DNA from: Gemmatimonadaceae bacterium
Lineage (GTDB): Bacteria; Gemmatimonadota; Gemmatimonadetes; Gemmatimonadales; Gemmatimonadaceae
Direction: 5' to 3'
Assembly: GCA_016742275.1 (NCBI GenBank)
Contig: JACVCD010000010.1
Location: forward strand, 1-64,000
Length of the DNA: 64,000 nucleotides
Below, piece by piece: positions 1 to 64,000 of this stretch. The notes beneath the pieces were generated by a model. It did not search any database and was not told the origin of the DNA. It saw only the letters and a program-made list of their open reading frames with translations. How positions within the stretch are numbered: position 1 is the stretch's first letter; each line of letters opens with the position of its first letter. Position numbers and translations under genes: made by a program.

Positions 1-17
1 CACCATGGGGGGTTAAG

Positions 18-965
18 TCAACCCCGCGCGCCGACGGCACCGGGGATGCGCAGCGGCGTGCCCCAGGGATCACGCACGAGACCGGCCGTATCGGGTGCCG
101 CAAACCCGGCCTTGAGCAACGCTTCGTGTGACGCGTCCACGTCCGCACGAGCCGGCAGCACGATACGCCACTCGAGCAATCGTGCATCACGCTCCGTTGG
201 CGACGACGCACCAGCGGCCCACGTGTTACTGCCCAGGTGATGGTGGTATCCGCCGGCACCCAGGAAGAGCGCACCGGGATAACGCCACACCATGCGATCA
301 AATCCCAACGCCTCGCTGTAGAAGGCGCTGGCCCGCGGCAGATCACCGACGTGCAGATGCAGATGCCCCATCACGGTGCCCGCTGGCATGCCCGTCCACG
401 CTTCGCCCTGCGCGGCAGCAACCACGTCGGGGAAGTTGAGCGGATCAGACGCCATCATCAGTTCGCGGCCAAGACGCTGCCACGATGTGCGCGGACGATC
501 GGCGTAGACCTCGATGCCGAGTCCATCGGGATCGGTGAGGTACAGCGCTTCGGACACGAGATGATCACTCGCGCCGGCGCGCGCACCGATGCCTGCCAGA
601 TGCTGGACGAATCGACCAAGCGCCGGTCGATCGGGAAGCAGAATGGCAAAGTGGTAAAGACCGAGTCGCGAACCCGGGCGAATGCTTTGCACACCAGGAG
701 CGGTCTGCAGAATGACCAATGGTTCGGTCGCGCCCTGTGCCCCCAATCGCACTTCCGTCGACGTGAGTGCGCCCATGGGAGACAATCCCAGCACGGTCTG
801 ATACCAGGCCTCGGACCGCGCGAGATCGGACACGGCCAGGGTTACAGGCCCAAGTCGCAGACTATCGGGCAGACGCAGTCCCGACGGTGGATCGCCGTAG
901 CTGCCGGCTACTGCCGGTTCCGGTGCCCGGCTCGCACCGAACATGTCTTTTGTGGTAACGGCCAT
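18..965 (-). CDS. VOC-family (glyoxalase/extradiol dioxygenase-like) protein, two VOC domains
   Basis: About 315 residues with two vicinal-oxygen-chelate modules, roughly residues 35-155 and 195-310. The second contains a GHLHLHVGDL segment and the first a LYHFAILLPD segment, which would supply metal-ligand histidines; acidic ligands follow in GLGIEVYADRP. This architecture matches the CatE/extradiol ring-cleavage-like dioxygenases, cytoplasmic and Fe- or Mn-dependent. The substrate cannot be read from sequence. I chose the ATG at 965 rather than an upstream in-frame TTG at 989, because a TATAAT -10 box covers 989-994 on this strand, so the TTG would lie inside the promoter. The gene stands alone, divergent from the plug-lipoprotein gene. 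A small GGGGTT/AACCCC hairpin overlaps its stop codon. Confidence 0.85.
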   Translation of the reverse strand: MAVTTKDMFGASRAPEPAVAGSYGDPPSGLRLPDSLRLGPVTLAVSDLARSEAWYQTVLGLSPMGALTSTEVRLGAQGATEPLVILQTAPGVQSIRPGSRLGLYHFAILLPDRPALGRFVQHLAGIGARAGASDHLVSEALYLTDPDGLGIEVYADRPRTSWQRLGRELMMASDPLNFPDVVAAAQGEAWTGMPAGTVMGHLHLHVGDLPRASAFYSEALGFDRMVWRYPGALFLGAGGYHHHLGSNTWAAGASSPTERDARLLEWRIVLPARADVDASHEALLKAGFAAPDTAGLVRDPWGTPLRIPGAVGARG

Positions 966-988
966 GACGAATATTATCTGTTTAACCA

Positions 989-994
989 ATTATA
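989..994 (-). promoter_or_regulatory. -10 box of the VOC gene
   Basis: On the minus strand a perfect TATAAT lies about 24 nt upstream of the ATG at 965. The -35 region is poor (no clear TTGACA at 17 bp). Its position rules out the upstream TTG start for the VOC gene. Confidence 0.45.
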
Positions 995-1085
995 CGCAAG
1001 ACAACAAATAAACTGATGGGAAATCCGGGCTCTTTTGACAATACTTCAAATTCGGGATTGTGGTCGGCTCAACGCTGGGGGAGCT

Positions 1086-1583
1086 ATGGCGAGGGAGCGG
1101 CTGGTTGAATGGAGAAGGAGCGCCCACATCGGGACGTGGCTCGCGCTGAGTATCGTCGCGGTAGCCACCGCGTGCGCGCGCGCACCGAAGCAGCAGGCCG
1201 AGGTCGCGGATCGCGGCGAGCGTCACTCGGACAGCGTGACCACGATGAATCGCCACAATACTCTCGAAGGCCGCGAGATCGACGGCCGTGCCGTGGCACG
1301 TGTCGAAGAATTGTTTGTTGGACGTTTCCCGGGCGTGCAGGTGTTTCAGGAAGCGGGCGGCATGACCGTGCGCATTCGTGGCACATCCACGGTGAATGGC
1401 AACGGTGAACCACTCATCATTCTCGACGACTATCAGATGTCGCCGGGGACGGGTGGTCTGGTGGCCATCAATCCACGTGATGTGGCGAGCATCGAAGTGC
1501 TGAAGGATGCAGTATCGATTGCACAGTATGGGGTGCTTGGTGCCAACGGCATCATTCGTATCACCACCAAGAAGCCCAAGTAG
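1086..1583 (+). CDS. Lipoprotein with a stand-alone TonB-receptor plug domain
   Basis: 165 residues. An N-terminal hydrophobic segment ends in VATAC, a plausible though non-canonical lipobox. The C-terminal 75 residues match the plug domain of SusC/TonB-dependent receptors: VRIRGTSTVNG, PLIILDDY, IEVLKDAVSIAQYG and a GANGIIRITTKK ending. The beta-barrel that normally follows is absent: the frame stops right after the plug. The ATG at 1086 is preceded by GGGGAG; an in-frame TTG at 1035 also exists but has no ribosome site. It leads a run of co-directional secreted-protein genes, with the next start only about 15 nt downstream. It could be a periplasmic accessory of a receptor or an independently evolved binding protein; the function is unknown. 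Confidence 0.75.
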   Translation: MARERLVEWRRSAHIGTWLALSIVAVATACARAPKQQAEVADRGERHSDSVTTMNRHNTLEGREIDGRAVARVEELFVGRFPGVQVFQEAGGMTVRIRGTSTVNGNGEPLIILDDYQMSPGTGGLVAINPRDVASIEVLKDAVSIAQYGVLGANGIIRITTKKPK

Positions 1584-1597
1584 TTAGGTTGCACACC

Positions 1598-2002
1598 ATG
1601 TCTGGTTGGATGACCCGTCTTCGCCGCGCCGCCATGCTGATGCTCGTTCTGCAGATCGTGCAGATCGGCGTGTTGGCCGCGTCGCCTGTGTGCGAAGTGA
1701 TGCGCAGCGAGGCCAATGCCTCGGTTGTGGCGCATGGGTCACATACGTCGCATGGTGCGCAGCATGGTGCAGAGCACGGCATGCAACATCATGCACAACA
1801 CGAGACAGCAACACCGGATCCCACACACGGCGACCATGCCGAGTGTCCGATGGCGATGTTGTGCGCCGTGACGGCCATTGCCGGCCAGGCGCCTACCGTA
1901 CGCATCGTGGAAAGCCATCTGGCTGAAAATGTGCCGGCGTATGCCCCCACCGCGCCGCTGTCGGCCTGGCGTGCGCCGGAAACGCCCCCTCCGCGGGCCT
2001 GA
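1598..2002 (+). CDS. Small His-rich exported protein, putative metal-associated
   Basis: 134 residues. The N-terminal signal-like segment (MLMLVLQIVQIGVLAAS) is followed by a low-complexity stretch of residues 45-85 very rich in His (HGSHTSHGAQHG, MQHHAQHE, HGDHAECPM) with scattered Met and Cys. The tail ends in a Pro/Arg-rich PPPRA. This composition and size suit a periplasmic metal (copper-like) binding protein, but I recognise no named family with certainty. It sits between the plug lipoprotein and an outer-membrane barrel gene in what looks like one transcript. I chose the ATG at 1598; an in-frame TTG at 1589 would add three residues. Confidence 0.65.
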   Translation: MSGWMTRLRRAAMLMLVLQIVQIGVLAASPVCEVMRSEANASVVAHGSHTSHGAQHGAEHGMQHHAQHETATPDPTHGDHAECPMAMLCAVTAIAGQAPTVRIVESHLAENVPAYAPTAPLSAWRAPETPPPRA

Positions 2003-2066
2003 GACTCGAAATCCTGTTCTGACGCGCACATTCCGTGCGGGTCTTCGAGTCCTCAAAAACCATATC

Positions 2067-2909
2067 ATGTCCGCACATCATGCGCGCGGCACTCACAGCT
2101 CCTTGGATGTCGGTGCGGCGCTGCTCCTGACATTGCTGTCCATGCCATCTGCGCTACATGCGCAGACGGACTACTTCAACACTGATACCGGACGCCCGGT
2201 ACGCACCGAAGACGCGTACCCCATCGAGCGTCGCGCCATTGAACTGCAAATCGCGCCGCTTCGCGTGGAGCGTTCACGCGCCGGCACCACGCGCTGGGGC
2301 ATCGAGCCAGAAATCGCGATCGGTCTCTTCCCTCGCACGCAGATCGAAGTCGGACTGCCATTGGTGCACGTGGACGGTGCCCGCGCCGTGCGCACGACAT
2401 CGGTGGCCGCGCTGTACAACTTCAACGCGGAAACCAATTGGCCAGCGCTGGCGATAGCGGCCGATGTACTGATGCCAGCCAAGCCACTCGGCCCCCGCGA
2501 AGCCATTCCATCACTCAAGGCCATCGCCACGCGCACGTTTCCCTGGGCGCGCATGCACGTGAACGCGCAGGTGACATTTGCCGATGATCCATCGCGCAAT
2601 GTCGGCGAAGCCGGTGTGAATACGGCCATGATGGAGTTCTCGCGGTGGACGACCGGCCTGGCCATCGACAAGTGGTTGCCGCTCCGCTCGATGCTCTTCA
2701 CGGCAGAAGTCGTGGCGAGTCAGCCCTTGGTGGCCACTGAAAAGTTGCGCTGGGATGTAGCCGGTGGCACGCGCGTTCAGCTGTCACCACGTGTGGCATT
2801 CGATGCCGGCGGCGGCTATCGCGTGGCCGGAGAAGAACCGGGGTGGTTTCTGACCACCGGTGCCGCGTTTGCCATTGGTATGCCGTGGCGCAATCGGGGG
2901 GCCCGCTGA
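2067..2909 (+). CDS. Putative outer-membrane beta-barrel protein (MetA/phenol-degradation transporter-like)
   Basis: 280 residues with a signal peptide ending in ALHAQ (about residues 1-32). The body alternates hydrophobic and polar residues in amphipathic strands typical of small barrels, such as IEPEIAIGLFPRTQIEVGLPLVHV and VAFDAGGGYRV, and ends GAAFAIGMPWRN. This resembles the MetA-pathway-of-phenol-degradation/transporter barrel family, by pattern only. The long open frame starts upstream, but the ATG at 2067 immediately precedes the signal peptide. The stop overlaps the next gene (TGATG at 2907-2911), indicating translational coupling to the His-rich protein downstream. Confidence 0.65.
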   Translation: MSAHHARGTHSSLDVGAALLLTLLSMPSALHAQTDYFNTDTGRPVRTEDAYPIERRAIELQIAPLRVERSRAGTTRWGIEPEIAIGLFPRTQIEVGLPLVHVDGARAVRTTSVAALYNFNAETNWPALAIAADVLMPAKPLGPREAIPSLKAIATRTFPWARMHVNAQVTFADDPSRNVGEAGVNTAMMEFSRWTTGLAIDKWLPLRSMLFTAEVVASQPLVATEKLRWDVAGGTRVQLSPRVAFDAGGGYRVAGEEPGWFLTTGAAFAIGMPWRNRGAR

Positions 2910-4486
2910 TGCGTACACGCATTGCGCGACTCCTCGGGGCCAGCGTCATCGCCCTGACGTTCTCAGCTACTCTGCCGACGACAGCAGAGGCCCAGTGGTC
3001 CACGACCTACGAGCAGTTCTATCTCCAGGCGTCACACAACTGGCAGTTCCGCACGCACTACTCGCACGCGGATCGTCTGTTCAACGCGTTCGATTTTGGT
3101 CACGCCATTCTCTACGAAACGCTGTGGCGTTTCCCGAATCGCCCGGCGTCCGAACTCGAGGTCAAGCGCTACGATCAACTCGTCAAGCGCATCCTGCCGC
3201 GTCCGCCACGCTTGCCGCTCGAAGAAGCGACCATCGAACCCATGTACGTGCGCCTCGCTCCCGAGGCCAAGGTCATGTTCGAATGGGCGCACCTGCTGCA
3301 TCGGCAACTGTACGACATCCTCGCCGATGAACGACTGAACTGGGCGCAGAAGGATGCCGAAGTCGCGCAGTTGATTGCGTACTATCGTACACGTCCGGAC
3401 CTGGCATTCAGTGCCAAGCCCAAGTCGATGGCGCTGATGCAGGAGCAACCGTACTCACTCGCCTTCCGCAAGAAGTATCCCAAGTTCAACGGATTGATCT
3501 GGGGATATCACTGGTTGCAGGTGGGTCTGTACGAGCCGCTCATGGTCGGCCGCACGCCTGAGGAACGACAGGCCGGTGTGCGTGCGACAGTCGCGCGTTT
3601 CTGGCAGATGCTGCAGGAAGCGCCGCGCAACATGCCGCATCAGATGCCGATGACGGCGCCGGTGTCGCCGACATTTGCAGCGCGTTATCCGGAGGCCGCG
3701 ATCATCTTCGACAATCTGCATTCCATGCATGATGTGATCTCGGACATTCTCACCAACCCGTCTGTGCCGCGTGATCAGAAGCGCGCGGAGATTCTGCGGG
3801 CCGCAGTGCGGTTCCGTGATGACACCACGGAAGTGATGAGTGTGACGGCGTGGAAGCAGATGGCCGAACACATGGGCGCCGAGAACATGGGCGGACCGGC
3901 GTCAGGCTTTTCACCCGCGCTTCCCACACCCACGGTCACGTACGGCGCCGTCATGCGGCACGATCGGGCCACGGGGGCGATGACGGGATTTGCCGAAGGC
4001 AGTGCGGTGGGCGGTGGGCATGATGCACACGCGGGGCACAGCACGCCGGCGCCAACACCCAAGCCACCCGCTGATGAACACGCGGGTCACGTGATGCCGT
4101 CAACAGTGTCCGCAGACTCTGCCGCGGTAGCTCAGGTGGTGACGCGATTCCATGCAGCGCTGGCCGCTGGTGACAGTAGCGCGGCACTCGCGCAGCTGGC
4201 CGACAGTGTACTCATCGCCGAAGGCGGCGCCGTGGAGTCATTGGCCGACTATCGTGCGCATCATCTCGGTGCGGACATGGCCTTTGCCAAAGCCACATCG
4301 AGCGAACGCACGCCGCGCGCCATCACGGTGAATGGGGATGTGGCATGGAGCGTGTCCACCTCGAAAACCACCGGCACGGTGCGCAATCGGGCCATCAACT
4401 CGAGTGGCGCGGAGTTGATCGTGGTGCGTCGCACGGCGGCCGGTTGGCGTATTGCAGCCATCCACTGGAGCAGCAAGTCCAACTGA
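2909..4486 (+). CDS. Exported His-rich protein with a C-terminal SnoaL/NTF2-like domain
   Basis: 525 residues. The signal peptide (residues 1-30) ends TAEAQ. The long N-terminal helical region (residues 30-330) is rich in His, Trp and Tyr and does not match a family I can name. A flexible linker rich in His, Gly and Pro (GGGHDAHAGHS, DEHAGHVMP; about residues 370-400) leads to a C-terminal 120-residue domain with the DUF4440/SnoaL pattern (VVTRFHAALAAGDSSAAL, near-terminal VVRRTAAGWRIAAIHWS). It overlaps the preceding barrel gene by 3 nt and is followed by a strong hairpin. Shared His-rich linkers in this gene, the small protein at 1598 and the DUF305 gene suggest a common metal or redox role in the periplasm. 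Confidence 0.65.
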   Translation: MRTRIARLLGASVIALTFSATLPTTAEAQWSTTYEQFYLQASHNWQFRTHYSHADRLFNAFDFGHAILYETLWRFPNRPASELEVKRYDQLVKRILPRPPRLPLEEATIEPMYVRLAPEAKVMFEWAHLLHRQLYDILADERLNWAQKDAEVAQLIAYYRTRPDLAFSAKPKSMALMQEQPYSLAFRKKYPKFNGLIWGYHWLQVGLYEPLMVGRTPEERQAGVRATVARFWQMLQEAPRNMPHQMPMTAPVSPTFAARYPEAAIIFDNLHSMHDVISDILTNPSVPRDQKRAEILRAAVRFRDDTTEVMSVTAWKQMAEHMGAENMGGPASGFSPALPTPTVTYGAVMRHDRATGAMTGFAEGSAVGGGHDAHAGHSTPAPTPKPPADEHAGHVMPSTVSADSAAVAQVVTRFHAALAAGDSSAALAQLADSVLIAEGGAVESLADYRAHHLGADMAFAKATSSERTPRAITVNGDVAWSVSTSKTTGTVRNRAINSSGAELIVVRRTAAGWRIAAIHWSSKSN

Positions 4487-4492
4487 GTTGTG

Positions 4493-4523
4493 AAGGGTCG
4501 GGGGTGCATCGCCCCCGACCCTT
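4493..4523. terminator. 12-bp perfect hairpin after the His-rich protein gene
   Basis: Arms AAGGGTCGGGGG (4493-4504) and CCCCCGACCCTT (4512-4523) with a 7-nt loop, starting 6 nt after the stop codon. No T-run follows, so it is either a factor-dependent terminator or a transcript-stabilising hairpin that attenuates into the DUF305-LVIVD pair. Confidence 0.6.
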
Positions 4524-4555
4524 CCCTCCATTGGTGGGTATGCATTGAAAACCGT

Positions 4556-5176
4556 ATGCTCAACCGCATTTTTCTGGTGATGATCTCCCGCATTTCACTC
4601 CGGTGGGCTGCCGTGCTGGCTTTGACCAGCGCGGCTTCCCTCCACGCGCAACCAACGTCACGCGACACCGTCGTTGCCGCCGATGTGCAATTCATGCAGG
4701 GCATGATTGGCCATCATGCGCAGGCGCTCGATATGAGCGCACTGGTCGACTCACGCACCAAACGACCGGAAATGCTCTCGCTGGCCGAACGTATTGCGGT
4801 CTCTCAGAAAGACGAGATCGCAATCATGCGTGCCTGGCTCGAACAGAAAAAACAGCCAGTCCCGGCCACGCACGATATGAGCGCGCACCACGCGGGTCAT
4901 ACCGCCGAAGCTGCCGTCATGCCCGGCATGCTGTCACCGGCTCAGATGGATTCGCTCGGTGCCGCTCAGCACGAGCGCTTTGATGTGCTGTTCCTGCGAT
5001 ACATGATTCAGCATCACGAAGGCGCGCTTCGCATGGTCGCCACCCTGCTCGAAACACCGCGCGGCGCCCATGACCCGCAGGTGTTTCAGTTCGCTGCTGA
5101 TGTGGACGCCGATCAACGCGCCGAAATCCGTCGCATGCGCGCGTTGCTCGACCGCCTTGTCACTCCCGCGCGATGA
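4556..5176 (+). CDS. DUF305 family secreted protein
   Basis: About 206 residues with a signal peptide ending LHAQ. It carries the two DUF305 signatures: DVQFMQGMIGHHAQALDMS near the N terminus and LFLRYMIQHHEGALRM near the C terminus. These are ferritin-like helical repeats whose HH and Met residues are presumed metal ligands. A short His/Met-rich linker (HDMSAHHAGHTAEA) lies between the halves. ATG at 4556 or 4580 are both possible starts; the second gives a shorter signal peptide. The stop overlaps the LVIVD gene start by 4 nt (ATGA), so the two are translationally coupled. DUF305 proteins are often next to metal-resistance genes; the substrate is unproven. Confidence 0.88.
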   Translation: MLNRIFLVMISRISLRWAAVLALTSAASLHAQPTSRDTVVAADVQFMQGMIGHHAQALDMSALVDSRTKRPEMLSLAERIAVSQKDEIAIMRAWLEQKKQPVPATHDMSAHHAGHTAEAAVMPGMLSPAQMDSLGAAQHERFDVLFLRYMIQHHEGALRMVATLLETPRGAHDPQVFQFAADVDADQRAEIRRMRALLDRLVTPAR

Positions 5177-6963
5177 GCGCGTCGTTCTTCACCTCTTTGC
5201 CATTCACGATGTCGTCAGTCGTTTTTCGCTCCACCTTGCGCCGTGCCGCCGTTGCTGCGGCCTCATTGTCGGCAATGCTTGCCGTCAGTGCCGGTACGGC
5301 ATCCGCGCAGGATCCGCGAGTCGGCCTCAAGGGCGGATTTCAGGACGCCGGCGAAGCCATTCGCAATGTCACGCTGGTTTCGCACACGCCCAAGCAGGAC
5401 GGCTGGTTCAATCCGCAGCAGCTCGGCGATTTCGGTTTCGCCAATTCCGACCTGGCCTTCCAGAAGAATCTGGTCTTTCAGGGCGGCTGGCATGGCTGGC
5501 AGGCGTGGGATATCAGCAACCCCAAGGCGCCAAAGCTTCGCAAGGCATTTGTGTGTCAGGGTGGCCAGGGTGACCTCTCCGTGTACGGCAATCTGCTGTT
5601 CATGTCGGTCGAAGATCTGGTCGGTCGGGTGGACTGCGGTACGCAGGGCGTGAGCGAGCCGGTGAGCGCCGATCGTTTCCGCGGCGTCCGCATCTTCGAT
5701 ATCAGCGACATCGACAACCCGAAGCAGATCGCCGCCGTGCAGACCTGCCGCGGTTCACACACGCACACACTCGTGACCGACGCCAACGACAAGGCGAATG
5801 TGTATGTGTACGTGCAGGGCACGGGTCCGGTGCGTTCGCCGGACGAGCTCGCGGGCTGCAACACTTCGCCCGACGATCCGGCTACGTCGCTGTTCCGCAT
5901 CGAAGTGATCAAGGTGCCGGTCAGTGCACCGCAAACCGCTTCGGTCGTGAATATGCCGCGCATCTTTGCTGATGCTGCGGGCAATGTGGCTGGTCTCTGG
6001 AAGGGAGGTGCGCATGGCGATGGCACGCAGAACACCGCCACCACCGATCAGTGCCACGACATCACCGCGTACCCGGCCATCGGTCTCGCGGCTGGTGCAT
6101 GCTCCGGCAATGGCATCCTGCTCGATATCAAGGATCCCGCCAATCCGAAGCGCATTGCCGAAGTCATCGATCCGAACTTCGCCTACTGGCATTCGGCCAC
6201 GTTCAATAACGCCGGCACCAGTGTGCTGTTCACCGATGAGTGGGGCGGTGGTACCGCGCCGCGTTGCCGCGACACGGACAAGCCTACGTGGGGTGCCAAT
6301 GCCCTTTTCTCATTGGGCGCCGATCGTCAGCTGAAGCAGGTGGGCTACTACAAGCTGCCGGCTGCGCAGGGCAGCAACGAAAACTGCGTGGCGCACAATG
6401 GTTCGCTGATCCCGGTACCGGGCCGCGACATCATGGTGCAGGCGTGGTATCAGGGCGGCATGTCGATCTTTGATTTCACCAATCCGGCCAAGCCGGTGGA
6501 AATCGCGTACTTCGATCGTGGCCCCATTGCCGAACAGCTCACGCTGGCCGGCTACTGGAGCACGTACTGGTACAACGGGTACATCGTGGGTTCGGAGATT
6601 GGTCGTGGTCTCGACATCTTCGAACTGCAGCCCAGTGAGTTCCTCACGAAAAACGAAATCGAAGCGGCCAAGCTCGTGCAGATCGATGAACTGAATCCGC
6701 AGTTGCAGACGAAGATCACCTGGCCGGCTGCGTTCCCGGTGGCCCGTGCGTATCTCGATCAGCTCGATCGCAACAATGGTCTGAGTGATGCGCGCATCGC
6801 GTCGATTACCAAGACGCTGGATGCGGCGGAGAAGGTGACAGGCACCGGTCGCAAGCAGGCATTGTCTCTGCTCACATCGCAGATCAGCGCGGATGTGGCC
6901 AAGTCGTCGGATCCGGCCCGGGTGCGTTTGCTCCTGGACGTGGTGCGCCAGCTGAGTCGCTAA
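5173..6963 (+). CDS. Secreted LVIVD-repeat beta-propeller-like protein
   Basis: 596 residues with a signal peptide ending ASAQ (about residue 45). Several LVIVD-type repeats follow, in which a short strand names an entity 'in the context of' another: WQAWDISNPKAPKLRKAF, VRIFDISDIDNPKQIAAV, ILLDIKDPANPKRIAEVI, MSIFDFTNPAKPVEIAYF. A terminal helical region (about residues 490-596) follows. Paired cysteines suggest disulfides in the exported protein. LVIVD proteins are predicted surface or periplasmic propellers of unknown role and commonly sit beside DUF305 genes, as here (ATGA overlap). An intrinsic terminator region follows. Confidence 0.88.
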   Translation: MSASFFTSLPFTMSSVVFRSTLRRAAVAAASLSAMLAVSAGTASAQDPRVGLKGGFQDAGEAIRNVTLVSHTPKQDGWFNPQQLGDFGFANSDLAFQKNLVFQGGWHGWQAWDISNPKAPKLRKAFVCQGGQGDLSVYGNLLFMSVEDLVGRVDCGTQGVSEPVSADRFRGVRIFDISDIDNPKQIAAVQTCRGSHTHTLVTDANDKANVYVYVQGTGPVRSPDELAGCNTSPDDPATSLFRIEVIKVPVSAPQTASVVNMPRIFADAAGNVAGLWKGGAHGDGTQNTATTDQCHDITAYPAIGLAAGACSGNGILLDIKDPANPKRIAEVIDPNFAYWHSATFNNAGTSVLFTDEWGGGTAPRCRDTDKPTWGANALFSLGADRQLKQVGYYKLPAAQGSNENCVAHNGSLIPVPGRDIMVQAWYQGGMSIFDFTNPAKPVEIAYFDRGPIAEQLTLAGYWSTYWYNGYIVGSEIGRGLDIFELQPSEFLTKNEIEAAKLVQIDELNPQLQTKITWPAAFPVARAYLDQLDRNNGLSDARIASITKTLDAAEKVTGTGRKQALSLLTSQISADVAKSSDPARVRLLLDVVRQLSR

Positions 6964-6971
6964 CGCCTCCA

Positions 6972-6997
6972 CACTGGCCCTTCTTCAGGGGCCAGTG
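6972..6997. terminator. Hairpin just after the LVIVD gene
   Basis: CACTGGCCC (6972-6980) pairs with GGGCCAGTG (6989-6997) across an 8-nt loop. There is no T-run, and a second stronger terminator lies 27 nt downstream. Confidence 0.5.
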
Positions 6998-7023
6998 ACG
7001 CGGATCACAACAAAGCAGGGACC

Positions 7024-7070
7024 ACCGGACCCGTTGCCCGTCCCAACGTGCGCACGGGTCCGGTTTTTTT
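7024..7070 (+). terminator. Strong rho-independent terminator
   Basis: An 11-bp perfect stem (ACCGGACCCGT at 7024-7034, ACGGGTCCGGT at 7054-7064) is followed directly by seven T residues (7064-7070). It closes the 1-7 kb transcript only 15 nt before the kinase start, so the kinase must either use a promoter inside this segment or depend on read-through. Confidence 0.85.
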
Positions 7071-7084
7071 GCTATGTATTAGGC

Positions 7085-8152
7085 GTGACGGACTCCCTCC
7101 CTACCGCTGAACCGGATCTTCGCAGCCGCCTCGAGCGTGAGCTCGGGGACGCCTATGTCATTCAGCGTGAGCTTGGCGGTGGTGGGTCGGCCAAGGTGTT
7201 CCTGGCCACCGAGACGGCACTCGATCGACCGGTGGTGCTCAAGGTGCTGCCGCCGAGTGCCACGATTGGCGTAGACGGTGAGCGCTTTCGCCGCGAAATC
7301 CTGATCGCCGCGCGCCTGCAGCATCCGCATCTCGTGCCGCTGCTTCAGGCGGGCACGGTGAACGAAGCAGCCGGCGATCGCGCACTGCGGTGGTTCAGCA
7401 TGCCGTACGTGGATGGACAAACTCTGCGTGAGCAGCTGGTGAAGCGCTCGCGATTGGGTGTGGCCGATGGCACGCGTCTGCTGCGTGAACTGGCTTCGGC
7501 GTTGTCGTATGCACACGCGCGTGGTGTCGTGCACCGCGACATCAAACCGGAGAATGTGTTGCTCTCCGATGGTGCGGCGATGATTGCCGACTTTGGTGTG
7601 GCCAAGGCGCTCGACGATGCGAGTGAAGGCGCACTCAAGACGGGCCGCCGAGTGACGACGGTGAGCATGGCGCTGGGCACTCCGGCGTACATGTCGCCGG
7701 AGCAGATCAACAAGGCGCCGACGGTGGATCACAAGGCGGACCTGTATGCGTTCGGGTGCCTGGCGTACGAGCTGTTTGCGGGCAAGCCACCGCTCGAGCG
7801 CGAAACGTTGCGGGCGACTCTCGCAGCGCAGGTGCAGGACCCGCCGGCGCCGCTGCATTCGTTCCGCCCCGATCTTCCTGAGACACTTTCGGCCGTGATC
7901 ATGCGGTGCCTGCACAAGGATCCATTGCAGCGCCCGCATTCGGCGTCGGTGATTGTAAAGACGATCGATGAGCTGCAGCAGATCGCGCGGTCGGATTCGC
8001 ATGCGATCGCCAGTGCTGCTGATGTCGTTGCTACTGCGACAGGGCGCGCCCCGACCGAATCGCGTCAGTTCAGTGTGACGGCAGTTGGTGCGCTGATCGC
8101 CGCGATCGCGTTGGCAGGCGTGGTGTCGTGGTGGTATTTCCGGGGTGCTTAA
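7085..8152 (+). CDS. Transmembrane Ser/Thr protein kinase (Hanks type)
   Basis: 355 residues. The Gly-rich loop ELGGGGSAKV (29-38), ATP lysine K53 (VVLKVLPP), catalytic loop HRDIKPEN (150-157, D152), DFG at 169-171 and GTPAYMSPEQ activation/P+1 segment (198-207) are all intact, so an active kinase is expected. A Pro/Ala juxtamembrane linker leads to one C-terminal helix (about 330-352, ending WWYFRGA). No PASTA, WD40 or TPR sensor follows the membrane helix. I chose GTG at 7085 because the longer open frame would begin inside the upstream terminator. Substrates are unknown; a PP2C phosphatase lies elsewhere in the window (52.8-53.7 kb) but not adjacent. Confidence 0.9.
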   Translation: MTDSLPTAEPDLRSRLERELGDAYVIQRELGGGGSAKVFLATETALDRPVVLKVLPPSATIGVDGERFRREILIAARLQHPHLVPLLQAGTVNEAAGDRALRWFSMPYVDGQTLREQLVKRSRLGVADGTRLLRELASALSYAHARGVVHRDIKPENVLLSDGAAMIADFGVAKALDDASEGALKTGRRVTTVSMALGTPAYMSPEQINKAPTVDHKADLYAFGCLAYELFAGKPPLERETLRATLAAQVQDPPAPLHSFRPDLPETLSAVIMRCLHKDPLQRPHSASVIVKTIDELQQIARSDSHAIASAADVVATATGRAPTESRQFSVTAVGALIAAIALAGVVSWWYFRGA

Positions 8153-8162
8153 GGTCCTCTAA

Positions 8163-8704
8163 CTGATTCACACGGAAGTGGCGGAAAAGCGCGGAAACCA
8201 CAGGAAAGAAAGACGTTGGTGATTTTTCCTGTGGTTTCTTTTGTTTCCGTGCAATCCGTGTGAATCGGTTGCTTCTGGGCCCCAGAGCATCCGTTGGACA
8301 GCCCTACTGATTCACACGGAAGTAACAGAAAAGCTCGGAAACATCAGGAAAGAAAACATTGATGATTTTTCCTGTGGTTTCTTTTGTGTCCGCGCAATCC
8401 GTGTGAATCAGTTGCTTCTGGGCCCCAGAGCATCCGTTGGACAGCCCTACTGATTCACACGGAAGTAGCCGAAGGGCTCGGAAACCACAGGAAGGAGAAA
8501 CATTGATGATTCTTCCTGTGGTTTCTTTTGTTTCCGTGCAATCCGTGTGAATCGGTTGCTTGTGGGCCCCAGAGCATCCGTTGGACAGCCCTACTGATTC
8601 ACACGGAAGTAGCCGAAGGGCTCGGAAACCACAGGAAAGAAAAGCATTGATGAATTTTCCTGTGGTTTCCTTTGTGTCCGTGCAATCCGTGTGAATCGGT
8701 TGCT
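8163..8704. repeat. Four tandem ~144-bp repeats with nested palindromes
   Basis: Copies begin at 8163, 8307, 8450 and 8594, giving periods of 144, 143 and 144 bp; the fourth lacks the inter-palindrome spacer. Each unit has outer arms GATTCACACGGA and TCCGTGTGAATC (copy 1: 8165-8176 and 8255-8266) enclosing inner arms GAAACCACAGGAAA and TTTCCTGTGGTTTC (8194-8207 and 8225-8238), so a single unit can fold into a long two-stage hairpin. The spacer contains GGGCCCCAGAGCATCC. The array fills the whole gap between the convergent kinase and sugar-dehydrogenase genes. No protein gene is credible here; this is the only gene-free stretch over 300 bp in the window. Confidence 0.95.
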
Positions 8705-8709
8705 GTTAT

Positions 8710-9930
8710 TTAGACCGGCCGAATCCGCAGTACACGCCCGGTTCCGCTATCCGTCACCACGTAGACGAATCCATCTGGACCTACGGTGACATCACGAATG
8801 CGCTCACCAAGTTCACCGAGATAGCGCTCTTCCTTCGTGACACGACCGTTGGTGAGTTCGAGACGCACCAACGCACCGGGTGTGAGTGAACCAATCAGCA
8901 CCGAACCGTTCCAACCCGGAATGGCATTGGCCGTATAGAACACCATACCGGATGGTGCGATGACCGGATCCCAGTAGTACACGGGCTGCTCGAGACCATC
9001 CTTGGCAGTGCCCTCACCAATACGCGCACCGCTGTAGTCAACGCCGTACGTGATGACAGGCCATCCGTAGTTCTTGCCACGTTCGGGGTGATTGAGTTCA
9101 TCACCACCACGTGCGCCGTGCTCGACGGTCCACAACTGACCAGTGGTCGGATGCAACGCGGCGGACTGCACATTGCGATGACCGTAGCTCCAGATCTCTG
9201 GACGCGCATCGCTCTGCGAGCGGAATGGATTGTCCGCCGGCACCGAGCCATCAGGCGCAATGCGCATGATTTTTCCCTGACCACGATTGAGCTGCTGCGC
9301 GTAGTCACGCCAGTTCATGCGATCACCCTGCGTCACGAACAGATTGCCATCGCGCGCAAACACGATCCGCGATCCGTAGTGCCCACCGCCATTGAGCTTG
9401 GGCTCCTGACGATAGATCACCTGCACATCCTGCAGACCTGTTTCGGTGAGTCGCGCCCGAGCCACAGCCGTTCCGGCGCCACCGCTGCCCGGTTCGGCGA
9501 ATGACAGATAAATGCGCTGGTTCTGTGCAAACGCGGGATCAATTGCCACATCGAGCAACCCACCCTGTCCTTCGGCATAAACCGTCGGCACACCGCTGAC
9601 AGGTGACGACAGCGTGCCATTGGCCGCCATGATGCGCAGTCGTCCCGGACGCTCAGTCACCAGCGCGCGGCCATCCGGAAGGAATTCGATGGCCCACGGA
9701 TTCACGAGGCCCGTGGCCACGACTTCGGATCGCACAACACCACGCGTGGATGCCGGTGTGGGAGATCGATCGGCCAGCACCTGCCCCGGTGTGCCTGGTG
9801 TGGTCGGCGGATTGTTTGTCTCACCACCACTATCGACCGGTGTGGTGCCGCCATTGTCGCCGGAAGCACACGCGGCAAATAGCAGAGCCGCGCTCATGCG
9901 CATGACTGAAGAATTCCAGAGCATCATCAT
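8710..9930 (-). CDS. PQQ-dependent sugar dehydrogenase-like lipoprotein (GSDH/sorbosone dehydrogenase family)
   Basis: 406 residues. A lipobox-like LFAAC follows a short hydrophobic start, then a Gly/Thr/Pro linker (to about residue 60). The body matches the six-bladed soluble-glucose-dehydrogenase/YliI fold: NPWAIEFLPDGRALVTERPGRLR, GGLLDVAIDPAF, HYGSRIVFARDGNLFVTQGD, SYGHRNVQSAALHP, GRGDELN-like ARGGDELNHPERGKNYGWP, and a final blade ending TGRVLRIRPV. It would be a periplasmic or outer-membrane-anchored aldose dehydrogenase using PQQ; no PQQ biosynthesis genes are nearby. Several in-frame ATGs occur at the start (9930, 9927, 9924, and MRM further in); which one is used is uncertain. Confidence 0.9.
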   Translation of the reverse strand: MMMLWNSSVMRMSAALLFAACASGDNGGTTPVDSGGETNNPPTTPGTPGQVLADRSPTPASTRGVVRSEVVATGLVNPWAIEFLPDGRALVTERPGRLRIMAANGTLSSPVSGVPTVYAEGQGGLLDVAIDPAFAQNQRIYLSFAEPGSGGAGTAVARARLTETGLQDVQVIYRQEPKLNGGGHYGSRIVFARDGNLFVTQGDRMNWRDYAQQLNRGQGKIMRIAPDGSVPADNPFRSQSDARPEIWSYGHRNVQSAALHPTTGQLWTVEHGARGGDELNHPERGKNYGWPVITYGVDYSGARIGEGTAKDGLEQPVYYWDPVIAPSGMVFYTANAIPGWNGSVLIGSLTPGALVRLELTNGRVTKEERYLGELGERIRDVTVGPDGFVYVVTDSGTGRVLRIRPV

Positions 9931-9990
9931 CCCCGCCGTTGGGTGTTTGTAATGTTAGCCCCAAAGACGGTCATATGACGCACAAATGCA

Positions 9991-10026
9991 GAGCCCGCGC
10001 CGTGATCATTGTCACGACGCGGGCTC
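9991..10026 (-). terminator. Terminator hairpin of the RND efflux operon
   Basis: GAGCCCGCG (9991-9999) pairs with CGCGGGCTC (10018-10026), with an inner CGTGA/TCACG stem. It lies about 33 nt past the stop of the outer-membrane factor gene on the minus strand and is followed by a weakly T-rich stretch. Confidence 0.7.
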
Positions 10027-10059
10027 ACGCTGAACTATTCGAATGAACTATGCGAAGGA

Positions 10060-11547
10060 CTATTCCCAACCACCGCCGAGTGCACGGTAGAGCTGCACTG
10101 TGGCCACGAGGAACTGACGTTCGGTTTGCACGCGGGTCAGCTGCGCCGCAAACAGACTGCGCTGGGCGTCGAGCACTTCGAGATAACTCGAGATCCCGCT
10201 CGCATACCGACGCTCCGCAATGGTGAAGGCCGCCTGCAGTGCACGCTCCTGTGTTTCCTGTGCGGCGAGCTGATCACGCCGTAGACGTACACCGGCAGCC
10301 GCATCACTCACTTCACGCAGCGCCACCAGCACCACCTGCTCATACGTGTGCTTGGACTGCTCGGCGCGGGCCTTGGCCGCCTTGGCTTCGTTGCTGAGAC
10401 GTCCGCCGGTGAACAGTGGCACCGAAATGCCGGCCTGCAGCGTATAGATCTCGCCACGACCACCAAAGATGTCGTTGAACGTTGGTCGCTGCGCACCGTA
10501 CTGACCGGTCACCGAGAATGTCGGGAGACGTGCTGCCTGTGCCACACCAACTCGTGCCGTGGCCGCCTGGAGGTCGTGCTGAGCGCGCAACACATCGGGA
10601 CGCCGGGCCAGCAGTTCACCGGAGAGTGTGTCGGGCACAACCACGGTCTTCACGATGTCGCTGAGTCTATGGCCACGCGGCATGCTCTTTGGTGCGGTGC
10701 CCAACAACACCGACAGCGCGTTTTCACCCTCGATGCGCATGCGAGCATAGTCGGCCACGCGCGCTGCCGGGTCTGCCACGGTGGCCTCGAACTGCCGCAC
10801 ATCGAGTTCGGAGATGAGCCCCTGCTCGAATCGGCGACGCGCCAGCTGTAGCGTGGCTTCACGCGACACCAGCGTCTGTTCGGCAATGGCGATAATGGCG
10901 TCGGCTTCGCGGAGTTGCAAGTACGCCGACGCTACATCACTCACCAGCGACAACGTGGTGGCCCGCACATCGTCTTCGCGACTTGAGAGCTCGAATCCGG
11001 CCGCCTGAGTAGCGCGACGGGTGCGTCCCCAGAAATCGAGCTCCCATGCGAGGTCCGATGTCAGGCGCGCGGCATCAAATTCGATTGGCGGTGCAGCAGC
11101 AAGTGCGATCTTGTTGGTGGACAGCGACGTTCCGCCGTTGATCTGCGGGAAGAATCGCGATGCCGCCACTCCACGCAGCGCACGGAATTCGTTGATACGC
11201 TGCTGGGCCACCCGCAGGTTGCGATTGTTGGCAACCGCTTCGCGAATGAGCGCCGACAGCGTGGTATCGCGCAGCACTTCCGACCATGCGGACATGCTGG
11301 TCGCCGTAGCCGGTATGACCTTGGACTCCGGCTGCAGCTGCGAAGTGATGCGGGAGATGCTGTCGCCACGATCAGCCTGACGCGCCGCACGCAGCGAGTC
11401 GAGGAAGGTGCGGGTGTTGGGTGATGCGCTGGTTGCCGTACGAACTGGCACCGCAGGAACTGCGGTATCCACTCGCGTAGATGGTCCGACGGCGCAGGCG
11501 CTGCTTGTCAGCACGGCCACCGCCACGAAAACGAGACGCGTATTCAT
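10060..11547 (-). CDS. RND efflux outer-membrane factor (OprM/NodT family lipoprotein)
   Basis: 495 residues with the typical lipobox start (LTSSACAVGP). It has two repeats of the outer-membrane efflux protein domain, with long helices such as AVANNRNLRVAQQRINEFRA and ARRPDVLRAQHDLQAATARVGVAQA, and barrel strands such as FSVTGQYGAQRP. It forms the trimeric outer-membrane channel of a tripartite pump. The start overlaps the stop of the RND permease gene by 4 nt (ATGA at 11544-11547), so the order on the transcript is adaptor, permease, channel, all coupled. Full length for the family. Confidence 0.95.
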   Translation of the reverse strand: MNTRLVFVAVAVLTSSACAVGPSTRVDTAVPAVPVRTATSASPNTRTFLDSLRAARQADRGDSISRITSQLQPESKVIPATATSMSAWSEVLRDTTLSALIREAVANNRNLRVAQQRINEFRALRGVAASRFFPQINGGTSLSTNKIALAAAPPIEFDAARLTSDLAWELDFWGRTRRATQAAGFELSSREDDVRATTLSLVSDVASAYLQLREADAIIAIAEQTLVSREATLQLARRRFEQGLISELDVRQFEATVADPAARVADYARMRIEGENALSVLLGTAPKSMPRGHRLSDIVKTVVVPDTLSGELLARRPDVLRAQHDLQAATARVGVAQAARLPTFSVTGQYGAQRPTFNDIFGGRGEIYTLQAGISVPLFTGGRLSNEAKAAKARAEQSKHTYEQVVLVALREVSDAAAGVRLRRDQLAAQETQERALQAAFTIAERRYASGISSYLEVLDAQRSLFAAQLTRVQTERQFLVATVQLYRALGGGWE

Positions 11548-14500
11548 CGCGCCACCTCCTTTCCACTCGCTCGTTCGGTGAACGTGCGGATGAGTGCAAA
11601 GAAGAGCGGAATGAAGAACACACCGACCGTCGTGGCCACGAGCATGCCGGCAAACACGCCGGTCCCCAGTGAACGACGACTGCCGGCACCGGCGCCACCG
11701 GCCACTACCAGCGGCAGTACGCCCAAGATGAAGGCAAACGACGTCATGAGAATCGGGCGGAAACGTTCGCGTGCGGCTTCGATGGCCGCATCACGAATGC
11801 TCATGCCTTCCGCTCGCAAGTGGGTGGCAAACTCCACGATGAGGATGGCATTCTTGGCCGCCAATCCCACCACCGTGAAGAGACCAACTTGCAGATACAC
11901 ATCGCTGGGCGATCCGCGCAGCCACACACCGAACAGCGCACCCACGATGCCGAATGGGATGCCGAGCAGCACGGCAAATGGGATGGACCAGCTTTCGTAC
12001 TGCGCGGCGAGTACGAGGAAGACCAGCACCAGGCCGAGTATGAGCACGAGGTTGTTGCTGCCAGCTGCCGCACGTTCCTGATACGACTGACCGCTGTACG
12101 CGTAGCCGATGCCCTGCGCCGCATACTTGTCGGCAACCAGCTTCTCTACCGCGTCGAGACCTTCACCAGAGCTCGAACCCAGCGTAGCCGCAGCCGTCAC
12201 GAGAGCAGACGGAAAGCCATTGAAACGTGTGAGCAGGCTGGGTGCACCACGCATGTCGCTTTGCGTGACCGCCGACAGCGGCACCATGGCACCCGTGTTG
12301 CTGCGCACGAAGAAGCGGCCAATGTCTTCCGGCGTTTGACGGAATGGCGCCTGGGCTTCGGCCTGCACCCGATACGGACGACCGTAGATGTTGAAGTCGT
12401 TGATGTACAGGTTGGACAACATGGCCTGCAGTGTGGTGAACACCTGCGAGGTGCTCACGCCACGGGCCTGCGCCGCGGCTTCGTCCACCGTGACAAAGAG
12501 CTGCGGCACTTCGGCGCGGAAGTTGGTGGCGACATTCTGCAGCGAAGGAATTCCCTTGCCCTCGTTCACAAAACCCTGCACTTCGCGGGCAAAGGCTTGT
12601 ACGTCATCGCCCGTGCGCTGCTGCAGATTGAGTTCGAGACCGCTGGTGATACCAAGGCCGGGGATCTCGGGGAGATTGAATCCGAACACCACCGCTTCCT
12701 TGAGACCACCCAGTTTCTTGTTCACTCGTCCGAGAATGGCTTCGAGCGACTGATCCTTGGCCGTGCGCTCTTCCCACGGCTTGAGTGTCACGAACATCGT
12801 GGCCGTGTTCGTGAGATTGGAGCCGGTGAGCAGTGCAAAGCCTTCCAGCGCCACCGTACCGCGTACCATGGGCTCTTCGCGCACGATGCGATTTACTTCG
12901 GTCACCACATCGCTGGTGCGCTGTAGTGAAGCAGCATCCGGCAGCTGAATGGAGACGGCGAAGTAGCCCTTGTCTTCGTTGGGAAGGAAGCCGCCTGGCA
13001 CGGCCTTGTACAACACACCGATAAGCACGAGGATGACGGCAAAACCGGCCACCCAGGTGCGCGGCCTATCAATCACACCCGTGGCGCCACTCACGTACCG
13101 GCGCGTGAGACGACCAAAGGCGCGATCAAACGCCTGGAAGAACTTGCCCTCTTCTTCGTACGTCTTGTGCTTGAGCAGTGTGGCGCAAAGTGCCGGCGTG
13201 AGCGTGAGCGCCACGATACCCGATAGCACCACCGAGATCACGATGGTGGCCGCAAACTGCTTGTACATGGCACCGGTAATGCCGCCCACGAATGCCACGG
13301 GAATAAACACGGCGCACAGTACGAGCACGATGGCCACCAGCGCGCTGCCCACCTGCTTCATGGCGCGATTGGTGGCCTCACGTGGTGTGACGTGATCCTG
13401 CTCCATGATGCGTTCGACATTCTCGATCACGACAATGGCGTCGTCGACCACGATACCGATGGCTAGTACCAGCCCAAAGAGCGTGAGCGTATTGACCGTA
13501 AAGCCCAGCGCCTGCAGCCCGAGGAAGGTACCGATGATGGACACCGGCACTGCCAGCACGGGAATGAGCGTGGCGCGCCAGCTCTTGAGGAACAGGAACA
13601 CCACCAGCGTGACCAGCACCATGGCTTCGAACAGCGTCTTCACCACTTCCTTGATGGATTCGGTGATGAAGGGTGTGGTGTCAAACGGAATCTCGTAGCG
13701 CACACCTTCGGGGAATGACGGCGCGAGTTCCTGCATGCGCTGCACGATGGCGTTCTTGACTTCGAGATTGTTGGCACCAGGACGACCAAACACGAGCAGA
13801 TTGGCCGTGGGTTTGCCGTTCACACGGGCACGCGCGTCGTAGCCGCGTGAGCCCATCGTGACTTCGGCAATGTCCTTGATGCGCACCAGTGATCCATCAG
13901 GACGCGCACGCACAATGATCTCACCAAACTCACTGGGCTGCGTGAGACGACCCGTGGTGACAACCGGAATGGTGAGCTGCGTGCCGGTGGGCGATGGTTC
14001 GCGTCCCAGTCGACCACCGGGCTTGGTGGCGTTCTGCGCCGATACCGCCTGCTGTACGTCTTCGACCGTGATCCCAAGCTGCGCCATGCGCTCGGGATTC
14101 ATGCTGATGGTCATCGCAAAATCGAGATTGCCGAATACACGCGAATCACCGACACCGGGGATGCGCTTGATTTCGTTCTCAACGTAGATCTTGGCGTAGT
14201 TGCTGAGATACGACGCGTCGTAGCGCGGATCGTCCGACGTGATGGCCACCAATGCCAGAATATCCGAGTTGGCCTTGGTGATGGTCACACCGGTCTGACG
14301 CACGGCAGCCGGCAGCTGCGGTGTAGCCACACCCACGGCGTTCTGCACATCAACAGCCGCGAGGTCCTGATTGCGCGAAATGTCGAAATAGATCGACAAC
14401 GCCATCGTACCATCGCTGGTGTTGGACGACTTGTAGTACAGGAGGCCGTTGAGACTCGACAACTGCTGCTCGATGGGCGCGGCAACAGCCGTGGCCACAT

Positions 14501-14723
14501 CGGCCGCACTCGCGCCCGGATAGAACGCGCTCACCTGCACGGCCGGCGGTGTGATCTGCGGATAGCGACTCACCGGCAGCGACTGCACGGCAAACAGGCC
14601 GAGCAACGTGATCACCATGGAGATCACGGCGGCCAGCACCGGTCTCCTGACGAAAAGGTATTCCTTTTCGGCAGCTACCGGCGGTGCGTCAGTTTTTGAG
14701 TCACTGGACGGAGGTGCACTCAC
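11544..14723 (-). CDS. RND multidrug efflux permease (AcrB/MexB, HAE-1 family)
   Basis: 1059 residues, full length for hydrophobe/amphiphile efflux permeases. It starts with a short cytoplasmic tail, then VRRPVLAAVISMVITLLGLFAVQSLPVSRYPQITPP, which is the family signature. The proton-relay aspartates are present in GIVVDDAIVVIENV in TM4. Periplasmic porter domains follow the first and seventh helices, and the C-terminal half ends in IPLFFALIRTF. It works in the inner membrane, exporting drugs or other hydrophobic compounds through the adaptor and OprM-like channel encoded beside it. Translational overlaps on both sides (4 nt each) support strict co-production. Substrate range cannot be read from sequence. 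Confidence 0.97.
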   Translation of the reverse strand: MSAPPSSDSKTDAPPVAAEKEYLFVRRPVLAAVISMVITLLGLFAVQSLPVSRYPQITPPAVQVSAFYPGASAADVATAVAAPIEQQLSSLNGLLYYKSSNTSDGTMALSIYFDISRNQDLAAVDVQNAVGVATPQLPAAVRQTGVTITKANSDILALVAITSDDPRYDASYLSNYAKIYVENEIKRIPGVGDSRVFGNLDFAMTISMNPERMAQLGITVEDVQQAVSAQNATKPGGRLGREPSPTGTQLTIPVVTTGRLTQPSEFGEIIVRARPDGSLVRIKDIAEVTMGSRGYDARARVNGKPTANLLVFGRPGANNLEVKNAIVQRMQELAPSFPEGVRYEIPFDTTPFITESIKEVVKTLFEAMVLVTLVVFLFLKSWRATLIPVLAVPVSIIGTFLGLQALGFTVNTLTLFGLVLAIGIVVDDAIVVIENVERIMEQDHVTPREATNRAMKQVGSALVAIVLVLCAVFIPVAFVGGITGAMYKQFAATIVISVVLSGIVALTLTPALCATLLKHKTYEEEGKFFQAFDRAFGRLTRRYVSGATGVIDRPRTWVAGFAVILVLIGVLYKAVPGGFLPNEDKGYFAVSIQLPDAASLQRTSDVVTEVNRIVREEPMVRGTVALEGFALLTGSNLTNTATMFVTLKPWEERTAKDQSLEAILGRVNKKLGGLKEAVVFGFNLPEIPGLGITSGLELNLQQRTGDDVQAFAREVQGFVNEGKGIPSLQNVATNFRAEVPQLFVTVDEAAAQARGVSTSQVFTTLQAMLSNLYINDFNIYGRPYRVQAEAQAPFRQTPEDIGRFFVRSNTGAMVPLSAVTQSDMRGAPSLLTRFNGFPSALVTAAATLGSSSGEGLDAVEKLVADKYAAQGIGYAYSGQSYQERAAAGSNNLVLILGLVLVFLVLAAQYESWSIPFAVLLGIPFGIVGALFGVWLRGSPSDVYLQVGLFTVVGLAAKNAILIVEFATHLRAEGMSIRDAAIEAARERFRPILMTSFAFILGVLPLVVAGGAGAGSRRSLGTGVFAGMLVATTVGVFFIPLFFALIRTFTERASGKEVAR

Positions 14724-15865
14724 TTCGGCGCTCCACTGCTGTCGCTAACAGCCTTCGCTCGCACCGTGGCACCCGCACCGATCTTCTGCACGCCATCAAC
14801 GACGACGCGCTCTCCCTGCGTGAGTCCCGTCTCGATCAACCAGTTGCTGCCGGACCATCCGGTGGCCTTCACCGTGCGCACCGACACCTTGTTGCTGTCA
14901 TTGATCACATACACGACTTCCTTGCCCATCTGCTGCAGCACCGCACGTTGCGGCACCACGATGGCGCTGTCGCGGCTCAGGCCACGAATGCGCACCTGCA
15001 CAAACTGACCGGGTACGAGCAGACGATCGGCGTTTTCGAACTTCGCGCGATACTGCTGCGTACCGGTGCGCGGATCGACCACCGGGTCCACAAAGTCAAT
15101 ACGACCGAGCGTGGGATGTTCGCTGCTGTCCGGCATCTGCAGCACTACGCGCGCCTTGCCACCGACTGCCAGTTCGCGCCGAGCCATAGCGTCGCGCGAC
15201 CAGCGATACTGCTGCGCCGCCGACGGCCGGAAGCTCACATAGACTGGATCGACGACATCGATGGTGGTGAGCAGATCGCTCATGCCACTCACCCGCGCAC
15301 CCACTTCCAGATTGGTGCGACCAATACGGCCACCAATCTCGGCGCGCACCACCGTCTCACTCAAACGCTTCTCTGCGGCATCGACAGCGCCACGCGCCTG
15401 CTCCACCGCGGCCTTGGCCTGCAGCAATTGCGACTCGGCGTTGTCGACATCCTGCTTGGCAATGGCGTTACCCACGAGCAACGGGCGCAAACGTCCGGCC
15501 ATGAGTTCTGCATTGGCAAGACGCGCCTGCGCTTCGCTCATGCGTCCACGCGCGGCACGGGCATCGGCATCGGCCGTCACGGCATCGATGCGATACAGCA
15601 CATCGCCTGCCTTGACCTGCGCGCCTTCGGTGAACGGCCGCTCGAGAATGATGCCCGACGCCTGCGCCCGCACCTGCACTTCGCGAAACGCCTCGACCTG
15701 TCCAACGAATTGCAGATGCTCTTCGACTGTCGCGGGCTGCGCGACGATGTAGGTGACTTCCGGTGCAGGTGGTGGTGGCGGAGCTGCCTTGTCGTCGCAG
15801 CCCAGAACAAAAACAACGGACAATCCCGCCGCCCGACGAAGCGGGCGGAGCGCAAATGCGGTCAT
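14720..15865 (-). CDS. RND efflux periplasmic adaptor (AcrA/MexA-like lipoprotein)
   Basis: 381 residues with lipobox VLGC at residues 20-23. The order is biotinyl-lipoyl hybrid motif (VEAFREVQVRAQASGIILERPF), alpha-hairpin (SEAQARLANAELMAGRLRPLL and following coils), second lipoyl half (VRAEIGGRIGRTNLEVGARV), beta-barrel and membrane-proximal domain ending VVDGVQKIGAGATVRAK. It bridges the permease and the channel. First gene of the operon; its stop overlaps the permease start by 4 nt. Its own promoter must lie in the 15866-15979 gap shared with the divergent TetR gene. Confidence 0.95.
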   Translation of the reverse strand: MTAFALRPLRRAAGLSVVFVLGCDDKAAPPPPPAPEVTYIVAQPATVEEHLQFVGQVEAFREVQVRAQASGIILERPFTEGAQVKAGDVLYRIDAVTADADARAARGRMSEAQARLANAELMAGRLRPLLVGNAIAKQDVDNAESQLLQAKAAVEQARGAVDAAEKRLSETVVRAEIGGRIGRTNLEVGARVSGMSDLLTTIDVVDPVYVSFRPSAAQQYRWSRDAMARRELAVGGKARVVLQMPDSSEHPTLGRIDFVDPVVDPRTGTQQYRAKFENADRLLVPGQFVQVRIRGLSRDSAIVVPQRAVLQQMGKEVVYVINDSNKVSVRTVKATGWSGSNWLIETGLTQGERVVVDGVQKIGAGATVRAKAVSDSSGAPK

Positions 15866-15922
15866 GACGAGCGATGTATGGCGCCCAATGGCGCGAAAGT
15901 GGTTTCCTGCCGGCCGACAACG

Positions 15923-15945
15923 TTACATACTACGCGGTAGGTAAA
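15923..15945. promoter_or_regulatory. Candidate TetR operator between the efflux operon and its regulator
   Basis: An imperfect palindrome centred on CTAC-GCG-GTAG (15930-15940), extended outward by TTACATA on the left and GTAAA on the right. It is the only clear dyad in the divergent intergenic region, which is where AcrR/TtgR-type repressors bind. Inferred from symmetry and position only. Confidence 0.45.
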
Positions 15946-15979
15946 GTAGATGTTGGCCCATTTCCTCAGGAGACACCAC

Positions 15980-16585
15980 ATGGCGGAATCGTTCACGAGC
16001 GACCGACGGCGCATGCGCCCGGAGGATCGACGACGTGAAGTATTGGACGCCGCGCGACGTGTTTTTCTGGACGCGGGCTTTCGTGGAGCCAGTCTCAACG
16101 CCGTCAGTGAAGAGGCCGGCGTGACCAAGGGCTGTCTCTACCATTACTTCGATTCCAAGGAAGAACTGCTGCTGGCGCTGCTGCGTGATCGCGCGCAGGA
16201 AGCCGATGCACTGGGCGATGCGGTACAGGACGCGCAGTCGCGGGACGATGTGCTGGCCAAGGCCGTTCATCTGCTCTGGGAGCGCTACGAGCGCGAGGGC
16301 GAGCTCGACATGACGGGCATGGTGCTCACCGAACTGCCACACGCACCGGCAGTAGCCCAGACGTTTTTTGATGAAGTAATCGTCAAGAAACGTGAAGCCC
16401 TGCGTCAGGCATTCGAGACGCAGGGCCCGGGTACGGTGGATCCTGAACTGGCCGCCATGCTCATCCCATCGATGATCATGGGTGTGGCACTGGGCTATCG
16501 ACTGTGCCGCGGGCTGGATGGGTCGAAGTACTCGTCCAAACAGATCGAGGAGGCGATGCTCACCATCCTCTCCCGCGGCGTGTAG
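15980..16585 (+). CDS. TetR/AcrR-family repressor of the divergent RND operon
   Basis: 201 residues. The N-terminal helix-turn-helix reads REVLDAARRVFLDAGFRGASLNAVSEEAGVTKGCLYHYFDSKEELL, the classic TetR pattern (about residues 20-65), followed by an all-helical ligand-binding region. The ATG at 15980 has an AGGAGA ribosome site 6-7 nt upstream; a longer in-frame ATG at 15950 lacks one. Divergent placement next to the adaptor gene strongly suggests it represses the pump and responds to pump substrates. The next gene is convergent, with a weak GTCTTC/GAAGAC hairpin (16586-16608) between them. Confidence 0.92.
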   Translation: MAESFTSDRRRMRPEDRRREVLDAARRVFLDAGFRGASLNAVSEEAGVTKGCLYHYFDSKEELLLALLRDRAQEADALGDAVQDAQSRDDVLAKAVHLLWERYEREGELDMTGMVLTELPHAPAVAQTFFDEVIVKKREALRQAFETQGPGTVDPELAAMLIPSMIMGVALGYRLCRGLDGSKYSSKQIEEAMLTILSRGV

Positions 16586-16596
16586 GTCTTCTCTTC

Positions 16597-18903
16597 TTAG
16601 GCGAAGACTCCTGTCGGACGGAACTCGCGAACACGCTTGCCGGTGAGGGCAAACACCGCATTCGCGATGGCCGGTGCCACGGGCGGCACACCCGGTTCGC
16701 CAACACCACCATGTGGCTTGCCGGATTCCACGATGGCTGTGTGAATCTTCCGCGGCGCCGCCTGATTTCGCACCAACTGCAGCGTATCAAAGTTGCGCTG
16801 CTCGGCCGCACCCTTGGCGTGCGTGACACCACCATGAATGATGTGGCTCATACCACTCAGCACGGATCCCTCGAGCTGCGCATGCACACGATCGGGATTG
16901 ATGACCTGACCGGGGTCGAGCGCAATCCACACTTCATCCACTGACACTGCCCCGTTGGATGACGCGCGCACACTGGCCACGACGGCCGCGTACGAATTGA
17001 AGCTGCGATGCGCGGCGATACCGAATCCGCGACCGGCAACACCTGCGCGCTCCGACCAGTTGGCCATGGTGGCCACATGCTTCAGCACACCCTGCAGTCG
17101 TTCACCATCGACCGGATGCTCTTCGAGTGAACCACCGTAGTTGCCGAGTTCCTTGATGCCGAGATCCTGCAGTGTGTGAATGCGTGCCGGGCCGTAGAGC
17201 TCGAGCAGATTGTCGAGTGGATCCTTCTTTCGCGCGCTCGCGACTTCGTCGAGAAAACTGTTGATGGCAAACGCGTGGAAGATGTTGTACACCGAACGCA
17301 ACCAACCCACACGCACATGCGGCGCGGCCTTGCAGGCTTCGATGCGCACATTGGGTACATCGAGTACTACATCGAGCATGCCCTGCTGCAAGTCGCCGGC
17401 AGACGCAACATCAACGCCGGGCGCAAACGTGGAACCAATGGGCGGAAACGCCGTGCGATGACGCCACGCGGTAACCTTGCCGTTGCTATCCAGACCTGCA
17501 GTGAGATGCTGCGCGCTCACTGCATTCAAGTAGTCGTTGTGAATGTCGTCCGTACGCGTCCACTGCACACGCACGGGTTGACCAACGGCCTTGGACACGA
17601 GTGCGGCTTCCGAGCAGAAATCAGCTTTTGATTTACGACCGAATGCACCGCCCAGCAGCGTGACATACACCTGCACCCGATCTTCGGCGATACCAAGCGC
17701 ACGTGCGACTTCGGTGCGCACCGCCTGCGGATTCTGCGTGGGCGCCCACACTTCGCAACTGCCACCACGCGCCACATTGTAGCGTGCGAGTGCAACCGGC
17801 GGCTCCATCGACGCATGCGCCAGATGCGGCACGTAGTACTCGGCTTCAATCGTGCTCGCCGATGACTTGAGAGCGGCATCGACATCACCCACGTTGCGTT
17901 CCGCTGTACCAGGCGCGCGCACCGACTTGAACAACTCATCGCGGTACGCTGCGGTATCGTAACTCGCATGCGCCGCGGGATTGTCCCACGTGAGTTCGAG
18001 CGCATCACGGCCCTTCATGGCCGCCCACGTATTCTCGGCTACCACCGCCACACCACCCCACGGCTGGAATCCGTACGGAGGCTGCGGATGCGGCATGTCC
18101 ACCACGTGCCGCACACCCGGCACCTTGAGTGCCGCATCGCGATTGTATCCACTGGGCTTGCCACCCAGCACGGGCGGACGTGCGATCACGGCAATGAGCA
18201 TGTCGGGCACCGACACATCGGCACCAAACACCGCCTTGCCCGACACATAGTCTGGGCCATCAATCAACGGCAGCTTGTTCGTACCGACGCGCTTGAGCTC
18301 CGCATTGGGACGCAGCACGACTTTGTCTGCAGCGGGCACCGGCAGCGCACCGGCCGCAATCGCGAGATCACCGAACTTGAGCTTGCGCCCCGAGGCCGCA
18401 TGCACGACCTCGTGATTCTCGGCTACGAGTTCGCTCTCGGGAACCTTGAGCTCTGCCGCGGCAGCCGAGATGAGCATCATGCGTGCGGTAGCGGCAACGG
18501 AGCGCATACGCTGGTACACACCACGCACACTACTCGAGCCATCGGTGTTCTGATCGCCATAGGCTGCGTTGCCTTCGCCCTGGATGACACGCACATGCTG
18601 CATGTCGGCGCCCAGTTCATCGGCAAACAACACGGGTAATGAACTGCGAACACCCTGCCCCATCTCCGAGCGATGGCACACCACTGACACGAGGCCCGTT
18701 ACCGGCGCCACGTGAATGAACACGTTGGGATTGAGACCCTTGAAGTCGGCGTCGTTGTCGGGATTGAGCGCCGAGTACTTCTCGAATGGCGAACGCTTCT
18801 GCCTCGGGGCATACACACCGAAGTAGAGACCAACCGCTGTCAGCCCCAATCCGCCAACAAATACTCGGCGCGTGATCAGTGACTTGTCCGATTCACCAGA
18901 CAT
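16597..18903 (-). CDS. Tat-exported molybdopterin-binding subunit of a xanthine dehydrogenase-family oxidoreductase (IorB-like)
   Basis: 768 residues. A Tat signal is visible (TRRVFVGGLGLTAVGLYFG, residues 11-29). It carries the duplicated MoCo-binding architecture of isoquinoline 1-oxidoreductase/aldehyde dehydrogenase beta subunits: GGAFGRKSKADF and the active-site glutamate segment GGVGEPGVPPVAPAIANAVF near the C terminus. A separate 2Fe-2S subunit is encoded directly upstream (2-nt gap on this strand), as in the Ior two-subunit type; no FAD subunit is present, so electrons probably go to a cytochrome or membrane acceptor. The physiological substrate is unknown (aldehyde or N-heterocycle). 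Confidence 0.93.
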   Translation of the reverse strand: MSGESDKSLITRRVFVGGLGLTAVGLYFGVYAPRQKRSPFEKYSALNPDNDADFKGLNPNVFIHVAPVTGLVSVVCHRSEMGQGVRSSLPVLFADELGADMQHVRVIQGEGNAAYGDQNTDGSSSVRGVYQRMRSVAATARMMLISAAAAELKVPESELVAENHEVVHAASGRKLKFGDLAIAAGALPVPAADKVVLRPNAELKRVGTNKLPLIDGPDYVSGKAVFGADVSVPDMLIAVIARPPVLGGKPSGYNRDAALKVPGVRHVVDMPHPQPPYGFQPWGGVAVVAENTWAAMKGRDALELTWDNPAAHASYDTAAYRDELFKSVRAPGTAERNVGDVDAALKSSASTIEAEYYVPHLAHASMEPPVALARYNVARGGSCEVWAPTQNPQAVRTEVARALGIAEDRVQVYVTLLGGAFGRKSKADFCSEAALVSKAVGQPVRVQWTRTDDIHNDYLNAVSAQHLTAGLDSNGKVTAWRHRTAFPPIGSTFAPGVDVASAGDLQQGMLDVVLDVPNVRIEACKAAPHVRVGWLRSVYNIFHAFAINSFLDEVASARKKDPLDNLLELYGPARIHTLQDLGIKELGNYGGSLEEHPVDGERLQGVLKHVATMANWSERAGVAGRGFGIAAHRSFNSYAAVVASVRASSNGAVSVDEVWIALDPGQVINPDRVHAQLEGSVLSGMSHIIHGGVTHAKGAAEQRNFDTLQLVRNQAAPRKIHTAIVESGKPHGGVGEPGVPPVAPAIANAVFALTGKRVREFRPTGVFA

Positions 18904-18905
18904 GG

Positions 18906-19379
18906 TCAGTTCTCCGCGCTGGCGGGCATGTTCGCGGCCACGGCCTTGATGGCTTCACGAATGCGCATGTACGTACCGCAGCGACAGATGTTGCCATTCA
19001 TGGCTTCTTCGATCGCTTCCGATGTCGGCGCCTTGTTGGCGGACAGCAGCGATGCGGCCTGCATGATCTGACCGGGCTGACAGTAGCCACACTGCGGCAC
19101 ACCAAGCTCCACCCACATCTTCTGCAGCGGATGCGAGGCGTCGGTGGCAAGACCTTCGATGGTCGTGATGGACTGCCCGCTCACGGAACTCGCCGGCGTG
19201 ATGCACGAACGCACTGCGGCGCCATTCACATGCACCGTGCACGCGCCACACAGCGCTTGGCCACACCCGAACTTCGTACCGGTGAGTTTGAGCACGTCGC
19301 GGATAGCCCAGAGCAGCGGCATGTCCTTCTCCACGTCGATCGTGCGATCCTCACCATTCACCTTCAGCTTGACTTCCAT
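18906..19379 (-). CDS. (2Fe-2S)-binding subunit of the Mo-hydroxylase (IorA-like)
   Basis: 157 residues. The plant-type ferredoxin cluster CGQALCGAC with a later Cys (VRSC) lies at about residues 38-60, and the second cluster motifs CGYCQPGQ and CRCGTYMRIRE in the C-terminal helical domain, as in all XDH small subunits. ATG at 19379 is preceded by GGAGG with 7-nt spacing, so I rejected the 40-residue N-terminal extension that the open frame allows. Transcribed with the Mo subunit; divergent from the gamma-glutamyltranspeptidase. Confidence 0.95.
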   Translation of the reverse strand: MEVKLKVNGEDRTIDVEKDMPLLWAIRDVLKLTGTKFGCGQALCGACTVHVNGAAVRSCITPASSVSGQSITTIEGLATDASHPLQKMWVELGVPQCGYCQPGQIMQAASLLSANKAPTSEAIEEAMNGNICRCGTYMRIREAIKAVAANMPASAEN

Positions 19380-19530
19380 CCGGGTGCCTCCTGCGGCGTG
19401 CAACTGGTATGGCTCCATGGTGGGCATGGGGAACGCGCCGCGCAATGGCGTGCGGGCGACGACCCACCTGGAGACCGTATATTCCGCACGCGTTACCATC
19501 CCTCCCGCGTTCCTGCCACTTCATCCGCCC

Positions 19531-21546
19531 ATGTCGACTTCTGAACTGGTGCGTGCTGGCGCCCGGCGTTTCTCGTCGCGCATCGCCCCTCGGCTGCTCG
19601 CTCTGTCCCTTGCGACAGGTGTCGCACCCTTGGCAATCACATCGCTCGGCGCGCAGAGCGCTGATGGTCTGCCCATACAAGCCGCCGATCCACGCCGCTC
19701 GCCCACGCAGAAACCACCGCTGCATGGTCGTCATTGGATGGCTATCACCGGCAAGCCACTCGGCGCCACCGCCGGTGCGATGATGTTTCAGAAGGGTGGC
19801 AATGCCGTCGATGCGGCCGCCGCCATGCTTGCCGCCACCTGCACGATGTGGGACACATTGCACTGCGGCGGTGAAACGCAGGCGCTGATCTACCATCCGA
19901 AACTCAAGAAGGTCATCGGCATCAATGCGCTCGGCGTTGCGCCAACTGGTGCCACCGCCGAGTTCTACCAGAGCAGGGGTTACGCGCATCCGCCCGAGTT
20001 CGGACCACTCGCGGCCATCACACCGGGCACACCCGGTGGATTGATGGTGATGCTGGCCGAATACGGCACACTGTCATTGGCGCAGGTGTTGGCGCCGGCC
20101 ATTCAGCTCGCCGATGGATTCCCCATCGAAGCGCAACTCGCCAACAACATCGAAAGACAGAAAGCCGAGATCAAGAAGTGGAAGGTGTCGCCATCCATCA
20201 TGCTGCCACATCTGGGCAGCGGTGGACGCGAAGCACCGGAGCCGGGCGAGATGTTCGTGCAGAAGGATCTCGCAGCGACATTCCGCAAACTCGTCGCTAC
20301 CGAAGCCGCAGCGCGCAAAGCCGGCAAGTCACGCAAGGCCGCCATCATGGCCGCATATGATCGGTTCTACAAAGGCGACATTGCGCAGGAACTCGTGCGC
20401 GGTATGCGCGAAGACGGTGGACTGTTCACCATGGCCGATCTCGCCAATTGGCGCGTGAAAATCGAAGAACCCATCTGCAGCGACTACAAGGGCATTTCGG
20501 TGTGCAAGCTGCAGCAGTGGCAGCAGGGCCCAGCCATGCTGCAGGCGCTCAACATTCTCGAGAATGCCGATCTCAAGAGCATGGGCTACAACTCACCGCG
20601 CTACGTGCACACGATCTATCAGGCCATCAGTATGGCGTTTGCTGATCGTGATTTCTGGTACGGTGATCCGGCGTTTGCGCCAGAAGAACCGATGCGCGGC
20701 CTCATGAGCAAGGAGTACGCAAAGGCGCGCTACGCACAGATCAACTGGACGAAAAACGATCCCGACATCAAGCCGGGTGATCCGTACCCGTATCAGGGCG
20801 GCAGCAATCCGTTTGCGCAGTATCTCGCGCAGTGGTCACCGCGCAATTTCCTGCCGCGTGACGCCACGGTGCAGAGTGGACAGCAGGATCGTGTGCGCAC
20901 TGATACTTCGGCCGCGTGGCAACTCGCCAGCCGCGCCGACAGCGCACGTTGGGATGCATTTCACGGCGGCACCACCAGCATCGAAGCCGCCGACTCGGCA
21001 GGATGGGTGGTATCCATCACACCAAGCGGTGGCTGGGTGCCGGCCGTCATTGCCGGTCGCACGGGACTCGGTCTATCGCAACGCGGCCAGAGTTTTGTCA
21101 CTCGTCCTGAAGACGGGCCATTCAATGTCATCGAACCGGGCAAACGTCCCCGCGTGACACTCACGCCCACACTGGCCCTCAAGGATGGCGCGCCATTCCT
21201 GGCCTTTGCTGTGCAGGGCGGCGATACGCAGGATCAGAATCTCCTGCAGTTCTTCCTCAACATGGTGGAGTTCGGCATGACGGTGCAGCAGGCCGTGGAA
21301 GCGCCGAACATCAACTCGTACCAGATGCGCAATTCATTTGGCTTTCATGAGACGCAGCCGGGCTTCATGGAGATTTCGTCGTCGATGCCGGAGGCCACGC
21401 GGGCCGCGTTGCGTGGGATGGGGTACCGGCTACGGCCCCTGGAGCGGACGTCCGGGCCGATCAATGCGATCTGGTTTGACCGCAAGCATCGGACGATGTG
21501 GGGTGGGAGCTCGAATCATGGGGAGGATTACGGGATCGCGTGGTAG
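19531..21546 (+). CDS. Gamma-glutamyltranspeptidase-family Ntn hydrolase, exported
   Basis: 671 residues with a signal-like N terminus (LLALSLATGVAPLAITSLGAQS). The large-subunit region shows MAITGKPLGATAGAMMFQKGGNAVDAAAAMLA. The autocleavage site is GGTTSIEAAD, giving Thr481/Thr482 as nucleophile candidates; canonical enzymes read TTHxSVxD, so the following His is Ser here. The small subunit carries the FNVIEPGKRPRVTLTP and VQGGDTQDQNLLQFFLN segments, and ends GGSSNHGEDYGIAW. It would process periplasmic gamma-glutamyl compounds or related acyl substrates. It lies between two Mo-hydroxylase pairs, and the next pair follows in the same direction after a hairpin. Confidence 0.9.
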   Translation: MSTSELVRAGARRFSSRIAPRLLALSLATGVAPLAITSLGAQSADGLPIQAADPRRSPTQKPPLHGRHWMAITGKPLGATAGAMMFQKGGNAVDAAAAMLAATCTMWDTLHCGGETQALIYHPKLKKVIGINALGVAPTGATAEFYQSRGYAHPPEFGPLAAITPGTPGGLMVMLAEYGTLSLAQVLAPAIQLADGFPIEAQLANNIERQKAEIKKWKVSPSIMLPHLGSGGREAPEPGEMFVQKDLAATFRKLVATEAAARKAGKSRKAAIMAAYDRFYKGDIAQELVRGMREDGGLFTMADLANWRVKIEEPICSDYKGISVCKLQQWQQGPAMLQALNILENADLKSMGYNSPRYVHTIYQAISMAFADRDFWYGDPAFAPEEPMRGLMSKEYAKARYAQINWTKNDPDIKPGDPYPYQGGSNPFAQYLAQWSPRNFLPRDATVQSGQQDRVRTDTSAAWQLASRADSARWDAFHGGTTSIEAADSAGWVVSITPSGGWVPAVIAGRTGLGLSQRGQSFVTRPEDGPFNVIEPGKRPRVTLTPTLALKDGAPFLAFAVQGGDTQDQNLLQFFLNMVEFGMTVQQAVEAPNINSYQMRNSFGFHETQPGFMEISSSMPEATRAALRGMGYRLRPLERTSGPINAIWFDRKHRTMWGGSSNHGEDYGIAW

Positions 21547-21565
21547 CCCCAGGGGGAGAACTCGT

Positions 21566-21639
21566 ACTCGAAACTGGTAACTGGGCACTGAGAACTGGGG
21601 TTAACTGCAGTTTTCAGTGCTCAGTGCACAGTTTCGAGT
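21566..21639. terminator. Long interrupted hairpin after the GGT gene
   Basis: Arms ACTCGAAACTG (21566-21576) and CAGTTTCGAGT (21629-21639), then GCACTGAG (21585-21592) with CTCAGTGC (21620-21627), then AACTG (21593-21597) with CAGTT (21608-21612). The AACTG word recurs, giving a repeat-like look. It probably separates GGT transcription from the second Mo-hydroxylase pair. Confidence 0.6.
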
Positions 21640-21726
21640 GGGAGTGGGTGTTATGGCTGGACGCCCCCTCCCTTTCGGGCGAGATTTCACAGGTTACCCA
21701 CCTTCCTTCCGACCTCACCTGATCCC

Positions 21727-22230
21727 ATGCCGATCACGCTCAAGGTCAATGGCGCGTCCCGCACGTTGGATGTGCCGCCCGATATGCCGCTGCTCTGGGT
21801 TCTTCGCGACGAACTGAATCTCAAGGGCACCAAGTTCGGCTGCGGCGCGAATCGCTGCGGCGCCTGCACTGTTCACGTGAACGGCGTGGCGCAGCGCACC
21901 TGCACCATGCCCGTGTCGCGTGCGGCCGGCACCGAGATCACGACCATCGAGGGTCTCGACCCCAATGGCGCGCATGCCGTGCAGAAGGCGTGGGAAGAGC
22001 TCGACGTCCCGCAGTGCGGCTACTGTCAGGCCGGCCAGATGATGGCGGCGGCCGGTTTGCTGGCCAAGACGGCCAAGCCCACCGACGCTGACATCGATAC
22101 CGCGCTGAACACGAATCTCTGCCGCTGCGCTACATACCTGCGCATTCGTGCGGCCGTGCATCGTGCCGCCGAGATCAAGGCTGGTGGTGCGGCGGTTGGC
22201 AGCAGCAGTGGCGCGCCGGGGGAGGAATAG
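21727..22230 (+). CDS. (2Fe-2S)-binding subunit, second Mo-hydroxylase pair
   Basis: 167 residues. Clusters: CGANRCGAC plus QRTC (residues 38-60), then [10 protein letters not shown] and [12 protein letters not shown]. It ends in a Gly/Ser-rich tail ([14 protein letters not shown]) that the 18906-19379 homologue lacks. The gene ends 3 nt before the Mo-subunit start and clearly forms an operon with it. It is paralogous to, but not a recent copy of, the pair at 16.6-19.4 kb. Confidence 0.95.
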
Positions 22231-22233
22231 ATC

Positions 22234-26202
<3,969 letters not shown>

Positions 26203-26250
26203 CTAGGAATTTTTACAAGCTCGCCATGATTGCAAACATGAAGAGGATCT

Positions 26251-27504
26251 ATGAATACCAGCACTAAAGGAGCCTGGCTAATACATCATGCCAGAAAGCT
26301 GCAGGCCACCACGAGTCAGGATTTTGATGCAATTGGTTTTGCTGGTCGTAGTGGAACGCTCCTGTCCGCTATTTCCGCTTCCAACCAAAGTCACGTGTCC
26401 AACAAAAGGTTGGCTGCACTCGCAAAAGCGAATGGCATTAGCCCCAAAACGGAGATGCCGTCAATTCTCTCCGAGCTTGAGAGACAGCGACTAGTCGCCC
26501 TAGGTGCCGATGGGATTGAAGTACTCGGTCTGACCGGCAAAGCAATCCTTGAACATACGGCACGCATTTTTTCCGAAAGCGACTATGAACCACACGAAGA
26601 TGCCGCGATCATTGTTGCTGAAATTGCTTCCGAGAGACCGACCACTACTCGTTCTGTTAGCGAGTACATTTCGGACACGCTCAAGCTTTCGAGTCAGGAG
26701 ACGGGCACCACTCTAGCTCTCGCCGCAAACATCGGCTTCTTCGACACAGAGCCGTTGTCCGGAGACGACAGTTTGGTATTCAACAGCAACCTGTTTCGCC
26801 GTGACGACGCCACAAAGATCAGCGCAATCATGTCCTCCCTCTCGGGGGATGAATCAAGGTGCCTAATTGAAGCAACACAGAAGCTTCAGGATTCGGGATG
26901 TGTCCCGCTCGACGAGATCACCAATATCCTGGGCAAGAGTCTATTCTCCAAGCTTCACTCGATAGCATTTTTCGACGTAAGTGCCGTTGGGAACGATGAA
27001 GGGAAGAGATATTTTGTGACTCGACCAGCAGCGTTCTCAAAGTTTAGCAACTCAATCGCCGATGATGCGTTCGACTTGGCCAAAGCACTCGTTGCCTCTC
27101 TAACCTATGGCATGACTGTAAGCAGCCATCAACGCGGCCGAATTCAGGCCATTTCTGCTTTGATGAACAAGCTCATAGCTGGAAGCAGCGTCGGTCCGGC
27201 CACCGCAATCGGAAGTGATTATCAAGCACTAGAGCAACGTGGTGTTGTGAGAGTCACGCCCGCCGAGCGAGGCATGTTTACCATGAAACTCCTGAAGCCT
27301 GAGGTAGGGAGGCTAGCTCTGGCAGTAATCGAAAGCGGAGATGCATCAACGGAGGTTGTGACCGCACTTCCCGGAGCACGCGTCACACTATATGCCACGC
27401 CGGAATCCAATCGAGAAGCAGAGCGAAAAAACGTAACAGAACCCTTGAAAAGGCAGACTCTCAAACTTCTGCAAGACATTCGAACTGGCGGACTGAAAAG
27501 ATGA
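26251..27504 (+). CDS. Unrecognised protein with winged-helix-like segments (island gene 1)
   Basis: 417 residues; I cannot name a family. Residues ~50-107 have a helix-strand pattern like a winged helix (LAALAKANGISPK, ILSELERQRLVALG, IEVLGLTGKAIL), and a similar pattern recurs near residues 320-365 (DYQALEQRGVVRVTP, MKLLKPEVGRLALAVI). The tail is basic (EPLKRQTLKLLQDIRTGGLKR). There is no signal peptide or membrane segment, so it is probably a cytoplasmic DNA-binding or scaffolding protein. Its stop overlaps the nuclease-like gene by 4 nt (ATGA), indicating co-translation. Base composition is roughly 50% G+C, with ATA, AGA and CTA codons unlike its neighbours. Confidence 0.75.
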   Translation: MNTSTKGAWLIHHARKLQATTSQDFDAIGFAGRSGTLLSAISASNQSHVSNKRLAALAKANGISPKTEMPSILSELERQRLVALGADGIEVLGLTGKAILEHTARIFSESDYEPHEDAAIIVAEIASERPTTTRSVSEYISDTLKLSSQETGTTLALAANIGFFDTEPLSGDDSLVFNSNLFRRDDATKISAIMSSLSGDESRCLIEATQKLQDSGCVPLDEITNILGKSLFSKLHSIAFFDVSAVGNDEGKRYFVTRPAAFSKFSNSIADDAFDLAKALVASLTYGMTVSSHQRGRIQAISALMNKLIAGSSVGPATAIGSDYQALEQRGVVRVTPAERGMFTMKLLKPEVGRLALAVIESGDASTEVVTALPGARVTLYATPESNREAERKNVTEPLKRQTLKLLQDIRTGGLKR

Positions 27505-28520
27505 GCGAGCAACTTCGAAAGGGAGCCGCTGCAGAAGAGATGCTTCGGAATTATTTCCTAAGCCTCGGTTACTATGTTGCGCGGGGGTGCAAATTCGTCT
27601 ACCACGGATTCGACGTTACGGATGTCGATTTGTTTTTGTACGCACGTAGCTCGCCGCTGAGCAGGGAACGAATCTGCGTAGACATTAAGAACAAGAAGAC
27701 ACCACAAGCACTCGAAAGAATATTCTGGGTCAAGGGAGTGCAAAGCATTCTACAGCTCGACTCTAGCATTGTCGCCACAACAGATACACGGCCTGACGTC
27801 CGTGAGTTCGGCCTACGTCACGATGTGCGGGTGTTAGACGGGACGTTCTTGTCGCGACTGAATCGGAGTGCTAAGAGTCACAGGATACGCATTACCGAAG
27901 AACAGTTTCTCTCAGAACTTGACTCGGGGTCCTTGGGCAGGCTTGGCGGGAATTGGTGTGGTCGATACACAGAGAGTAAGGCGCGACTACTCCAATCATT
28001 GAACTTCGATGGATGCAACTCTTGGCTAGAGGAGCTCAGAATGCTTCTCTCAGAGATCGCAACAGGATCAAATCCTTGGCGCCTATTCTACGCATTATGT
28101 TCGCATTTTCTTGTGGCGATCGATTTCATTCAAAGGGACTTTGTTGGAGAAGACCAAACTCAGCGCCGCAAGGTAATTGAGCAGGGTATTCGATACGGTT
28201 CGTCTGGGAAGGAGTTTGCCGATAGCGTTACGCAAATGGCTTCGAGCCTCGTGGAGAGCGTTGCAGGGCAATCCGGACTTTCGCGGACCCTTCAAGCAGA
28301 AATCCAACGACAGGCTGACGGAATCGGCGCCGAGGCTATAGCTGACTTTTTTTCACGACAAACCAACGGGCTGGGCCCTTTTGAAGTTGCATTGCAATTT
28401 GAAGAAGCGGCATTCTCGCCTGAAGTTCCGCCACCATCAACTCTTTCGCCGCAAGCGAAGTCGGTAATCGGAGTTGTCGCTGACTTTTGCGGTATTGATC
28501 GCAAACTTGCAATACCTTAA
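27501..28520 (+). CDS. Putative PD-(D/E)XK-fold nuclease (island gene 2)
   Basis: 339 residues. The N-terminal ~100 residues follow the restriction-endonuclease-like core: helix with Glu (AAEEMLRNYFLSLGYYV, E12/E13), strand with Asp (DVTDVDLFLYA, D43), then ICVDIKNKK giving D61-x-K63, then a helix (LERIFWVKGVQSIL) and a strand (SSIVATTD). This is the Mrr/Holliday-resolvase-like order of E...D...(D/E)xK. The C-terminal two-thirds are helical and unrecognised; they may recognise a partner or target. Coupled to gene 1 by an ATGA overlap. Low G+C like the rest of the block. The nuclease assignment rests on motif spacing only. Confidence 0.7.
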   Translation: MSEQLRKGAAAEEMLRNYFLSLGYYVARGCKFVYHGFDVTDVDLFLYARSSPLSRERICVDIKNKKTPQALERIFWVKGVQSILQLDSSIVATTDTRPDVREFGLRHDVRVLDGTFLSRLNRSAKSHRIRITEEQFLSELDSGSLGRLGGNWCGRYTESKARLLQSLNFDGCNSWLEELRMLLSEIATGSNPWRLFYALCSHFLVAIDFIQRDFVGEDQTQRRKVIEQGIRYGSSGKEFADSVTQMASSLVESVAGQSGLSRTLQAEIQRQADGIGAEAIADFFSRQTNGLGPFEVALQFEEAAFSPEVPPPSTLSPQAKSVIGVVADFCGIDRKLAIP

Positions 28521-28544
28521 CCGCTACCGCCCTCGCCACTACCA

Positions 28545-29279
28545 ATGACAGACGAAAAGCCAAGCATTCTAAGAGGCTATAAGCGAAAGGGGAAACGGTT
28601 TATTCCTCCTCTCAAGCAAATACCTGCCGTACGGGAACACAGCTACGTCAACACCATGCTTCCTGAGCTCATTTGGCTGGATCTTATCCACGAGCAAGAA
28701 GGATACCACTTTGGGAAGACGACGTTGGAAGTAGTAGTCGATGTCACCCGATCTCTTCCTCTTATCAATCGAAACTTCAATTTCGCCCTGCAGACTGCGT
28801 ATGGACATATCGGCGCAGAGTGTAAATCGACGCTCGTTGCTAGATGGAAACAGGAGGGTCTCCTCGCGAAGATCCAAGATTGCCTTGCTCCACTAACACT
28901 ACTGTACGAAAATTTTCAGCTGTCATTTGTTGGCCCGCCGAATACTGTCTACACACGAAAGGCATTGATACATCGCATTTCGCGGTCTGTTGCAAGATGT
29001 ATCGACAAGTCTGAGACGCCGGCGGTTATCTTACATGGGAGCATGCTACTCACTAGAGTGATGGCTGGAACGATCAAGATTTTTAATCACATCCAAGTTC
29101 CTGACCTGAATGCTGCGATTGACGCTCCGAATAGCACAGAGGGAAAGAAGGCAGCATCGTTCATGCGAGCAAGCGCCAGTGCTGAATGGGCGGCTATCGC
29201 TGTTCCGGATGACTGGGCTCGTTACTTTTGGAACCGAAACGCATCATTGAGCAAATGCTACATTCGCTGGGAGAAGTAA
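28545..29279 (+). CDS. Unrecognised protein (island gene 3)
   Basis: 244 residues with no family I can name. It begins with a very basic stretch (RGYKRKGKRFIPPLKQ), followed by mostly helical sequence with a notable MLPELIWLDLIHEQEGYHFG segment at about residues 38-57 and a later RALIH-type region (TRKALIHRISRSVARCIDK). No signal peptide or clear transmembrane helix. It follows gene 2 after 24 nt and precedes gene 4 by 1 nt, so all four are probably one transcript. Codon use is atypical for the genome. A basic N terminus and cytoplasmic character would suit a nucleic-acid-associated role, but this is speculation. Confidence 0.7.
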   Translation: MTDEKPSILRGYKRKGKRFIPPLKQIPAVREHSYVNTMLPELIWLDLIHEQEGYHFGKTTLEVVVDVTRSLPLINRNFNFALQTAYGHIGAECKSTLVARWKQEGLLAKIQDCLAPLTLLYENFQLSFVGPPNTVYTRKALIHRISRSVARCIDKSETPAVILHGSMLLTRVMAGTIKIFNHIQVPDLNAAIDAPNSTEGKKAASFMRASASAEWAAIAVPDDWARYFWNRNASLSKCYIRWEK

Positions 29280-29280
29280 T

Positions 29281-30075
29281 ATGGCCAGCGCTCCAGGTTC
29301 GAACGTAATAGCGTTCCTTAACAATTATCGCACCAATATCGTCCGTGGATTCTATGCGAGGTTTCGACGGCATACTCCAGAGATCTATAGCAATGAGACG
29401 ACTGAAGCCATTTGGGGACTTGTTGCACGCCAGACTGTTCTTGCCTTAGAGCTGACCAACAACCCCGGCATATGGAATAGACACATCGGACCGGTAGCAC
29501 TCCGAGCCATGGTCGACGTCCATATCACCTTGGCTTGGATTCTTATGGACAGTGAGCAGAGAAGTCGAGAATATATTCGCTACGGCCTCGGGCAAGAAAA
29601 GCTTTTGATTGAGCAGCTAAAGGACGACGTCAAGACATCTCCAAGCACTCGAAAGAAGAGACTCGGGCGCGCTATAACGTCCAAACGGAGGTGGCTCGAG
29701 TCCCAATTGCTCGAGTGGGCAATCGAAGTAAACGTCGGTGCCTGGTCAGGAAAATCTGTGCGCGAGATGGCGCAAGAGGCCGGCTGCGACCGCCTCTACA
29801 AATTCGCCTATGTCCCGCTCAGCGGAGCTGCTCATAGCATGTGGCAAAGCGTAGGTCGTCACAACATGTCGTACTGCGCCAATCCACTTCATAAATTTCA
29901 CAGGGTTCCAATCCTCACAAGTTTTGATCCAGATCCTCGTTATCTGTACAAATCGGCGAGACATCTAAGTAGAACCTATCTGCTAATCTCACAACGCCTT
30001 GACCTACCAGCGAAGGTACCCCTTCCAGCGCGCTACTTCCGGCGAAACAATCCATTTTTTGCAGATGAAGATTGA
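29281..30075 (+). CDS. DUF5677-like protein (island gene 4)
   Basis: 264 residues, mainly alpha-helical. The pattern HIGPVALRAMVDVHITLAWILMD (helix with conserved Arg and acidic residue, residues 69-90), followed by REYIRYGLGQEKLLIEQ and later YVPLSGAAHSMWQSV (177-191, a Y-x-x-LS-x-x-x-H motif), is the pattern I associate with DUF5677, found by recollection and not verified. Function unknown in the family. There is a basic segment RKKRLGRAITSKRRW in the middle. The gene starts 1 nt after island gene 3 and is the last of the block; normal high-G+C coding resumes at the SusC gene. Confidence 0.7.
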   Translation: MASAPGSNVIAFLNNYRTNIVRGFYARFRRHTPEIYSNETTEAIWGLVARQTVLALELTNNPGIWNRHIGPVALRAMVDVHITLAWILMDSEQRSREYIRYGLGQEKLLIEQLKDDVKTSPSTRKKRLGRAITSKRRWLESQLLEWAIEVNVGAWSGKSVREMAQEAGCDRLYKFAYVPLSGAAHSMWQSVGRHNMSYCANPLHKFHRVPILTSFDPDPRYLYKSARHLSRTYLLISQRLDLPAKVPLPARYFRRNNPFFADED

Positions 30076-30211
30076 ATAGGATAGTAGCGCGGAGGGACGC
30101 ACCGATCTTAGGCTGGATTATCACTTGAACTTGACTATTCGTGGCGTAAGCAGCCTCCGGGCCCACACGTTCCATTTCGCCCTCTTGACGTGAATCGTTC
30201 GGGGCAGGATC

Positions 30212-30238
30212 ATCGCGAATCTGCATCACATTCGCGAT
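30212..30238. promoter_or_regulatory. 9-bp inverted repeat upstream of susC
   Basis: ATCGCGAAT (30212-30220) and ATTCGCGAT (30230-30238) separated by 9 nt, about 65-90 nt before the SusC start and just after a TTGACG -35-like hexamer (30185-30190). Operator or 5' leader hairpin for the SusCD operon. The surrounding 226-bp gap (30076-30301) shows no gene. Confidence 0.5.
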
Positions 30239-30301
30239 CCCGTGCCGCCTCCCACCCGCGCCACGGTCGTCGCACTCCCTCGCACCGCCTGGAGCGTGTT
30301 G

Positions 30302-33300
30302 ATGAGTGCCCGCATTTCCCCTCGATGGCATAGAGTCGCCGCCATCGGCTTTGCACTGGCAACCATGGCGGCCATAGCCGCCCCCGCGCCGCTGCACGCG
30401 CAGTCCACCGGTACCATTCGAGGAACGGTCACCGATTCTTCGAACAGCCGCGGTATCGCCGGCGTCCAGATCACCATCCCCGGCACATCACGTGGCACCG
30501 TAACTAATGACGCGGGTGCTTACTCCCTCACTGCTGTACCATCGGGCTCGGTAACTGTCCGCGTTCAGCGCATCGGCTACACCGCCGCCTCACGCACCGT
30601 CACCGTCAACGCAGGCTCCAACACCACGGTCGACGTGGCGCTCGCCCCCGTGGCCACCGTGCTCACCACGGTCGTGGCCACCGGCTACGGCAGCAGTCAG
30701 CGCGCCACCGTCAGCGCGGCCATCGCCTCGGTCGACTCCACCACCTTCGCACGACTGCCCGTCACCAGCATCGACAACGCACTGCAAGGCCGCATTGCCG
30801 GTGTGCAGGTCATGCAAAACTCCGGTGAACCCGGCACCGGTGTGTCGGTGCGCGTGCGCGGCCCGGCCTCACTCAATGCCGGCAATCAACCGCTCTACGT
30901 GGTCGACGGTGTGCCCATGCTGCAAGGCTCATTCGAACAGATCACCAGCACCAGCGGTCAGCGCATGACACCCATCTCGGCGCTCAACCCCGATGACATC
31001 GCGTCCATCGACGTGCTGAAGGACGCCGCCGCTGCCGCCATCTATGGTTCGCGCGGCTCGAATGGCGTGGTGCTCATCACCACCAAGCGCGGCGCCGGTG
31101 GCAACAAATTCCGCTTCAATATCACGAGTTCGATGGGCACACAGAGCGTGGAGAAGAAGCTCGATCTCCTGAACGCCACGCAGTACGTCACGCTCATGAA
31201 CGAAGGACGCGCCAATCAGGCGCAGACGCCGCTCTTCCCCGCCGGCACCGACAGCATCAACACCGATTGGCAGGACGCGGTGTTCCGTTCGGCGCCCATG
31301 AGCGATGTGCAGCTCAGCGTAAGTGGCGGTACCGATCGTCTCCGCATGTTCCTGTCGGGCGCCAATGTGGCGCAGCAGGGTGTGGTGATCGGATCCAAGT
31401 ATCAGCGCCAGACGGTCCGCCTCAATCTCGATGCGCAGGCCGCGCCCAAGATGTCGCTGCTCGGCTCCATCGGTCTCACGCGTGAATCGAATGACCGCGT
31501 CCCCGGTGACTTGAACGTCGACGGTATCATCACCAACGCCATCTCGCTGCAGCCGTTCTCGCCCATCAGAGGCACGTCGTTCGGCTACGGCGGTATCTCG
31601 CAGAATCTGCTGTACTCCAACCCGGTGGCCTACGCCGCATACAGCACGCTCAACTCAGGCACCATGCGCGCACTCGGCAATCTCGAAGCGCGTCTGCAGG
31701 CCACCGATCGCTTTACACTTACGGGGCGTGTCGGCGCCGACGTGTACGCGGTGGACGAACTGCGTTGGCGTTCACCCAAGGTTGACCGCGCTGCCAGCAG
31801 TAGTGTTGGTGGTGAAGGTGTCAGCGGACGCACCGCTGCCCGTCGCTATGTGTCGGAAGCGTTCGGCAACTACGATGCGATCCGCTCGGAATTCCAGCAG
31901 CTTTCGCTGACAGCCGGCGGCAGCGTGGAGCGCAACACGTCGGACTTCAATTACGTGTCGGGCACCGGTTTCCCCACCGGCTTTGAGCGCTATGTGCGCA
32001 ACGCTGCGGCGGTGTCCACGTTCGACGGCGGCGCCACAGAAAACACGCTGGTGTCGTACTTCGCACGTGCCAACTGGTCGGCCTACGACCGCTATCTGCT
32101 GTCGGCCAGCTTCCGCACCGATGGTTCATCGCGATTCGGCAGCGCCAATCGCTATGGACAGTTCATGGCCGTGTCGGGTGCGTGGACCATCAGCGATGAA
32201 CCAGCGATGGCCGGACTTGGTAAGTACGCCAGTCTCAAACTGCGCGGCAGCTACGGCACCACCGGCAATCAGGGCATCAGTGACTTTGCCAGCCGCACAC
32301 TCGCCACGGCGCAGTCGTACACCGGCACCACCGGTCTCGCCAATTCGCAGCTGGGCAATCCCAATCTCAAGTGGGAGCTCACCAAGGAAACCGACATCGG
32401 CGCAGACATCGGCATCTTTTCAGGCCGAGTGAACTTCAACGTGGACTGGTACGATCGCGCAACCAGCAATCTGCTGGTGCAACGTCCGGTGCCGGCCACC
32501 AGTGGTTACACCAGCGTGTGGGACAATGTCGGTGCCATCAACAATCGCGGCTTCGATTTCAACGTGCAAACGGTGAACATCCGCAGCGACAAGATGGGTG
32601 GCTTCGAGTGGACCACCGATCTCAACATGACCTTCAACAAGAACAAGGTCACCGAGCTGTATGACGGTCTGCCCATCACCGCTACCGTGAGCGGTCGTGT
32701 GACCTCCGTGGCAGCTGTTGGACAACCGCTCGGCACGTTCTACCTGTACCAGTTCCTGCGTGTCGATCCGGCCAATGGCAATGCGATGTATCGCAAGGCC
32801 GATGGCACCGAGACCGCGGCTCCGGTGGCAGCCGATCTCACCTTCGTTGGCAATCCGCAGCCCAAGTATTTCGGCGGACTCACCAACTCGATCAAGTTGG
32901 GCAACTTCGACGCACGAGCATTCCTCCAGTTCAGCCAGGGCGGCAAGGTGCTCAACCTCGCCCGCATCTTCATGGATGACGGTGGCAACTCGCGCGACAA
33001 CAAGTACGCATCGGTGCTCGCACGCTGGCAGAAGCCGGGTGACATCACCAATCAGCCGCGCATGGGCTCCACGGGTGGTGCGCGTTTCCTTTCGTCGCGC
33101 TTCGTGGAAGACGGATCGTTTGCCCGTCTGCAGGAAGTCACGGTTGGCTATCGTCTGCCGGCGAAACTCGCAAGTTCGATTCGCGCCGACAACGCACGTC
33201 TCTACTTCTCGGGACGCAATCTGGTCACGTGGAGTGACTACATGGGCTTCAATCCAGACGTGAACAGCAACGGCGCCAACGCCAACACGGTCATGGGTGT

Positions 33301-33361
33301 GGACTACTACGCGTATCCGCTCGCCCGCACGTTAACCTTCGGTATCAGCGCGGGCTGGTGA
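30302..33361 (+). CDS. SusC/RagA-family TonB-linked outer-membrane receptor
   Basis: 1019 residues. Signal peptide ending LHAQS, then a carboxypeptidase-regulatory-like domain (GTIRGTVTDSSNSRGIAGVQITIPG, residues ~32-115), plug domain (VDGVPMLQGS, IEVLKD-type IDVLKDAAAAAIYGSRGSNGVVLITTK) and a long C-terminal barrel ending in an aromatic-terminal LTFGISAGW. It imports an oligomer with TonB energy and its SusD partner. ATG at 30302 has a TGGAG site upstream; the open frame extends to a GTG at 30242 that would break the signal peptide. Stop overlaps the possible GTG of SusD. No glycoside hydrolase or peptidase lies beside it, so the cargo is unknown. Confidence 0.95.
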   Translation: MSARISPRWHRVAAIGFALATMAAIAAPAPLHAQSTGTIRGTVTDSSNSRGIAGVQITIPGTSRGTVTNDAGAYSLTAVPSGSVTVRVQRIGYTAASRTVTVNAGSNTTVDVALAPVATVLTTVVATGYGSSQRATVSAAIASVDSTTFARLPVTSIDNALQGRIAGVQVMQNSGEPGTGVSVRVRGPASLNAGNQPLYVVDGVPMLQGSFEQITSTSGQRMTPISALNPDDIASIDVLKDAAAAAIYGSRGSNGVVLITTKRGAGGNKFRFNITSSMGTQSVEKKLDLLNATQYVTLMNEGRANQAQTPLFPAGTDSINTDWQDAVFRSAPMSDVQLSVSGGTDRLRMFLSGANVAQQGVVIGSKYQRQTVRLNLDAQAAPKMSLLGSIGLTRESNDRVPGDLNVDGIITNAISLQPFSPIRGTSFGYGGISQNLLYSNPVAYAAYSTLNSGTMRALGNLEARLQATDRFTLTGRVGADVYAVDELRWRSPKVDRAASSSVGGEGVSGRTAARRYVSEAFGNYDAIRSEFQQLSLTAGGSVERNTSDFNYVSGTGFPTGFERYVRNAAAVSTFDGGATENTLVSYFARANWSAYDRYLLSASFRTDGSSRFGSANRYGQFMAVSGAWTISDEPAMAGLGKYASLKLRGSYGTTGNQGISDFASRTLATAQSYTGTTGLANSQLGNPNLKWELTKETDIGADIGIFSGRVNFNVDWYDRATSNLLVQRPVPATSGYTSVWDNVGAINNRGFDFNVQTVNIRSDKMGGFEWTTDLNMTFNKNKVTELYDGLPITATVSGRVTSVAAVGQPLGTFYLYQFLRVDPANGNAMYRKADGTETAAPVAADLTFVGNPQPKYFGGLTNSIKLGNFDARAFLQFSQGGKVLNLARIFMDDGGNSRDNKYASVLARWQKPGDITNQPRMGSTGGARFLSSRFVEDGSFARLQEVTVGYRLPAKLASSIRADNARLYFSGRNLVTWSDYMGFNPDVNSNGANANTVMGVDYYAYPLARTLTFGISAGW

Positions 33362-33366
33362 TCACC

Positions 33367-34749
33367 ATGAATCGATTCCCTACTCTGCGCCGCCTCACGA
33401 TTGCCGGCGCCATGCTTTCGCTCACTGCAACCTCTGGCTGCGGTGACATTCTGAACGTCGAGCCGGTCACGTCGCTGCCGCAGGACCTGCTCATCACCGA
33501 CAACGCCACCGCCACCGCTGCGCTCAATGGAGCGTACGATGGTCTGCAGTCGGGCAGCTACTACGGTCTGTCGGCATTGCTCGTGGGTGACCTCGCCTCC
33601 GACAACACCGTCTGGACGGGCACCTTCCAGTACCTCGGCGAAATGGCCACCAACCGCATGCAGGCCGACAATGCGGAAGTGACTTCGATGTGGACGGCGA
33701 TCTATCAGCAGATCGATCGCGACAATGTCCTCATCAACAAGGTGCCCCAGATCGCACTCGTTACCGACCCTGTGCGCAGCGATGTCATGGGACAGGCGTA
33801 TTTCCTGCGGGCGCTCGGCTTCCACAACCTCGTGAAGTTCTGGGGCGGTGTGCCGATTCCGACCAAGCCGATCAATGCACCGGCTGACGCGCAGGCGTAT
33901 ACGCGAGCTACGGTCACTGAGGTGTACACGCAGATTCTCAAGGATCTGGATAGCGCCACGGTTCTGATTCGCAACACCACCAACACGCGGTACGCCACCG
34001 TGATGGCGGCGCGTGCGTTGCGCGCCCGTGTGCTGTTCTACCGCGCTGGCCTCACGGGTAACGCGGCATCAGCCACGGACTATCAGGGTGCACTCGACGC
34101 GGCCAATCAGGTGCTGGCCGGTCGCGACACGCTCACGGTGCCGTACGCCGATCTGTTTTCGGCAACGGGCAGCAACACCACGGAAGACATCTTCCGCGTG
34201 TCGTTCAACGCCACGGAGACCAACGGCATTTCCAACTACTACCTGCAGGTTGGTCGTGCTGAAGTGGCGCCGAGTACCAGCATCGATGCCGCGTATCCGG
34301 CAGGTGATGCACGCAAGGCGTGGTCGATCCGGCCGAGTGGCAATGCCGGACGTCCGCTCAACGGCAACAAGTACGCGGCGCGTCCGGGTACGGAGCATGT
34401 GCACGTGATTCGCCTGGCCGAGGTGATTCTCATCAAGGCCGAAGCACTGGCGCGTCTCAATCGGTTGCCGGAGGCAGTGGCCGCGTACAACAAGGTGCGC
34501 ACGCGTGCGGGTCTTGGCGTGCACACGTTGGGCAATCAGGTGACCACGCAGACCGATGTCATCAATGCCATCGAACTTGAGCGTCGTCTCGAGCTGGCGT
34601 TCGAAGGTGATCGGTGGCCCGATCTCAACCGGCTCGGCAAGGCGATTGCCGTGAAGGGCATCGCTGATCGTCCTGGTCAGGCGCTGTTTCCGATTCCGTT
34701 GCGCGACACGCGTACGTCACCGGGACTGGTGCAGAACACTGGCTACTGA
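33367..34749 (+). CDS. SusD/RagB-family outer-membrane lipoprotein
   Basis: 460 residues with lipobox ending SGC (residues 20-22). The helical TPR-like core shows NATATAALNGAYDGLQSGSYYG, AYFLRALGFHNLVKFWGGVPI and RLAEVILIKAEALARLNRLPEAVAAYNKVRTRAGL, then the C-terminal INAIELERRLELAFEGDRWPDL signature. It caps the SusC barrel and binds cargo at the cell surface. A GTG at 33358 overlaps the SusC stop and could be the start by coupling; the ATG at 33367 gives a better lipoprotein signal. Followed by a strong hairpin shared with the convergent hipA. Confidence 0.95.
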   Translation: MNRFPTLRRLTIAGAMLSLTATSGCGDILNVEPVTSLPQDLLITDNATATAALNGAYDGLQSGSYYGLSALLVGDLASDNTVWTGTFQYLGEMATNRMQADNAEVTSMWTAIYQQIDRDNVLINKVPQIALVTDPVRSDVMGQAYFLRALGFHNLVKFWGGVPIPTKPINAPADAQAYTRATVTEVYTQILKDLDSATVLIRNTTNTRYATVMAARALRARVLFYRAGLTGNAASATDYQGALDAANQVLAGRDTLTVPYADLFSATGSNTTEDIFRVSFNATETNGISNYYLQVGRAEVAPSTSIDAAYPAGDARKAWSIRPSGNAGRPLNGNKYAARPGTEHVHVIRLAEVILIKAEALARLNRLPEAVAAYNKVRTRAGLGVHTLGNQVTTQTDVINAIELERRLELAFEGDRWPDLNRLGKAIAVKGIADRPGQALFPIPLRDTRTSPGLVQNTGY

Positions 34750-34772
34750 TTCACGGTTGATGGTCTGAACGT

Positions 34773-34806
34773 CAAAGGGCGACCGGCACTTGCTGGTCGC
34801 CCTTTG
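34773..34806. terminator. Bidirectional terminator between susD and hipA
   Basis: A 12-bp perfect stem, CAAAGGGCGACC (34773-34784) with GGTCGCCCTTTG (34795-34806), 10-nt loop, followed on the plus strand by TATTTG. It sits between two convergent stops. Confidence 0.75.
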
Positions 34807-34823
34807 TATTTGCAGGCACTCGT

Positions 34824-36182
34824 TCAACCCAACAAACGTCTGCGCGTCTCAGCGGTGGTGTGAGCCACGACTTCACCGATCGAATCGAGCACCTCATGCG
34901 GGCCTGCGAGTTTGGCCGTCCGATCGAGCGAATCATCGCGTGATGCATCCAACCGATCACACACATCCGCGACCAGATCCCTGGCAAGCGCCGGCGTAAT
35001 GCCGAATGAACGAGCAGCCTTCTTCAAATCCCCCGGATGCAATTGTGCCAGGTGTTGCGCTCCAGCGAACGACAAGGGGAGTACCGCATCGAGATTCCGG
35101 TATGCCATGGTGCACACGACATCGTAGGCAGGTGCGAGGCGTCTGGTGCCACCTGTCGCTTCAACGACACTCACGTTCTTTGCATGCGCATCGCGATTGC
35201 CAAGCGCCAAATTGGCCACGGCCCAACGAAAGAGCAGCGGAATGTCGGTTCCCGGATCGGTGCCATGACGACGCAGGGAGGCCGTCAGGTCAGCATAGGT
35301 CGGCCCACCGGTTTCTGCATACTTCTCGCGGGACAATCTGCCTGTGATCTGACATCCGTCTTCTGCATGCAGACGCGACACGCTGCCATCGGGGCGACAT
35401 ACGCGGTCAAAACGTGCGGTTTCGTACACCGTGTCATCGAGAGCGCACACCGTATGTTCGGCCGTGGGCACACCAGCAGCGGCCATCATGGTCATTGCGG
35501 CGAGTTCGTTGTGCAGCAGCCCGGGAAACCGAAAGCGCTCACGCTTGATGAGCACCGTGCTCGGCGCACCGGCAATCGGCAGACGGTATTCTGGTTCACC
35601 CTCGTCGGCCCCGATTTGCGGACGACGGTAGAGCACCAACTTCTCCTGTGCGCCACTCATGGATGCGCGCGCGTTGGCCAGGACACGTGCGAGACCAGCG
35701 CTCACTTCACCACTCGCGTCATCGGCTCGGGCGGGCGAGACAATGTCTTCTCGACTTGCCAGCATCGAAGGGGCGAATGCCGCGCGAACGTCGGCGGCTT
35801 TGCAAGGTCGATACAACGGTGGATCGGGCGGCACTTCGCCAACGGGCCACAAGGAGAGCGCGCCGGCACATTCTCCACCGAAAACGCCAAGCAGTGCGAC
35901 CACGTCGGTCGGCGCGCGACGCACACCCGTTGCGAGAAGCCCGCGGAGATCGCCATCGGGCAAGAGATTCTCGAAACACGGGAGCGCTTCGTGCTCGAGG
36001 TATGGATTGGCGCGCACCGGGAGTCGGACACTCACGGCCGCTGTCTGATCACCCAGGACGGCGACGTCGTACGCAAAGGAGACAGTTGTCACTCCGTGTT
36101 CCGGCCTGGCAAGCACGCCAACGCGCCTTCCATCCAGATAGACGGCAAGCCGATGGTCCGATTGCGCCTCGGAGTCCGTCAT
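34824..36182 (-). CDS. hipA: HipA-family toxin kinase
   Basis: 452 residues. N-terminal HipA domain (LAVYLDGRRVGVLAR, PCFENLLPDGDLRG). Kinase core with P-loop SGAQEKL (176-182), catalytic loop LGNRDAHAKN (D331) and metal-binding YDVV (D354), all intact. HipA phosphorylates glutamyl-tRNA synthetase or other targets and causes growth arrest when HipB is lost. The start overlaps the HipB stop by 4 nt, so the antitoxin is translated first. Length (452) is normal. The serine in the P-loop, an autophosphorylation site in the family, is retained. Confidence 0.95.
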   Translation of the reverse strand: MTDSEAQSDHRLAVYLDGRRVGVLARPEHGVTTVSFAYDVAVLGDQTAAVSVRLPVRANPYLEHEALPCFENLLPDGDLRGLLATGVRRAPTDVVALLGVFGGECAGALSLWPVGEVPPDPPLYRPCKAADVRAAFAPSMLASREDIVSPARADDASGEVSAGLARVLANARASMSGAQEKLVLYRRPQIGADEGEPEYRLPIAGAPSTVLIKRERFRFPGLLHNELAAMTMMAAAGVPTAEHTVCALDDTVYETARFDRVCRPDGSVSRLHAEDGCQITGRLSREKYAETGGPTYADLTASLRRHGTDPGTDIPLLFRWAVANLALGNRDAHAKNVSVVEATGGTRRLAPAYDVVCTMAYRNLDAVLPLSFAGAQHLAQLHPGDLKKAARSFGITPALARDLVADVCDRLDASRDDSLDRTAKLAGPHEVLDSIGEVVAHTTAETRRRLLG

Positions 36183-36517
36183 CGTGCGGCTACGCCGCCC
36201 GGCAGATCGCTGGGATCCCGTAATGTGAGTGCATTATCGCGCGGTACCAGCACCACATCGATACCGAAGCTCGCGAGCACATCGAGTGTTTGCGCCAGAT
36301 TGACACCACGCGCGGCGCGCTCGAGGTCCCGGAGCAGATCGCGACTCACTCCCGATCGCGCAGCCGCATCCTCCATCGGCACCCGGCGCTCCCCTCGCAC
36401 CCATCGCACGACCTGGCCAAGCTCCTCTGCCGTGGCCACGATGGCGCCTCGTGCGGGCGTGTCCGCAGGTGCGGGGTGGAGCGATGGTCGGGCTACAGGG
36501 GAAACGACTCGCGCCAT
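36179..36517 (-). CDS. hipB: HipB-type antitoxin, XRE helix-turn-helix
   Basis: 112 residues. The helix-turn-helix region is ELGQVVRWVRGERRVPMEDAAARSGVSRDLLRDLERAARGVNLAQTLDVLASFG (about 32-85), a Cro/C1 fold. The N-terminal 30 residues (Pro/Ala-rich) precede it and are probably disordered. It represses the operon and neutralises HipA. ATG at 36517 follows an AGAGGA ribosome site in a markedly AT-rich leader. Upstream DNA carries several candidate half-sites. Confidence 0.9.
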   Translation of the reverse strand: MARVVSPVARPSLHPAPADTPARGAIVATAEELGQVVRWVRGERRVPMEDAAARSGVSRDLLRDLERAARGVNLAQTLDVLASFGIDVVLVPRDNALTLRDPSDLPGGVAAR

Positions 36518-36660
36518 ATTTTCCTCTATAATTAGGGGTTACATATAAACGATAATACTAGATGATGTCATTTACAACGTGAATACAACCGATAATTGAG
36601 CAATTTACCATAAGCGGTCAAATACAACCACTTATCATGCTCTACCGAGGCATCCTCTTG
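36518..36660 (-). promoter_or_regulatory. AT-rich hipBA promoter/operator region
   Basis: 143 bp of about 35-40% G+C in a high-G+C genome, upstream of hipB. Contents: promoter-like TTGTAA/TATTAT and TAATTATAG words on the minus strand, CGATAAT twice exactly 40 bp apart (36550 and 36590), and an almost perfect dyad ATAAGCGGT/ACCACTTAT (36610-36618 and 36627-36635, one mismatch). These are candidate HipB sites. No gene seen. Confidence 0.5.
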
Positions 36661-37206
36661 TCAATGGATTCGAATGCCGAGGTGGAGGGAGACAGTGCCA
36701 ATGCGCTCGTTTCGCCAACGAGGTGCCACGATCCCTCGCGCACCGCCAACCAGAGCCAGGTGACTGACAATAGGTGCCGCCCAGTCTGACTTCACCATGA
36801 GTCCCAGACCTCTCCTCACGCTAGGCTCATTGCCTACAAGCGCAGGACCAGCCATCAGCCTGACTCCGCGCGAGGCATCGGCATTTTGTGCCCATCCCGC
36901 GAGCGCAGCGAAAGATCCGAGGATCGGAAACACATCGCAGTCGGACATGTCGTCCGCGAGACAGCCGACGCCATCCATTCCAACGTCTACGGTTGATGAC
37001 ACCGCAACAATCCACTTGCCTTGTGGAGCGCTCCGAATGGGCGCAGCGATAGTCGCGGAAAGTGCCATCTGAAGGCGGTCGTATTGTGCTGGTCCGCCCA
37101 CTCCCCAACCAACACCGGCTGCCACGTCGACGGCGACCTGTGCGCCAAGGATCGGTGCAACGCCGAGCGACACTGCAATCCCAACGGTCAATAGAGTCCT
37201 TCTCAA
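36661..37206 (-). CDS. Exported hypothetical protein, possible small barrel
   Basis: 181 residues with a signal peptide (LLTVGIAVSLGVAPILGAQ). The body shows alternating strands (MALSATIAAPIR, WIVAVSSTVDVGMDG, VSHLALVGGARGIVAP, GTVSLHLGIRIH) suggestive of a small beta-barrel, plus two Cys in GCLADDMSDCDV likely disulfide-linked. No family recognised. It begins with TTG at 37206 behind GAGGG, seven nt after the stop of the metallophosphoesterase gene upstream, so they are probably co-transcribed. Confidence 0.6.
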   Translation of the reverse strand: MRRTLLTVGIAVSLGVAPILGAQVAVDVAAGVGWGVGGPAQYDRLQMALSATIAAPIRSAPQGKWIVAVSSTVDVGMDGVGCLADDMSDCDVFPILGSFAALAGWAQNADASRGVRLMAGPALVGNEPSVRRGLGLMVKSDWAAPIVSHLALVGGARGIVAPRWRNERIGTVSLHLGIRIH

Positions 37207-37213
37207 AATGCCC

Positions 37214-38275
37214 TCAAGGTGTGAGCAGTCTATTCAGATCGCGATCCAGCGTCAGTGTGAACTTGCGATCGGCATCAGTCAACCATTGATCGTAGTACGG
37301 CGAATAGTCGCTGATGTTCACGGTGCGTCCGTCGGGCTGCACCTCGACAAGGCGCAAGAAGCCACCACCACCTTTCTTGCGATCGGGAGTGACACCACAC
37401 TGATAGTTGACGAGCATCTGATGCACGGCATTGCCGTTGATCCCCTTGCTCTCCAGATGTCCGATGCCGTCGTTCAGCACGTGACCATTGAATGTGAATA
37501 TGAACTGCCGGTGCCGGCTGACCAACTTCTGCCAAAGCGCCTCGCCGTCGTTCACACCATTCACCCTCTGAACCGCGACTGTACCGATGCCGTAGTTGTT
37601 GGGGTTCCACGTCTGCTTTGACCCGTTGGCGGCCCAGTCGTAGCGTGTGCTGTCGGAGTACATGTAGGCGTGCGTGATCAGAATGGCGTGGTGATCGGGA
37701 TGCTTGGCCATGACCTGATTGGCCCAATCCACCACGACATCACGTGGACCGAACTCGAGGCCGAGAATCAGAAACTTGGCCTCACCGACAGCAACCGTGA
37801 TGAACGCGTTCTCTGATTCGCCGTGCACGCGGCAATTGCGCTGGATGAAATAGTCACTGAAGAACGAGGTGCGCTCGCCGCCATTGCCCCACGGTCCGAG
37901 GTCATGATTGCCGGGCACCAGAAGATGCGGAATACCCGCCTCTTTCAGCACATCCATGGCGCGCCGAGCATTGATCCACTCGGGGTGCACATTGTTGTTG
38001 GTGATGTCGCCCAGGTGCAGGACAAACTGGATGTTTCGCGCCTGACGCTGCCGCGCAATCCATTCCGTCTGCGCCATGAACACGTCCGGATGGGATTCGC
38101 TGTAGCATTGCGTGTCCGGGAGCACGATGAAGCTCCAGGCGCCGGCCGGAGTTTCCGAAGCAATTGCATCCGTTGACGGTTCACTTGTCGCATACGCTTC
38201 GGCGCGGCGTGGCAGTCCAAGGAAGCCGGTGAGAGCCGAAAGACCGGCGATGCGGACAAACGGGCGACGTTGCAT
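37214..38275 (-). CDS. Exported metallophosphoesterase (calcineurin-like)
   Basis: 353 residues. A signal peptide with an RR near the start (MQRRPFVRIAGLSALTGFLGLPRRAEA) may be Sec or Tat. Catalytic motifs in order: VLPDTQ, HLGDITNN, VPGNHDLG, ILITHAY and a final FNGHVLNDG, giving the two-metal site. Likely a periplasmic phosphodiesterase or phosphatase; substrate unknown. ATG at 38275 has a GGAG site about 9 nt upstream. The downstream 181-residue gene appears coupled. It stands upstream of no other gene on this strand for about 138 nt (38276-38413, no gene seen). Confidence 0.9.
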   Translation of the reverse strand: MQRRPFVRIAGLSALTGFLGLPRRAEAYATSEPSTDAIASETPAGAWSFIVLPDTQCYSESHPDVFMAQTEWIARQRQARNIQFVLHLGDITNNNVHPEWINARRAMDVLKEAGIPHLLVPGNHDLGPWGNGGERTSFFSDYFIQRNCRVHGESENAFITVAVGEAKFLILGLEFGPRDVVVDWANQVMAKHPDHHAILITHAYMYSDSTRYDWAANGSKQTWNPNNYGIGTVAVQRVNGVNDGEALWQKLVSRHRQFIFTFNGHVLNDGIGHLESKGINGNAVHQMLVNYQCGVTPDRKKGGGGFLRLVEVQPDGRTVNISDYSPYYDQWLTDADRKFTLTLDRDLNRLLTP

Positions 38276-38413
38276 TGGGAGCGACTCCGGGAGGGTGAGC
38301 GCTTAGCTTCTCGCGCCTGAGGGAACGCGATCAAGATGATATTGGTATCGAAGCTGTCACACAGGCCATTGCCCACTGACAACAATGCCGCACTGTCCTT
38401 CAACGGACGAAGA

Positions 38414-38851
38414 CTATTCGATCGGGCTGCGCCACCTCACATCAAACCGCGTCACCACTGGCGAAGGCGTACCAGTGATCCTCGGGCTGAATCGCACCAA
38501 CACAGTATCGATCTGCGTAGCCGGATTGATACCGGGACGCTGCGTTGCAAGCTGCACACTCACGGTGTCTATGCTGGACACGGAGGAATCCTCGAGTGCT
38601 TGAACATAGAACTTGAAACGCCCGTCAACATCAGCTGCTATTGCAACTTGTATATCGAGTATCGGCCGTGGGCGCAGTGCGGTCACCGCAATCGTAGCGT
38701 TTCCAATCCCGACACCAGACGGTGAGAGGACGCGCCCCTCAACCGTAGCCATTGGTGGCCATGTAAATCCGCCAGTCCGGACCGGATCTTCCTGGTCCTT
38801 GGAGCAGGCCAGGCCCACGGCCGCAAACAATGCGAAGTTGAAGTAACGCAC
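38414..38851 (-). CDS. Lipoprotein with a carboxypeptidase-regulatory-like domain
   Basis: About 145 residues using a GTG at 38851; the frame is open to an ATG at 38911 that would put 20 residues before the signal. Lipobox region FAAVGLACSK. The body holds one beta-sandwich pattern, ATVEGRVLSPSGVGIGNATIAVTAL, then DVDGRFKFYVQA, typical of CarboxypepD_reg domains, and ends with repeated hydrophobic strands. It resembles the divergent 147-residue lipoprotein at 38935. Role unknown; such surface domains often bind sugars or proteins. Confidence 0.6.
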   Translation of the reverse strand: MRYFNFALFAAVGLACSKDQEDPVRTGGFTWPPMATVEGRVLSPSGVGIGNATIAVTALRPRPILDIQVAIAADVDGRFKFYVQALEDSSVSSIDTVSVQLATQRPGINPATQIDTVLVRFSPRITGTPSPVVTRFDVRWRSPIE

Positions 38852-38934
38852 AGCACTATCTCGTTCGGAAATTGTAGAGTCTATTCGCCTTGCGGGCACT
38901 TTCCGGACCACGACCGATGGGACATCATCAATGC

Positions 38935-39378
38935 ATGACCAGAATAAGTCTAAGTGTATTGGGAATTCTCGCAGTCACAACTTCGGCATGTACCTCTGAA
39001 CAACGCCCGACGTACCCATTTTCTGTGACGCACACCGCAATCGTGTCCGGGCGAGTGATTGCATCGGACGGTACTCCGATCGACTCAGCCGTCATTTCAG
39101 TCGCGATTCGTCCCCGCGCATTGTACGGCCATGCAAACAATCCGGTGGCGAGCAACGCGCGCGGCGAATTCGTCTACACGGTTGAGCGAATGACGGCCCC
39201 GCCAACGGTTCCAACTCCCGACACCGTACGAGTGGAAGTCACAGCTCAGCTGCTGGGAATCCGCTACAGAAATCCCGATGGCAGTTCGCCAATCCTGCGC
39301 GACACCCTTGTGGTCACCTTTGCTCCTGCAGGACAGACACCACAAGCGGCGCAGAAGGAATTCAAATTCGCCCGGTAG
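38935..39378 (+). CDS. Lipoprotein with a carboxypeptidase-regulatory-like domain (divergent partner)
   Basis: 147 residues, lipobox TTSAC (about residue 19). The domain pattern AIVSGRVIASDGTPIDSAVISVAIRP, then ARGEFVYTVERM and later TVRVEVTAQ, ends with LVVTFAP. The same strand order and the same spacing of DGRF-like and VRVEV-like segments appear in the 38414-38851 protein, so the two are probably diverged paralogues in head-to-head orientation. Function unknown. Ends 9 nt before the convergent MscS stop. Confidence 0.65.
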   Translation: MTRISLSVLGILAVTTSACTSEQRPTYPFSVTHTAIVSGRVIASDGTPIDSAVISVAIRPRALYGHANNPVASNARGEFVYTVERMTAPPTVPTPDTVRVEVTAQLLGIRYRNPDGSSPILRDTLVVTFAPAGQTPQAAQKEFKFAR

Positions 39379-39387
39379 GCGCTCGCA

Positions 39388-39978
39388 CTACTTCGGCGTC
39401 ACCATCCGCCACATCGGCGTAGACTCGGTGCTGCGCCACCGCCGCACGGCACGCTGGAAGAACATGTTGTTCGGCACCTGCAGCACACTGCGTGTCGCAG
39501 TCGGATCGGTGTTGGCTTCTTCGAGTGTGGTGTAGATCAGATTGATGTCGATCACACGTCCCTTGAAGCCGGGCTTCTCACCATTCTCCAGCACTTCGAT
39601 GTGATCGTTGATGCGGAACTGATTGGTGGTGAAGATCAACATCGTGCAGAAGATGTTGGACAACACACTCCACGCGGCAAAGAATGCCACGGCACCAACG
39701 GCAGCAAATCCACTGAAGGCGGTCCACAGCACCGTGCCGGACACACCCAGCCGCTGCAGAATGAGCAGCAGCGCCGCGGTGTTGATGAGGAAGCCCGCCA
39801 CACGACGGGCACCAGGCAGTGATTGCGGCGGGAGATTGTAGGACTCGTTCACACGGCGGATAAGCCGCTGTACCGCACGCTTGAGCAGCCACGCCACGAA
39901 GACGATCAGCAGCACCTGGCCGAACGTCAGCATCACTCCCATCCAATTCTCGAGCACCACGGGCAGTCGATCTCTCAT
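39388..39978 (-). CDS. Small MscS-family mechanosensitive channel
   Basis: 196 residues. Three membrane helices: residues ~13-32 (VMLTFGQVLLIVFVAWLLKR), ~61-80, and the pore helix AAVGAVAFFAAWSVLSNIFC (~92-112) rich in Ala/Gly as in MscS TM3. The beta domain follows (FRINDHIEVLENGEKPGFKGRVIDINLIYTTL), ending after about 60 residues; the alpha/beta vestibule domain is very short, so this is a minimal form. Inner-membrane tension release valve by family. Confidence 0.88.
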   Translation of the reverse strand: MRDRLPVVLENWMGVMLTFGQVLLIVFVAWLLKRAVQRLIRRVNESYNLPPQSLPGARRVAGFLINTAALLLILQRLGVSGTVLWTAFSGFAAVGAVAFFAAWSVLSNIFCTMLIFTTNQFRINDHIEVLENGEKPGFKGRVIDINLIYTTLEEANTDPTATRSVLQVPNNMFFQRAVRRWRSTESTPMWRMVTPK

Positions 39979-40095
39979 CGGTCGTATGTCAGGTCAGAAC
40001 GGAAGACGAGCCACGGAATCCGGGCCAACCGTTCCTCGAATCTGAGAATACACCGTTAACCCGTCCGCTCCTACCGTGCTGATCAATCCGACAAC

Positions 40096-41013
40096 TCAGC
40101 GTTTCGAACTGTCGGGTCTCCGAATGAGCATCGCACCGGCAATGCACATGATTGCACCCACCACCGACAGTGTGGCCACATGTTCCTGCAGCACCACTAC
40201 ACCCAGCATGAGCGCCACTGGCGCCGTGATAAATATGGAAGCCGACGCACGCGCAGCGCCGAGCTTGCCCGCCGCGATGGTGCCCAGCACATACGCGACA
40301 CCGGTGCCGAATACGCCGAGTGTGAGCAGTGAGAGGAATGGCTTGAGCGTCCACGTGCCGCTCAGCACCTGCGGCGCGCCGAGTGGGGCGAGCAACAGTG
40401 CCGCCAGACCAAGGGCGCGCAGCAGCACGGGCAGCGCGCCGTATGTGAGCTGCAGTGGACGTGCCACGTTGATCGCGATGCTGTAGAGCGATACGGCCGT
40501 CAACACGAGCAGCACCCCTTCGAGGCTGGCGCCGCCCTGCTGCACATTGGGCCACGCCACCAGCACCACGCCGCTCATGCCAACGGCGAGACCCTGCAGA
40601 ATGGTGCGCGATGGCATCTGTCGTGCGATCAGCGCCGCAACAAACGTCGCAAACAATGGCACCGCGCCATTCAGCATCCCTGCCATCGCCGACGAAATGC
40701 GCTGCTCGGCGAACGGAAACAGCGTGAGCGGAACCGCCATCCATACCACGGACAATACGGCGATGCGCGGCCAGGCCTGACGGGCGATGGGTGCACGAGC
40801 CGCCGGAAAGGCGAGCAGCGTGAGAAAGCCCGCGAATACGCGGAAGAAGGCCACACCAAACGGACCGGTGGCGTGCAGACCTTCAGCGATGAACAGGAAC
40901 GAGGCGCCCCAGATGGCACCCGGAATAACGATCAGCCCGAGATCGCCGGCGGCCGCTTCCTTGAAGGCAGCGAGACGCGAAGGCGCTACAAGGGTCGTGG
41001 CGGCATGTGTCAT
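40096..41013 (-). CDS. EamA/DMT-family transporter
   Basis: 305 residues with ten predicted helices in two five-helix EamA repeats. First repeat: GLIVIPGAIWGASFLFIAEGL (helix 1) to MSGVVLVAWPNV; second repeat: GVLLVLTAVSLYSIAINVARPL to LSVVGAIMCIAGAMLIRR. Exports amino acids or metabolites by family. The ATG at 41013 gives the normal length; the open frame extends 92 codons upstream without membrane character. Divergent from a LysR regulator 72 bp away, a common exporter-regulator arrangement. Confidence 0.92.
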   Translation of the reverse strand: MTHAATTLVAPSRLAAFKEAAAGDLGLIVIPGAIWGASFLFIAEGLHATGPFGVAFFRVFAGFLTLLAFPAARAPIARQAWPRIAVLSVVWMAVPLTLFPFAEQRISSAMAGMLNGAVPLFATFVAALIARQMPSRTILQGLAVGMSGVVLVAWPNVQQGGASLEGVLLVLTAVSLYSIAINVARPLQLTYGALPVLLRALGLAALLLAPLGAPQVLSGTWTLKPFLSLLTLGVFGTGVAYVLGTIAAGKLGAARASASIFITAPVALMLGVVVLQEHVATLSVVGAIMCIAGAMLIRRPDSSKR

Positions 41014-41085
41014 GGACGGAATCTCAGCACCACGACACATTAGGACAAGTGAAATGATCTTGACCAGTGTGTTAAGTTGTACTAC

Positions 41086-41982
41086 ATGATCAATCTCGAA
41101 CGCCTGCGAAGTCTCCATGCCATAGGAGCTTACGGCTCCCTGCACGCAGCGGCGGATGCCCTGAACGTCACCCCGTCGGCCATTTCCCAGCAGATCGCCA
41201 AGCTGGAACGCGAAGTGGGCGAAACACTGCTCGAGCGACGCGGTCGCGGAGTCATGCTCACCGATGCGGGCCAGGTGCTGTCCGGCCACGCCGAGCGGGC
41301 GTTTTCTGTGCTGCGGCAGGCCGAGGCCGAGTTGGACGCGCGTCGGTCGGTGGTGGCGGGAGAACTGCGTATTGGAGCATTTGCCACCGCCATTCGCGGG
41401 CTCGCGCCGATCGCGTTACCAGCGCTCAATGCCGACCATCCGCAGCTCCGCGTGCGCCTGCAGGAGATGGAGCCCAATGATGCCATCATGCTGGTCGAGC
41501 GTGGTGATATCGATCTGGCATTGGCGCAGGATTGGTCCAATCGCCCACTCGGTGTCCCGGACGGTCTCGAACGTGCCCCGGTGTACGATGATGTGGCCGA
41601 CATTGCATTGCCCTGCGAGCATCCGCTGGCGAATGCAGAGAGCGTGACATTGAGTGATCTCGCCGATGACGATTGGATTTCATGGCGCGAGGGCACCATC
41701 TGTCATGACTGGCTCATGTCCACGTTGCGTGGACAAGGGCGTGAACCGCGTGTGCAGCACTTTGCGCACGAGTACGCCACGCAGCTGTCGTTGGTGGGCG
41801 CAGGTCTTGGAGCTGCGGTACTGCCACGACTTGGACGTGGTGTTGTGCCGGACACGGTGCGTGTGGTTCCCGTGGTGCCGGCACTCACGCGTCATGTGTA
41901 TGCCGTATGGCGCGCTGATGCGGCACGGCGCACGGCAATTCTTGCGGCCATCGCCGCACTCCGCAGTGCCGGTTGTCCGTGA
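41086..41982 (+). CDS. LysR-family regulator, divergent from the EamA exporter
   Basis: 298 residues. Winged helix-turn-helix MINLERLRSLHAIGAYGSLHAAADALNVTPSAISQQIAKLEREVGETLLER at residues 1-52, followed by the substrate-binding domain (GELRIGAFATAIRGLAP...). ATG at 41086; an in-frame TTG at 41077 would add three residues. The 72-bp gap to the transporter should hold its T-N11-A site, but I cannot assign one safely. Probably activates the exporter when its substrate accumulates. Its stop overlaps the GrpB gene start by 4 nt (GTGA). Confidence 0.93.
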   Translation: MINLERLRSLHAIGAYGSLHAAADALNVTPSAISQQIAKLEREVGETLLERRGRGVMLTDAGQVLSGHAERAFSVLRQAEAELDARRSVVAGELRIGAFATAIRGLAPIALPALNADHPQLRVRLQEMEPNDAIMLVERGDIDLALAQDWSNRPLGVPDGLERAPVYDDVADIALPCEHPLANAESVTLSDLADDDWISWREGTICHDWLMSTLRGQGREPRVQHFAHEYATQLSLVGAGLGAAVLPRLGRGVVPDTVRVVPVVPALTRHVYAVWRADAARRTAILAAIAALRSAGCP

Positions 41983-42524
41983 AGAGCATTGTCGTCGTGC
42001 CATACGATTCGGCGTGGCCTGCCCTGTTCGAGCAATTGCGTCAGCATCTGTGGCCCGCCGTGCACGATGTGGCGATCAGCATTGAACATGTGGGCAGTAC
42101 ATCGGTGCCCGGGCTCGCAGCCAAACCGGTTCTCGATATCGACATCGTGATCGCTCCCGCGACACCAGTGTCTCTCGTTGCAGATCGATTGAGCACCCTT
42201 GGCTATCAGCATCGCGGCAATCTCGGCATCGAAGGACGTGAAGCCTTTCGTGCACCGGAAGGTTCGCCGACGCACCATTTGTACGTGTGTCTTTCAGACA
42301 GCGAGGCGCTGGCCAATCACCTGGCCATTCGGGATCATCTGCGCGCCCACCCGGATACCGCGGCGCGCTATGGTGCGCTCAAGCAGCAGTTGGCGCGTGA
42401 ATTTCCGCATGACATCGACGCCTACGTTGCCGGGAAGACGGATTTGCTGCTCGAGATTCTGGCGCTACGCGGCTTTTCGCGGGCATCACTCGACGCGATC
42501 GAACGAGTCAATCGCGGCGGTTGA
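41979..42524 (+). CDS. GrpB/UPF0157-family nucleotidyltransferase-like protein
   Basis: 181 residues. The family signature is clear: VVVPYDSAWPALFEQLRQHLWP, then the nucleotidyltransferase core HVGSTSVPGLAAKPVLDIDIVI with the GS and DxD-like residues, then THHLYVC and a C-terminal AYVAGKTDLLLEIL. Cytoplasmic; biochemical role is unsettled for the family. GTG at 41979 overlaps the LysR stop by 4 nt, giving a two-gene unit. Confidence 0.9.
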   Translation: MKSIVVVPYDSAWPALFEQLRQHLWPAVHDVAISIEHVGSTSVPGLAAKPVLDIDIVIAPATPVSLVADRLSTLGYQHRGNLGIEGREAFRAPEGSPTHHLYVCLSDSEALANHLAIRDHLRAHPDTAARYGALKQQLAREFPHDIDAYVAGKTDLLLEILALRGFSRASLDAIERVNRGG

Positions 42525-42580
42525 ACCGGACACTCGCTCAAGCTGTCATGAAGGTGCATGTTCATGGACGCCCTCAAACG

Positions 42581-44344
42581 ATGACTCCCATGACATACGC
42601 CGGTCGTTTCGCGTGCGCGCTACTTCTGCTTGCATCAGCAAGCAGCCCTGGGTTGGCGCAATCAACTCGCAAGCCGGACGCCCTGGACAGCATGGTGGCC
42701 GAACAGATGCAGCGCCGCGATATCGTGGGACTGTCGCTGGCGATCATCGACAGCGGGCGCATCGTGGATACACGCAGCTATGGCTTCACGACACGAGGCG
42801 GCAGGGAGCGTGTTACCGCGTCCACGCTGTTTCAGGCCGGCTCCATCAGCAAGCCGGTGGCGGCACTGGCTGCGCTGCAACTGGTGGACAAGGGTGCGGT
42901 GTCACTCGACGCCAATGTGAATGACAAGCTCACGTCGTGGCGGGTGCCCGACAACGAGTTCACGCAGAAGGAGTCCGTCACCCTGCGGCGATTGCTCAGT
43001 CACACGGCGGGACTCACCGTGCATGGCTTTCCCGGCTATCCGGTGACGGCGCGTGTGCCGAGCACTCCGGACGTGCTGGATGGCAAGGGCAATACTCCGG
43101 CGGTGCGTGTGAATGTGTTGCCGGGCAGTATCTGGCGATACTCGGGTGGCGGATACACGGTGATGCAGCAACTCGTGGCCGATGTCACGGGCGCACCGTT
43201 TGCTTCGCATCTGGAAGCGCAGGTTCTCAAGCCGCTCGGCATGGTCAGCAGCAGCTTTGCGCAGCCTCTGTCGGCCAGCATGGCCGCGCGAACGGCGACG
43301 GCCCATCGACTCGATAGACGTCCCGTGGTGGGTCGTTGGCATGTGTATCCCGAGATGGCGGCGGCCGGGTTGTGGACCACACCATCCGATCTCGCGCGTT
43401 ATGCGATAGGTGTGCAGCAGATGATGGCCGGCAAGTCATCGGTATTGTCTACGAGTGTGGCCAAACAGATGCTCACCGAGCAGAAGGGCGGCTATGGATT
43501 GGGCCCTGCCGTGGCAGACACCGGTGCCACGCTGCGATTCAGCCACAACGGACGCGACGAAGGATTCGATGCGTCGCTGATTGCCTATGCGCATGCCGGT
43601 CATGGTGTCGTGGTCATGATCAATGCCAACGACAATTCACGGGCAGTGCAGCGCATCATCGATTTCATTGCCCTGCGCCGCGGATGGCCGGCGTATCGCG
43701 CGCCGGCAGGCGAAGCGGTAACGACTTCACCGGATGCGCCAAAGATCATGGCCACCGTTGCTGGTCGCTATGAATTCCAGAACAACAACATGCTCACGTT
43801 GTTCGTGCAGGACGGGAAACTGTTCACCGATGTGAATGGCCTGCCGGACGAGGAGTGGGTGGTTGCGAGTGATGGCCGCGTGGTGTCGAAGGAGCGTCCG
43901 GCAGCGTTCAAGCCCACGATGGTCGATGGCGCAATCACCGGCATCACGCTGCTCGCGGCCAATGGAAGTTCCCGCCCCGTTCCACGCGTTGGTCCGCTGT
44001 TTGTCGATCGCGCGACTACACCCGACGCAGATACCGCGATGACGGCGCGTGTGACCACCGCCCTTGGAAACTTCGCCAAGGGTGGCGACTATGTGCGCAC
44101 GTCACCTGTGCTGACCGAAGGTGCACGATCGGTATTCGGCAGACCGAGTCCGGAGTTTGCGGATGTTCGCTCGGTGTCCCATGTCACCACCGAATCCGTT
44201 GCCGGTCGTGGTATCATACGCCATGGGCATGCCATCGTGCGTGTGATCCACTATCGCATCGCCGCTGCGAGCGGCACACATCACGCCATCGTCCTGGTCG
44301 ACGATCAAAACCGCGTGGCCGATTTTGATCTTGTAAGTCGCTAG
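42581..44344 (+). CDS. Exported serine hydrolase (class C beta-lactamase/PBP fold) with C-terminal extension
   Basis: 587 residues with a signal peptide ending LAQ. SxxK is SISKP (within TLFQAGSISKPVAALAALQL), the second motif is YSGGGYT (Y-x-G rather than Y-x-N), and a SHNGRDEGF stretch precedes the third motif region. A C-terminal domain of about 170 residues follows (KIMATVAGRYEF onwards, ending HHAIVLVDDQNRVADFDLVSR). Likely a periplasmic peptidase/esterase rather than a beta-lactamase. Starts at TTG 42521, ATG 42548, 42581 or 42590 are all open; 42581 gives the shortest good signal peptide. Confidence 0.85.
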   Translation: MTPMTYAGRFACALLLLASASSPGLAQSTRKPDALDSMVAEQMQRRDIVGLSLAIIDSGRIVDTRSYGFTTRGGRERVTASTLFQAGSISKPVAALAALQLVDKGAVSLDANVNDKLTSWRVPDNEFTQKESVTLRRLLSHTAGLTVHGFPGYPVTARVPSTPDVLDGKGNTPAVRVNVLPGSIWRYSGGGYTVMQQLVADVTGAPFASHLEAQVLKPLGMVSSSFAQPLSASMAARTATAHRLDRRPVVGRWHVYPEMAAAGLWTTPSDLARYAIGVQQMMAGKSSVLSTSVAKQMLTEQKGGYGLGPAVADTGATLRFSHNGRDEGFDASLIAYAHAGHGVVVMINANDNSRAVQRIIDFIALRRGWPAYRAPAGEAVTTSPDAPKIMATVAGRYEFQNNNMLTLFVQDGKLFTDVNGLPDEEWVVASDGRVVSKERPAAFKPTMVDGAITGITLLAANGSSRPVPRVGPLFVDRATTPDADTAMTARVTTALGNFAKGGDYVRTSPVLTEGARSVFGRPSPEFADVRSVSHVTTESVAGRGIIRHGHAIVRVIHYRIAAASGTHHAIVLVDDQNRVADFDLVSR

Positions 44345-44396
44345 CCGTCAGCGATGGCGACGAGAGTATGGCACCATCAAGTGGCAGGAGGGCACT

Positions 44397-44783
44397 GTGA
44401 TTGTTGAGGTCCGGCGACGCATTGCAGCATTCGCGATGGCGACTCTGACAACACTGGTCGGCTGCACGCCGTGCCTTGGTGAAGTGGGATCATTCGCAAT
44501 TCAGGCGACCGTCTTGGATGCAACAACGTTGCGCGGTCCTCGAGAACCCGTAACCATGAGACTCGATCGCGGGGGAACTATTCAAGAGCGAGTCTCTGGT
44601 CCGAACCCGAGCGAAGTACCGTCGGTTGTCGCAGGTGGTGAAGGCGGTGGGCTATACAATCTTCGTTTTACTGTTGTTGGATATGAGCCAGTGGAAATCT
44701 CAGGCGTGAAGGCTGGAGAGGATAGATGCGGCAGTCCGGAGACTGTCCAGCTAGTAGTGAGGATGCAGCCACTCTTGCCCTAG
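44397..44783 (+). CDS. Small lipoprotein, carboxypeptidase-regulatory-like fold
   Basis: 128 residues from a GTG start with a strong AGGAGG site a few nt upstream. Lipobox LTTLVGC. The body has a beta-sandwich pattern (SFAIQATVLDATTLRGPREPVTMRL... YNLRFTVVGYEPVEISGV... VQLVVRMQP) with four Cys, similar in style to the 38.4-39.4 kb lipoproteins. No known family. Convergent with the ECF sigma gene, 3 nt apart. Confidence 0.65.
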   Translation: MIVEVRRRIAAFAMATLTTLVGCTPCLGEVGSFAIQATVLDATTLRGPREPVTMRLDRGGTIQERVSGPNPSEVPSVVAGGEGGGLYNLRFTVVGYEPVEISGVKAGEDRCGSPETVQLVVRMQPLLP

Positions 44784-44786
44784 ATG

Positions 44787-45686
44787 TTAGCTCTCACTCG
44801 GTGAGACGATCAACGCGCGCACCTGTGCAAGTTTGTCGGGATTACGGGTGATGAAGATGCCGGCAATGCGCCCGTCCTCGATGGCGAATGCAGCGATCTG
44901 CAGAAGCTGCCCGCGTTCACGGGTGATGTATCCAGGCAGACCGTCCACGGTAACTGGTCGCAATAGTTCGAACTCGCTCGCAGGATACTTGCGAAGCAGG
45001 CCTGCATAGAGCCGCACAACTCGTTCAATGCCCACGATGGGATTGCGGAAGGCCAACACCTTGCCGCCACCATCCGAACGAATCACTATGTCCTCTGCCA
45101 GCAGTGACTGCAGCGCCTGCATGTCACCCGAACGCGAGGCGGCAAAGAAGGCCTGCACAATGCGTTGCCCTTCATCACGCGCTACCGGAAACCGTGGCTT
45201 GGCAGCCTGTACATTCTTGCGTGCACGCGACGCCAGTTGCCGCACGGCGGCCGGATCGCGATCCAGTGTCTGCGCGATGTCGTTCAAGGACTGACCGAAT
45301 ACATCATGCAGCAGAAACGCGGCGCGCTCGAGCGGCGACAATCGCTCCAGCGCCAGCATCAGCGTGAGTGTGAGATCGTCCGCATCAACATGCTCTTCCA
45401 CCTCCTCGACCAGCGGTTCTGGCAGCCACTCACCTACATAGGTTTCGCGTCGCGATCTGGCCGACTTCATCTCATCAAGGCAGAGCCGCGTGACAATGCG
45501 CGACAAATAGCCGCCGGCATCCTGCACCGTCGACTCATCGACCTGTCGCCACCTGAGCCACGCCTCCTGCACGATATCCTCGGCGTTGGCCCGGCTCCCC
45601 AGCATGCGATACGCGAGGCGCACCAGCCGTTGCCGATGCGCCTCGAATGTTGATGTGGTGTCGTTACGCTGCATGGGATGCTGCAT
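44787..45686 (-). CDS. ECF41-group sigma factor with C-terminal SnoaL-like domain (SigJ-like)
   Basis: About 299 residues (start 45686; an ATG at 45674 is also possible). Sigma region 2 (RLVRLAYRMLGSRANAEDIVQEAWLRW) and region 4 (RLSPLERAAFLLHDVFGQSLNDIAQTLDRDPAAVRQLASRARKN) are followed by a ~95-residue SnoaL-like regulatory domain containing the ECF41 hallmarks: WLPEPLV between the sigma domains, SDGGGK and the NPDKL motif near the C terminus. The fused domain is known to control activity in ECF41 factors, replacing an anti-sigma. The start lies inside the 3' end of the AhpD-like gene, indicating coupling. A matching ECF41 promoter precedes that gene. Confidence 0.92.
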   Translation of the reverse strand: MQHPMQRNDTTSTFEAHRQRLVRLAYRMLGSRANAEDIVQEAWLRWRQVDESTVQDAGGYLSRIVTRLCLDEMKSARSRRETYVGEWLPEPLVEEVEEHVDADDLTLTLMLALERLSPLERAAFLLHDVFGQSLNDIAQTLDRDPAAVRQLASRARKNVQAAKPRFPVARDEGQRIVQAFFAASRSGDMQALQSLLAEDIVIRSDGGGKVLAFRNPIVGIERVVRLYAGLLRKYPASEFELLRPVTVDGLPGYITRERGQLLQIAAFAIEDGRIAGIFITRNPDKLAQVRALIVSPSES

Positions 45687-46140
45687 GCTGAATGGTGAGC
45701 TCCGGATTCGTTCCCCGGAATCCCACCTGCAAACGATTCCACACATTGATTGCGCCGATGGCCACGGTGAGTTTCATCTGCTCAGCTTCGGTGAACTCCG
45801 CCGCCAGCGCGTTGTAGTCGGCATCCGGCGCCTGGGTTTGTGCAATCAGGGTGATGGCTTCGGCCCAGCCGAGTGCGGCACGTTCGCGTGGAGTGTAGGC
45901 TGTGGCTTCGCGCCATGCGGGCAGCAGGTGAATACGCATGGGGTGTTCACCGAGCTTCTCGAGTTCGGTGGCGTGCATATGCAGACAGAATGCGCAGCCG
46001 TTGATCTGCGAGACACGCATCTTGATCAGCTCAATCAAGCTGTATTCGAGGCCACAGTTCTTGACGGTATTTTCGAGCGCGACCATGGCCTTGTACATCT
46101 CCGGGGCCAGCGCGTAGGGATTGGCGATACGGGAAGTCAT
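45664..46140 (-). CDS. Carboxymuconolactone decarboxylase/AhpD-family protein
   Basis: 158 residues. The peroxidatic-like motif CAFCLHMH (C49, C52, H56; CxxCxxxH) sits in GCAFCLHMHATELEKLG, with flanking helices of the AhpD fold. It is probably a thiol-dependent peroxidase or reductase. This family is the usual genomic partner of ECF41 sigma factors (the COE group). The open frame extends to 46302, but the ATG at 46140 fits the family N terminus (RIANPYALAPEMYKAM). Confidence 0.93.
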   Translation of the reverse strand: MTSRIANPYALAPEMYKAMVALENTVKNCGLEYSLIELIKMRVSQINGCAFCLHMHATELEKLGEHPMRIHLLPAWREATAYTPRERAALGWAEAITLIAQTQAPDADYNALAAEFTEAEQMKLTVAIGAINVWNRLQVGFRGTNPELTIQHAASHAA

Positions 46141-46162
46141 GTCCGATTGCAACCGATTCGGG

Positions 46163-46200
46163 ATGATGTGGATGGTGCGGTGATTCCGCGTCCACATCAT
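46163..46200. promoter_or_regulatory. Hairpin at the 5' end of the AhpD-ECF41 transcript
   Basis: ATGATGTGGA (46163-46172) pairs with TCCACATCAT (46191-46200), with an inner GCGG/CCGC stem. It starts just downstream of the ECF41 -10 element, so it forms either a leader hairpin of the AhpD transcript or a terminator of SDR transcription. Confidence 0.5.
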
Positions 46201-46203
46201 TGC

Positions 46204-46230
46204 GACGAGATGGCGTCTCCCGATGTGACA
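46204..46230 (-). promoter_or_regulatory. ECF41-type promoter upstream of the AhpD-ECF41 pair
   Basis: On the minus strand: TGTCACA (46230-46224), exactly 16 nt, CGTC (46207-46204). This is the -35/-10 signature I know for ECF41 target promoters, and it lies 64 nt upstream of the AhpD start in the sigma factor's own operon, so autoregulation is expected. A second partial -35-like TGTCACG lies at 46243-46237. Confidence 0.75.
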
Positions 46231-46262
46231 TGACCTCGTGACATGACTTCCCGCCCGGCATT

Positions 46263-47246
46263 CTAGAACATTTCGCCGACCAGCTTTTCGCTGAAGGCCC
46301 ACACGGCCTTGGCGTTTTCCGCGTCGAGCGCGTAGGGACGCACACCCTCACTGGTTGCTCCGATGTAGCCATCGCTCACGATGGTGCTCACATGGCAGTT
46401 CTCGAGATAGCGTCCGCCGATTTCATCGGCATCGGCCACAAAACCCGCCCATACCGACGTGGCCGCTCCCTGGGGAATGGTCTTCCACGCGAATGGCGGC
46501 TGACCCTGGGCTGCAAGCTCGGCGTTGATCTGCACCAGCATGCCATCGAGCGATTCCTGTCCGACGTGCCGTCCGAGTTCGGTGCGAATGCCACCGGGAT
46601 GTAGTGCGGCCGCCCGCACACCACGCGCGCGATGCCGACGATCGAACTCCACGGCGAAGAGAATGTTGGCCGTCTTGGAGCGACCATATGCGACCCACGG
46701 TTCGTAGGTCGTCTGCTCGAAGTTGGGGTCGTTGCGATCAACATCGGAGTAGCGATGTCCCGACGAAGACACGCTGATGAATCGACCGCCCCTTCTGATG
46801 AGCGAGGCAATGCGATTCACGAATACGAAGTGGCCGAGGTGGTTGGTACCGAACTGCGTCTCGAAGCCGTCTTCGGTACGGCCATAGGGTGAGGCCATCA
46901 CGCCGGCGTTGGCGATTACCACATCGAACAGTGTGCCGTCGGCCTGCAATCGATCGGCGGCCGCACGCACGCTGGTGAGCGATGCGAGATCGAGTTCGAT
47001 GAGTGTGAGGCTGCCGCCATTGGCCGCATCGGCCTGAACGACCGCTGTGGCCTGGCGAGCCTTGTCCAAATCACGGGCCGCTCCGACCACCGTGGCGCCA
47101 CGCGCGGCGAGCGAGCGGGCCGTTTCAACACCAAGACCGGCCGACACGCCGGTTACCAGCACCCGGATTCCACGAAGATCGACCCCGTCCAGCACGTCAT
47201 CGGTGGTGGAGGTCGCGCCGAACCCGGTAGTCAGCTCTGCAGACAT
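46263..47246 (-). CDS. Short-chain dehydrogenase/reductase
   Basis: 327 residues. NAD(P) Rossmann motif TGVSAGLG, NAG of strand 4 (VVIANAGVM) and YGRSK active-site Tyr/Lys (Y-x-x-x-K), following an ISVSSSGHR serine. It resembles retinol-dehydrogenase/WW-domain oxidoreductase-like SDRs (YxxSKxAN pattern SKTANILFA). Oxidoreductases are one of the three classes usual in ECF41 (COE) clusters, and this gene lies just upstream of the AhpD-ECF41 pair. Its own promoter region holds three operator-like repeats shared with the divergent TetR gene. Confidence 0.93.
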   Translation of the reverse strand: MSAELTTGFGATSTTDDVLDGVDLRGIRVLVTGVSAGLGVETARSLAARGATVVGAARDLDKARQATAVVQADAANGGSLTLIELDLASLTSVRAAADRLQADGTLFDVVIANAGVMASPYGRTEDGFETQFGTNHLGHFVFVNRIASLIRRGGRFISVSSSGHRYSDVDRNDPNFEQTTYEPWVAYGRSKTANILFAVEFDRRHRARGVRAAALHPGGIRTELGRHVGQESLDGMLVQINAELAAQGQPPFAWKTIPQGAATSVWAGFVADADEIGGRYLENCHVSTIVSDGYIGATSEGVRPYALDAENAKAVWAFSEKLVGEMF

Positions 47247-47329
47247 ATGACTCCTTGCTGCGGCAAGAGTGAGCGAGTGCGCGGGATCGGCTCTTGCCTG
47301 TCCGGTGTACCGCGATAAGATGGAGTGAG

Positions 47330-47395
47330 CCTCCGTTTATTAACCGGAGGAGCACTCCGTTTTATATACGGAGGCATACTCCGTTTATCAAGGGG
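47330..47395. promoter_or_regulatory. Three operator-like repeats in 24-bp phase upstream of TetR
   Basis: CTCCGTTT recurs at 47331, 47355 and 47379, exactly 24 bp apart. The first two are near-perfect palindromes (CCTCCG...CGGAGG at 47330-47350; CTCCGT...ACGGAG at 47355-47373) and the third is half-conserved (47379-47395). Placed between divergent SDR and TetR genes, they are the likely binding array for the TetR protein. Confidence 0.75.
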
Positions 47396-47401
47396 CGTTT
47401 T

Positions 47402-47998
47402 GTGGTGCCATCTGACGCGGGTAATCCAGGGGATCCCGAGAGTGGCAAGCCGCTCCGGGCCGATGCCCTGCGCAACCGGCAGCGTCTGATCGATACCGCG
47501 CGGTCGGCGTTCGCCACGCACGGGGTGGCGGCGAGTCTCGAAGACATCGCTCGTAACGCCGGTGTGGGGATCGGTACCTTGTACCGGCACTTTCCCACCC
47601 GCGATGCGCTGATCGAGGAGGTCTATCGGTCAGCCACGACGCGACTGGCCGAGTCGGCAGTGGAGTTGTCGGAGTGCCATGCGCCTGACGAAGCGCTACG
47701 TCAGTGGTTGCTCTTGTTCATCGATCACCTAACCACAAAAAAGCTGATGGCGTCGGCTCTTCAGTCATTGGTTGGTGGTCCTGGTGAGCTGTATGCCAAG
47801 TCAACCAATCAGATCGTTCGTTCGATCACGATGCTGATGAAGCGAGCGGAAGACGCGGGTGTACTGCGGGCGGCCATGGACCCTCTCGATCTGCTGCGTG
47901 CCATTGCCGGTGTATCCAGCAACACACCCGACAGTCAGTGGGGTGTGAGCGCGCGGCGATTGGTCGACATCCTGATTGCGGGGATGCGCGTCTCGTAG
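47402..47998 (+). CDS. TetR-family regulator of the SDR/ECF41 cluster
   Basis: 198 residues. Helix-turn-helix RQRLIDTARSAFATHGVAASLEDIARNAGVGIGTLYRHFPTRDALIEEVYR at about residues 25-75, then a helical ligand domain. GTG at 47402 (or 47405) follows the operator array directly; the open frame would extend through the operators to 47294, which I reject. It probably represses the divergent SDR gene and itself. Confidence 0.88.
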   Translation: MVPSDAGNPGDPESGKPLRADALRNRQRLIDTARSAFATHGVAASLEDIARNAGVGIGTLYRHFPTRDALIEEVYRSATTRLAESAVELSECHAPDEALRQWLLLFIDHLTTKKLMASALQSLVGGPGELYAKSTNQIVRSITMLMKRAEDAGVLRAAMDPLDLLRAIAGVSSNTPDSQWGVSARRLVDILIAGMRVS

Positions 47999-48076
47999 CG
48001 AAAACGAACTGCAACGCGAGTGACGGCGCGGGTGACGTATGGGTAAGGCTTCGACCTCCCACCGACACATGCGCCC

Positions 48077-48949
48077 ATGACACATATGCTTTCCGCGCTC
48101 GCGCTGGCTTTCGCTCACGCTACTGCGACGCCAGTTAGTTCCATCCCATTGTCGACGACCTGTGGTGACCTGCCTGGCGTCGAAGCCATGCTAGACGTGC
48201 GCTCACTCAACTACGTGCTGGTGGGTGAGTATCACGGCACCGTAGAAATGCCACGCATCGCGGCCGATGCGATGTGTGCTGCGGCCAAGCGCGGTCGACC
48301 AGTCGTACTTGGTATTGAGTTCACCACGGCCAATCAGTCATCACTCGAGACCTACATCCGCTCCAAAGGCGATGCGGCGGCGCGAACGGCACTGCTTGCC
48401 GCGCCGGCGTGGCAGGGTGATGACGCACGTGCCTCACAGGCGGTATTCGAACTCATTGAGCAGGCGCGCGTACTAGTCATGGCCGGCAAGCGCGTGAGCA
48501 TCGTGGCCTTCGATCGTGTGCCGGAGCCGGCGGTATCGCGTGAGCGTGAAGCTGCATTGGCGGAAGCATTGGTCGCAGCGCGTGCGCGCGTGTCGGGCAG
48601 TCTCGTTGTGGCACTGACGGGCTCGGGCCACGCCGGCAAGACACCGTGGAGTTCGCAGAATCCGCCGTTTCCATCGACAGGTCAGCTCATCACCGATGGT
48701 GAAACGATTGCGTTGGCGTTTGCGCGTCCCGGTGGACAGTTCTTTGGCTGCCGCGCTCCCAATGGTGATGCCACTGCGGGTTGCACCGCCTACGACATGC
48801 CGGCGCGTGAGCCCGTGCGTGCACGCGGCATCGTGCTCGACGGTACCCTGCGCGAGGGATTCGAGGGCGTGTACTCCTCAGGCGCAGCGTACACCGCATC
48901 GCGTCCGGCGCGATTGGCCATGGCGGCAGGCGCAAGCGTACCGAAGTGA
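48077..48949 (+). CDS. TIKI/ChaN/EreA-like exported protein
   Basis: 290 residues with a short signal-like start (LSALALAFAHATA). The core matches the haem-binding/erythromycin-esterase-like Tiki superfamily: YVLVGEYHGTVEMPRIAADAM (GE-x-H), VVLGIEFTTAN (E for strand 2), later VALTGSGHAGKTPW (SGH-A) and several Cys. Possibly a periplasmic metal-dependent hydrolase or haem protein. Substrate unknown. Followed by a hairpin. Confidence 0.75.
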   Translation: MTHMLSALALAFAHATATPVSSIPLSTTCGDLPGVEAMLDVRSLNYVLVGEYHGTVEMPRIAADAMCAAAKRGRPVVLGIEFTTANQSSLETYIRSKGDAAARTALLAAPAWQGDDARASQAVFELIEQARVLVMAGKRVSIVAFDRVPEPAVSREREAALAEALVAARARVSGSLVVALTGSGHAGKTPWSSQNPPFPSTGQLITDGETIALAFARPGGQFFGCRAPNGDATAGCTAYDMPAREPVRARGIVLDGTLREGFEGVYSSGAAYTASRPARLAMAAGASVPK

Positions 48950-48957
48950 TGCGCAGC

Positions 48958-48983
48958 AAGTGGTGACCACCCTCACCACTTTT
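48958..48983 (+). terminator. Hairpin after the TIKI-like gene
   Basis: AAGTGGTG (48958-48965) pairs with CACCACTT (48974-48981), followed by TT; eight-base loop. Modest intrinsic terminator. Confidence 0.55.
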
Positions 48984-49050
48984 GCCATCAAATGTTCCGT
49001 GAAGCGGTAGTACACCTCAAGGTCCTTTGTGTACTCACCGTGAGGTACGG

Positions 49051-49629
49051 ATGCATACCGATTATCACATCATCTTTCCTGAGAATCGCTTCGCCGATCA
49101 AGCAGCGGAGCGTGGAATTGTCCGCCGCCGCGAGCGTGTGCACGCGGCGGTGCAATTGGGAGCATGGTTGCTGCTGTGTTATGCAGCGTCGGCATTTGGT
49201 GCACTTGCCACACGCGATGCGTCGGATTTCTACAACCAGTTGTCGCTGCCGTGGTGGGCACCGTCCGCTGGTGTGTTCGGCCCCGTGTGGACGGTGCTCT
49301 ACGCGCTGATGGCCGTGTCGGCGTGGATGATCTGGCGTGGTCGCCATGACAGCGCGCTCGACGAGATCAATGTCATGCCGGCGCTGCAGCTGTTCGGCGC
49401 ACAGCTCGCCGTGAACGCCCTCTGGAGCTGGGTGTTCTTTGCTTGGAATCTCGGCGCGTTGTCGGTGGTCACCATCCTGGTGCTGTTGGCGCTGGTCGTG
49501 GCGACAACGATCAAGTTCTATCGCATCAATCAGACGGCAGGCACGCTGCTCTTTCCGTATATCGCGTGGCTGGCGTTTGCGACATGTCTCGCGTTCTCGG
49601 CGTGGCGGCGCAATCCGAACCTGCTTTGA
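49051..49629 (+). CDS. tspO: TspO/MBR tryptophan-rich sensory protein
   Basis: 192 residues. A 35-residue cytoplasmic N-terminal extension is followed by five helices with the TspO pattern: SLPWWAPSAGVFGPVWTVLYALMAVSAWMIW (W-x-P-P-like WWAPS, GPVWTVLY), QLFGAQLAVNALWSWVFF, and YIAWLAFATCLAFSAWRRNP (a cholesterol-motif-like end). Binds porphyrins or lipids in the inner or outer membrane. ATG at 49051 follows an AGG; a TTG at 49027 would extend it. Its transcript ends in a large bidirectional hairpin. Confidence 0.95.
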   Translation: MHTDYHIIFPENRFADQAAERGIVRRRERVHAAVQLGAWLLLCYAASAFGALATRDASDFYNQLSLPWWAPSAGVFGPVWTVLYALMAVSAWMIWRGRHDSALDEINVMPALQLFGAQLAVNALWSWVFFAWNLGALSVVTILVLLALVVATTIKFYRINQTAGTLLFPYIAWLAFATCLAFSAWRRNPNLL

Positions 49630-49776
49630 GGATTTGAGAACAGATGGCGCGAGGATTTGAGGATCTGAGGACAGGAGGTGCGGGCGCTGGGGGCCTCGGT
49701 AGCGCAGAGGTCCCCAGCGCCCGCTCTCTTATCCTCGGATCCTCAGAACCTCGCGCCATCTGTTGCTCCAATCCTC
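49628..49776. terminator. 149-nt multi-stem hairpin between tspO and a convergent lipoprotein
   Basis: Nested arms: GAGGATT/AATCCTC (49628-49634, 49770-49776), AACAGATGGCGCGAGG/CCTCGCGCCATCTGTT (49639-49654, 49749-49764; 16 bp perfect), TGAGGATC/GATCCTCA (49658-49665, 49738-49745), GCGGGCGCTGGGG/CCCCAGCGCCCGC (49680-49692, 49712-49724). Bidirectional terminator by position; also a candidate mobile-repeat remnant. Confidence 0.85.
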
Positions 49777-50226
49777 TTAAGGTGAGACGGTCAACGTGAA
49801 TATCGCGACCGCGGTGGGCGCACTGCCATTGCCGGTGTAGCCGGCAACTGGTGTCGAGAAGGAGATCTGATGTGCGCCTGCGGGCACCGAGGCGTCGGCG
49901 GTAATCGTGTAGCCACGTGTGATCGTGGTGCCGGAGGTCGACGTGCTTGTCTGCGTGACGGTCAGTCCAGCGTACTGTCGATTGATCGTGAACGAACTGC
50001 CAATGGTGAGGCCACCTGTGGCAGTGAAGACCACCGTCGTGTTGGTGGGTGTACCGCGCGCCACAGTGGCCGCGCTTGGTGTGGCGATGGCCGACGCGGT
50101 CTGCAGGGTGCCCTGTCCTCCGCCCGGACCTGATGGTGCATCGTCGCCTCCACAGGCTGATAGCAGCGCAACGGAAACCATGAGAGAGAGTCCGAGTATT
50201 GGGCGACGTGCAAATGGCGCGTGCAT
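49777..50226 (-). CDS. Ig-like beta-sandwich lipoprotein
   Basis: 149 residues with lipobox LLSACGG (about residue 25), then a Gly-rich spacer (GPGGGQG). The rest (50-149) is Thr/Ser-rich beta-sandwich (TATGGLTIGSSFTINRQ, GYTITADASVPAGAHQISFSTP, FTLTVSP), like bacterial Ig-like domains. No enzymatic motif. Likely surface or periplasmic adhesion/binding role, unproven. Confidence 0.75.
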   Translation of the reverse strand: MHAPFARRPILGLSLMVSVALLSACGGDDAPSGPGGGQGTLQTASAIATPSAATVARGTPTNTTVVFTATGGLTIGSSFTINRQYAGLTVTQTSTSTSGTTITRGYTITADASVPAGAHQISFSTPVAGYTGNGSAPTAVAIFTLTVSP

Positions 50227-50358
50227 GATGGCATCCGGTAACGAGTGGCGTGCCGCGTCGGTCTGACGGGCTTCTCATGTCACACGCGCAGAAATGCCGT
50301 ACCGAGGCTCATCGTAAGATTGCCGAACGCCTATCGCGCCAACGGTCCAGGAGACAAT

Positions 50359-50592
50359 GTGGACCGCATGTCTGATCACGCCTTCTGTTCCGTGGATCCC
50401 GCCAACATCACCATGTTGCGGGCATTTGGCTGGGTCTTCGTGGCGGCGCTGGTCATTTCATTGGCCACCGGTCATTCGTACTACCGGAGAGTTTTTTCAC
50501 GGGATACGGAGCCACGGATGTACTGGTCAGCCGTGGCCTCGTATCTCGTGCTCGCCGTTTTCATACTGGGTGGATTGAGCCTCTGCGGCTAA
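50359..50592 (+). CDS. Small two-helix membrane protein
   Basis: About 77 residues from GTG 50359, four nt after an AGGAGA site; ATG at 50368 is also in frame. Two hydrophobic helices (MLRAFGWVFVAALVISLATGH and YWSAVASYLVLAVFILGGLSLCG) joined by a short charged loop (YYRRVFSRDTEPRM). Another frame offers an ATG at 50357, but its product has no such structure. Function unknown. Confidence 0.55.
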   Translation: MDRMSDHAFCSVDPANITMLRAFGWVFVAALVISLATGHSYYRRVFSRDTEPRMYWSAVASYLVLAVFILGGLSLCG

Positions 50593-50610
50593 TCGCCGCC
50601 GCTTCACGCT

Positions 50611-51039
50611 CTACTTCGCGGCCAGCTTCGCGTCGACGCTGTACTTGCCTGGACCGGCGAGAAAAATCGCCAGAAATCCTGCAAGGAAAATGAATGGCAT
50701 CTCGCCGTTGCCCGGGCCCTTGAGCGCTCCACCGTGGCCAAGAATGAAGGCCATGGCCATGGTCGCAGCAACCCATAGTGCCGACCAACGCGTCGCCAGT
50801 CCAACGACCACCAGCAGCGCGCCAAACACCTCGGCGCCGGCCGCGAGTCCGAGGGAAACCGATTCAGGGAGTCCGAAGACACTGCGGAACTTGGTGTCGC
50901 CATCGAGCAGGCGATCAAGTTTGCCCCAGCCGTGCAGGGTAACCATGGAGAGGCCGAGCCAAACGCGCAGCAGCAGGAGCGCGAGATCGGAACGTGTGGG
51001 CAGTGCATCGAGCAACAACAGCGAACGCCAACCGGTCAT
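50611..51039 (-). CDS. DoxX-family membrane protein
   Basis: 142 residues with four helices. Family features: RVWLGLSMVTLHGWGKLDRLLDG, then AGAEVFGALLVVVGLATRWSALWVAATM and HGGALKGPGNGEMPFIFLAGFLAIFLAGPGKYSVDA, the typical GPG...SVD end. Inner membrane; linked to thiosulfate/redox metabolism in other bacteria but the role here is open. Confidence 0.9.
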   Translation of the reverse strand: MTGWRSLLLLDALPTRSDLALLLLRVWLGLSMVTLHGWGKLDRLLDGDTKFRSVFGLPESVSLGLAAGAEVFGALLVVVGLATRWSALWVAATMAMAFILGHGGALKGPGNGEMPFIFLAGFLAIFLAGPGKYSVDAKLAAK

Positions 51040-51117
51040 GCAAGAACTCCTGTCGGGTGCGGTACATGTGTGTAGACATGTAGTACGCCGGACAGGGATC
51101 AGTCGTTCACGCGACGT

Positions 51118-51897
51118 TCAACGTGTCCAGAAAATGGCCGTTCCGCATACCACACCCTGGTTGTCGCGTCCGGTGGCGTTGTACTGCATCGGCGTGCTAC
51201 CGACTCCATGATACTCGAACGCCAGAACGTTTTGTCCGAAATGGCCAATCAGATCATAGGGCATGACCCCTGGCTCTGGCTGCACAAAACCATTCACCAC
51301 GATCTGTACAAAGCACTCTTTCTTCCACCCGGCTCCGCGCGCACCTATCAGGAAGTCGAGACCAGCCTTCCGAACAATACGGATGTTGGGAATCGTGGAC
51401 TCAAGAATAGCGCGAACCTCTCGCGTATCATTCTTCTTGAAGAACTCCGCGTCGAGAAAGCGCCCACCCATTCCCAACTTGCGGCGCTCATCAAACTCCC
51501 GCAGAAACCGTCGATGCACTTCGGGCATGGAGCTATCCGTACGCACGGTGCCAAGTCGCTGCGCGGTTGGGGCGAGAAGGACATCCGTATCGACAGTGTC
51601 CTGTGCCGCCAGACGGATTTGCATCGTCACGGGCGCATAACCTACCGCACGCACCTGTAGTGCATAACTGCCAGGTTTAAGTGAGCGAAAATGAAACTGT
51701 CCGAGCGAATCAGATCGAACGATCTGGCCGAGGGACAACAGTTCCACGGTGGCATCAAACACGGGGCGCTCATTCCCCTCCTGTAGTACACGTCCAATCA
51801 CGGCACTGCCCTGCGCTGTGAGGTCCCGCGCACAAGGCAGCACGCCGATGGCCAATACCAGCAGGATCACGAACAAATGCTGCAATTGCCTCTGCAT
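51118..51897 (-). CDS. Carboxypeptidase-regulatory-like/plug protein without barrel (paralogue A)
   Basis: 259 residues with a signal peptide (LFVILLVLAIGVLPCARDLTAQ). CarboxypepD-like domain VIGRVLQEGNERPVFDATVELL...LGQFHFRSLKPGSYALQVRAVGY (residues ~32-95), then a region like a TonB plug (EFDERRKLGMGGRFLDAEFF, AILESTIPNIRIV, CFVQIVVNGF) and a short end CGTAIFWTR. No barrel follows. About the same length and layout as the next gene (51932-52738), with the same CGTAxFWT ending. A secreted binding protein is likely; no enzyme motif. Confidence 0.8.
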   Translation of the reverse strand: MQRQLQHLFVILLVLAIGVLPCARDLTAQGSAVIGRVLQEGNERPVFDATVELLSLGQIVRSDSLGQFHFRSLKPGSYALQVRAVGYAPVTMQIRLAAQDTVDTDVLLAPTAQRLGTVRTDSSMPEVHRRFLREFDERRKLGMGGRFLDAEFFKKNDTREVRAILESTIPNIRIVRKAGLDFLIGARGAGWKKECFVQIVVNGFVQPEPGVMPYDLIGHFGQNVLAFEYHGVGSTPMQYNATGRDNQGVVCGTAIFWTR

Positions 51898-51931
51898 TGT
51901 CCACTCCGATCTCAGGTACCTGCGATACCTC

Positions 51932-52738
51932 CTATTTCGTCCAGAACACGGCCGTCCCGCACATCACACCGTCCGGCGGTCCGGTCTGCGATTGGAACTG
52001 CATGGGCACATTCGACCAACCGTAGTACTCGAATCCCACGATGTTCTGCGCGCGCAACGGAATGAGATCGAAATGCACTTCGTCCTTGTAGCCCGTGTAC
52101 ACGCGAATGCCATTCATGAACACCTGCGGGAAGCAACGCATGCCGACACGTGCACTGGTCAGGATGTCGCCATCGTCCAGCTTGGTGATACGCACACCCG
52201 GTACATGCGCGGTCAGAATGGAACGCACATCGCGATCGGCATTCTTTTCGAAGAACTGTGTGTCGAGAAACCGGCCAAAGCCCATGGCGCGACGCGATTC
52301 AAAGTCGCGCAGATACGTATTGGCGGGTGTCAGAGCACTACTGTCGACCCGTACTGTGGCCAGCTGTGTGGGCAGCACTTCCAGTACGAAATCACCCTCG
52401 ACGGTTTGTCCGGCAATGAACTCCAGATCGGCCGTGACCTGTGCGTATCCCACCGCTCGAACAACCAGGGCGTGCTTGCCGGCCGGCACGCTGTCGATGC
52501 GGAAGCTGCCAGAGGAATCGGTGGTCGTGCGTTTGCCGAGCGTGGGCAACTCCACCGTGGCTCCAACGACCGGACGTTCATCGGGGTCGGAAAGGACAGA
52601 GCCAACCAATGCCGATGCCTGCTGTGCCTGGACAGAAGCGGAAGCGCCGGCCAACGCAAGTAACACGCAGACGCCTGCAGCAAATCCGGCAAGCATTCGA
52701 CTCGGCATACGGGTTGAAACACGCCACAGCATATGCAT
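51932..52738 (-). CDS. Carboxypeptidase-regulatory-like/plug protein without barrel (paralogue B)
   Basis: 268 residues (start 52738; ATG 52744 and 52708 also in frame). Signal segment GFAAGVCVLLALAGASASVQAQ, CarboxypepD-like domain LVGSVLSDPDERPVVGATVELPTLG...GSFRIDSVPAGKHALVVRAVGY, and a plug-like region (ESRRAMGFGRFLDTQFFEKN, ILTAHVPGVRIT, CFPQVFMNGIRV, NIVGFEYYG), ending CGTAVFWTK. Aligns along its length with paralogue A; the two are tandem, 34 nt apart, likely one transcript. Confidence 0.8.
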   Translation of the reverse strand: MHMLWRVSTRMPSRMLAGFAAGVCVLLALAGASASVQAQQASALVGSVLSDPDERPVVGATVELPTLGKRTTTDSSGSFRIDSVPAGKHALVVRAVGYAQVTADLEFIAGQTVEGDFVLEVLPTQLATVRVDSSALTPANTYLRDFESRRAMGFGRFLDTQFFEKNADRDVRSILTAHVPGVRITKLDDGDILTSARVGMRCFPQVFMNGIRVYTGYKDEVHFDLIPLRAQNIVGFEYYGWSNVPMQFQSQTGPPDGVMCGTAVFWTK

Positions 52739-52782
52739 CCACATCCCTCGATCGTTTCTTCGGTCGTTACTTATGAGTGCAT

Positions 52783-53658
52783 TCAGTCCTGCGGGAGTGC
52801 GCGCCCAACCACTATCGTCACATTGTCACTGCCGCCGCCGGCCAGCGCCTTGTCAAGCAGCGCCCTGCATAGTTGCTCCGAACTCGTCATCCGCGCGCAT
52901 TCAGCGGCGATCTCCTCATCACTCACGTGTTTGGTGAGACCATCGCTGCACAGCAGGGTGAGACATCCACGCTGACTCACATCCACTCGCGACAACTCGG
53001 GCATGGCTTCGTCGGCACCTATGGCACTCGACAGCACATGATTGAGCGGTGAGTTCTGTGCACGTTCGCGAGTGAGTGCCCCACGATCGATCATTTCCTG
53101 GGCGAGCGTCTGGTCACGCGTGACCTGCCGCAGCGTGCCTTCCTGGAAGTGATAGCAGCGACTGTCGCCGACCTGTAGCACGTACATCCAGGGCCACACG
53201 ACAATGCCCACCGACAGCGTGGTGGCCATCTTGCGCCCTTCGAGATGCGCCTGGGCCTGCTCCTTCACGCGGCGGTGTGCTTCGATGGCCGCCAATCGGA
53301 GCGCTTCGGTGAATTCCGTGTCGCTTGCCGAACCGGCGGCATGCCAACACTTCACGGCCGACGCGAAATACTCGGTGACGGCAATGGTGGCCAGCCGACT
53401 GGCTTCCGTCCCATCGGCGCTGCCGCCGACACCGTCCGCGACTAGGAGGATGGTGGCTACACGCTGCCCGCGCAGCATGAGCGCGGAGATATCCGTCAGG
53501 CTGCTACCGTGCACCACCACCTGTGGGTGCACCGTGCACAGCAGATACTGGTCCTGGTTGGTCTCACGCACCAATCCCTGATGCGTGATTCCAAACAGGT
53601 CCAGTTCATCGTCGCGTGGACGAACATCCGGAGGACTTTCGACCGATGCGGTGCTCAT
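52783..53658 (-). CDS. PP2C-family Ser/Thr phosphatase
   Basis: 291 residues. PPM motifs: GLVRETNQDQYL, LLVADGVGG, VGDSRCYHF, TLLCSDGLTKHVSDEEI and GGGSDNVTIVVG, giving the two-metal aspartates. Cytoplasmic. Opposes Hanks-type kinases, one of which lies at 7.1-8.2 kb. Start 53658 (or 53688) has no strong ribosome site. A 1-gene unit between the plug-like pair and the DUF779 gene. Confidence 0.92.
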   Translation of the reverse strand: MSTASVESPPDVRPRDDELDLFGITHQGLVRETNQDQYLLCTVHPQVVVHGSSLTDISALMLRGQRVATILLVADGVGGSADGTEASRLATIAVTEYFASAVKCWHAAGSASDTEFTEALRLAAIEAHRRVKEQAQAHLEGRKMATTLSVGIVVWPWMYVLQVGDSRCYHFQEGTLRQVTRDQTLAQEMIDRGALTRERAQNSPLNHVLSSAIGADEAMPELSRVDVSQRGCLTLLCSDGLTKHVSDEEIAAECARMTSSEQLCRALLDKALAGGGSDNVTIVVGRALPQD

Positions 53659-53754
53659 GGGGAGACAATGGAGCGCCGTGGACGACATGGCAAGCTCGGC
53701 GCTGCTTCCCGCATACCCGCCATGCCGCCATCAGTTCGGCGAAGTCATTACCCG

Positions 53755-54219
53755 TCAGGGCACGGGTTGTTCGCCCCTCGCTGGTTCTCCTTGTCCCTGA
53801 AGCGTTGCCCACTCCTCATCGGAGTAGAGTCGCGACCGGGTCAGGAAGCGCATACCCTCGGGCGTTTCGACGCTAAACCCCGCCCCGCGACCCGGCACCA
53901 CATCGATGCACAGGTGCGTGTGCTTCCAGTACTCGAACTGTTCGCTGCCAATATAGAACGGCGTGTCCGCAATGACTCCCAGGAAGACATCCCGGGAACC
54001 AATGCGGAACTCACGACGCGGATAGCACATGGGCGTACTGCCATCACAGCAGCCGCCCGACTGATGGAACACCAGCGGCCCGTGGAGCGCCTGCAGCCGG
54101 TGCAGCAGTGCTGCGGCGGCCGGGGTCACGCTCACACGGGCAACCGGAGTTTCCACGTTACCTGCTTCCATGTCATGCGACATGTCGTGTGCTTCCGTTT
54201 CAGCGATCGACTTCTCCAT
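53755..54219 (-). CDS. DUF779 protein, aldehyde dehydrogenase partner
   Basis: 154 residues. Family segment VFHQSGGCCDGSTPMCYP with conserved Cys, then FYIGSEQFEYWKHTHLCIDVVPGRGAGFSVETPEGMRFLTRSRLY. A short His/Met-containing N terminus precedes it. DUF779 genes are regularly adjacent to ExaC/AcoD-type aldehyde dehydrogenases, as here, 4 nt downstream. Role unresolved; perhaps a metal-dependent accessory. Confidence 0.9.
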   Translation of the reverse strand: MEKSIAETEAHDMSHDMEAGNVETPVARVSVTPAAAALLHRLQALHGPLVFHQSGGCCDGSTPMCYPRREFRIGSRDVFLGVIADTPFYIGSEQFEYWKHTHLCIDVVPGRGAGFSVETPEGMRFLTRSRLYSDEEWATLQGQGEPARGEQPVP

Positions 54220-54223
54220 CGCC

Positions 54224-55777
54224 TCAGAAGAAGCCGAGCGCGTTGGGGCTGTAACTCACCAGCAGATTCTTGGTCTGCTGATAGTGGCTGAGCATCATCT
54301 TGTGGTTTTCACGACCGATGCCCGACTGCTTGTAGCCACCAAACGCCGCGTGCGCGGGATACAGGTGATAGCAGTTCGTCCACACACGACCGGCCTTGAT
54401 GGCACGACCCGCGCGATAGCAGGTGTTCATGTCACGTGACCACACGCCTGCGCCCAATCCATAGAGCGTATCGTTGGCGATGGCCATGGCGTCGTCGAAG
54501 TCCTTGAACTTCGTGACCGACACGACGGGTCCGAAGATTTCTTCCTGGAAGATGCGCATGGAGTTCTTGCCTTCGAACACCGTGGGCTTCACGTAGTAGC
54601 CACCCGCCAGCTCACCATCATGCACGGCGCGCTCACCACCGGTGAGCACCTTGGCGCCTTCCTGCTTGCCGATGTCGATGTAGCTCAGGATTTTTTCGAG
54701 CTGATCATTCGAGGCCTGCGCGCCAATCATCGTCGCAGGATCCAGCGGATGGCCCAGCGTGATCTTGCCAACGCGATCGAGGGCGCGCTCCATGAACTTG
54801 TCATAGATGCTTTCGTGCACGAGCGCGCGTGACGGACAGGTGCAGACTTCACCCTGATTGAGTGCGAACATGGTGAAGCCTTCGAGCGCCTTGTCGAAGT
54901 AGGCGTCGTCGGCATCCATGATATCGGGGAAGAAGATATTGGGCGACTTGCCACCCAACTCGAGCGTGACCGGCAGCAGATTCTCCGACGCGTACTGCAT
55001 GATGAGACGACCCGTGGTGGTCTCACCGGTGAATGCCACCTTGGCCACACGATTGCTCGATGCGAGCGGCTTGCCGGCTTCCACACCAAAGCCCTGCACC
55101 ACATTCAGCACGCCGGGCGGCAACAGATCGGCAATGAGTTCCACAAAGGCCATGATGGCCACCGGCGTCTGCTCGGCCGGCTTGAGCACCACCGCATTTC
55201 CCGCCGCGAGTGCAGGAGCAAGCTTCCACACCGCCATGAGCAGCGGGAAGTTCCATGGAATGATCTGCGCGACTACACCAAGTGGCTCGTGGAAATGATA
55301 GGCAACCGTGTCGTTGTCGAGCTCACCGGCTGAACCTTCCTGCGCGCGCAGCACACCCGCGAAATAGCGGAAGTGATCAATGGCGAGCGGAAGATCGGCG
55401 GCCTTGGTTTCGCGAATCGGCTTGCCGTTGTCGATCGTTTCAATCACCGCGAGCGCTTCGAGATTTTCTTCGAGACGATCGGCGATCTTGTTGAGGATGA
55501 CAGCACGTGCGGACGCCGAGGTGCGTCCCCATGCCGGTGCGGCCTTGTGTGCAGCGTCGAGTGCGAGTTCAACGTCTTCGGCAGTCGAACGAGCCACGTC
55601 GCAGAGATGTTGGCCGGTGATTGGCGTGGGATTGCTGAAATACTGCCCGCGCACTGGCGCGCGGAATTGACCATCGATCCAGTTGTCGTAGCGCGTCTTG
55701 ATGGGAATGGTGACCGCGTACTTGGCGGCACCCTGCGGGAGCGTAGCGGCGTGGTCGGGACGGGCTGTTGATGCCAT
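54224..55777 (-). CDS. NAD-dependent aldehyde dehydrogenase (AcoD/ExaC type)
   Basis: 517 residues. Full ALDH fold: NAD-binding [27 protein letters not shown], catalytic glutamate LELGGKSPN, catalytic cysteine GEVCTCPSR (about C312), and [10 protein letters not shown]. The N terminus [12 protein letters not shown] is the AcoD/acetaldehyde type. Oxidises acetaldehyde or similar short aldehydes in the cytoplasm. The open frame runs to 55978, but the ATG at 55777 has a GAGAGG upstream. Transcribed with DUF779. A sigma-54 promoter lies 71 nt upstream. Confidence 0.95.
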
Positions 55778-55847
55778 CTGCGTGCGCCTCTCGTGTGGCG
55801 GTGAGGAGTCTTCCGGCGGGAAGGAGGCCGGGACATCCACAGATGAG

Positions 55848-55862
55848 GCAATGCCGGTGCCA
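55848..55862 (-). promoter_or_regulatory. Sigma-54 promoter of the aldehyde dehydrogenase-DUF779 operon
   Basis: Minus strand TGGCAC (55862-55857), five nt, TTGC (55851-55848): the full TGGCAC-N5-TTGC sigma-54 (-24/-12) consensus. It points toward the aldehyde dehydrogenase start 71 nt downstream. The invariant GG and GC have correct spacing. Confidence 0.85.
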
Positions 55863-55983
55863 CGTGTGATGCGGCAGATGCTGCCGCCTCTTCGTATGTG
55901 ATATGCGCTCGCGTAACTCACGCACGGAATGGCAGATGCGTCGGGCTCGCTGGCATCGGCACAAAAGGAGCGGCACACGAAGT

Positions 55984-56035
55984 GCGACAGTTGTCGCGCC
56001 GCGTGTGCCGATTGTGTGTCGATTGTCGCGCGACA
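55984..56035. promoter_or_regulatory. Two TGTCGC/GCGACA dyads, likely enhancer sites
   Basis: GCGACA-GT-TGTCGC (55984-55997) and TGTCGCGCGACA (56024-56035) use the same half-site. They lie about 120-175 nt upstream of the -24 element, the usual distance for enhancer-binding activators such as AcoR. No activator gene is in the window. The 279-bp gap (55778-56056) holds no gene. Confidence 0.65.
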
Positions 56036-56056
56036 GATGCCGCGCTTACTACACCG

Positions 56057-57295
56057 TCAGGCGGTCACTTCAGCGGCAACGGGAGCGGCTGAAGCCGCGC
56101 GTCGACGCCACGCCACGAACCGGCGCAGCGACAGGGCGAGACCTGTGTACACAAGGACGGCCCCGCCAAGCGAGACGAGACCGGCAATGGTCTGTCCCCA
56201 GAAACCGAGCACTTCACCGGTGTGCGTGAAGCGCATGATGGAGCGCGCACGGCGGCCCACGGACTGATCACCGAACACCGCCCACTTGGGTGCATCACCG
56301 GTACGCGAAATGGTGAGTGTCGCGCGCTTGTGCGGCTCACCACCCATGCCGCGGTCGATGGAGTACACGAGTGGTGCGTCCGCCGCCTTGGGCCACGCCA
56401 GCGACATGGAGCGCCAGTCCGGCATGCGCTGCGCGGCGAGGGCGTAGACATCACCCACGAGTGGCGCACCAGGTTTCGCCGTCTCGCTTCCGCGCCCTTC
56501 GCTTCCGCGTCCTTCGCTTCCGCCGCTCGCGCTTCCGCGGTTCGCTGTTCCCACCGCCGGCGCCGGTGCAGGCGCTTCTGCTCTCGCCGGCGGCTCCTCT
56601 CCAACAACGCGATACACGAGGTCACTTGCCCACGGAAACGAAATCACCGTCGCACTGGCCACGACGGCCGCGAGCGGAATCGCACTCCAGATACCGATGA
56701 CATTGTGCCAGTTGAAATCGCGCGCCTTTGCCGACAGTCCCCGGCGAAACACCAGCACCTGCTTCGTGGCCTTCCACGTGAGATTGCGCGGCCACCACAA
56801 CACCATGCCGGTCAGCACCAGCACGAGAAAGGCAAGATTGCTCACGCCGGTCACGAGTTTGCCCGTGGCGCGCGAATCATCCTTCATGGCCAGCCAGCGA
56901 TGCCAGTCGGTTGAGACCTGGAACACTTTGCGCATGAGCACACTGCCGGTGCCCACCACTTCACCCGTGTAGGCACTCAAGTACTGACGTCCTTCCCGAC
57001 CGAACTGCACCTCCACCGGCATCGTCGCGCCATAACGCCACACCACATTCGTTGGTGTCTTGGTTTGACCAGCGCTTTCCCGCGCAGCAACCAGTGACAA
57101 CAGGGAATCCGGAGTCAATCGTTCTGCATTGGGCGTCGGCGGGCCGGCTTCCACTCCACGCAGATCTGCCCATAGTGTCATCTGCTTCTGATACGTCAGC
57201 AGTACGCCCGTGACCGACATGATGAGCACAACCACACCGGAAATCACACCGGCGACGAGGTGAGTCCAGAACAGAACGGGGCGGATCGTACGCAT
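56057..57295 (-). CDS. PepSY-domain transmembrane protein (PepSY_TM)
   Basis: 412 residues. Helix 1 (residues ~8-33, FWTHLVAGVISGVVVLIMSVTG), paired PepSY-like periplasmic regions, then helices at ~140-165 (GVSNLAFLVLVLTGMVLWWPRN), ~185-215 and ~365-390 (GQTIAGLVSLGGAVLVYTG). Conserved His and Trp (TDWHRW, NWHNVIG) are typical of siderophore-reductase/iron-uptake-associated proteins. A low-complexity GSEGRGSEGRGSE linker (56.4-56.6 kb) is encoded by 15-nt repeats. Inner membrane; ferric-siderophore or metal reduction is possible. It ends beside the TGTCGC dyads. Confidence 0.85.
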   Translation of the reverse strand: MRTIRPVLFWTHLVAGVISGVVVLIMSVTGVLLTYQKQMTLWADLRGVEAGPPTPNAERLTPDSLLSLVAARESAGQTKTPTNVVWRYGATMPVEVQFGREGRQYLSAYTGEVVGTGSVLMRKVFQVSTDWHRWLAMKDDSRATGKLVTGVSNLAFLVLVLTGMVLWWPRNLTWKATKQVLVFRRGLSAKARDFNWHNVIGIWSAIPLAAVVASATVISFPWASDLVYRVVGEEPPARAEAPAPAPAVGTANRGSASGGSEGRGSEGRGSETAKPGAPLVGDVYALAAQRMPDWRSMSLAWPKAADAPLVYSIDRGMGGEPHKRATLTISRTGDAPKWAVFGDQSVGRRARSIMRFTHTGEVLGFWGQTIAGLVSLGGAVLVYTGLALSLRRFVAWRRRAASAAPVAAEVTA

Positions 57296-57365
57296 GGATC
57301 AGCGGCGACTTCAGGGTGACGTTTGTTGAGAAGAGTTCTCAAAAGAGATCTATAAACTAGGGTTT

Positions 57366-57390
57366 AATCCCGATCCAGTCAATCGGGATT
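57366..57390. promoter_or_regulatory. 9-bp inverted repeat upstream of the patatin gene
   Basis: AATCCCGAT (57366-57374) and ATCGGGATT (57382-57390) with a 7-nt loop, ending 22 nt before the ATG at 57413. Candidate operator or 5' hairpin. The upstream AT-rich stretch (57336-57365) may hold the promoter. Confidence 0.45.
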
Positions 57391-57412
57391 GGAATTCCAT
57401 CATATTCGTGAC

Positions 57413-58492
57413 ATGTCTGTTCATTCGCGTCCGCCCAGAACGCTCACCCTCCGCGCCGGTCCTGAGGCCATGTCCATCCTGCGTGAACGGGGACTTCGAG
57501 CGGACGATGTGGACGTGCTGCCGGGTGCCTCCGGCGGAGCCAAGTGGCTGAGCATCGGTGGGCTCGATCGCTATCTGTTCGGCACATTTTTCACGACCGA
57601 TGTACGTCGCACACCATTGGTTGGCATTGGCAGTTCCATTGGCAGTTGGCGTCTCGCCTGCCTCGCGCAATCAGATCCGCTGGCTGCACTCGCGCGCGGA
57701 CATGAGGCCTACATCGAGCACCAGCGCTATTCGCCCAATCCATCGCTGGACGAAGTGACGCGTGTCTTGTCGGCCTGCCTCGATCACATGCTGGGGAGCA
57801 ATGGCGCCCATGCCATGCTCACGCATCCGTGGCTGCACACGCACATCATCACCGGTGAAGCGCGCGGCCTCATGACCAGCGAATCTCGTGCGGCACTTGG
57901 CCTCGGCCTGGCGTTGGCTGCGGCGGGCAATGTCATCTCGCGGCGCACATTGCAGTGGTCCATTCGTCGCACGGTATTTCACTCGGGCAGCGCATCCGCA
58001 TTTGCCCCGTTCAATGACATGTCGTCGGCAACACATCCGCTTACAGAACAGATCGCACGCGATGTGCTGTTTGCCTCCGGATCCATTCCGCTTCTGTTGC
58101 ATGGCGTGCGTCTTGGAGATTCGCCGAGTGTGCACTGGGATGGCGGCGTCACGGACTACCATATCGATCTGCCGTTTCCCACGCAGCAGGGACTCGCACT
58201 CTACCCGCATTTCTACGACACGATCACACCCGGCTGGTTCGACAAAGGGCTGCCGTGGCGACGAGCAGGCGTTCGCAATTTTCGTCGGACACTGCTGATT
58301 GCACCACGTGCGGAGTTCGTTGCCACATTTCCTGGCGGCAAGATTCCGGACCGTCAGGATTTCTACCAACTCACGGACAGCGAACGCATTGCGCGATGGA
58401 CCACGGTCAACGCCATGACGGATGCCATGGGCGAAGAGCTGCATGAGCTCATCGAGACAGGACGCGTGGCGGAGATGGCGATTCCCTGGTGA
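57413..58492 (+). CDS. Patatin-like phospholipase
   Basis: 359 residues. Oxyanion/glycine-rich region LPGASGGAKWLS, nucleophile elbow GIGSSIGSW (GxSxG) and the catalytic Asp in WDGGVTDY. No signal peptide, so cytoplasmic or secreted by another route. Hydrolyses acyl chains of membrane lipids by family. Start ATG 57413; an upstream TTG (57389) would place the start inside the inverted repeat. Its last 44 nt overlap the convergent CadC-like gene. Confidence 0.88.
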   Translation: MSVHSRPPRTLTLRAGPEAMSILRERGLRADDVDVLPGASGGAKWLSIGGLDRYLFGTFFTTDVRRTPLVGIGSSIGSWRLACLAQSDPLAALARGHEAYIEHQRYSPNPSLDEVTRVLSACLDHMLGSNGAHAMLTHPWLHTHIITGEARGLMTSESRAALGLGLALAAAGNVISRRTLQWSIRRTVFHSGSASAFAPFNDMSSATHPLTEQIARDVLFASGSIPLLLHGVRLGDSPSVHWDGGVTDYHIDLPFPTQQGLALYPHFYDTITPGWFDKGLPWRRAGVRNFRRTLLIAPRAEFVATFPGGKIPDRQDFYQLTDSERIARWTTVNAMTDAMGEELHELIETGRVAEMAIPW

Positions 58493-59795
58493 TGCAACGC
58501 AGAGCGCGTTCTGTTCCGCTGGCAATGCCGGGTGACATGCGCTGCAGTTGCTGAAACGCCGCACTCGCGCTGTCGTGTGCAGACCCACGCGTATGCGCAA
58601 CAACTATCGCAGCGCGCGCGAGAGCCAGATTTGGCTCTTCACCAAGTAGCGTGTGAGCGGAATCGATCAGCACGCGGGCATCGACCTCAGCATTGCTCGC
58701 ACCTTGCAAGACCAGCGCGAGTGCGCGAGCAGAACGGAATTGCGGCGCGCGTGCGTTCGTTGTGGCGAGATCAGCAATCGCGTCATGCCACGCCACGGTG
58801 TCGCAGGTGGTGAATGCACGAACGGCTGTGAGATATGATGCGAAGTCCCGATCACCAACCGGTGACGGACCACCAATCCATCGCAACACGCCGGGAGAAA
58901 GCAACAACGCCACTTGGGTATGAGCGGCCGATTGCGCGAAAACCGACGGAACCATCGTCGCGTTCTGCCATTCGGCATCGATCAGCGAAGCGCCACTGCG
59001 TCGATCGGTGACCGACATGCGCACGGAGGCGGCGCCTGCCATGCTGCGTGCGCAGAGATGCACAGCCGCCGAGGTGTCACAGGCAGCGGGATCGGACATC
59101 GGTACGCTCAGCACCTTGTCATGGTTCGCCAGCGCGGACTGCAACGCTGCGGCCAGTGTGCGCGCCGCTTCATCTGCGGCCGGATCACCGATCGTGGACG
59201 TGGCGATGCCTACACGTACCGGCACCGGCCCAATAAGTGGCTGCGGCCTGCCCGGGGACGACCGCCAATTGCCGATCGCCTCGGCCACCACGGCGGCCGT
59301 GAAGATCAACGCTCCCACCACGGCAATGCGCCACCGCTGCCACCAGGTCACCCGGTAGCGTGAACTCACCGGGCTCACTGCATCCGGCGTCGGTGATTGC
59401 GCATCGGCATTCCCGGAGATAGCCGGCGCAGTATCTGACATGGCATCAGGCATGGCGTCGACCAACGGCACCCGCAGCGCGTAGCCCTCGCCGCGCACGG
59501 AGTCGAGCAGCGCTGGGTCATAGCCCGCCTCCCGAAGCACCTGCCGCGCGAGGCGCACGCGCTGCTTCAGTGCGTCGGGGGAGATGTGCGTGTCCGGCCA
59601 GACCAGAGCCTGCAGTCGCTTGGCATCCACAAATGCCGGCTGATGTTCGGACAACGCGGAAAGCAATTGCAGTGTGAGCCACGGCAATTCTACCCGCGCG
59701 CCCGTTGGTCCGATCAGCGTACGGGTGCTCCGATGTACAGCAAGCCCCAATGGTTCGCCCAAAGAGGATTCTCTCAGTGATTCACTCTGCTTCAC
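58449..59795 (-). CDS. CadC-like membrane regulator (winged helix plus TM)
   Basis: 448 residues. An OmpR/PhoB-type DNA-binding domain spans residues ~15-110 (VELPWLTLQLLSALSEHQPAFVDAKRLQALVW, SPDALKQRVRLARQVLREAGYDPALLDSVRGEGYALRVP). A Pro/Ala linker leads to one helix (~157-176, IAVVGALIFTAAVVAEAIG), then a ~270-residue periplasmic part (VRVGIATSTIGDPAADEAARTLAAALQSALANHD..., resembling a TolB/adenylate-cyclase-like sensor). A one-component regulator that senses outside and binds DNA inside. Its 3' end overlaps the patatin gene by 44 nt, convergent. Confidence 0.85.
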   Translation of the reverse strand: MKQSESLRESSLGEPLGLAVHRSTRTLIGPTGARVELPWLTLQLLSALSEHQPAFVDAKRLQALVWPDTHISPDALKQRVRLARQVLREAGYDPALLDSVRGEGYALRVPLVDAMPDAMSDTAPAISGNADAQSPTPDAVSPVSSRYRVTWWQRWRIAVVGALIFTAAVVAEAIGNWRSSPGRPQPLIGPVPVRVGIATSTIGDPAADEAARTLAAALQSALANHDKVLSVPMSDPAACDTSAAVHLCARSMAGAASVRMSVTDRRSGASLIDAEWQNATMVPSVFAQSAAHTQVALLLSPGVLRWIGGPSPVGDRDFASYLTAVRAFTTCDTVAWHDAIADLATTNARAPQFRSARALALVLQGASNAEVDARVLIDSAHTLLGEEPNLALARAAIVVAHTRGSAHDSASAAFQQLQRMSPGIASGTERALRCITRESPSPPRVLSR

Positions 59796-59918
59796 CGAGC
59801 TTCCCTGTCGAGCGCGTCCCAGGCGGCGTACCAGTGCGGCATCCGAATCCCCGTGACCCGATCACCGTGATCAGTCACCGATTCCGTCACCGTATCGGCT
59901 CGCCCAACCGACTCCTTC

Positions 59919-61400
59919 ATGATCCGCCCCCTGCGCATCCGTCCACTCGATCTCATTGCCCGCGTCGCACCGATCGGCGTCCTGTTCATGATCGCTCCAC
60001 TTCATACTGGCGCTCAAACTGCCATGGGCGCCGCTTCCGCGAAATCCCGGTCATCCTCATCATCAGTTGCTTCGGTCCCCAACACAGCGTTGGCCACCGC
60101 GTTGGCCAACGATATGCTGCGCATAGCCCGGCTCCCAGGCATGGGACTGGCCGCGCTCGACCACGGGAAGGTGGTCTATGCCACCGGGGTCGGCTATCGG
60201 GATGTGGCCGGCAAGCGTCCAGTCGATAGCAGTACTGTCTTCGGTTCAGCCTCGGTCGCCAAGGTTGTGACGGCCACGGCGGCACTGCGGCTCGTGCAGC
60301 GTGGTGTGTTCGATCTCGACGAACCGATTTCGCGACGTTTTCCGGATTTTCCCGGACCGGCCACACAGATCACACCGCGTCTCCTCGCTGCGCACCTGAG
60401 CGGTATTCCGCACTACGGACCGGGCTCGATGCCCAGCGACCGCCGACACATCTGGGCCAGTCATGCGCTCGGTGAGTTCTCCGCCGCCCGGCGAATCGGC
60501 GAACCAGGTGAACGCTCCGTGTACAGCACACACGGCATCACCTTGATGACCGCGATGATGGAACAGGCCGTGCAACGTCCCATTCTCGATATTCTCCGCA
60601 CCGAGGTCTTCGAGCCATCGGAGATGCGCTCGTCTGGTGGTCTGTTCGTGGATTCGATTCCCGCCGCGCTCGCGACGCTGTATGAGCGTTCAGGTGATTC
60701 GTGGCGTGCCCTCGCCGGCCCACGTAATCTGAGCTTTGCGTGGGGTGGCGCGGGATTGCGACATACACCGGCAGATCTGGTGCGCATGACCCGTCCGTAT
60801 TTCGACGGCACCTTTACTGCCACTACGCTGGCGACAGCGTTCACCGAGCAGCGCACACGCGATGGTGGAGCAACGGGGCTCGGTATTGTGTGGCGTGTCG
60901 AGAACGATTGGCGCGGTCGTGCCTTGGCCCATCACGCCGGTGTCAATCCCGGTACGCGGACGGTGGTACTCATGCGACGCGATGAAGCACGCGCCGTGGC
61001 CGTGATGGTGAACCTCGAATGGACGGCGTCGATGGATCGCACCGCCAATGTGCTGGCAGAGGCGCTATTTGATTCGGCGCCGCGTCGTGTGCCCGCAGCT
61101 GTGCGTGGCGCGTGGGCCGGTCGGCTCGATAGCACGACGGTGCAAGGCCAGTGGGAATTCACCGGCGATACCGGTTGGGTGAGTGTGCCGACGGTGTTGC
61201 GTGAACGATTCGCCCGCTCGGGTGGCGTGACTCATGATCGATTTCCCGTGCGTGCGATTCGCGATGACCTCTACGCGCTGATCACGCCCTGGGGACTGTA
61301 TCCGATGGAGCTCACGCGTCAGGGAGCCGGTGTGCTATCGGCGCGCGTGCAAGTGGCATCGCAGTGGTGGACACTTGCACCCGCACAACAGACACCCTGA
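59919..61400 (+). CDS. Exported serine hydrolase (class C beta-lactamase fold)
   Basis: 493 residues with signal peptide ending LHTGAQ. SxxK motif SVAK in VFGSASVAKVVTATAAL, second motif YSTHG (Y-x-T-H), and AHHAGVNPGTRTVV near the third region. A C-terminal ~130-residue domain follows (after TANVLAEALF). The YxN Asn is replaced, so esterase/peptidase activity is more likely than beta-lactamase. Divergent from the CadC-like regulator with 123 nt between them, which may hold its site. Confidence 0.88.
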   Translation: MIRPLRIRPLDLIARVAPIGVLFMIAPLHTGAQTAMGAASAKSRSSSSSVASVPNTALATALANDMLRIARLPGMGLAALDHGKVVYATGVGYRDVAGKRPVDSSTVFGSASVAKVVTATAALRLVQRGVFDLDEPISRRFPDFPGPATQITPRLLAAHLSGIPHYGPGSMPSDRRHIWASHALGEFSAARRIGEPGERSVYSTHGITLMTAMMEQAVQRPILDILRTEVFEPSEMRSSGGLFVDSIPAALATLYERSGDSWRALAGPRNLSFAWGGAGLRHTPADLVRMTRPYFDGTFTATTLATAFTEQRTRDGGATGLGIVWRVENDWRGRALAHHAGVNPGTRTVVLMRRDEARAVAVMVNLEWTASMDRTANVLAEALFDSAPRRVPAAVRGAWAGRLDSTTVQGQWEFTGDTGWVSVPTVLRERFARSGGVTHDRFPVRAIRDDLYALITPWGLYPMELTRQGAGVLSARVQVASQWWTLAPAQQTP

Positions 61401-61415
61401 TCACACACGACAGGA

Positions 61416-63806
61416 TCAGCGCCGTCCGACCAACGCTCCCTTGAGTGTCGCCAGCAGCGTCTCTGCGGTAAACGGTTTGCTGATGAAGAACTCAGTGCCG
61501 GACTTGAGCAGACCTCCGGCATCGATGGCATGACCACTCGACACGATGATGGGTACATCGATGCCTTCCGCACGAAGTGCCGCAATGAGTCCGGGCCCAT
61601 CGAGTTCGGGCATCGCAACGTCCGTGACGACGGCATCGATGGTATCACTGTGTTCGTGATACAACTGTAACCCCTCGCGTCCGTTGGCTGCCAACAGCAC
61701 CCGATAGCCATTGCGCTGCAGAATGCGATTGGCCACGGCGCGAATACCGTCCTCGTCGTCCACCACGAGAATGCATTCCCCCTTACCCTCGGGCATTCGT
61801 CGATCGGCAGGGCGTGCGTCCTGTCGATCGGTGTCGGCAGACACCTCGGGGAACCAGCAGGTGAACGTAGTACCGCGGCCCGTCTCGCTTTCGAGTTCGA
61901 TGATGCCACCATGTCCACGCACGATGCTTTGCACCGTGGACAGTCCGAGCCCCGTGCCTTTTCCTACACCCTTGGTGGTGAAGAATGGCTCGAAGATCAC
62001 CACCTGATGCTCCGGAGCAATGCCGTCACCAGTATCGCGTACGACCAGACGCACGTAGCGTCCCGGTGACAGACCAAGCGCCGACGAGACCGGGCTCGAC
62101 TCCACAGTCTTGTGATCCACCGCAATTCTGAGCGTGCCGCCGTCCGCCATGGCATCACGTGCGTTGACAGCGAGGTTCATGATCACCTGATGCAGCTGCG
62201 TGGCGTCACCACGCAACAAGCACGGTGCTTCGTCGAGTGCGAAAGTGAGCGCAATGTTCTTGGGGAATGTGTCGCGCACCACCGACTCGAGTTCGTTCGC
62301 TACGGTGCGCAGGTCGAGCGGCTCCCGCTTGCCATCCAGTCCGCGGGCGAATGTCAGCACATGCCGCACGAGATCCGCGCCACGCCCCACACTCTGCCGA
62401 AGGCTGTCTACCAGGTCGGCTCCTTCGGGACCGGCCAGTTCGCGCAACAGATTGAGCGAAAGCATGACCGGCGCGAGCACGTTGTTGAGATCGTGCGCGA
62501 TCCCGCCAGCCAATGTGCCAATACTCTCGAGACGCTGCGCCCGCAAAAACTGCAGTTCGAGATTGCGACGTTCCGATACATCGGTATTGATCGCCAGAAT
62601 GGATGGTGGTTCGCCATCGTCGCTGCGCACCAGTGTCCAGCGGCACTCGGTCACCACGCGGCGGCCATCGCGTGCCACCTGACGCAGCGAGCCGATCCAT
62701 TCACCACGAGCGAGCAGCGCCGCACGCGCTTCGGCGTATTCGCTCGAATCGTCGTGAATCAGCTGATGCGCACTCCGCCCAATGGCTTCCGCCGCACTCC
62801 ACCCGTAGAGTCGCTCGGCGCTTCGGTTCCAGTAGCGAATGGTGTCATCGAGGTCGTGCACCAGAATGGCATCCTGCGCCTTGTCGAGCAGTGCAGCCTG
62901 CTGCGCCAGCCGACGATCAGCGGCGCGGCGCTCACTGACATCCTGCAACGCCCCCTGCACACGACTGATCCGACCATGATCGTCGCGCACCGCTTCGCCG
63001 ATCGCGCGCACACTCACCCGCGCTCCCGTGCGTGAATGGAGCTCGAGTTCGAGATCGAACGGTGTTCCATCCGCGAGGCAACGCTCGACCGCAGCGCGAA
63101 TCACCGGGCGCGATCGATGCTCCTCGTAGTAGTTGATCGCACGTTCGATGTCGGGGGCCGTTCCTTCCGGTTCGCCATGAATACGGCAGGTTTCCGCAGA
63201 CCACACGACATGACTGGCGCCCACCTCGAGCCACCAGCCGCCCATGCGTGTCACCTGACCGGCAATTTCGAGCAGCAGCGAGGCACGCGACAAACGCTTG
63301 TTCGCATCTTCGAGCTGAAGGGACTTTTCCTCCAGCTTGCGAATGAGCGCCTCGCTGTACACCTGCATGATCTCGTCACTGCGGCCATCTGAACGAGCGG
63401 CACCTGAGCTGCCGGCATCAGCACCGGATGCAGCCGTTCCTCGGGCCAGCACCTCGCGGATATGCGCCAGCAACTCGTCCGGCTCGCACGGCTTGAGGAT
63501 AAACGCGTCTGCGCCAAGATCACGAGCGAGCCGGGCGTCCTTTTCCTCGGTGTAGGTGGCCGTATACACCACGAACGGAATGCGCTGCAGTTGCCGATCA
63601 GCCTTCCAGTATCGCAGCAGCGTGTATCCATCCATGACCGGCATGAGCAGGTCAGAGATGATCACATCCGGCGGATGACTGCGTGCCACGACCAGCGCCT
63701 CCGCACCATGTCGGGCTTCTTCGACCGTGAATCCCGAGCCCGTGAGCAGCGCTCGCAGGTAGTAGAGATTCTCGGCCTTGTCATCGACGATGAGCACATG
63801 CGTCAT
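61416..63806 (-). CDS. Hybrid sensor histidine kinase (REC-PAS-PAS-HisKA-HATPase-REC)
   Basis: 796 residues, cytoplasmic with no TM. Receiver 1 (residues 1-120; phospho-Asp in [10 protein letters not shown]), coiled coil (~148-185), PAS 1 ([14 protein letters not shown], ~195-300), PAS 2 ([19 protein letters not shown], ~310-430), HisKA ([17 protein letters not shown], phospho-His ~443), HATPase ([31 protein letters not shown]), receiver 2 (ILVVDDEDG...[13 protein letters not shown], ~675-796). Its start overlaps the next response regulator by 4 nt (ATGA). Signal unknown; the first receiver makes it part of a phosphorelay. Confidence 0.95.
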
Positions 63807-64000
63807 GACGCGTTCCGTCCGGCGCGCACGGTGGTCACGATCTGCTCGATGGTGCTCACGAAGGTGTCGGGATCGATGGGCTTCTCGATGTATCCATCAC
63901 ATCCGGCCGCGAGCGATTTTTCACGATCACCGACCATCGCATACGACGTGACGGCAATGATGGGCGTGGCATCAAGAACGGGGATGGCGCGCAACGCACG
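63803..64000 (-). CDS. Response regulator receiver protein, truncated at the window edge
   Basis: The visible 66 codons encode the C-terminal half of a receiver domain: [37 protein letters not shown], with the conserved switch Ser/Thr and Lys. The Asp-containing N-terminal half lies beyond position 64000. Its stop overlaps the hybrid kinase start (ATGA), so it is the upstream cistron. CheY-like single-domain or longer; unknown. Confidence 0.8.

Follow-up and report, generated by a model that had tools for sequence, protein, structure and literature searches.

An exaC–DUF779 operon in Gemmatimonadaceae with a predicted sigma-54 promoter, upstream palindromes and an unlinked AcoR-type activator

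Introduction

Control of aldehyde oxidation by sigma-54 has been described in Ralstonia solanacearum, in which acoR (Rsc3129) and exaC (Rsc3128) have been identified, exaC is predicted to be controlled by RpoN, and growth on ethanol requires rpoN1 (PMC4676750). A further described system is AdhR of Clostridium beijerinckii, a GAF-type sigma-54 activator of alcohol and aldehyde genes that acts through several upstream sites, as established by EMSA and mutants (PMC7017808). In the main text of a 2025 survey of sigma-54 regulons, NAD aldehyde dehydrogenases are listed for Bacilli and Gammaproteobacteria only, and Gemmatimonadota are not mentioned. Our literature search found no worked-out circuit of the AcoR–RpoN–ExaC sort for this phylum, and no paper on its exaC–DUF779 operon or on the function of DUF779. 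The circuit itself is already known from other bacteria; what differs here is the phylum, which has been little studied, the detached regulator and the geometry of the palindromes.

The exaC–DUF779 operon and its control region

We analysed a 64,000-nucleotide stretch (the window) of a Gemmatimonadaceae genome of 4.57 Mb in 33 contigs (G000). It contains a two-gene operon in which the second gene lies 4 bp downstream of the first:

54224–55777, minus strand: exaC-type acetaldehyde dehydrogenase, 517 amino acids (P0002), assigned by NF050026 and its PDB relative 9koi
53755–54219, minus strand: DUF779 protein, 154 amino acids (P0001), PF05610, E 5e-46

P0002 scores 937.7 bits against the NCBIfam model for ExaC (NF050026, curated cut-off 900), and its best named PDB relative is ExaC (9koi, E 1e-231). 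Dehydrogenases 79–86% identical to it are carried by Gemmatimonadetes MAGs, from which we take the genome to be Gemmatimonas-like. P0001 reaches 155.2 bits against PF05610, for which the gathering score is 25. The cysteines and the histidine of its HQSGGCCDGS-PMC motif are invariant across Gemmatimonadota, and DUF779 adjoins ExaC across phyla; the protein may assist ExaC as a partner that depends on a metal or on thiols. The gene preceding the operon encodes a 412-amino-acid PepSY-type membrane protein and contains short in-frame repeats (GSEGRGSEGRGSE, 56485–56545). Elsewhere in the window, two isoquinoline-1-oxidoreductase-like (molybdenum hydroxylase) two-gene sets (16597–19499 and 21727–24513) are arranged around a gamma-glutamyltransferase-like gene.

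The region upstream of the dehydrogenase gene contains the following elements:

55848–55862, minus strand: sigma-54 (-24/-12) promoter element TGGCACCGGCATTGC, an exact match to TGGCAC-N5-TTGC
55984–55997, unstranded: promoter-proximal candidate enhancer palindrome GCGACA-N2-TGTCGC, GCGACAGTTGTCGC, centred 141 bp upstream of the -12 GC
56024–56035, unstranded: distal candidate enhancer palindrome TGTCGCGCGACA (N0), centred 181 bp upstream of the -12 GC
55787–55792, minus strand: ribosome-binding site GAGAGG preceding ATG 55777, read from the sequence

The initial annotation had proposed a full sigma-54 element and two TGTCGC/GCGACA dyads upstream of an aldehyde dehydrogenase–DUF779 operon. The element is indeed complete, its GG and GC separated by ten bases, and is located 71 bp 5' of the start of the exaC-type gene. 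Both dyads are also present, and both are perfect, but the one at 55984–55997 faces outward and does not have the TGTCGC...GCGACA order. Along the minus strand, from distal to proximal, the elements follow one another as TGTCGCGCGACA (56035–56024), GCGACAACTGTCGC (55997–55984), TGGCACCGGCATTGC (55862–55848), GAGAGG and ATG 55777. A mechanically called open reading frame from GTG 55978 would overlap the promoter; orthologues align from ATG 55777. From the position of the element, transcription is expected to start near 55836. Neither a sigma-70-type promoter nor a terminator was found between 55700 and 56150. Sigma-54 enhancers are looked for as conserved sites about 100–200 bp upstream, and both palindromes are located within this range.

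Two copies of the exact sigma-54 pattern are present in the 64-kb window, where 0.26 would be expected. In 200,000 simulated 280-bp stretches with the trinucleotide statistics of the window, 0.09% contained the exact element, 0.005% the N2 dyad and 0.006% the N0 dyad, and none combined the element with either dyad. The motifs entered into these simulations were picked after the data were seen, so that conservation in relatives constitutes the independent test; as described below, this test holds.

RpoN and the AcoR-type activator

The genome contains a single rpoN gene (PF04552, E 6e-64, G000:C23:99621-100097), and a lack of RpoN is thereby excluded. It further encodes eleven sigma-54 activator (enhancer-binding) proteins whose AAA+ domain scores at full strength. 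Exactly one of these is of the AcoR type, combining a GAF domain, a Sigma54_activat AAA+ domain and a Fis helix-turn-helix (HTH_8), in agreement with the earlier proposal of an AcoR-like protein coded elsewhere:

G000:C24:101275-103404: AcoR-type activator, 709 amino acids, with PF01590 at residues 94–216, PF00158 at 382–548 and PF02954 at 676–696

This protein has no receiver domain, and its gene, on contig C24, is far from the window. The other ten activators have no AcoR-type sensor, and the majority of them possess a receiver-like N-terminus.

We classify the C24 activator as AcoR-type because, in a tree of AAA+ cores, the Gemmatimonadota AcoR group clusters with AcoR proteins that are linked to ExaC in other phyla, apart from the other activators of G000 (support 97/95), with the caveats that its sigma-54-contact loop reads GAFSGA and that its inducer is predicted by analogy. 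The same loop is found in G022, G086, G142 and G027, and GAFTGA in G050, G088 and G100. Threonine to serine is the best tolerated change in the GAFTGA loop, and the variant is conservative. A quicker tree that included the helix-turn-helix placed the C24 activator otherwise, without strong support, and hinted at a chimera in which a local activator core had independently acquired an AcoR sensor by fusion. The careful core tree gave no support to such a fusion, and the AcoR sensor tree, which is unrooted, does not settle the question. Among NCBIfam models, all matches of the protein are under the cut-off and none provides a named equivalog.

The same palindrome, here GCGACACGTGTCGC, is also located upstream of the C24 activator gene itself (C24:103500-103513), about 96 bp from its start codon. 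Equivalent palindromes precede acoR in G022 (about 70 bp) and G086 (about 65 bp). The palindrome in front of acoR suggests autoregulation; no sigma-54 element accompanies it there.

The regulator and the palindrome occur together in relatives

To follow the pairing across the family, we considered 148 genomes, 18 of which contain a close exaC orthologue (73–100% identity) with readable upstream sequence; G151, a genus member with an AcoR match, lies outside this comparison. An AcoR orthologue is present in nine of the 18 (G000, G022, G086, G050, G088, G100, G142, G027 and G122) and absent from the other nine (G133, G032, G044, G059, G003, G036, G066, G118 and G084). GCGACA-N2-TGTCGC is found 5' of exaC in all nine genomes with the regulator and in none of the nine without it. 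An out-of-sample genome from another family, G314, provides a tenth positive case, in which acoR, GCGACATTTGTCGC and exaC are arranged in tandem, bringing the count to 10/10 AcoR-positive genomes. Conservation of the palindrome extends to relatives with as little as 77% protein identity and to a second family. The N0 palindrome TGTCGCGCGACA is likewise present 5' of exaC in G022, G086 and G050.

Gene order varies among these genomes. In six of them (G050, G088, G100, G142, G027 and G122), acoR adjoins exaC in divergent orientation and the palindrome lies in the gap; in G000, G022 and G086 the two genes are unlinked. A GG-N10-GC element is located 5' of exaC in eight of the ten AcoR-positive genomes, at 111–184 bp from the palindrome; the -24/-12 match is exact in G000, G050 and G100 and near-exact in others. 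The best sigma-54-like element of G142 is weak and lies 207 bp from the start. G122 and G314 have the regulator and the palindrome, but no clear sigma-54 element was recognised upstream of their exaC genes. Since G044 (L040) and G118 (L044) carry a good sigma-54-like element at exaC with neither an AcoR orthologue nor the palindrome, the element and the regulator are not strictly coupled; in these two genomes another activator may have taken over exaC.

On the exaC tree, the distribution of the regulator requires five changes. A tree-aware test yields three supported independent contrasts, all of which agree for the palindrome (p 0.25), a number too small for significance.

Palindromes elsewhere in the genome

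A perfect GCGACA-N2-TGTCGC is also located 110–180 bp upstream of the acetyl-CoA synthetase gene acs in G000 (G000:C19:145424), G022 and G086 (L108:3025, L110:3004, L112:3062). Membership of acs in the regulon is unsupported: the perfect palindrome is also found in G048, which lacks AcoR, one-mismatch versions are found in other AcoR-less genomes, and the site falls within the coding start of a divergent ABC ATPase. A palindrome at 19612 in the window, situated in signal-peptide codons (A-T-G-V-A) of the gamma-glutamyltransferase-like gene with no sigma-54 element nearby, was judged coincidental. Most of the remaining perfect palindromes in G000 lie in or at coding sequence without a convincing sigma-54 element.

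Proposed mechanism and alternative explanations

Given these observations, we consider it very likely that the exaC–DUF779 operon is run by sigma-54 RNA polymerase together with a dedicated, unlinked AcoR-type activator that binds the two palindromes. The C24 activator would bind both sites, 140–180 bp upstream, as a multimer, with its N-terminal GAF domain sensing an alcohol or aldehyde metabolite. DNA looping would then bring the AAA+ ring to the closed complex at TGGCACCGGCATTGC, which the ring would remodel and open, and transcription would begin near 55836. The palindrome at the acoR promoter would additionally allow the activator to regulate its own gene. Standard sigma-54 activation is the most likely working mode. 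A response to alcohols or aldehydes is proposed because of the ExaC assignment and the Ralstonia precedent; by analogy, the inducer is probably an alcohol, an aldehyde, acetoin or an ethanolamine derivative.

The link between AcoR and the dyads is supported by the co-occurrence of AcoR and the palindrome, by the six genomes in which the two genes stand back to back, and by the palindrome at acoR. The same evidence addresses what we regard as the best surviving alternative, itself improbable: that the sigma-54 promoter is real but is worked by another enhancer-binding protein, with the AcoR-type protein as a bystander. G000 does offer ten further full-strength candidates, mostly response regulators, and G044 and G118 retain a sigma-54-like element without AcoR. 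Such a bystander would nevertheless have to track the palindrome exactly across genomes, sit back to back with exaC in six of them and in tandem in a seventh, and carry the palindrome at its own promoter.

The palindromes could instead be AcoR operators at a sigma-70-type promoter, with the TGGCAC-N5-TTGC match incidental. G122 has the regulator and the palindrome without a sigma-54 element, the acoR upstream region has the palindrome without one, and both fit this arrangement. We find it still harder to credit, given the recurrence of exact or near-exact -24/-12 elements at 111–184 bp from the palindrome, the sigma-54-activating AAA+ domain of the activator and the failure to find a sigma-70-like promoter in 55700–56150. 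Finally, GC-rich Gemmatimonadota DNA might often give rise to such motifs without a functional promoter, and the window does hold 35 matches to the degenerate TGGC-N7-TGC while single inward dyads with loose spacing number 20 in the genome versus 14 for a control, but with N2 palindromes at 9 versus 1 for the control, the joint configuration absent from every simulated stretch and conservation reaching another family, chance is the least credible explanation.

The reading of sigma-54 control through the AcoR-type activator is therefore retained. The sites noted in the initial annotation are confirmed, and the interpretation attached to them, in particular the link between the activator and the dyads, is supported. 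The operon represents a well-supported member of a Gemmatimonadota sigma-54 regulon for which activator, sites and target are named jointly. Furthermore, the linked, unlinked and regulator-less relatives form a natural set that makes the pairing of activator and site testable.

Comparison with known systems

Operons of ExaC and DUF779 are often accompanied across phyla by an AcoR-type activator and a sigma-54 element 20–90 bp from the start (several Proteobacteria and one Bacillota MAG). In Actinomycetota, and in Methyloversatilis, the neighbour of exaC–DUF779 is a protein of 440–500 amino acids with a homologous AcoR-type sensor half (L170:3559-4830, L191:3437-4852, L201, L203, L165, L176), whereas its output is a Trans_reg_C-like domain and not an AAA+/HTH module. 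Lacking AAA+, this GAF and Trans_reg_C-like protein implies no sigma-54 mechanism. Sensor and target have stayed together here, with a different output module.

Among GAF-type activators, AdhR differs from the C24 protein in its alcohol dehydrogenase targets, its extra PAS domain and its TGT/ACA repeats with a 10–12 bp spacer. EatR, which serves ethanolamine utilisation in Pseudomonas aeruginosa, belongs to the same activator family, and an annotated copy adjoins an aldehyde dehydrogenase 68% identical to P0002. Its locus differs, however, in having an ethanolamine permease as neighbour and an R-N-T instead of an R-S-T recognition helix, and no TGTCGC palindrome was found there.

The Betaproteobacterial AcoR/RpoN/exaC systems share ExaC, the GAF–AAA+–Fis activator and the sigma-54 element with the Gemmatimonadota. 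Their acoR gene is adjoining or divergent in many genomes, as in some Gemmatimonadota, whereas it is unlinked in G000, G022 and G086. The TGTCGC half-site is likewise common to Gemmatimonadota and to Leeia, Variovorax and a Comamonadaceae plasmid, but its layout differs: GCGACA-N2-TGTCGC here and TGTCGC-N5-GCGACA there. In Thalassospira and Paracidovorax the sites read TGTTCC-N5/6-GGAACA. We compared recognition helices across 14 plasmid records and the other loci of this analysis. In a small number of loci, grouped post hoc (L164, L213, L218, L222, L240, L196, L205, L219, L239), ExaC-linked AcoR proteins with an R-S-T helix accompany TGT[CT]GC sites, and R-N-T helices are found alongside TGTTCC sites; at several R-N-T loci no palindromic site was seen.

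Taken together, these comparisons lead us to a tentative joint reading, which we hold to be possible although not the likelier outcome. The recognition geometry of Gemmatimonadota AcoR would differ from that of its counterparts, with outward half-sites whose centres are 8 bp apart (GCGACA-N2-TGTCGC) versus inward ones at 11 bp, and with a helix-turn-helix not preceded by the usual G-G-N turn. A single recognition-helix residue (R-S-T or R-N-T) would set the half-site (TGT[CT]GC or TGTTCC) across phyla, and the enhancer would have been kept while the activator gene moved. The pattern of half-sites and recognition helices provides a starting point for understanding DNA choice by AcoR-type activators.
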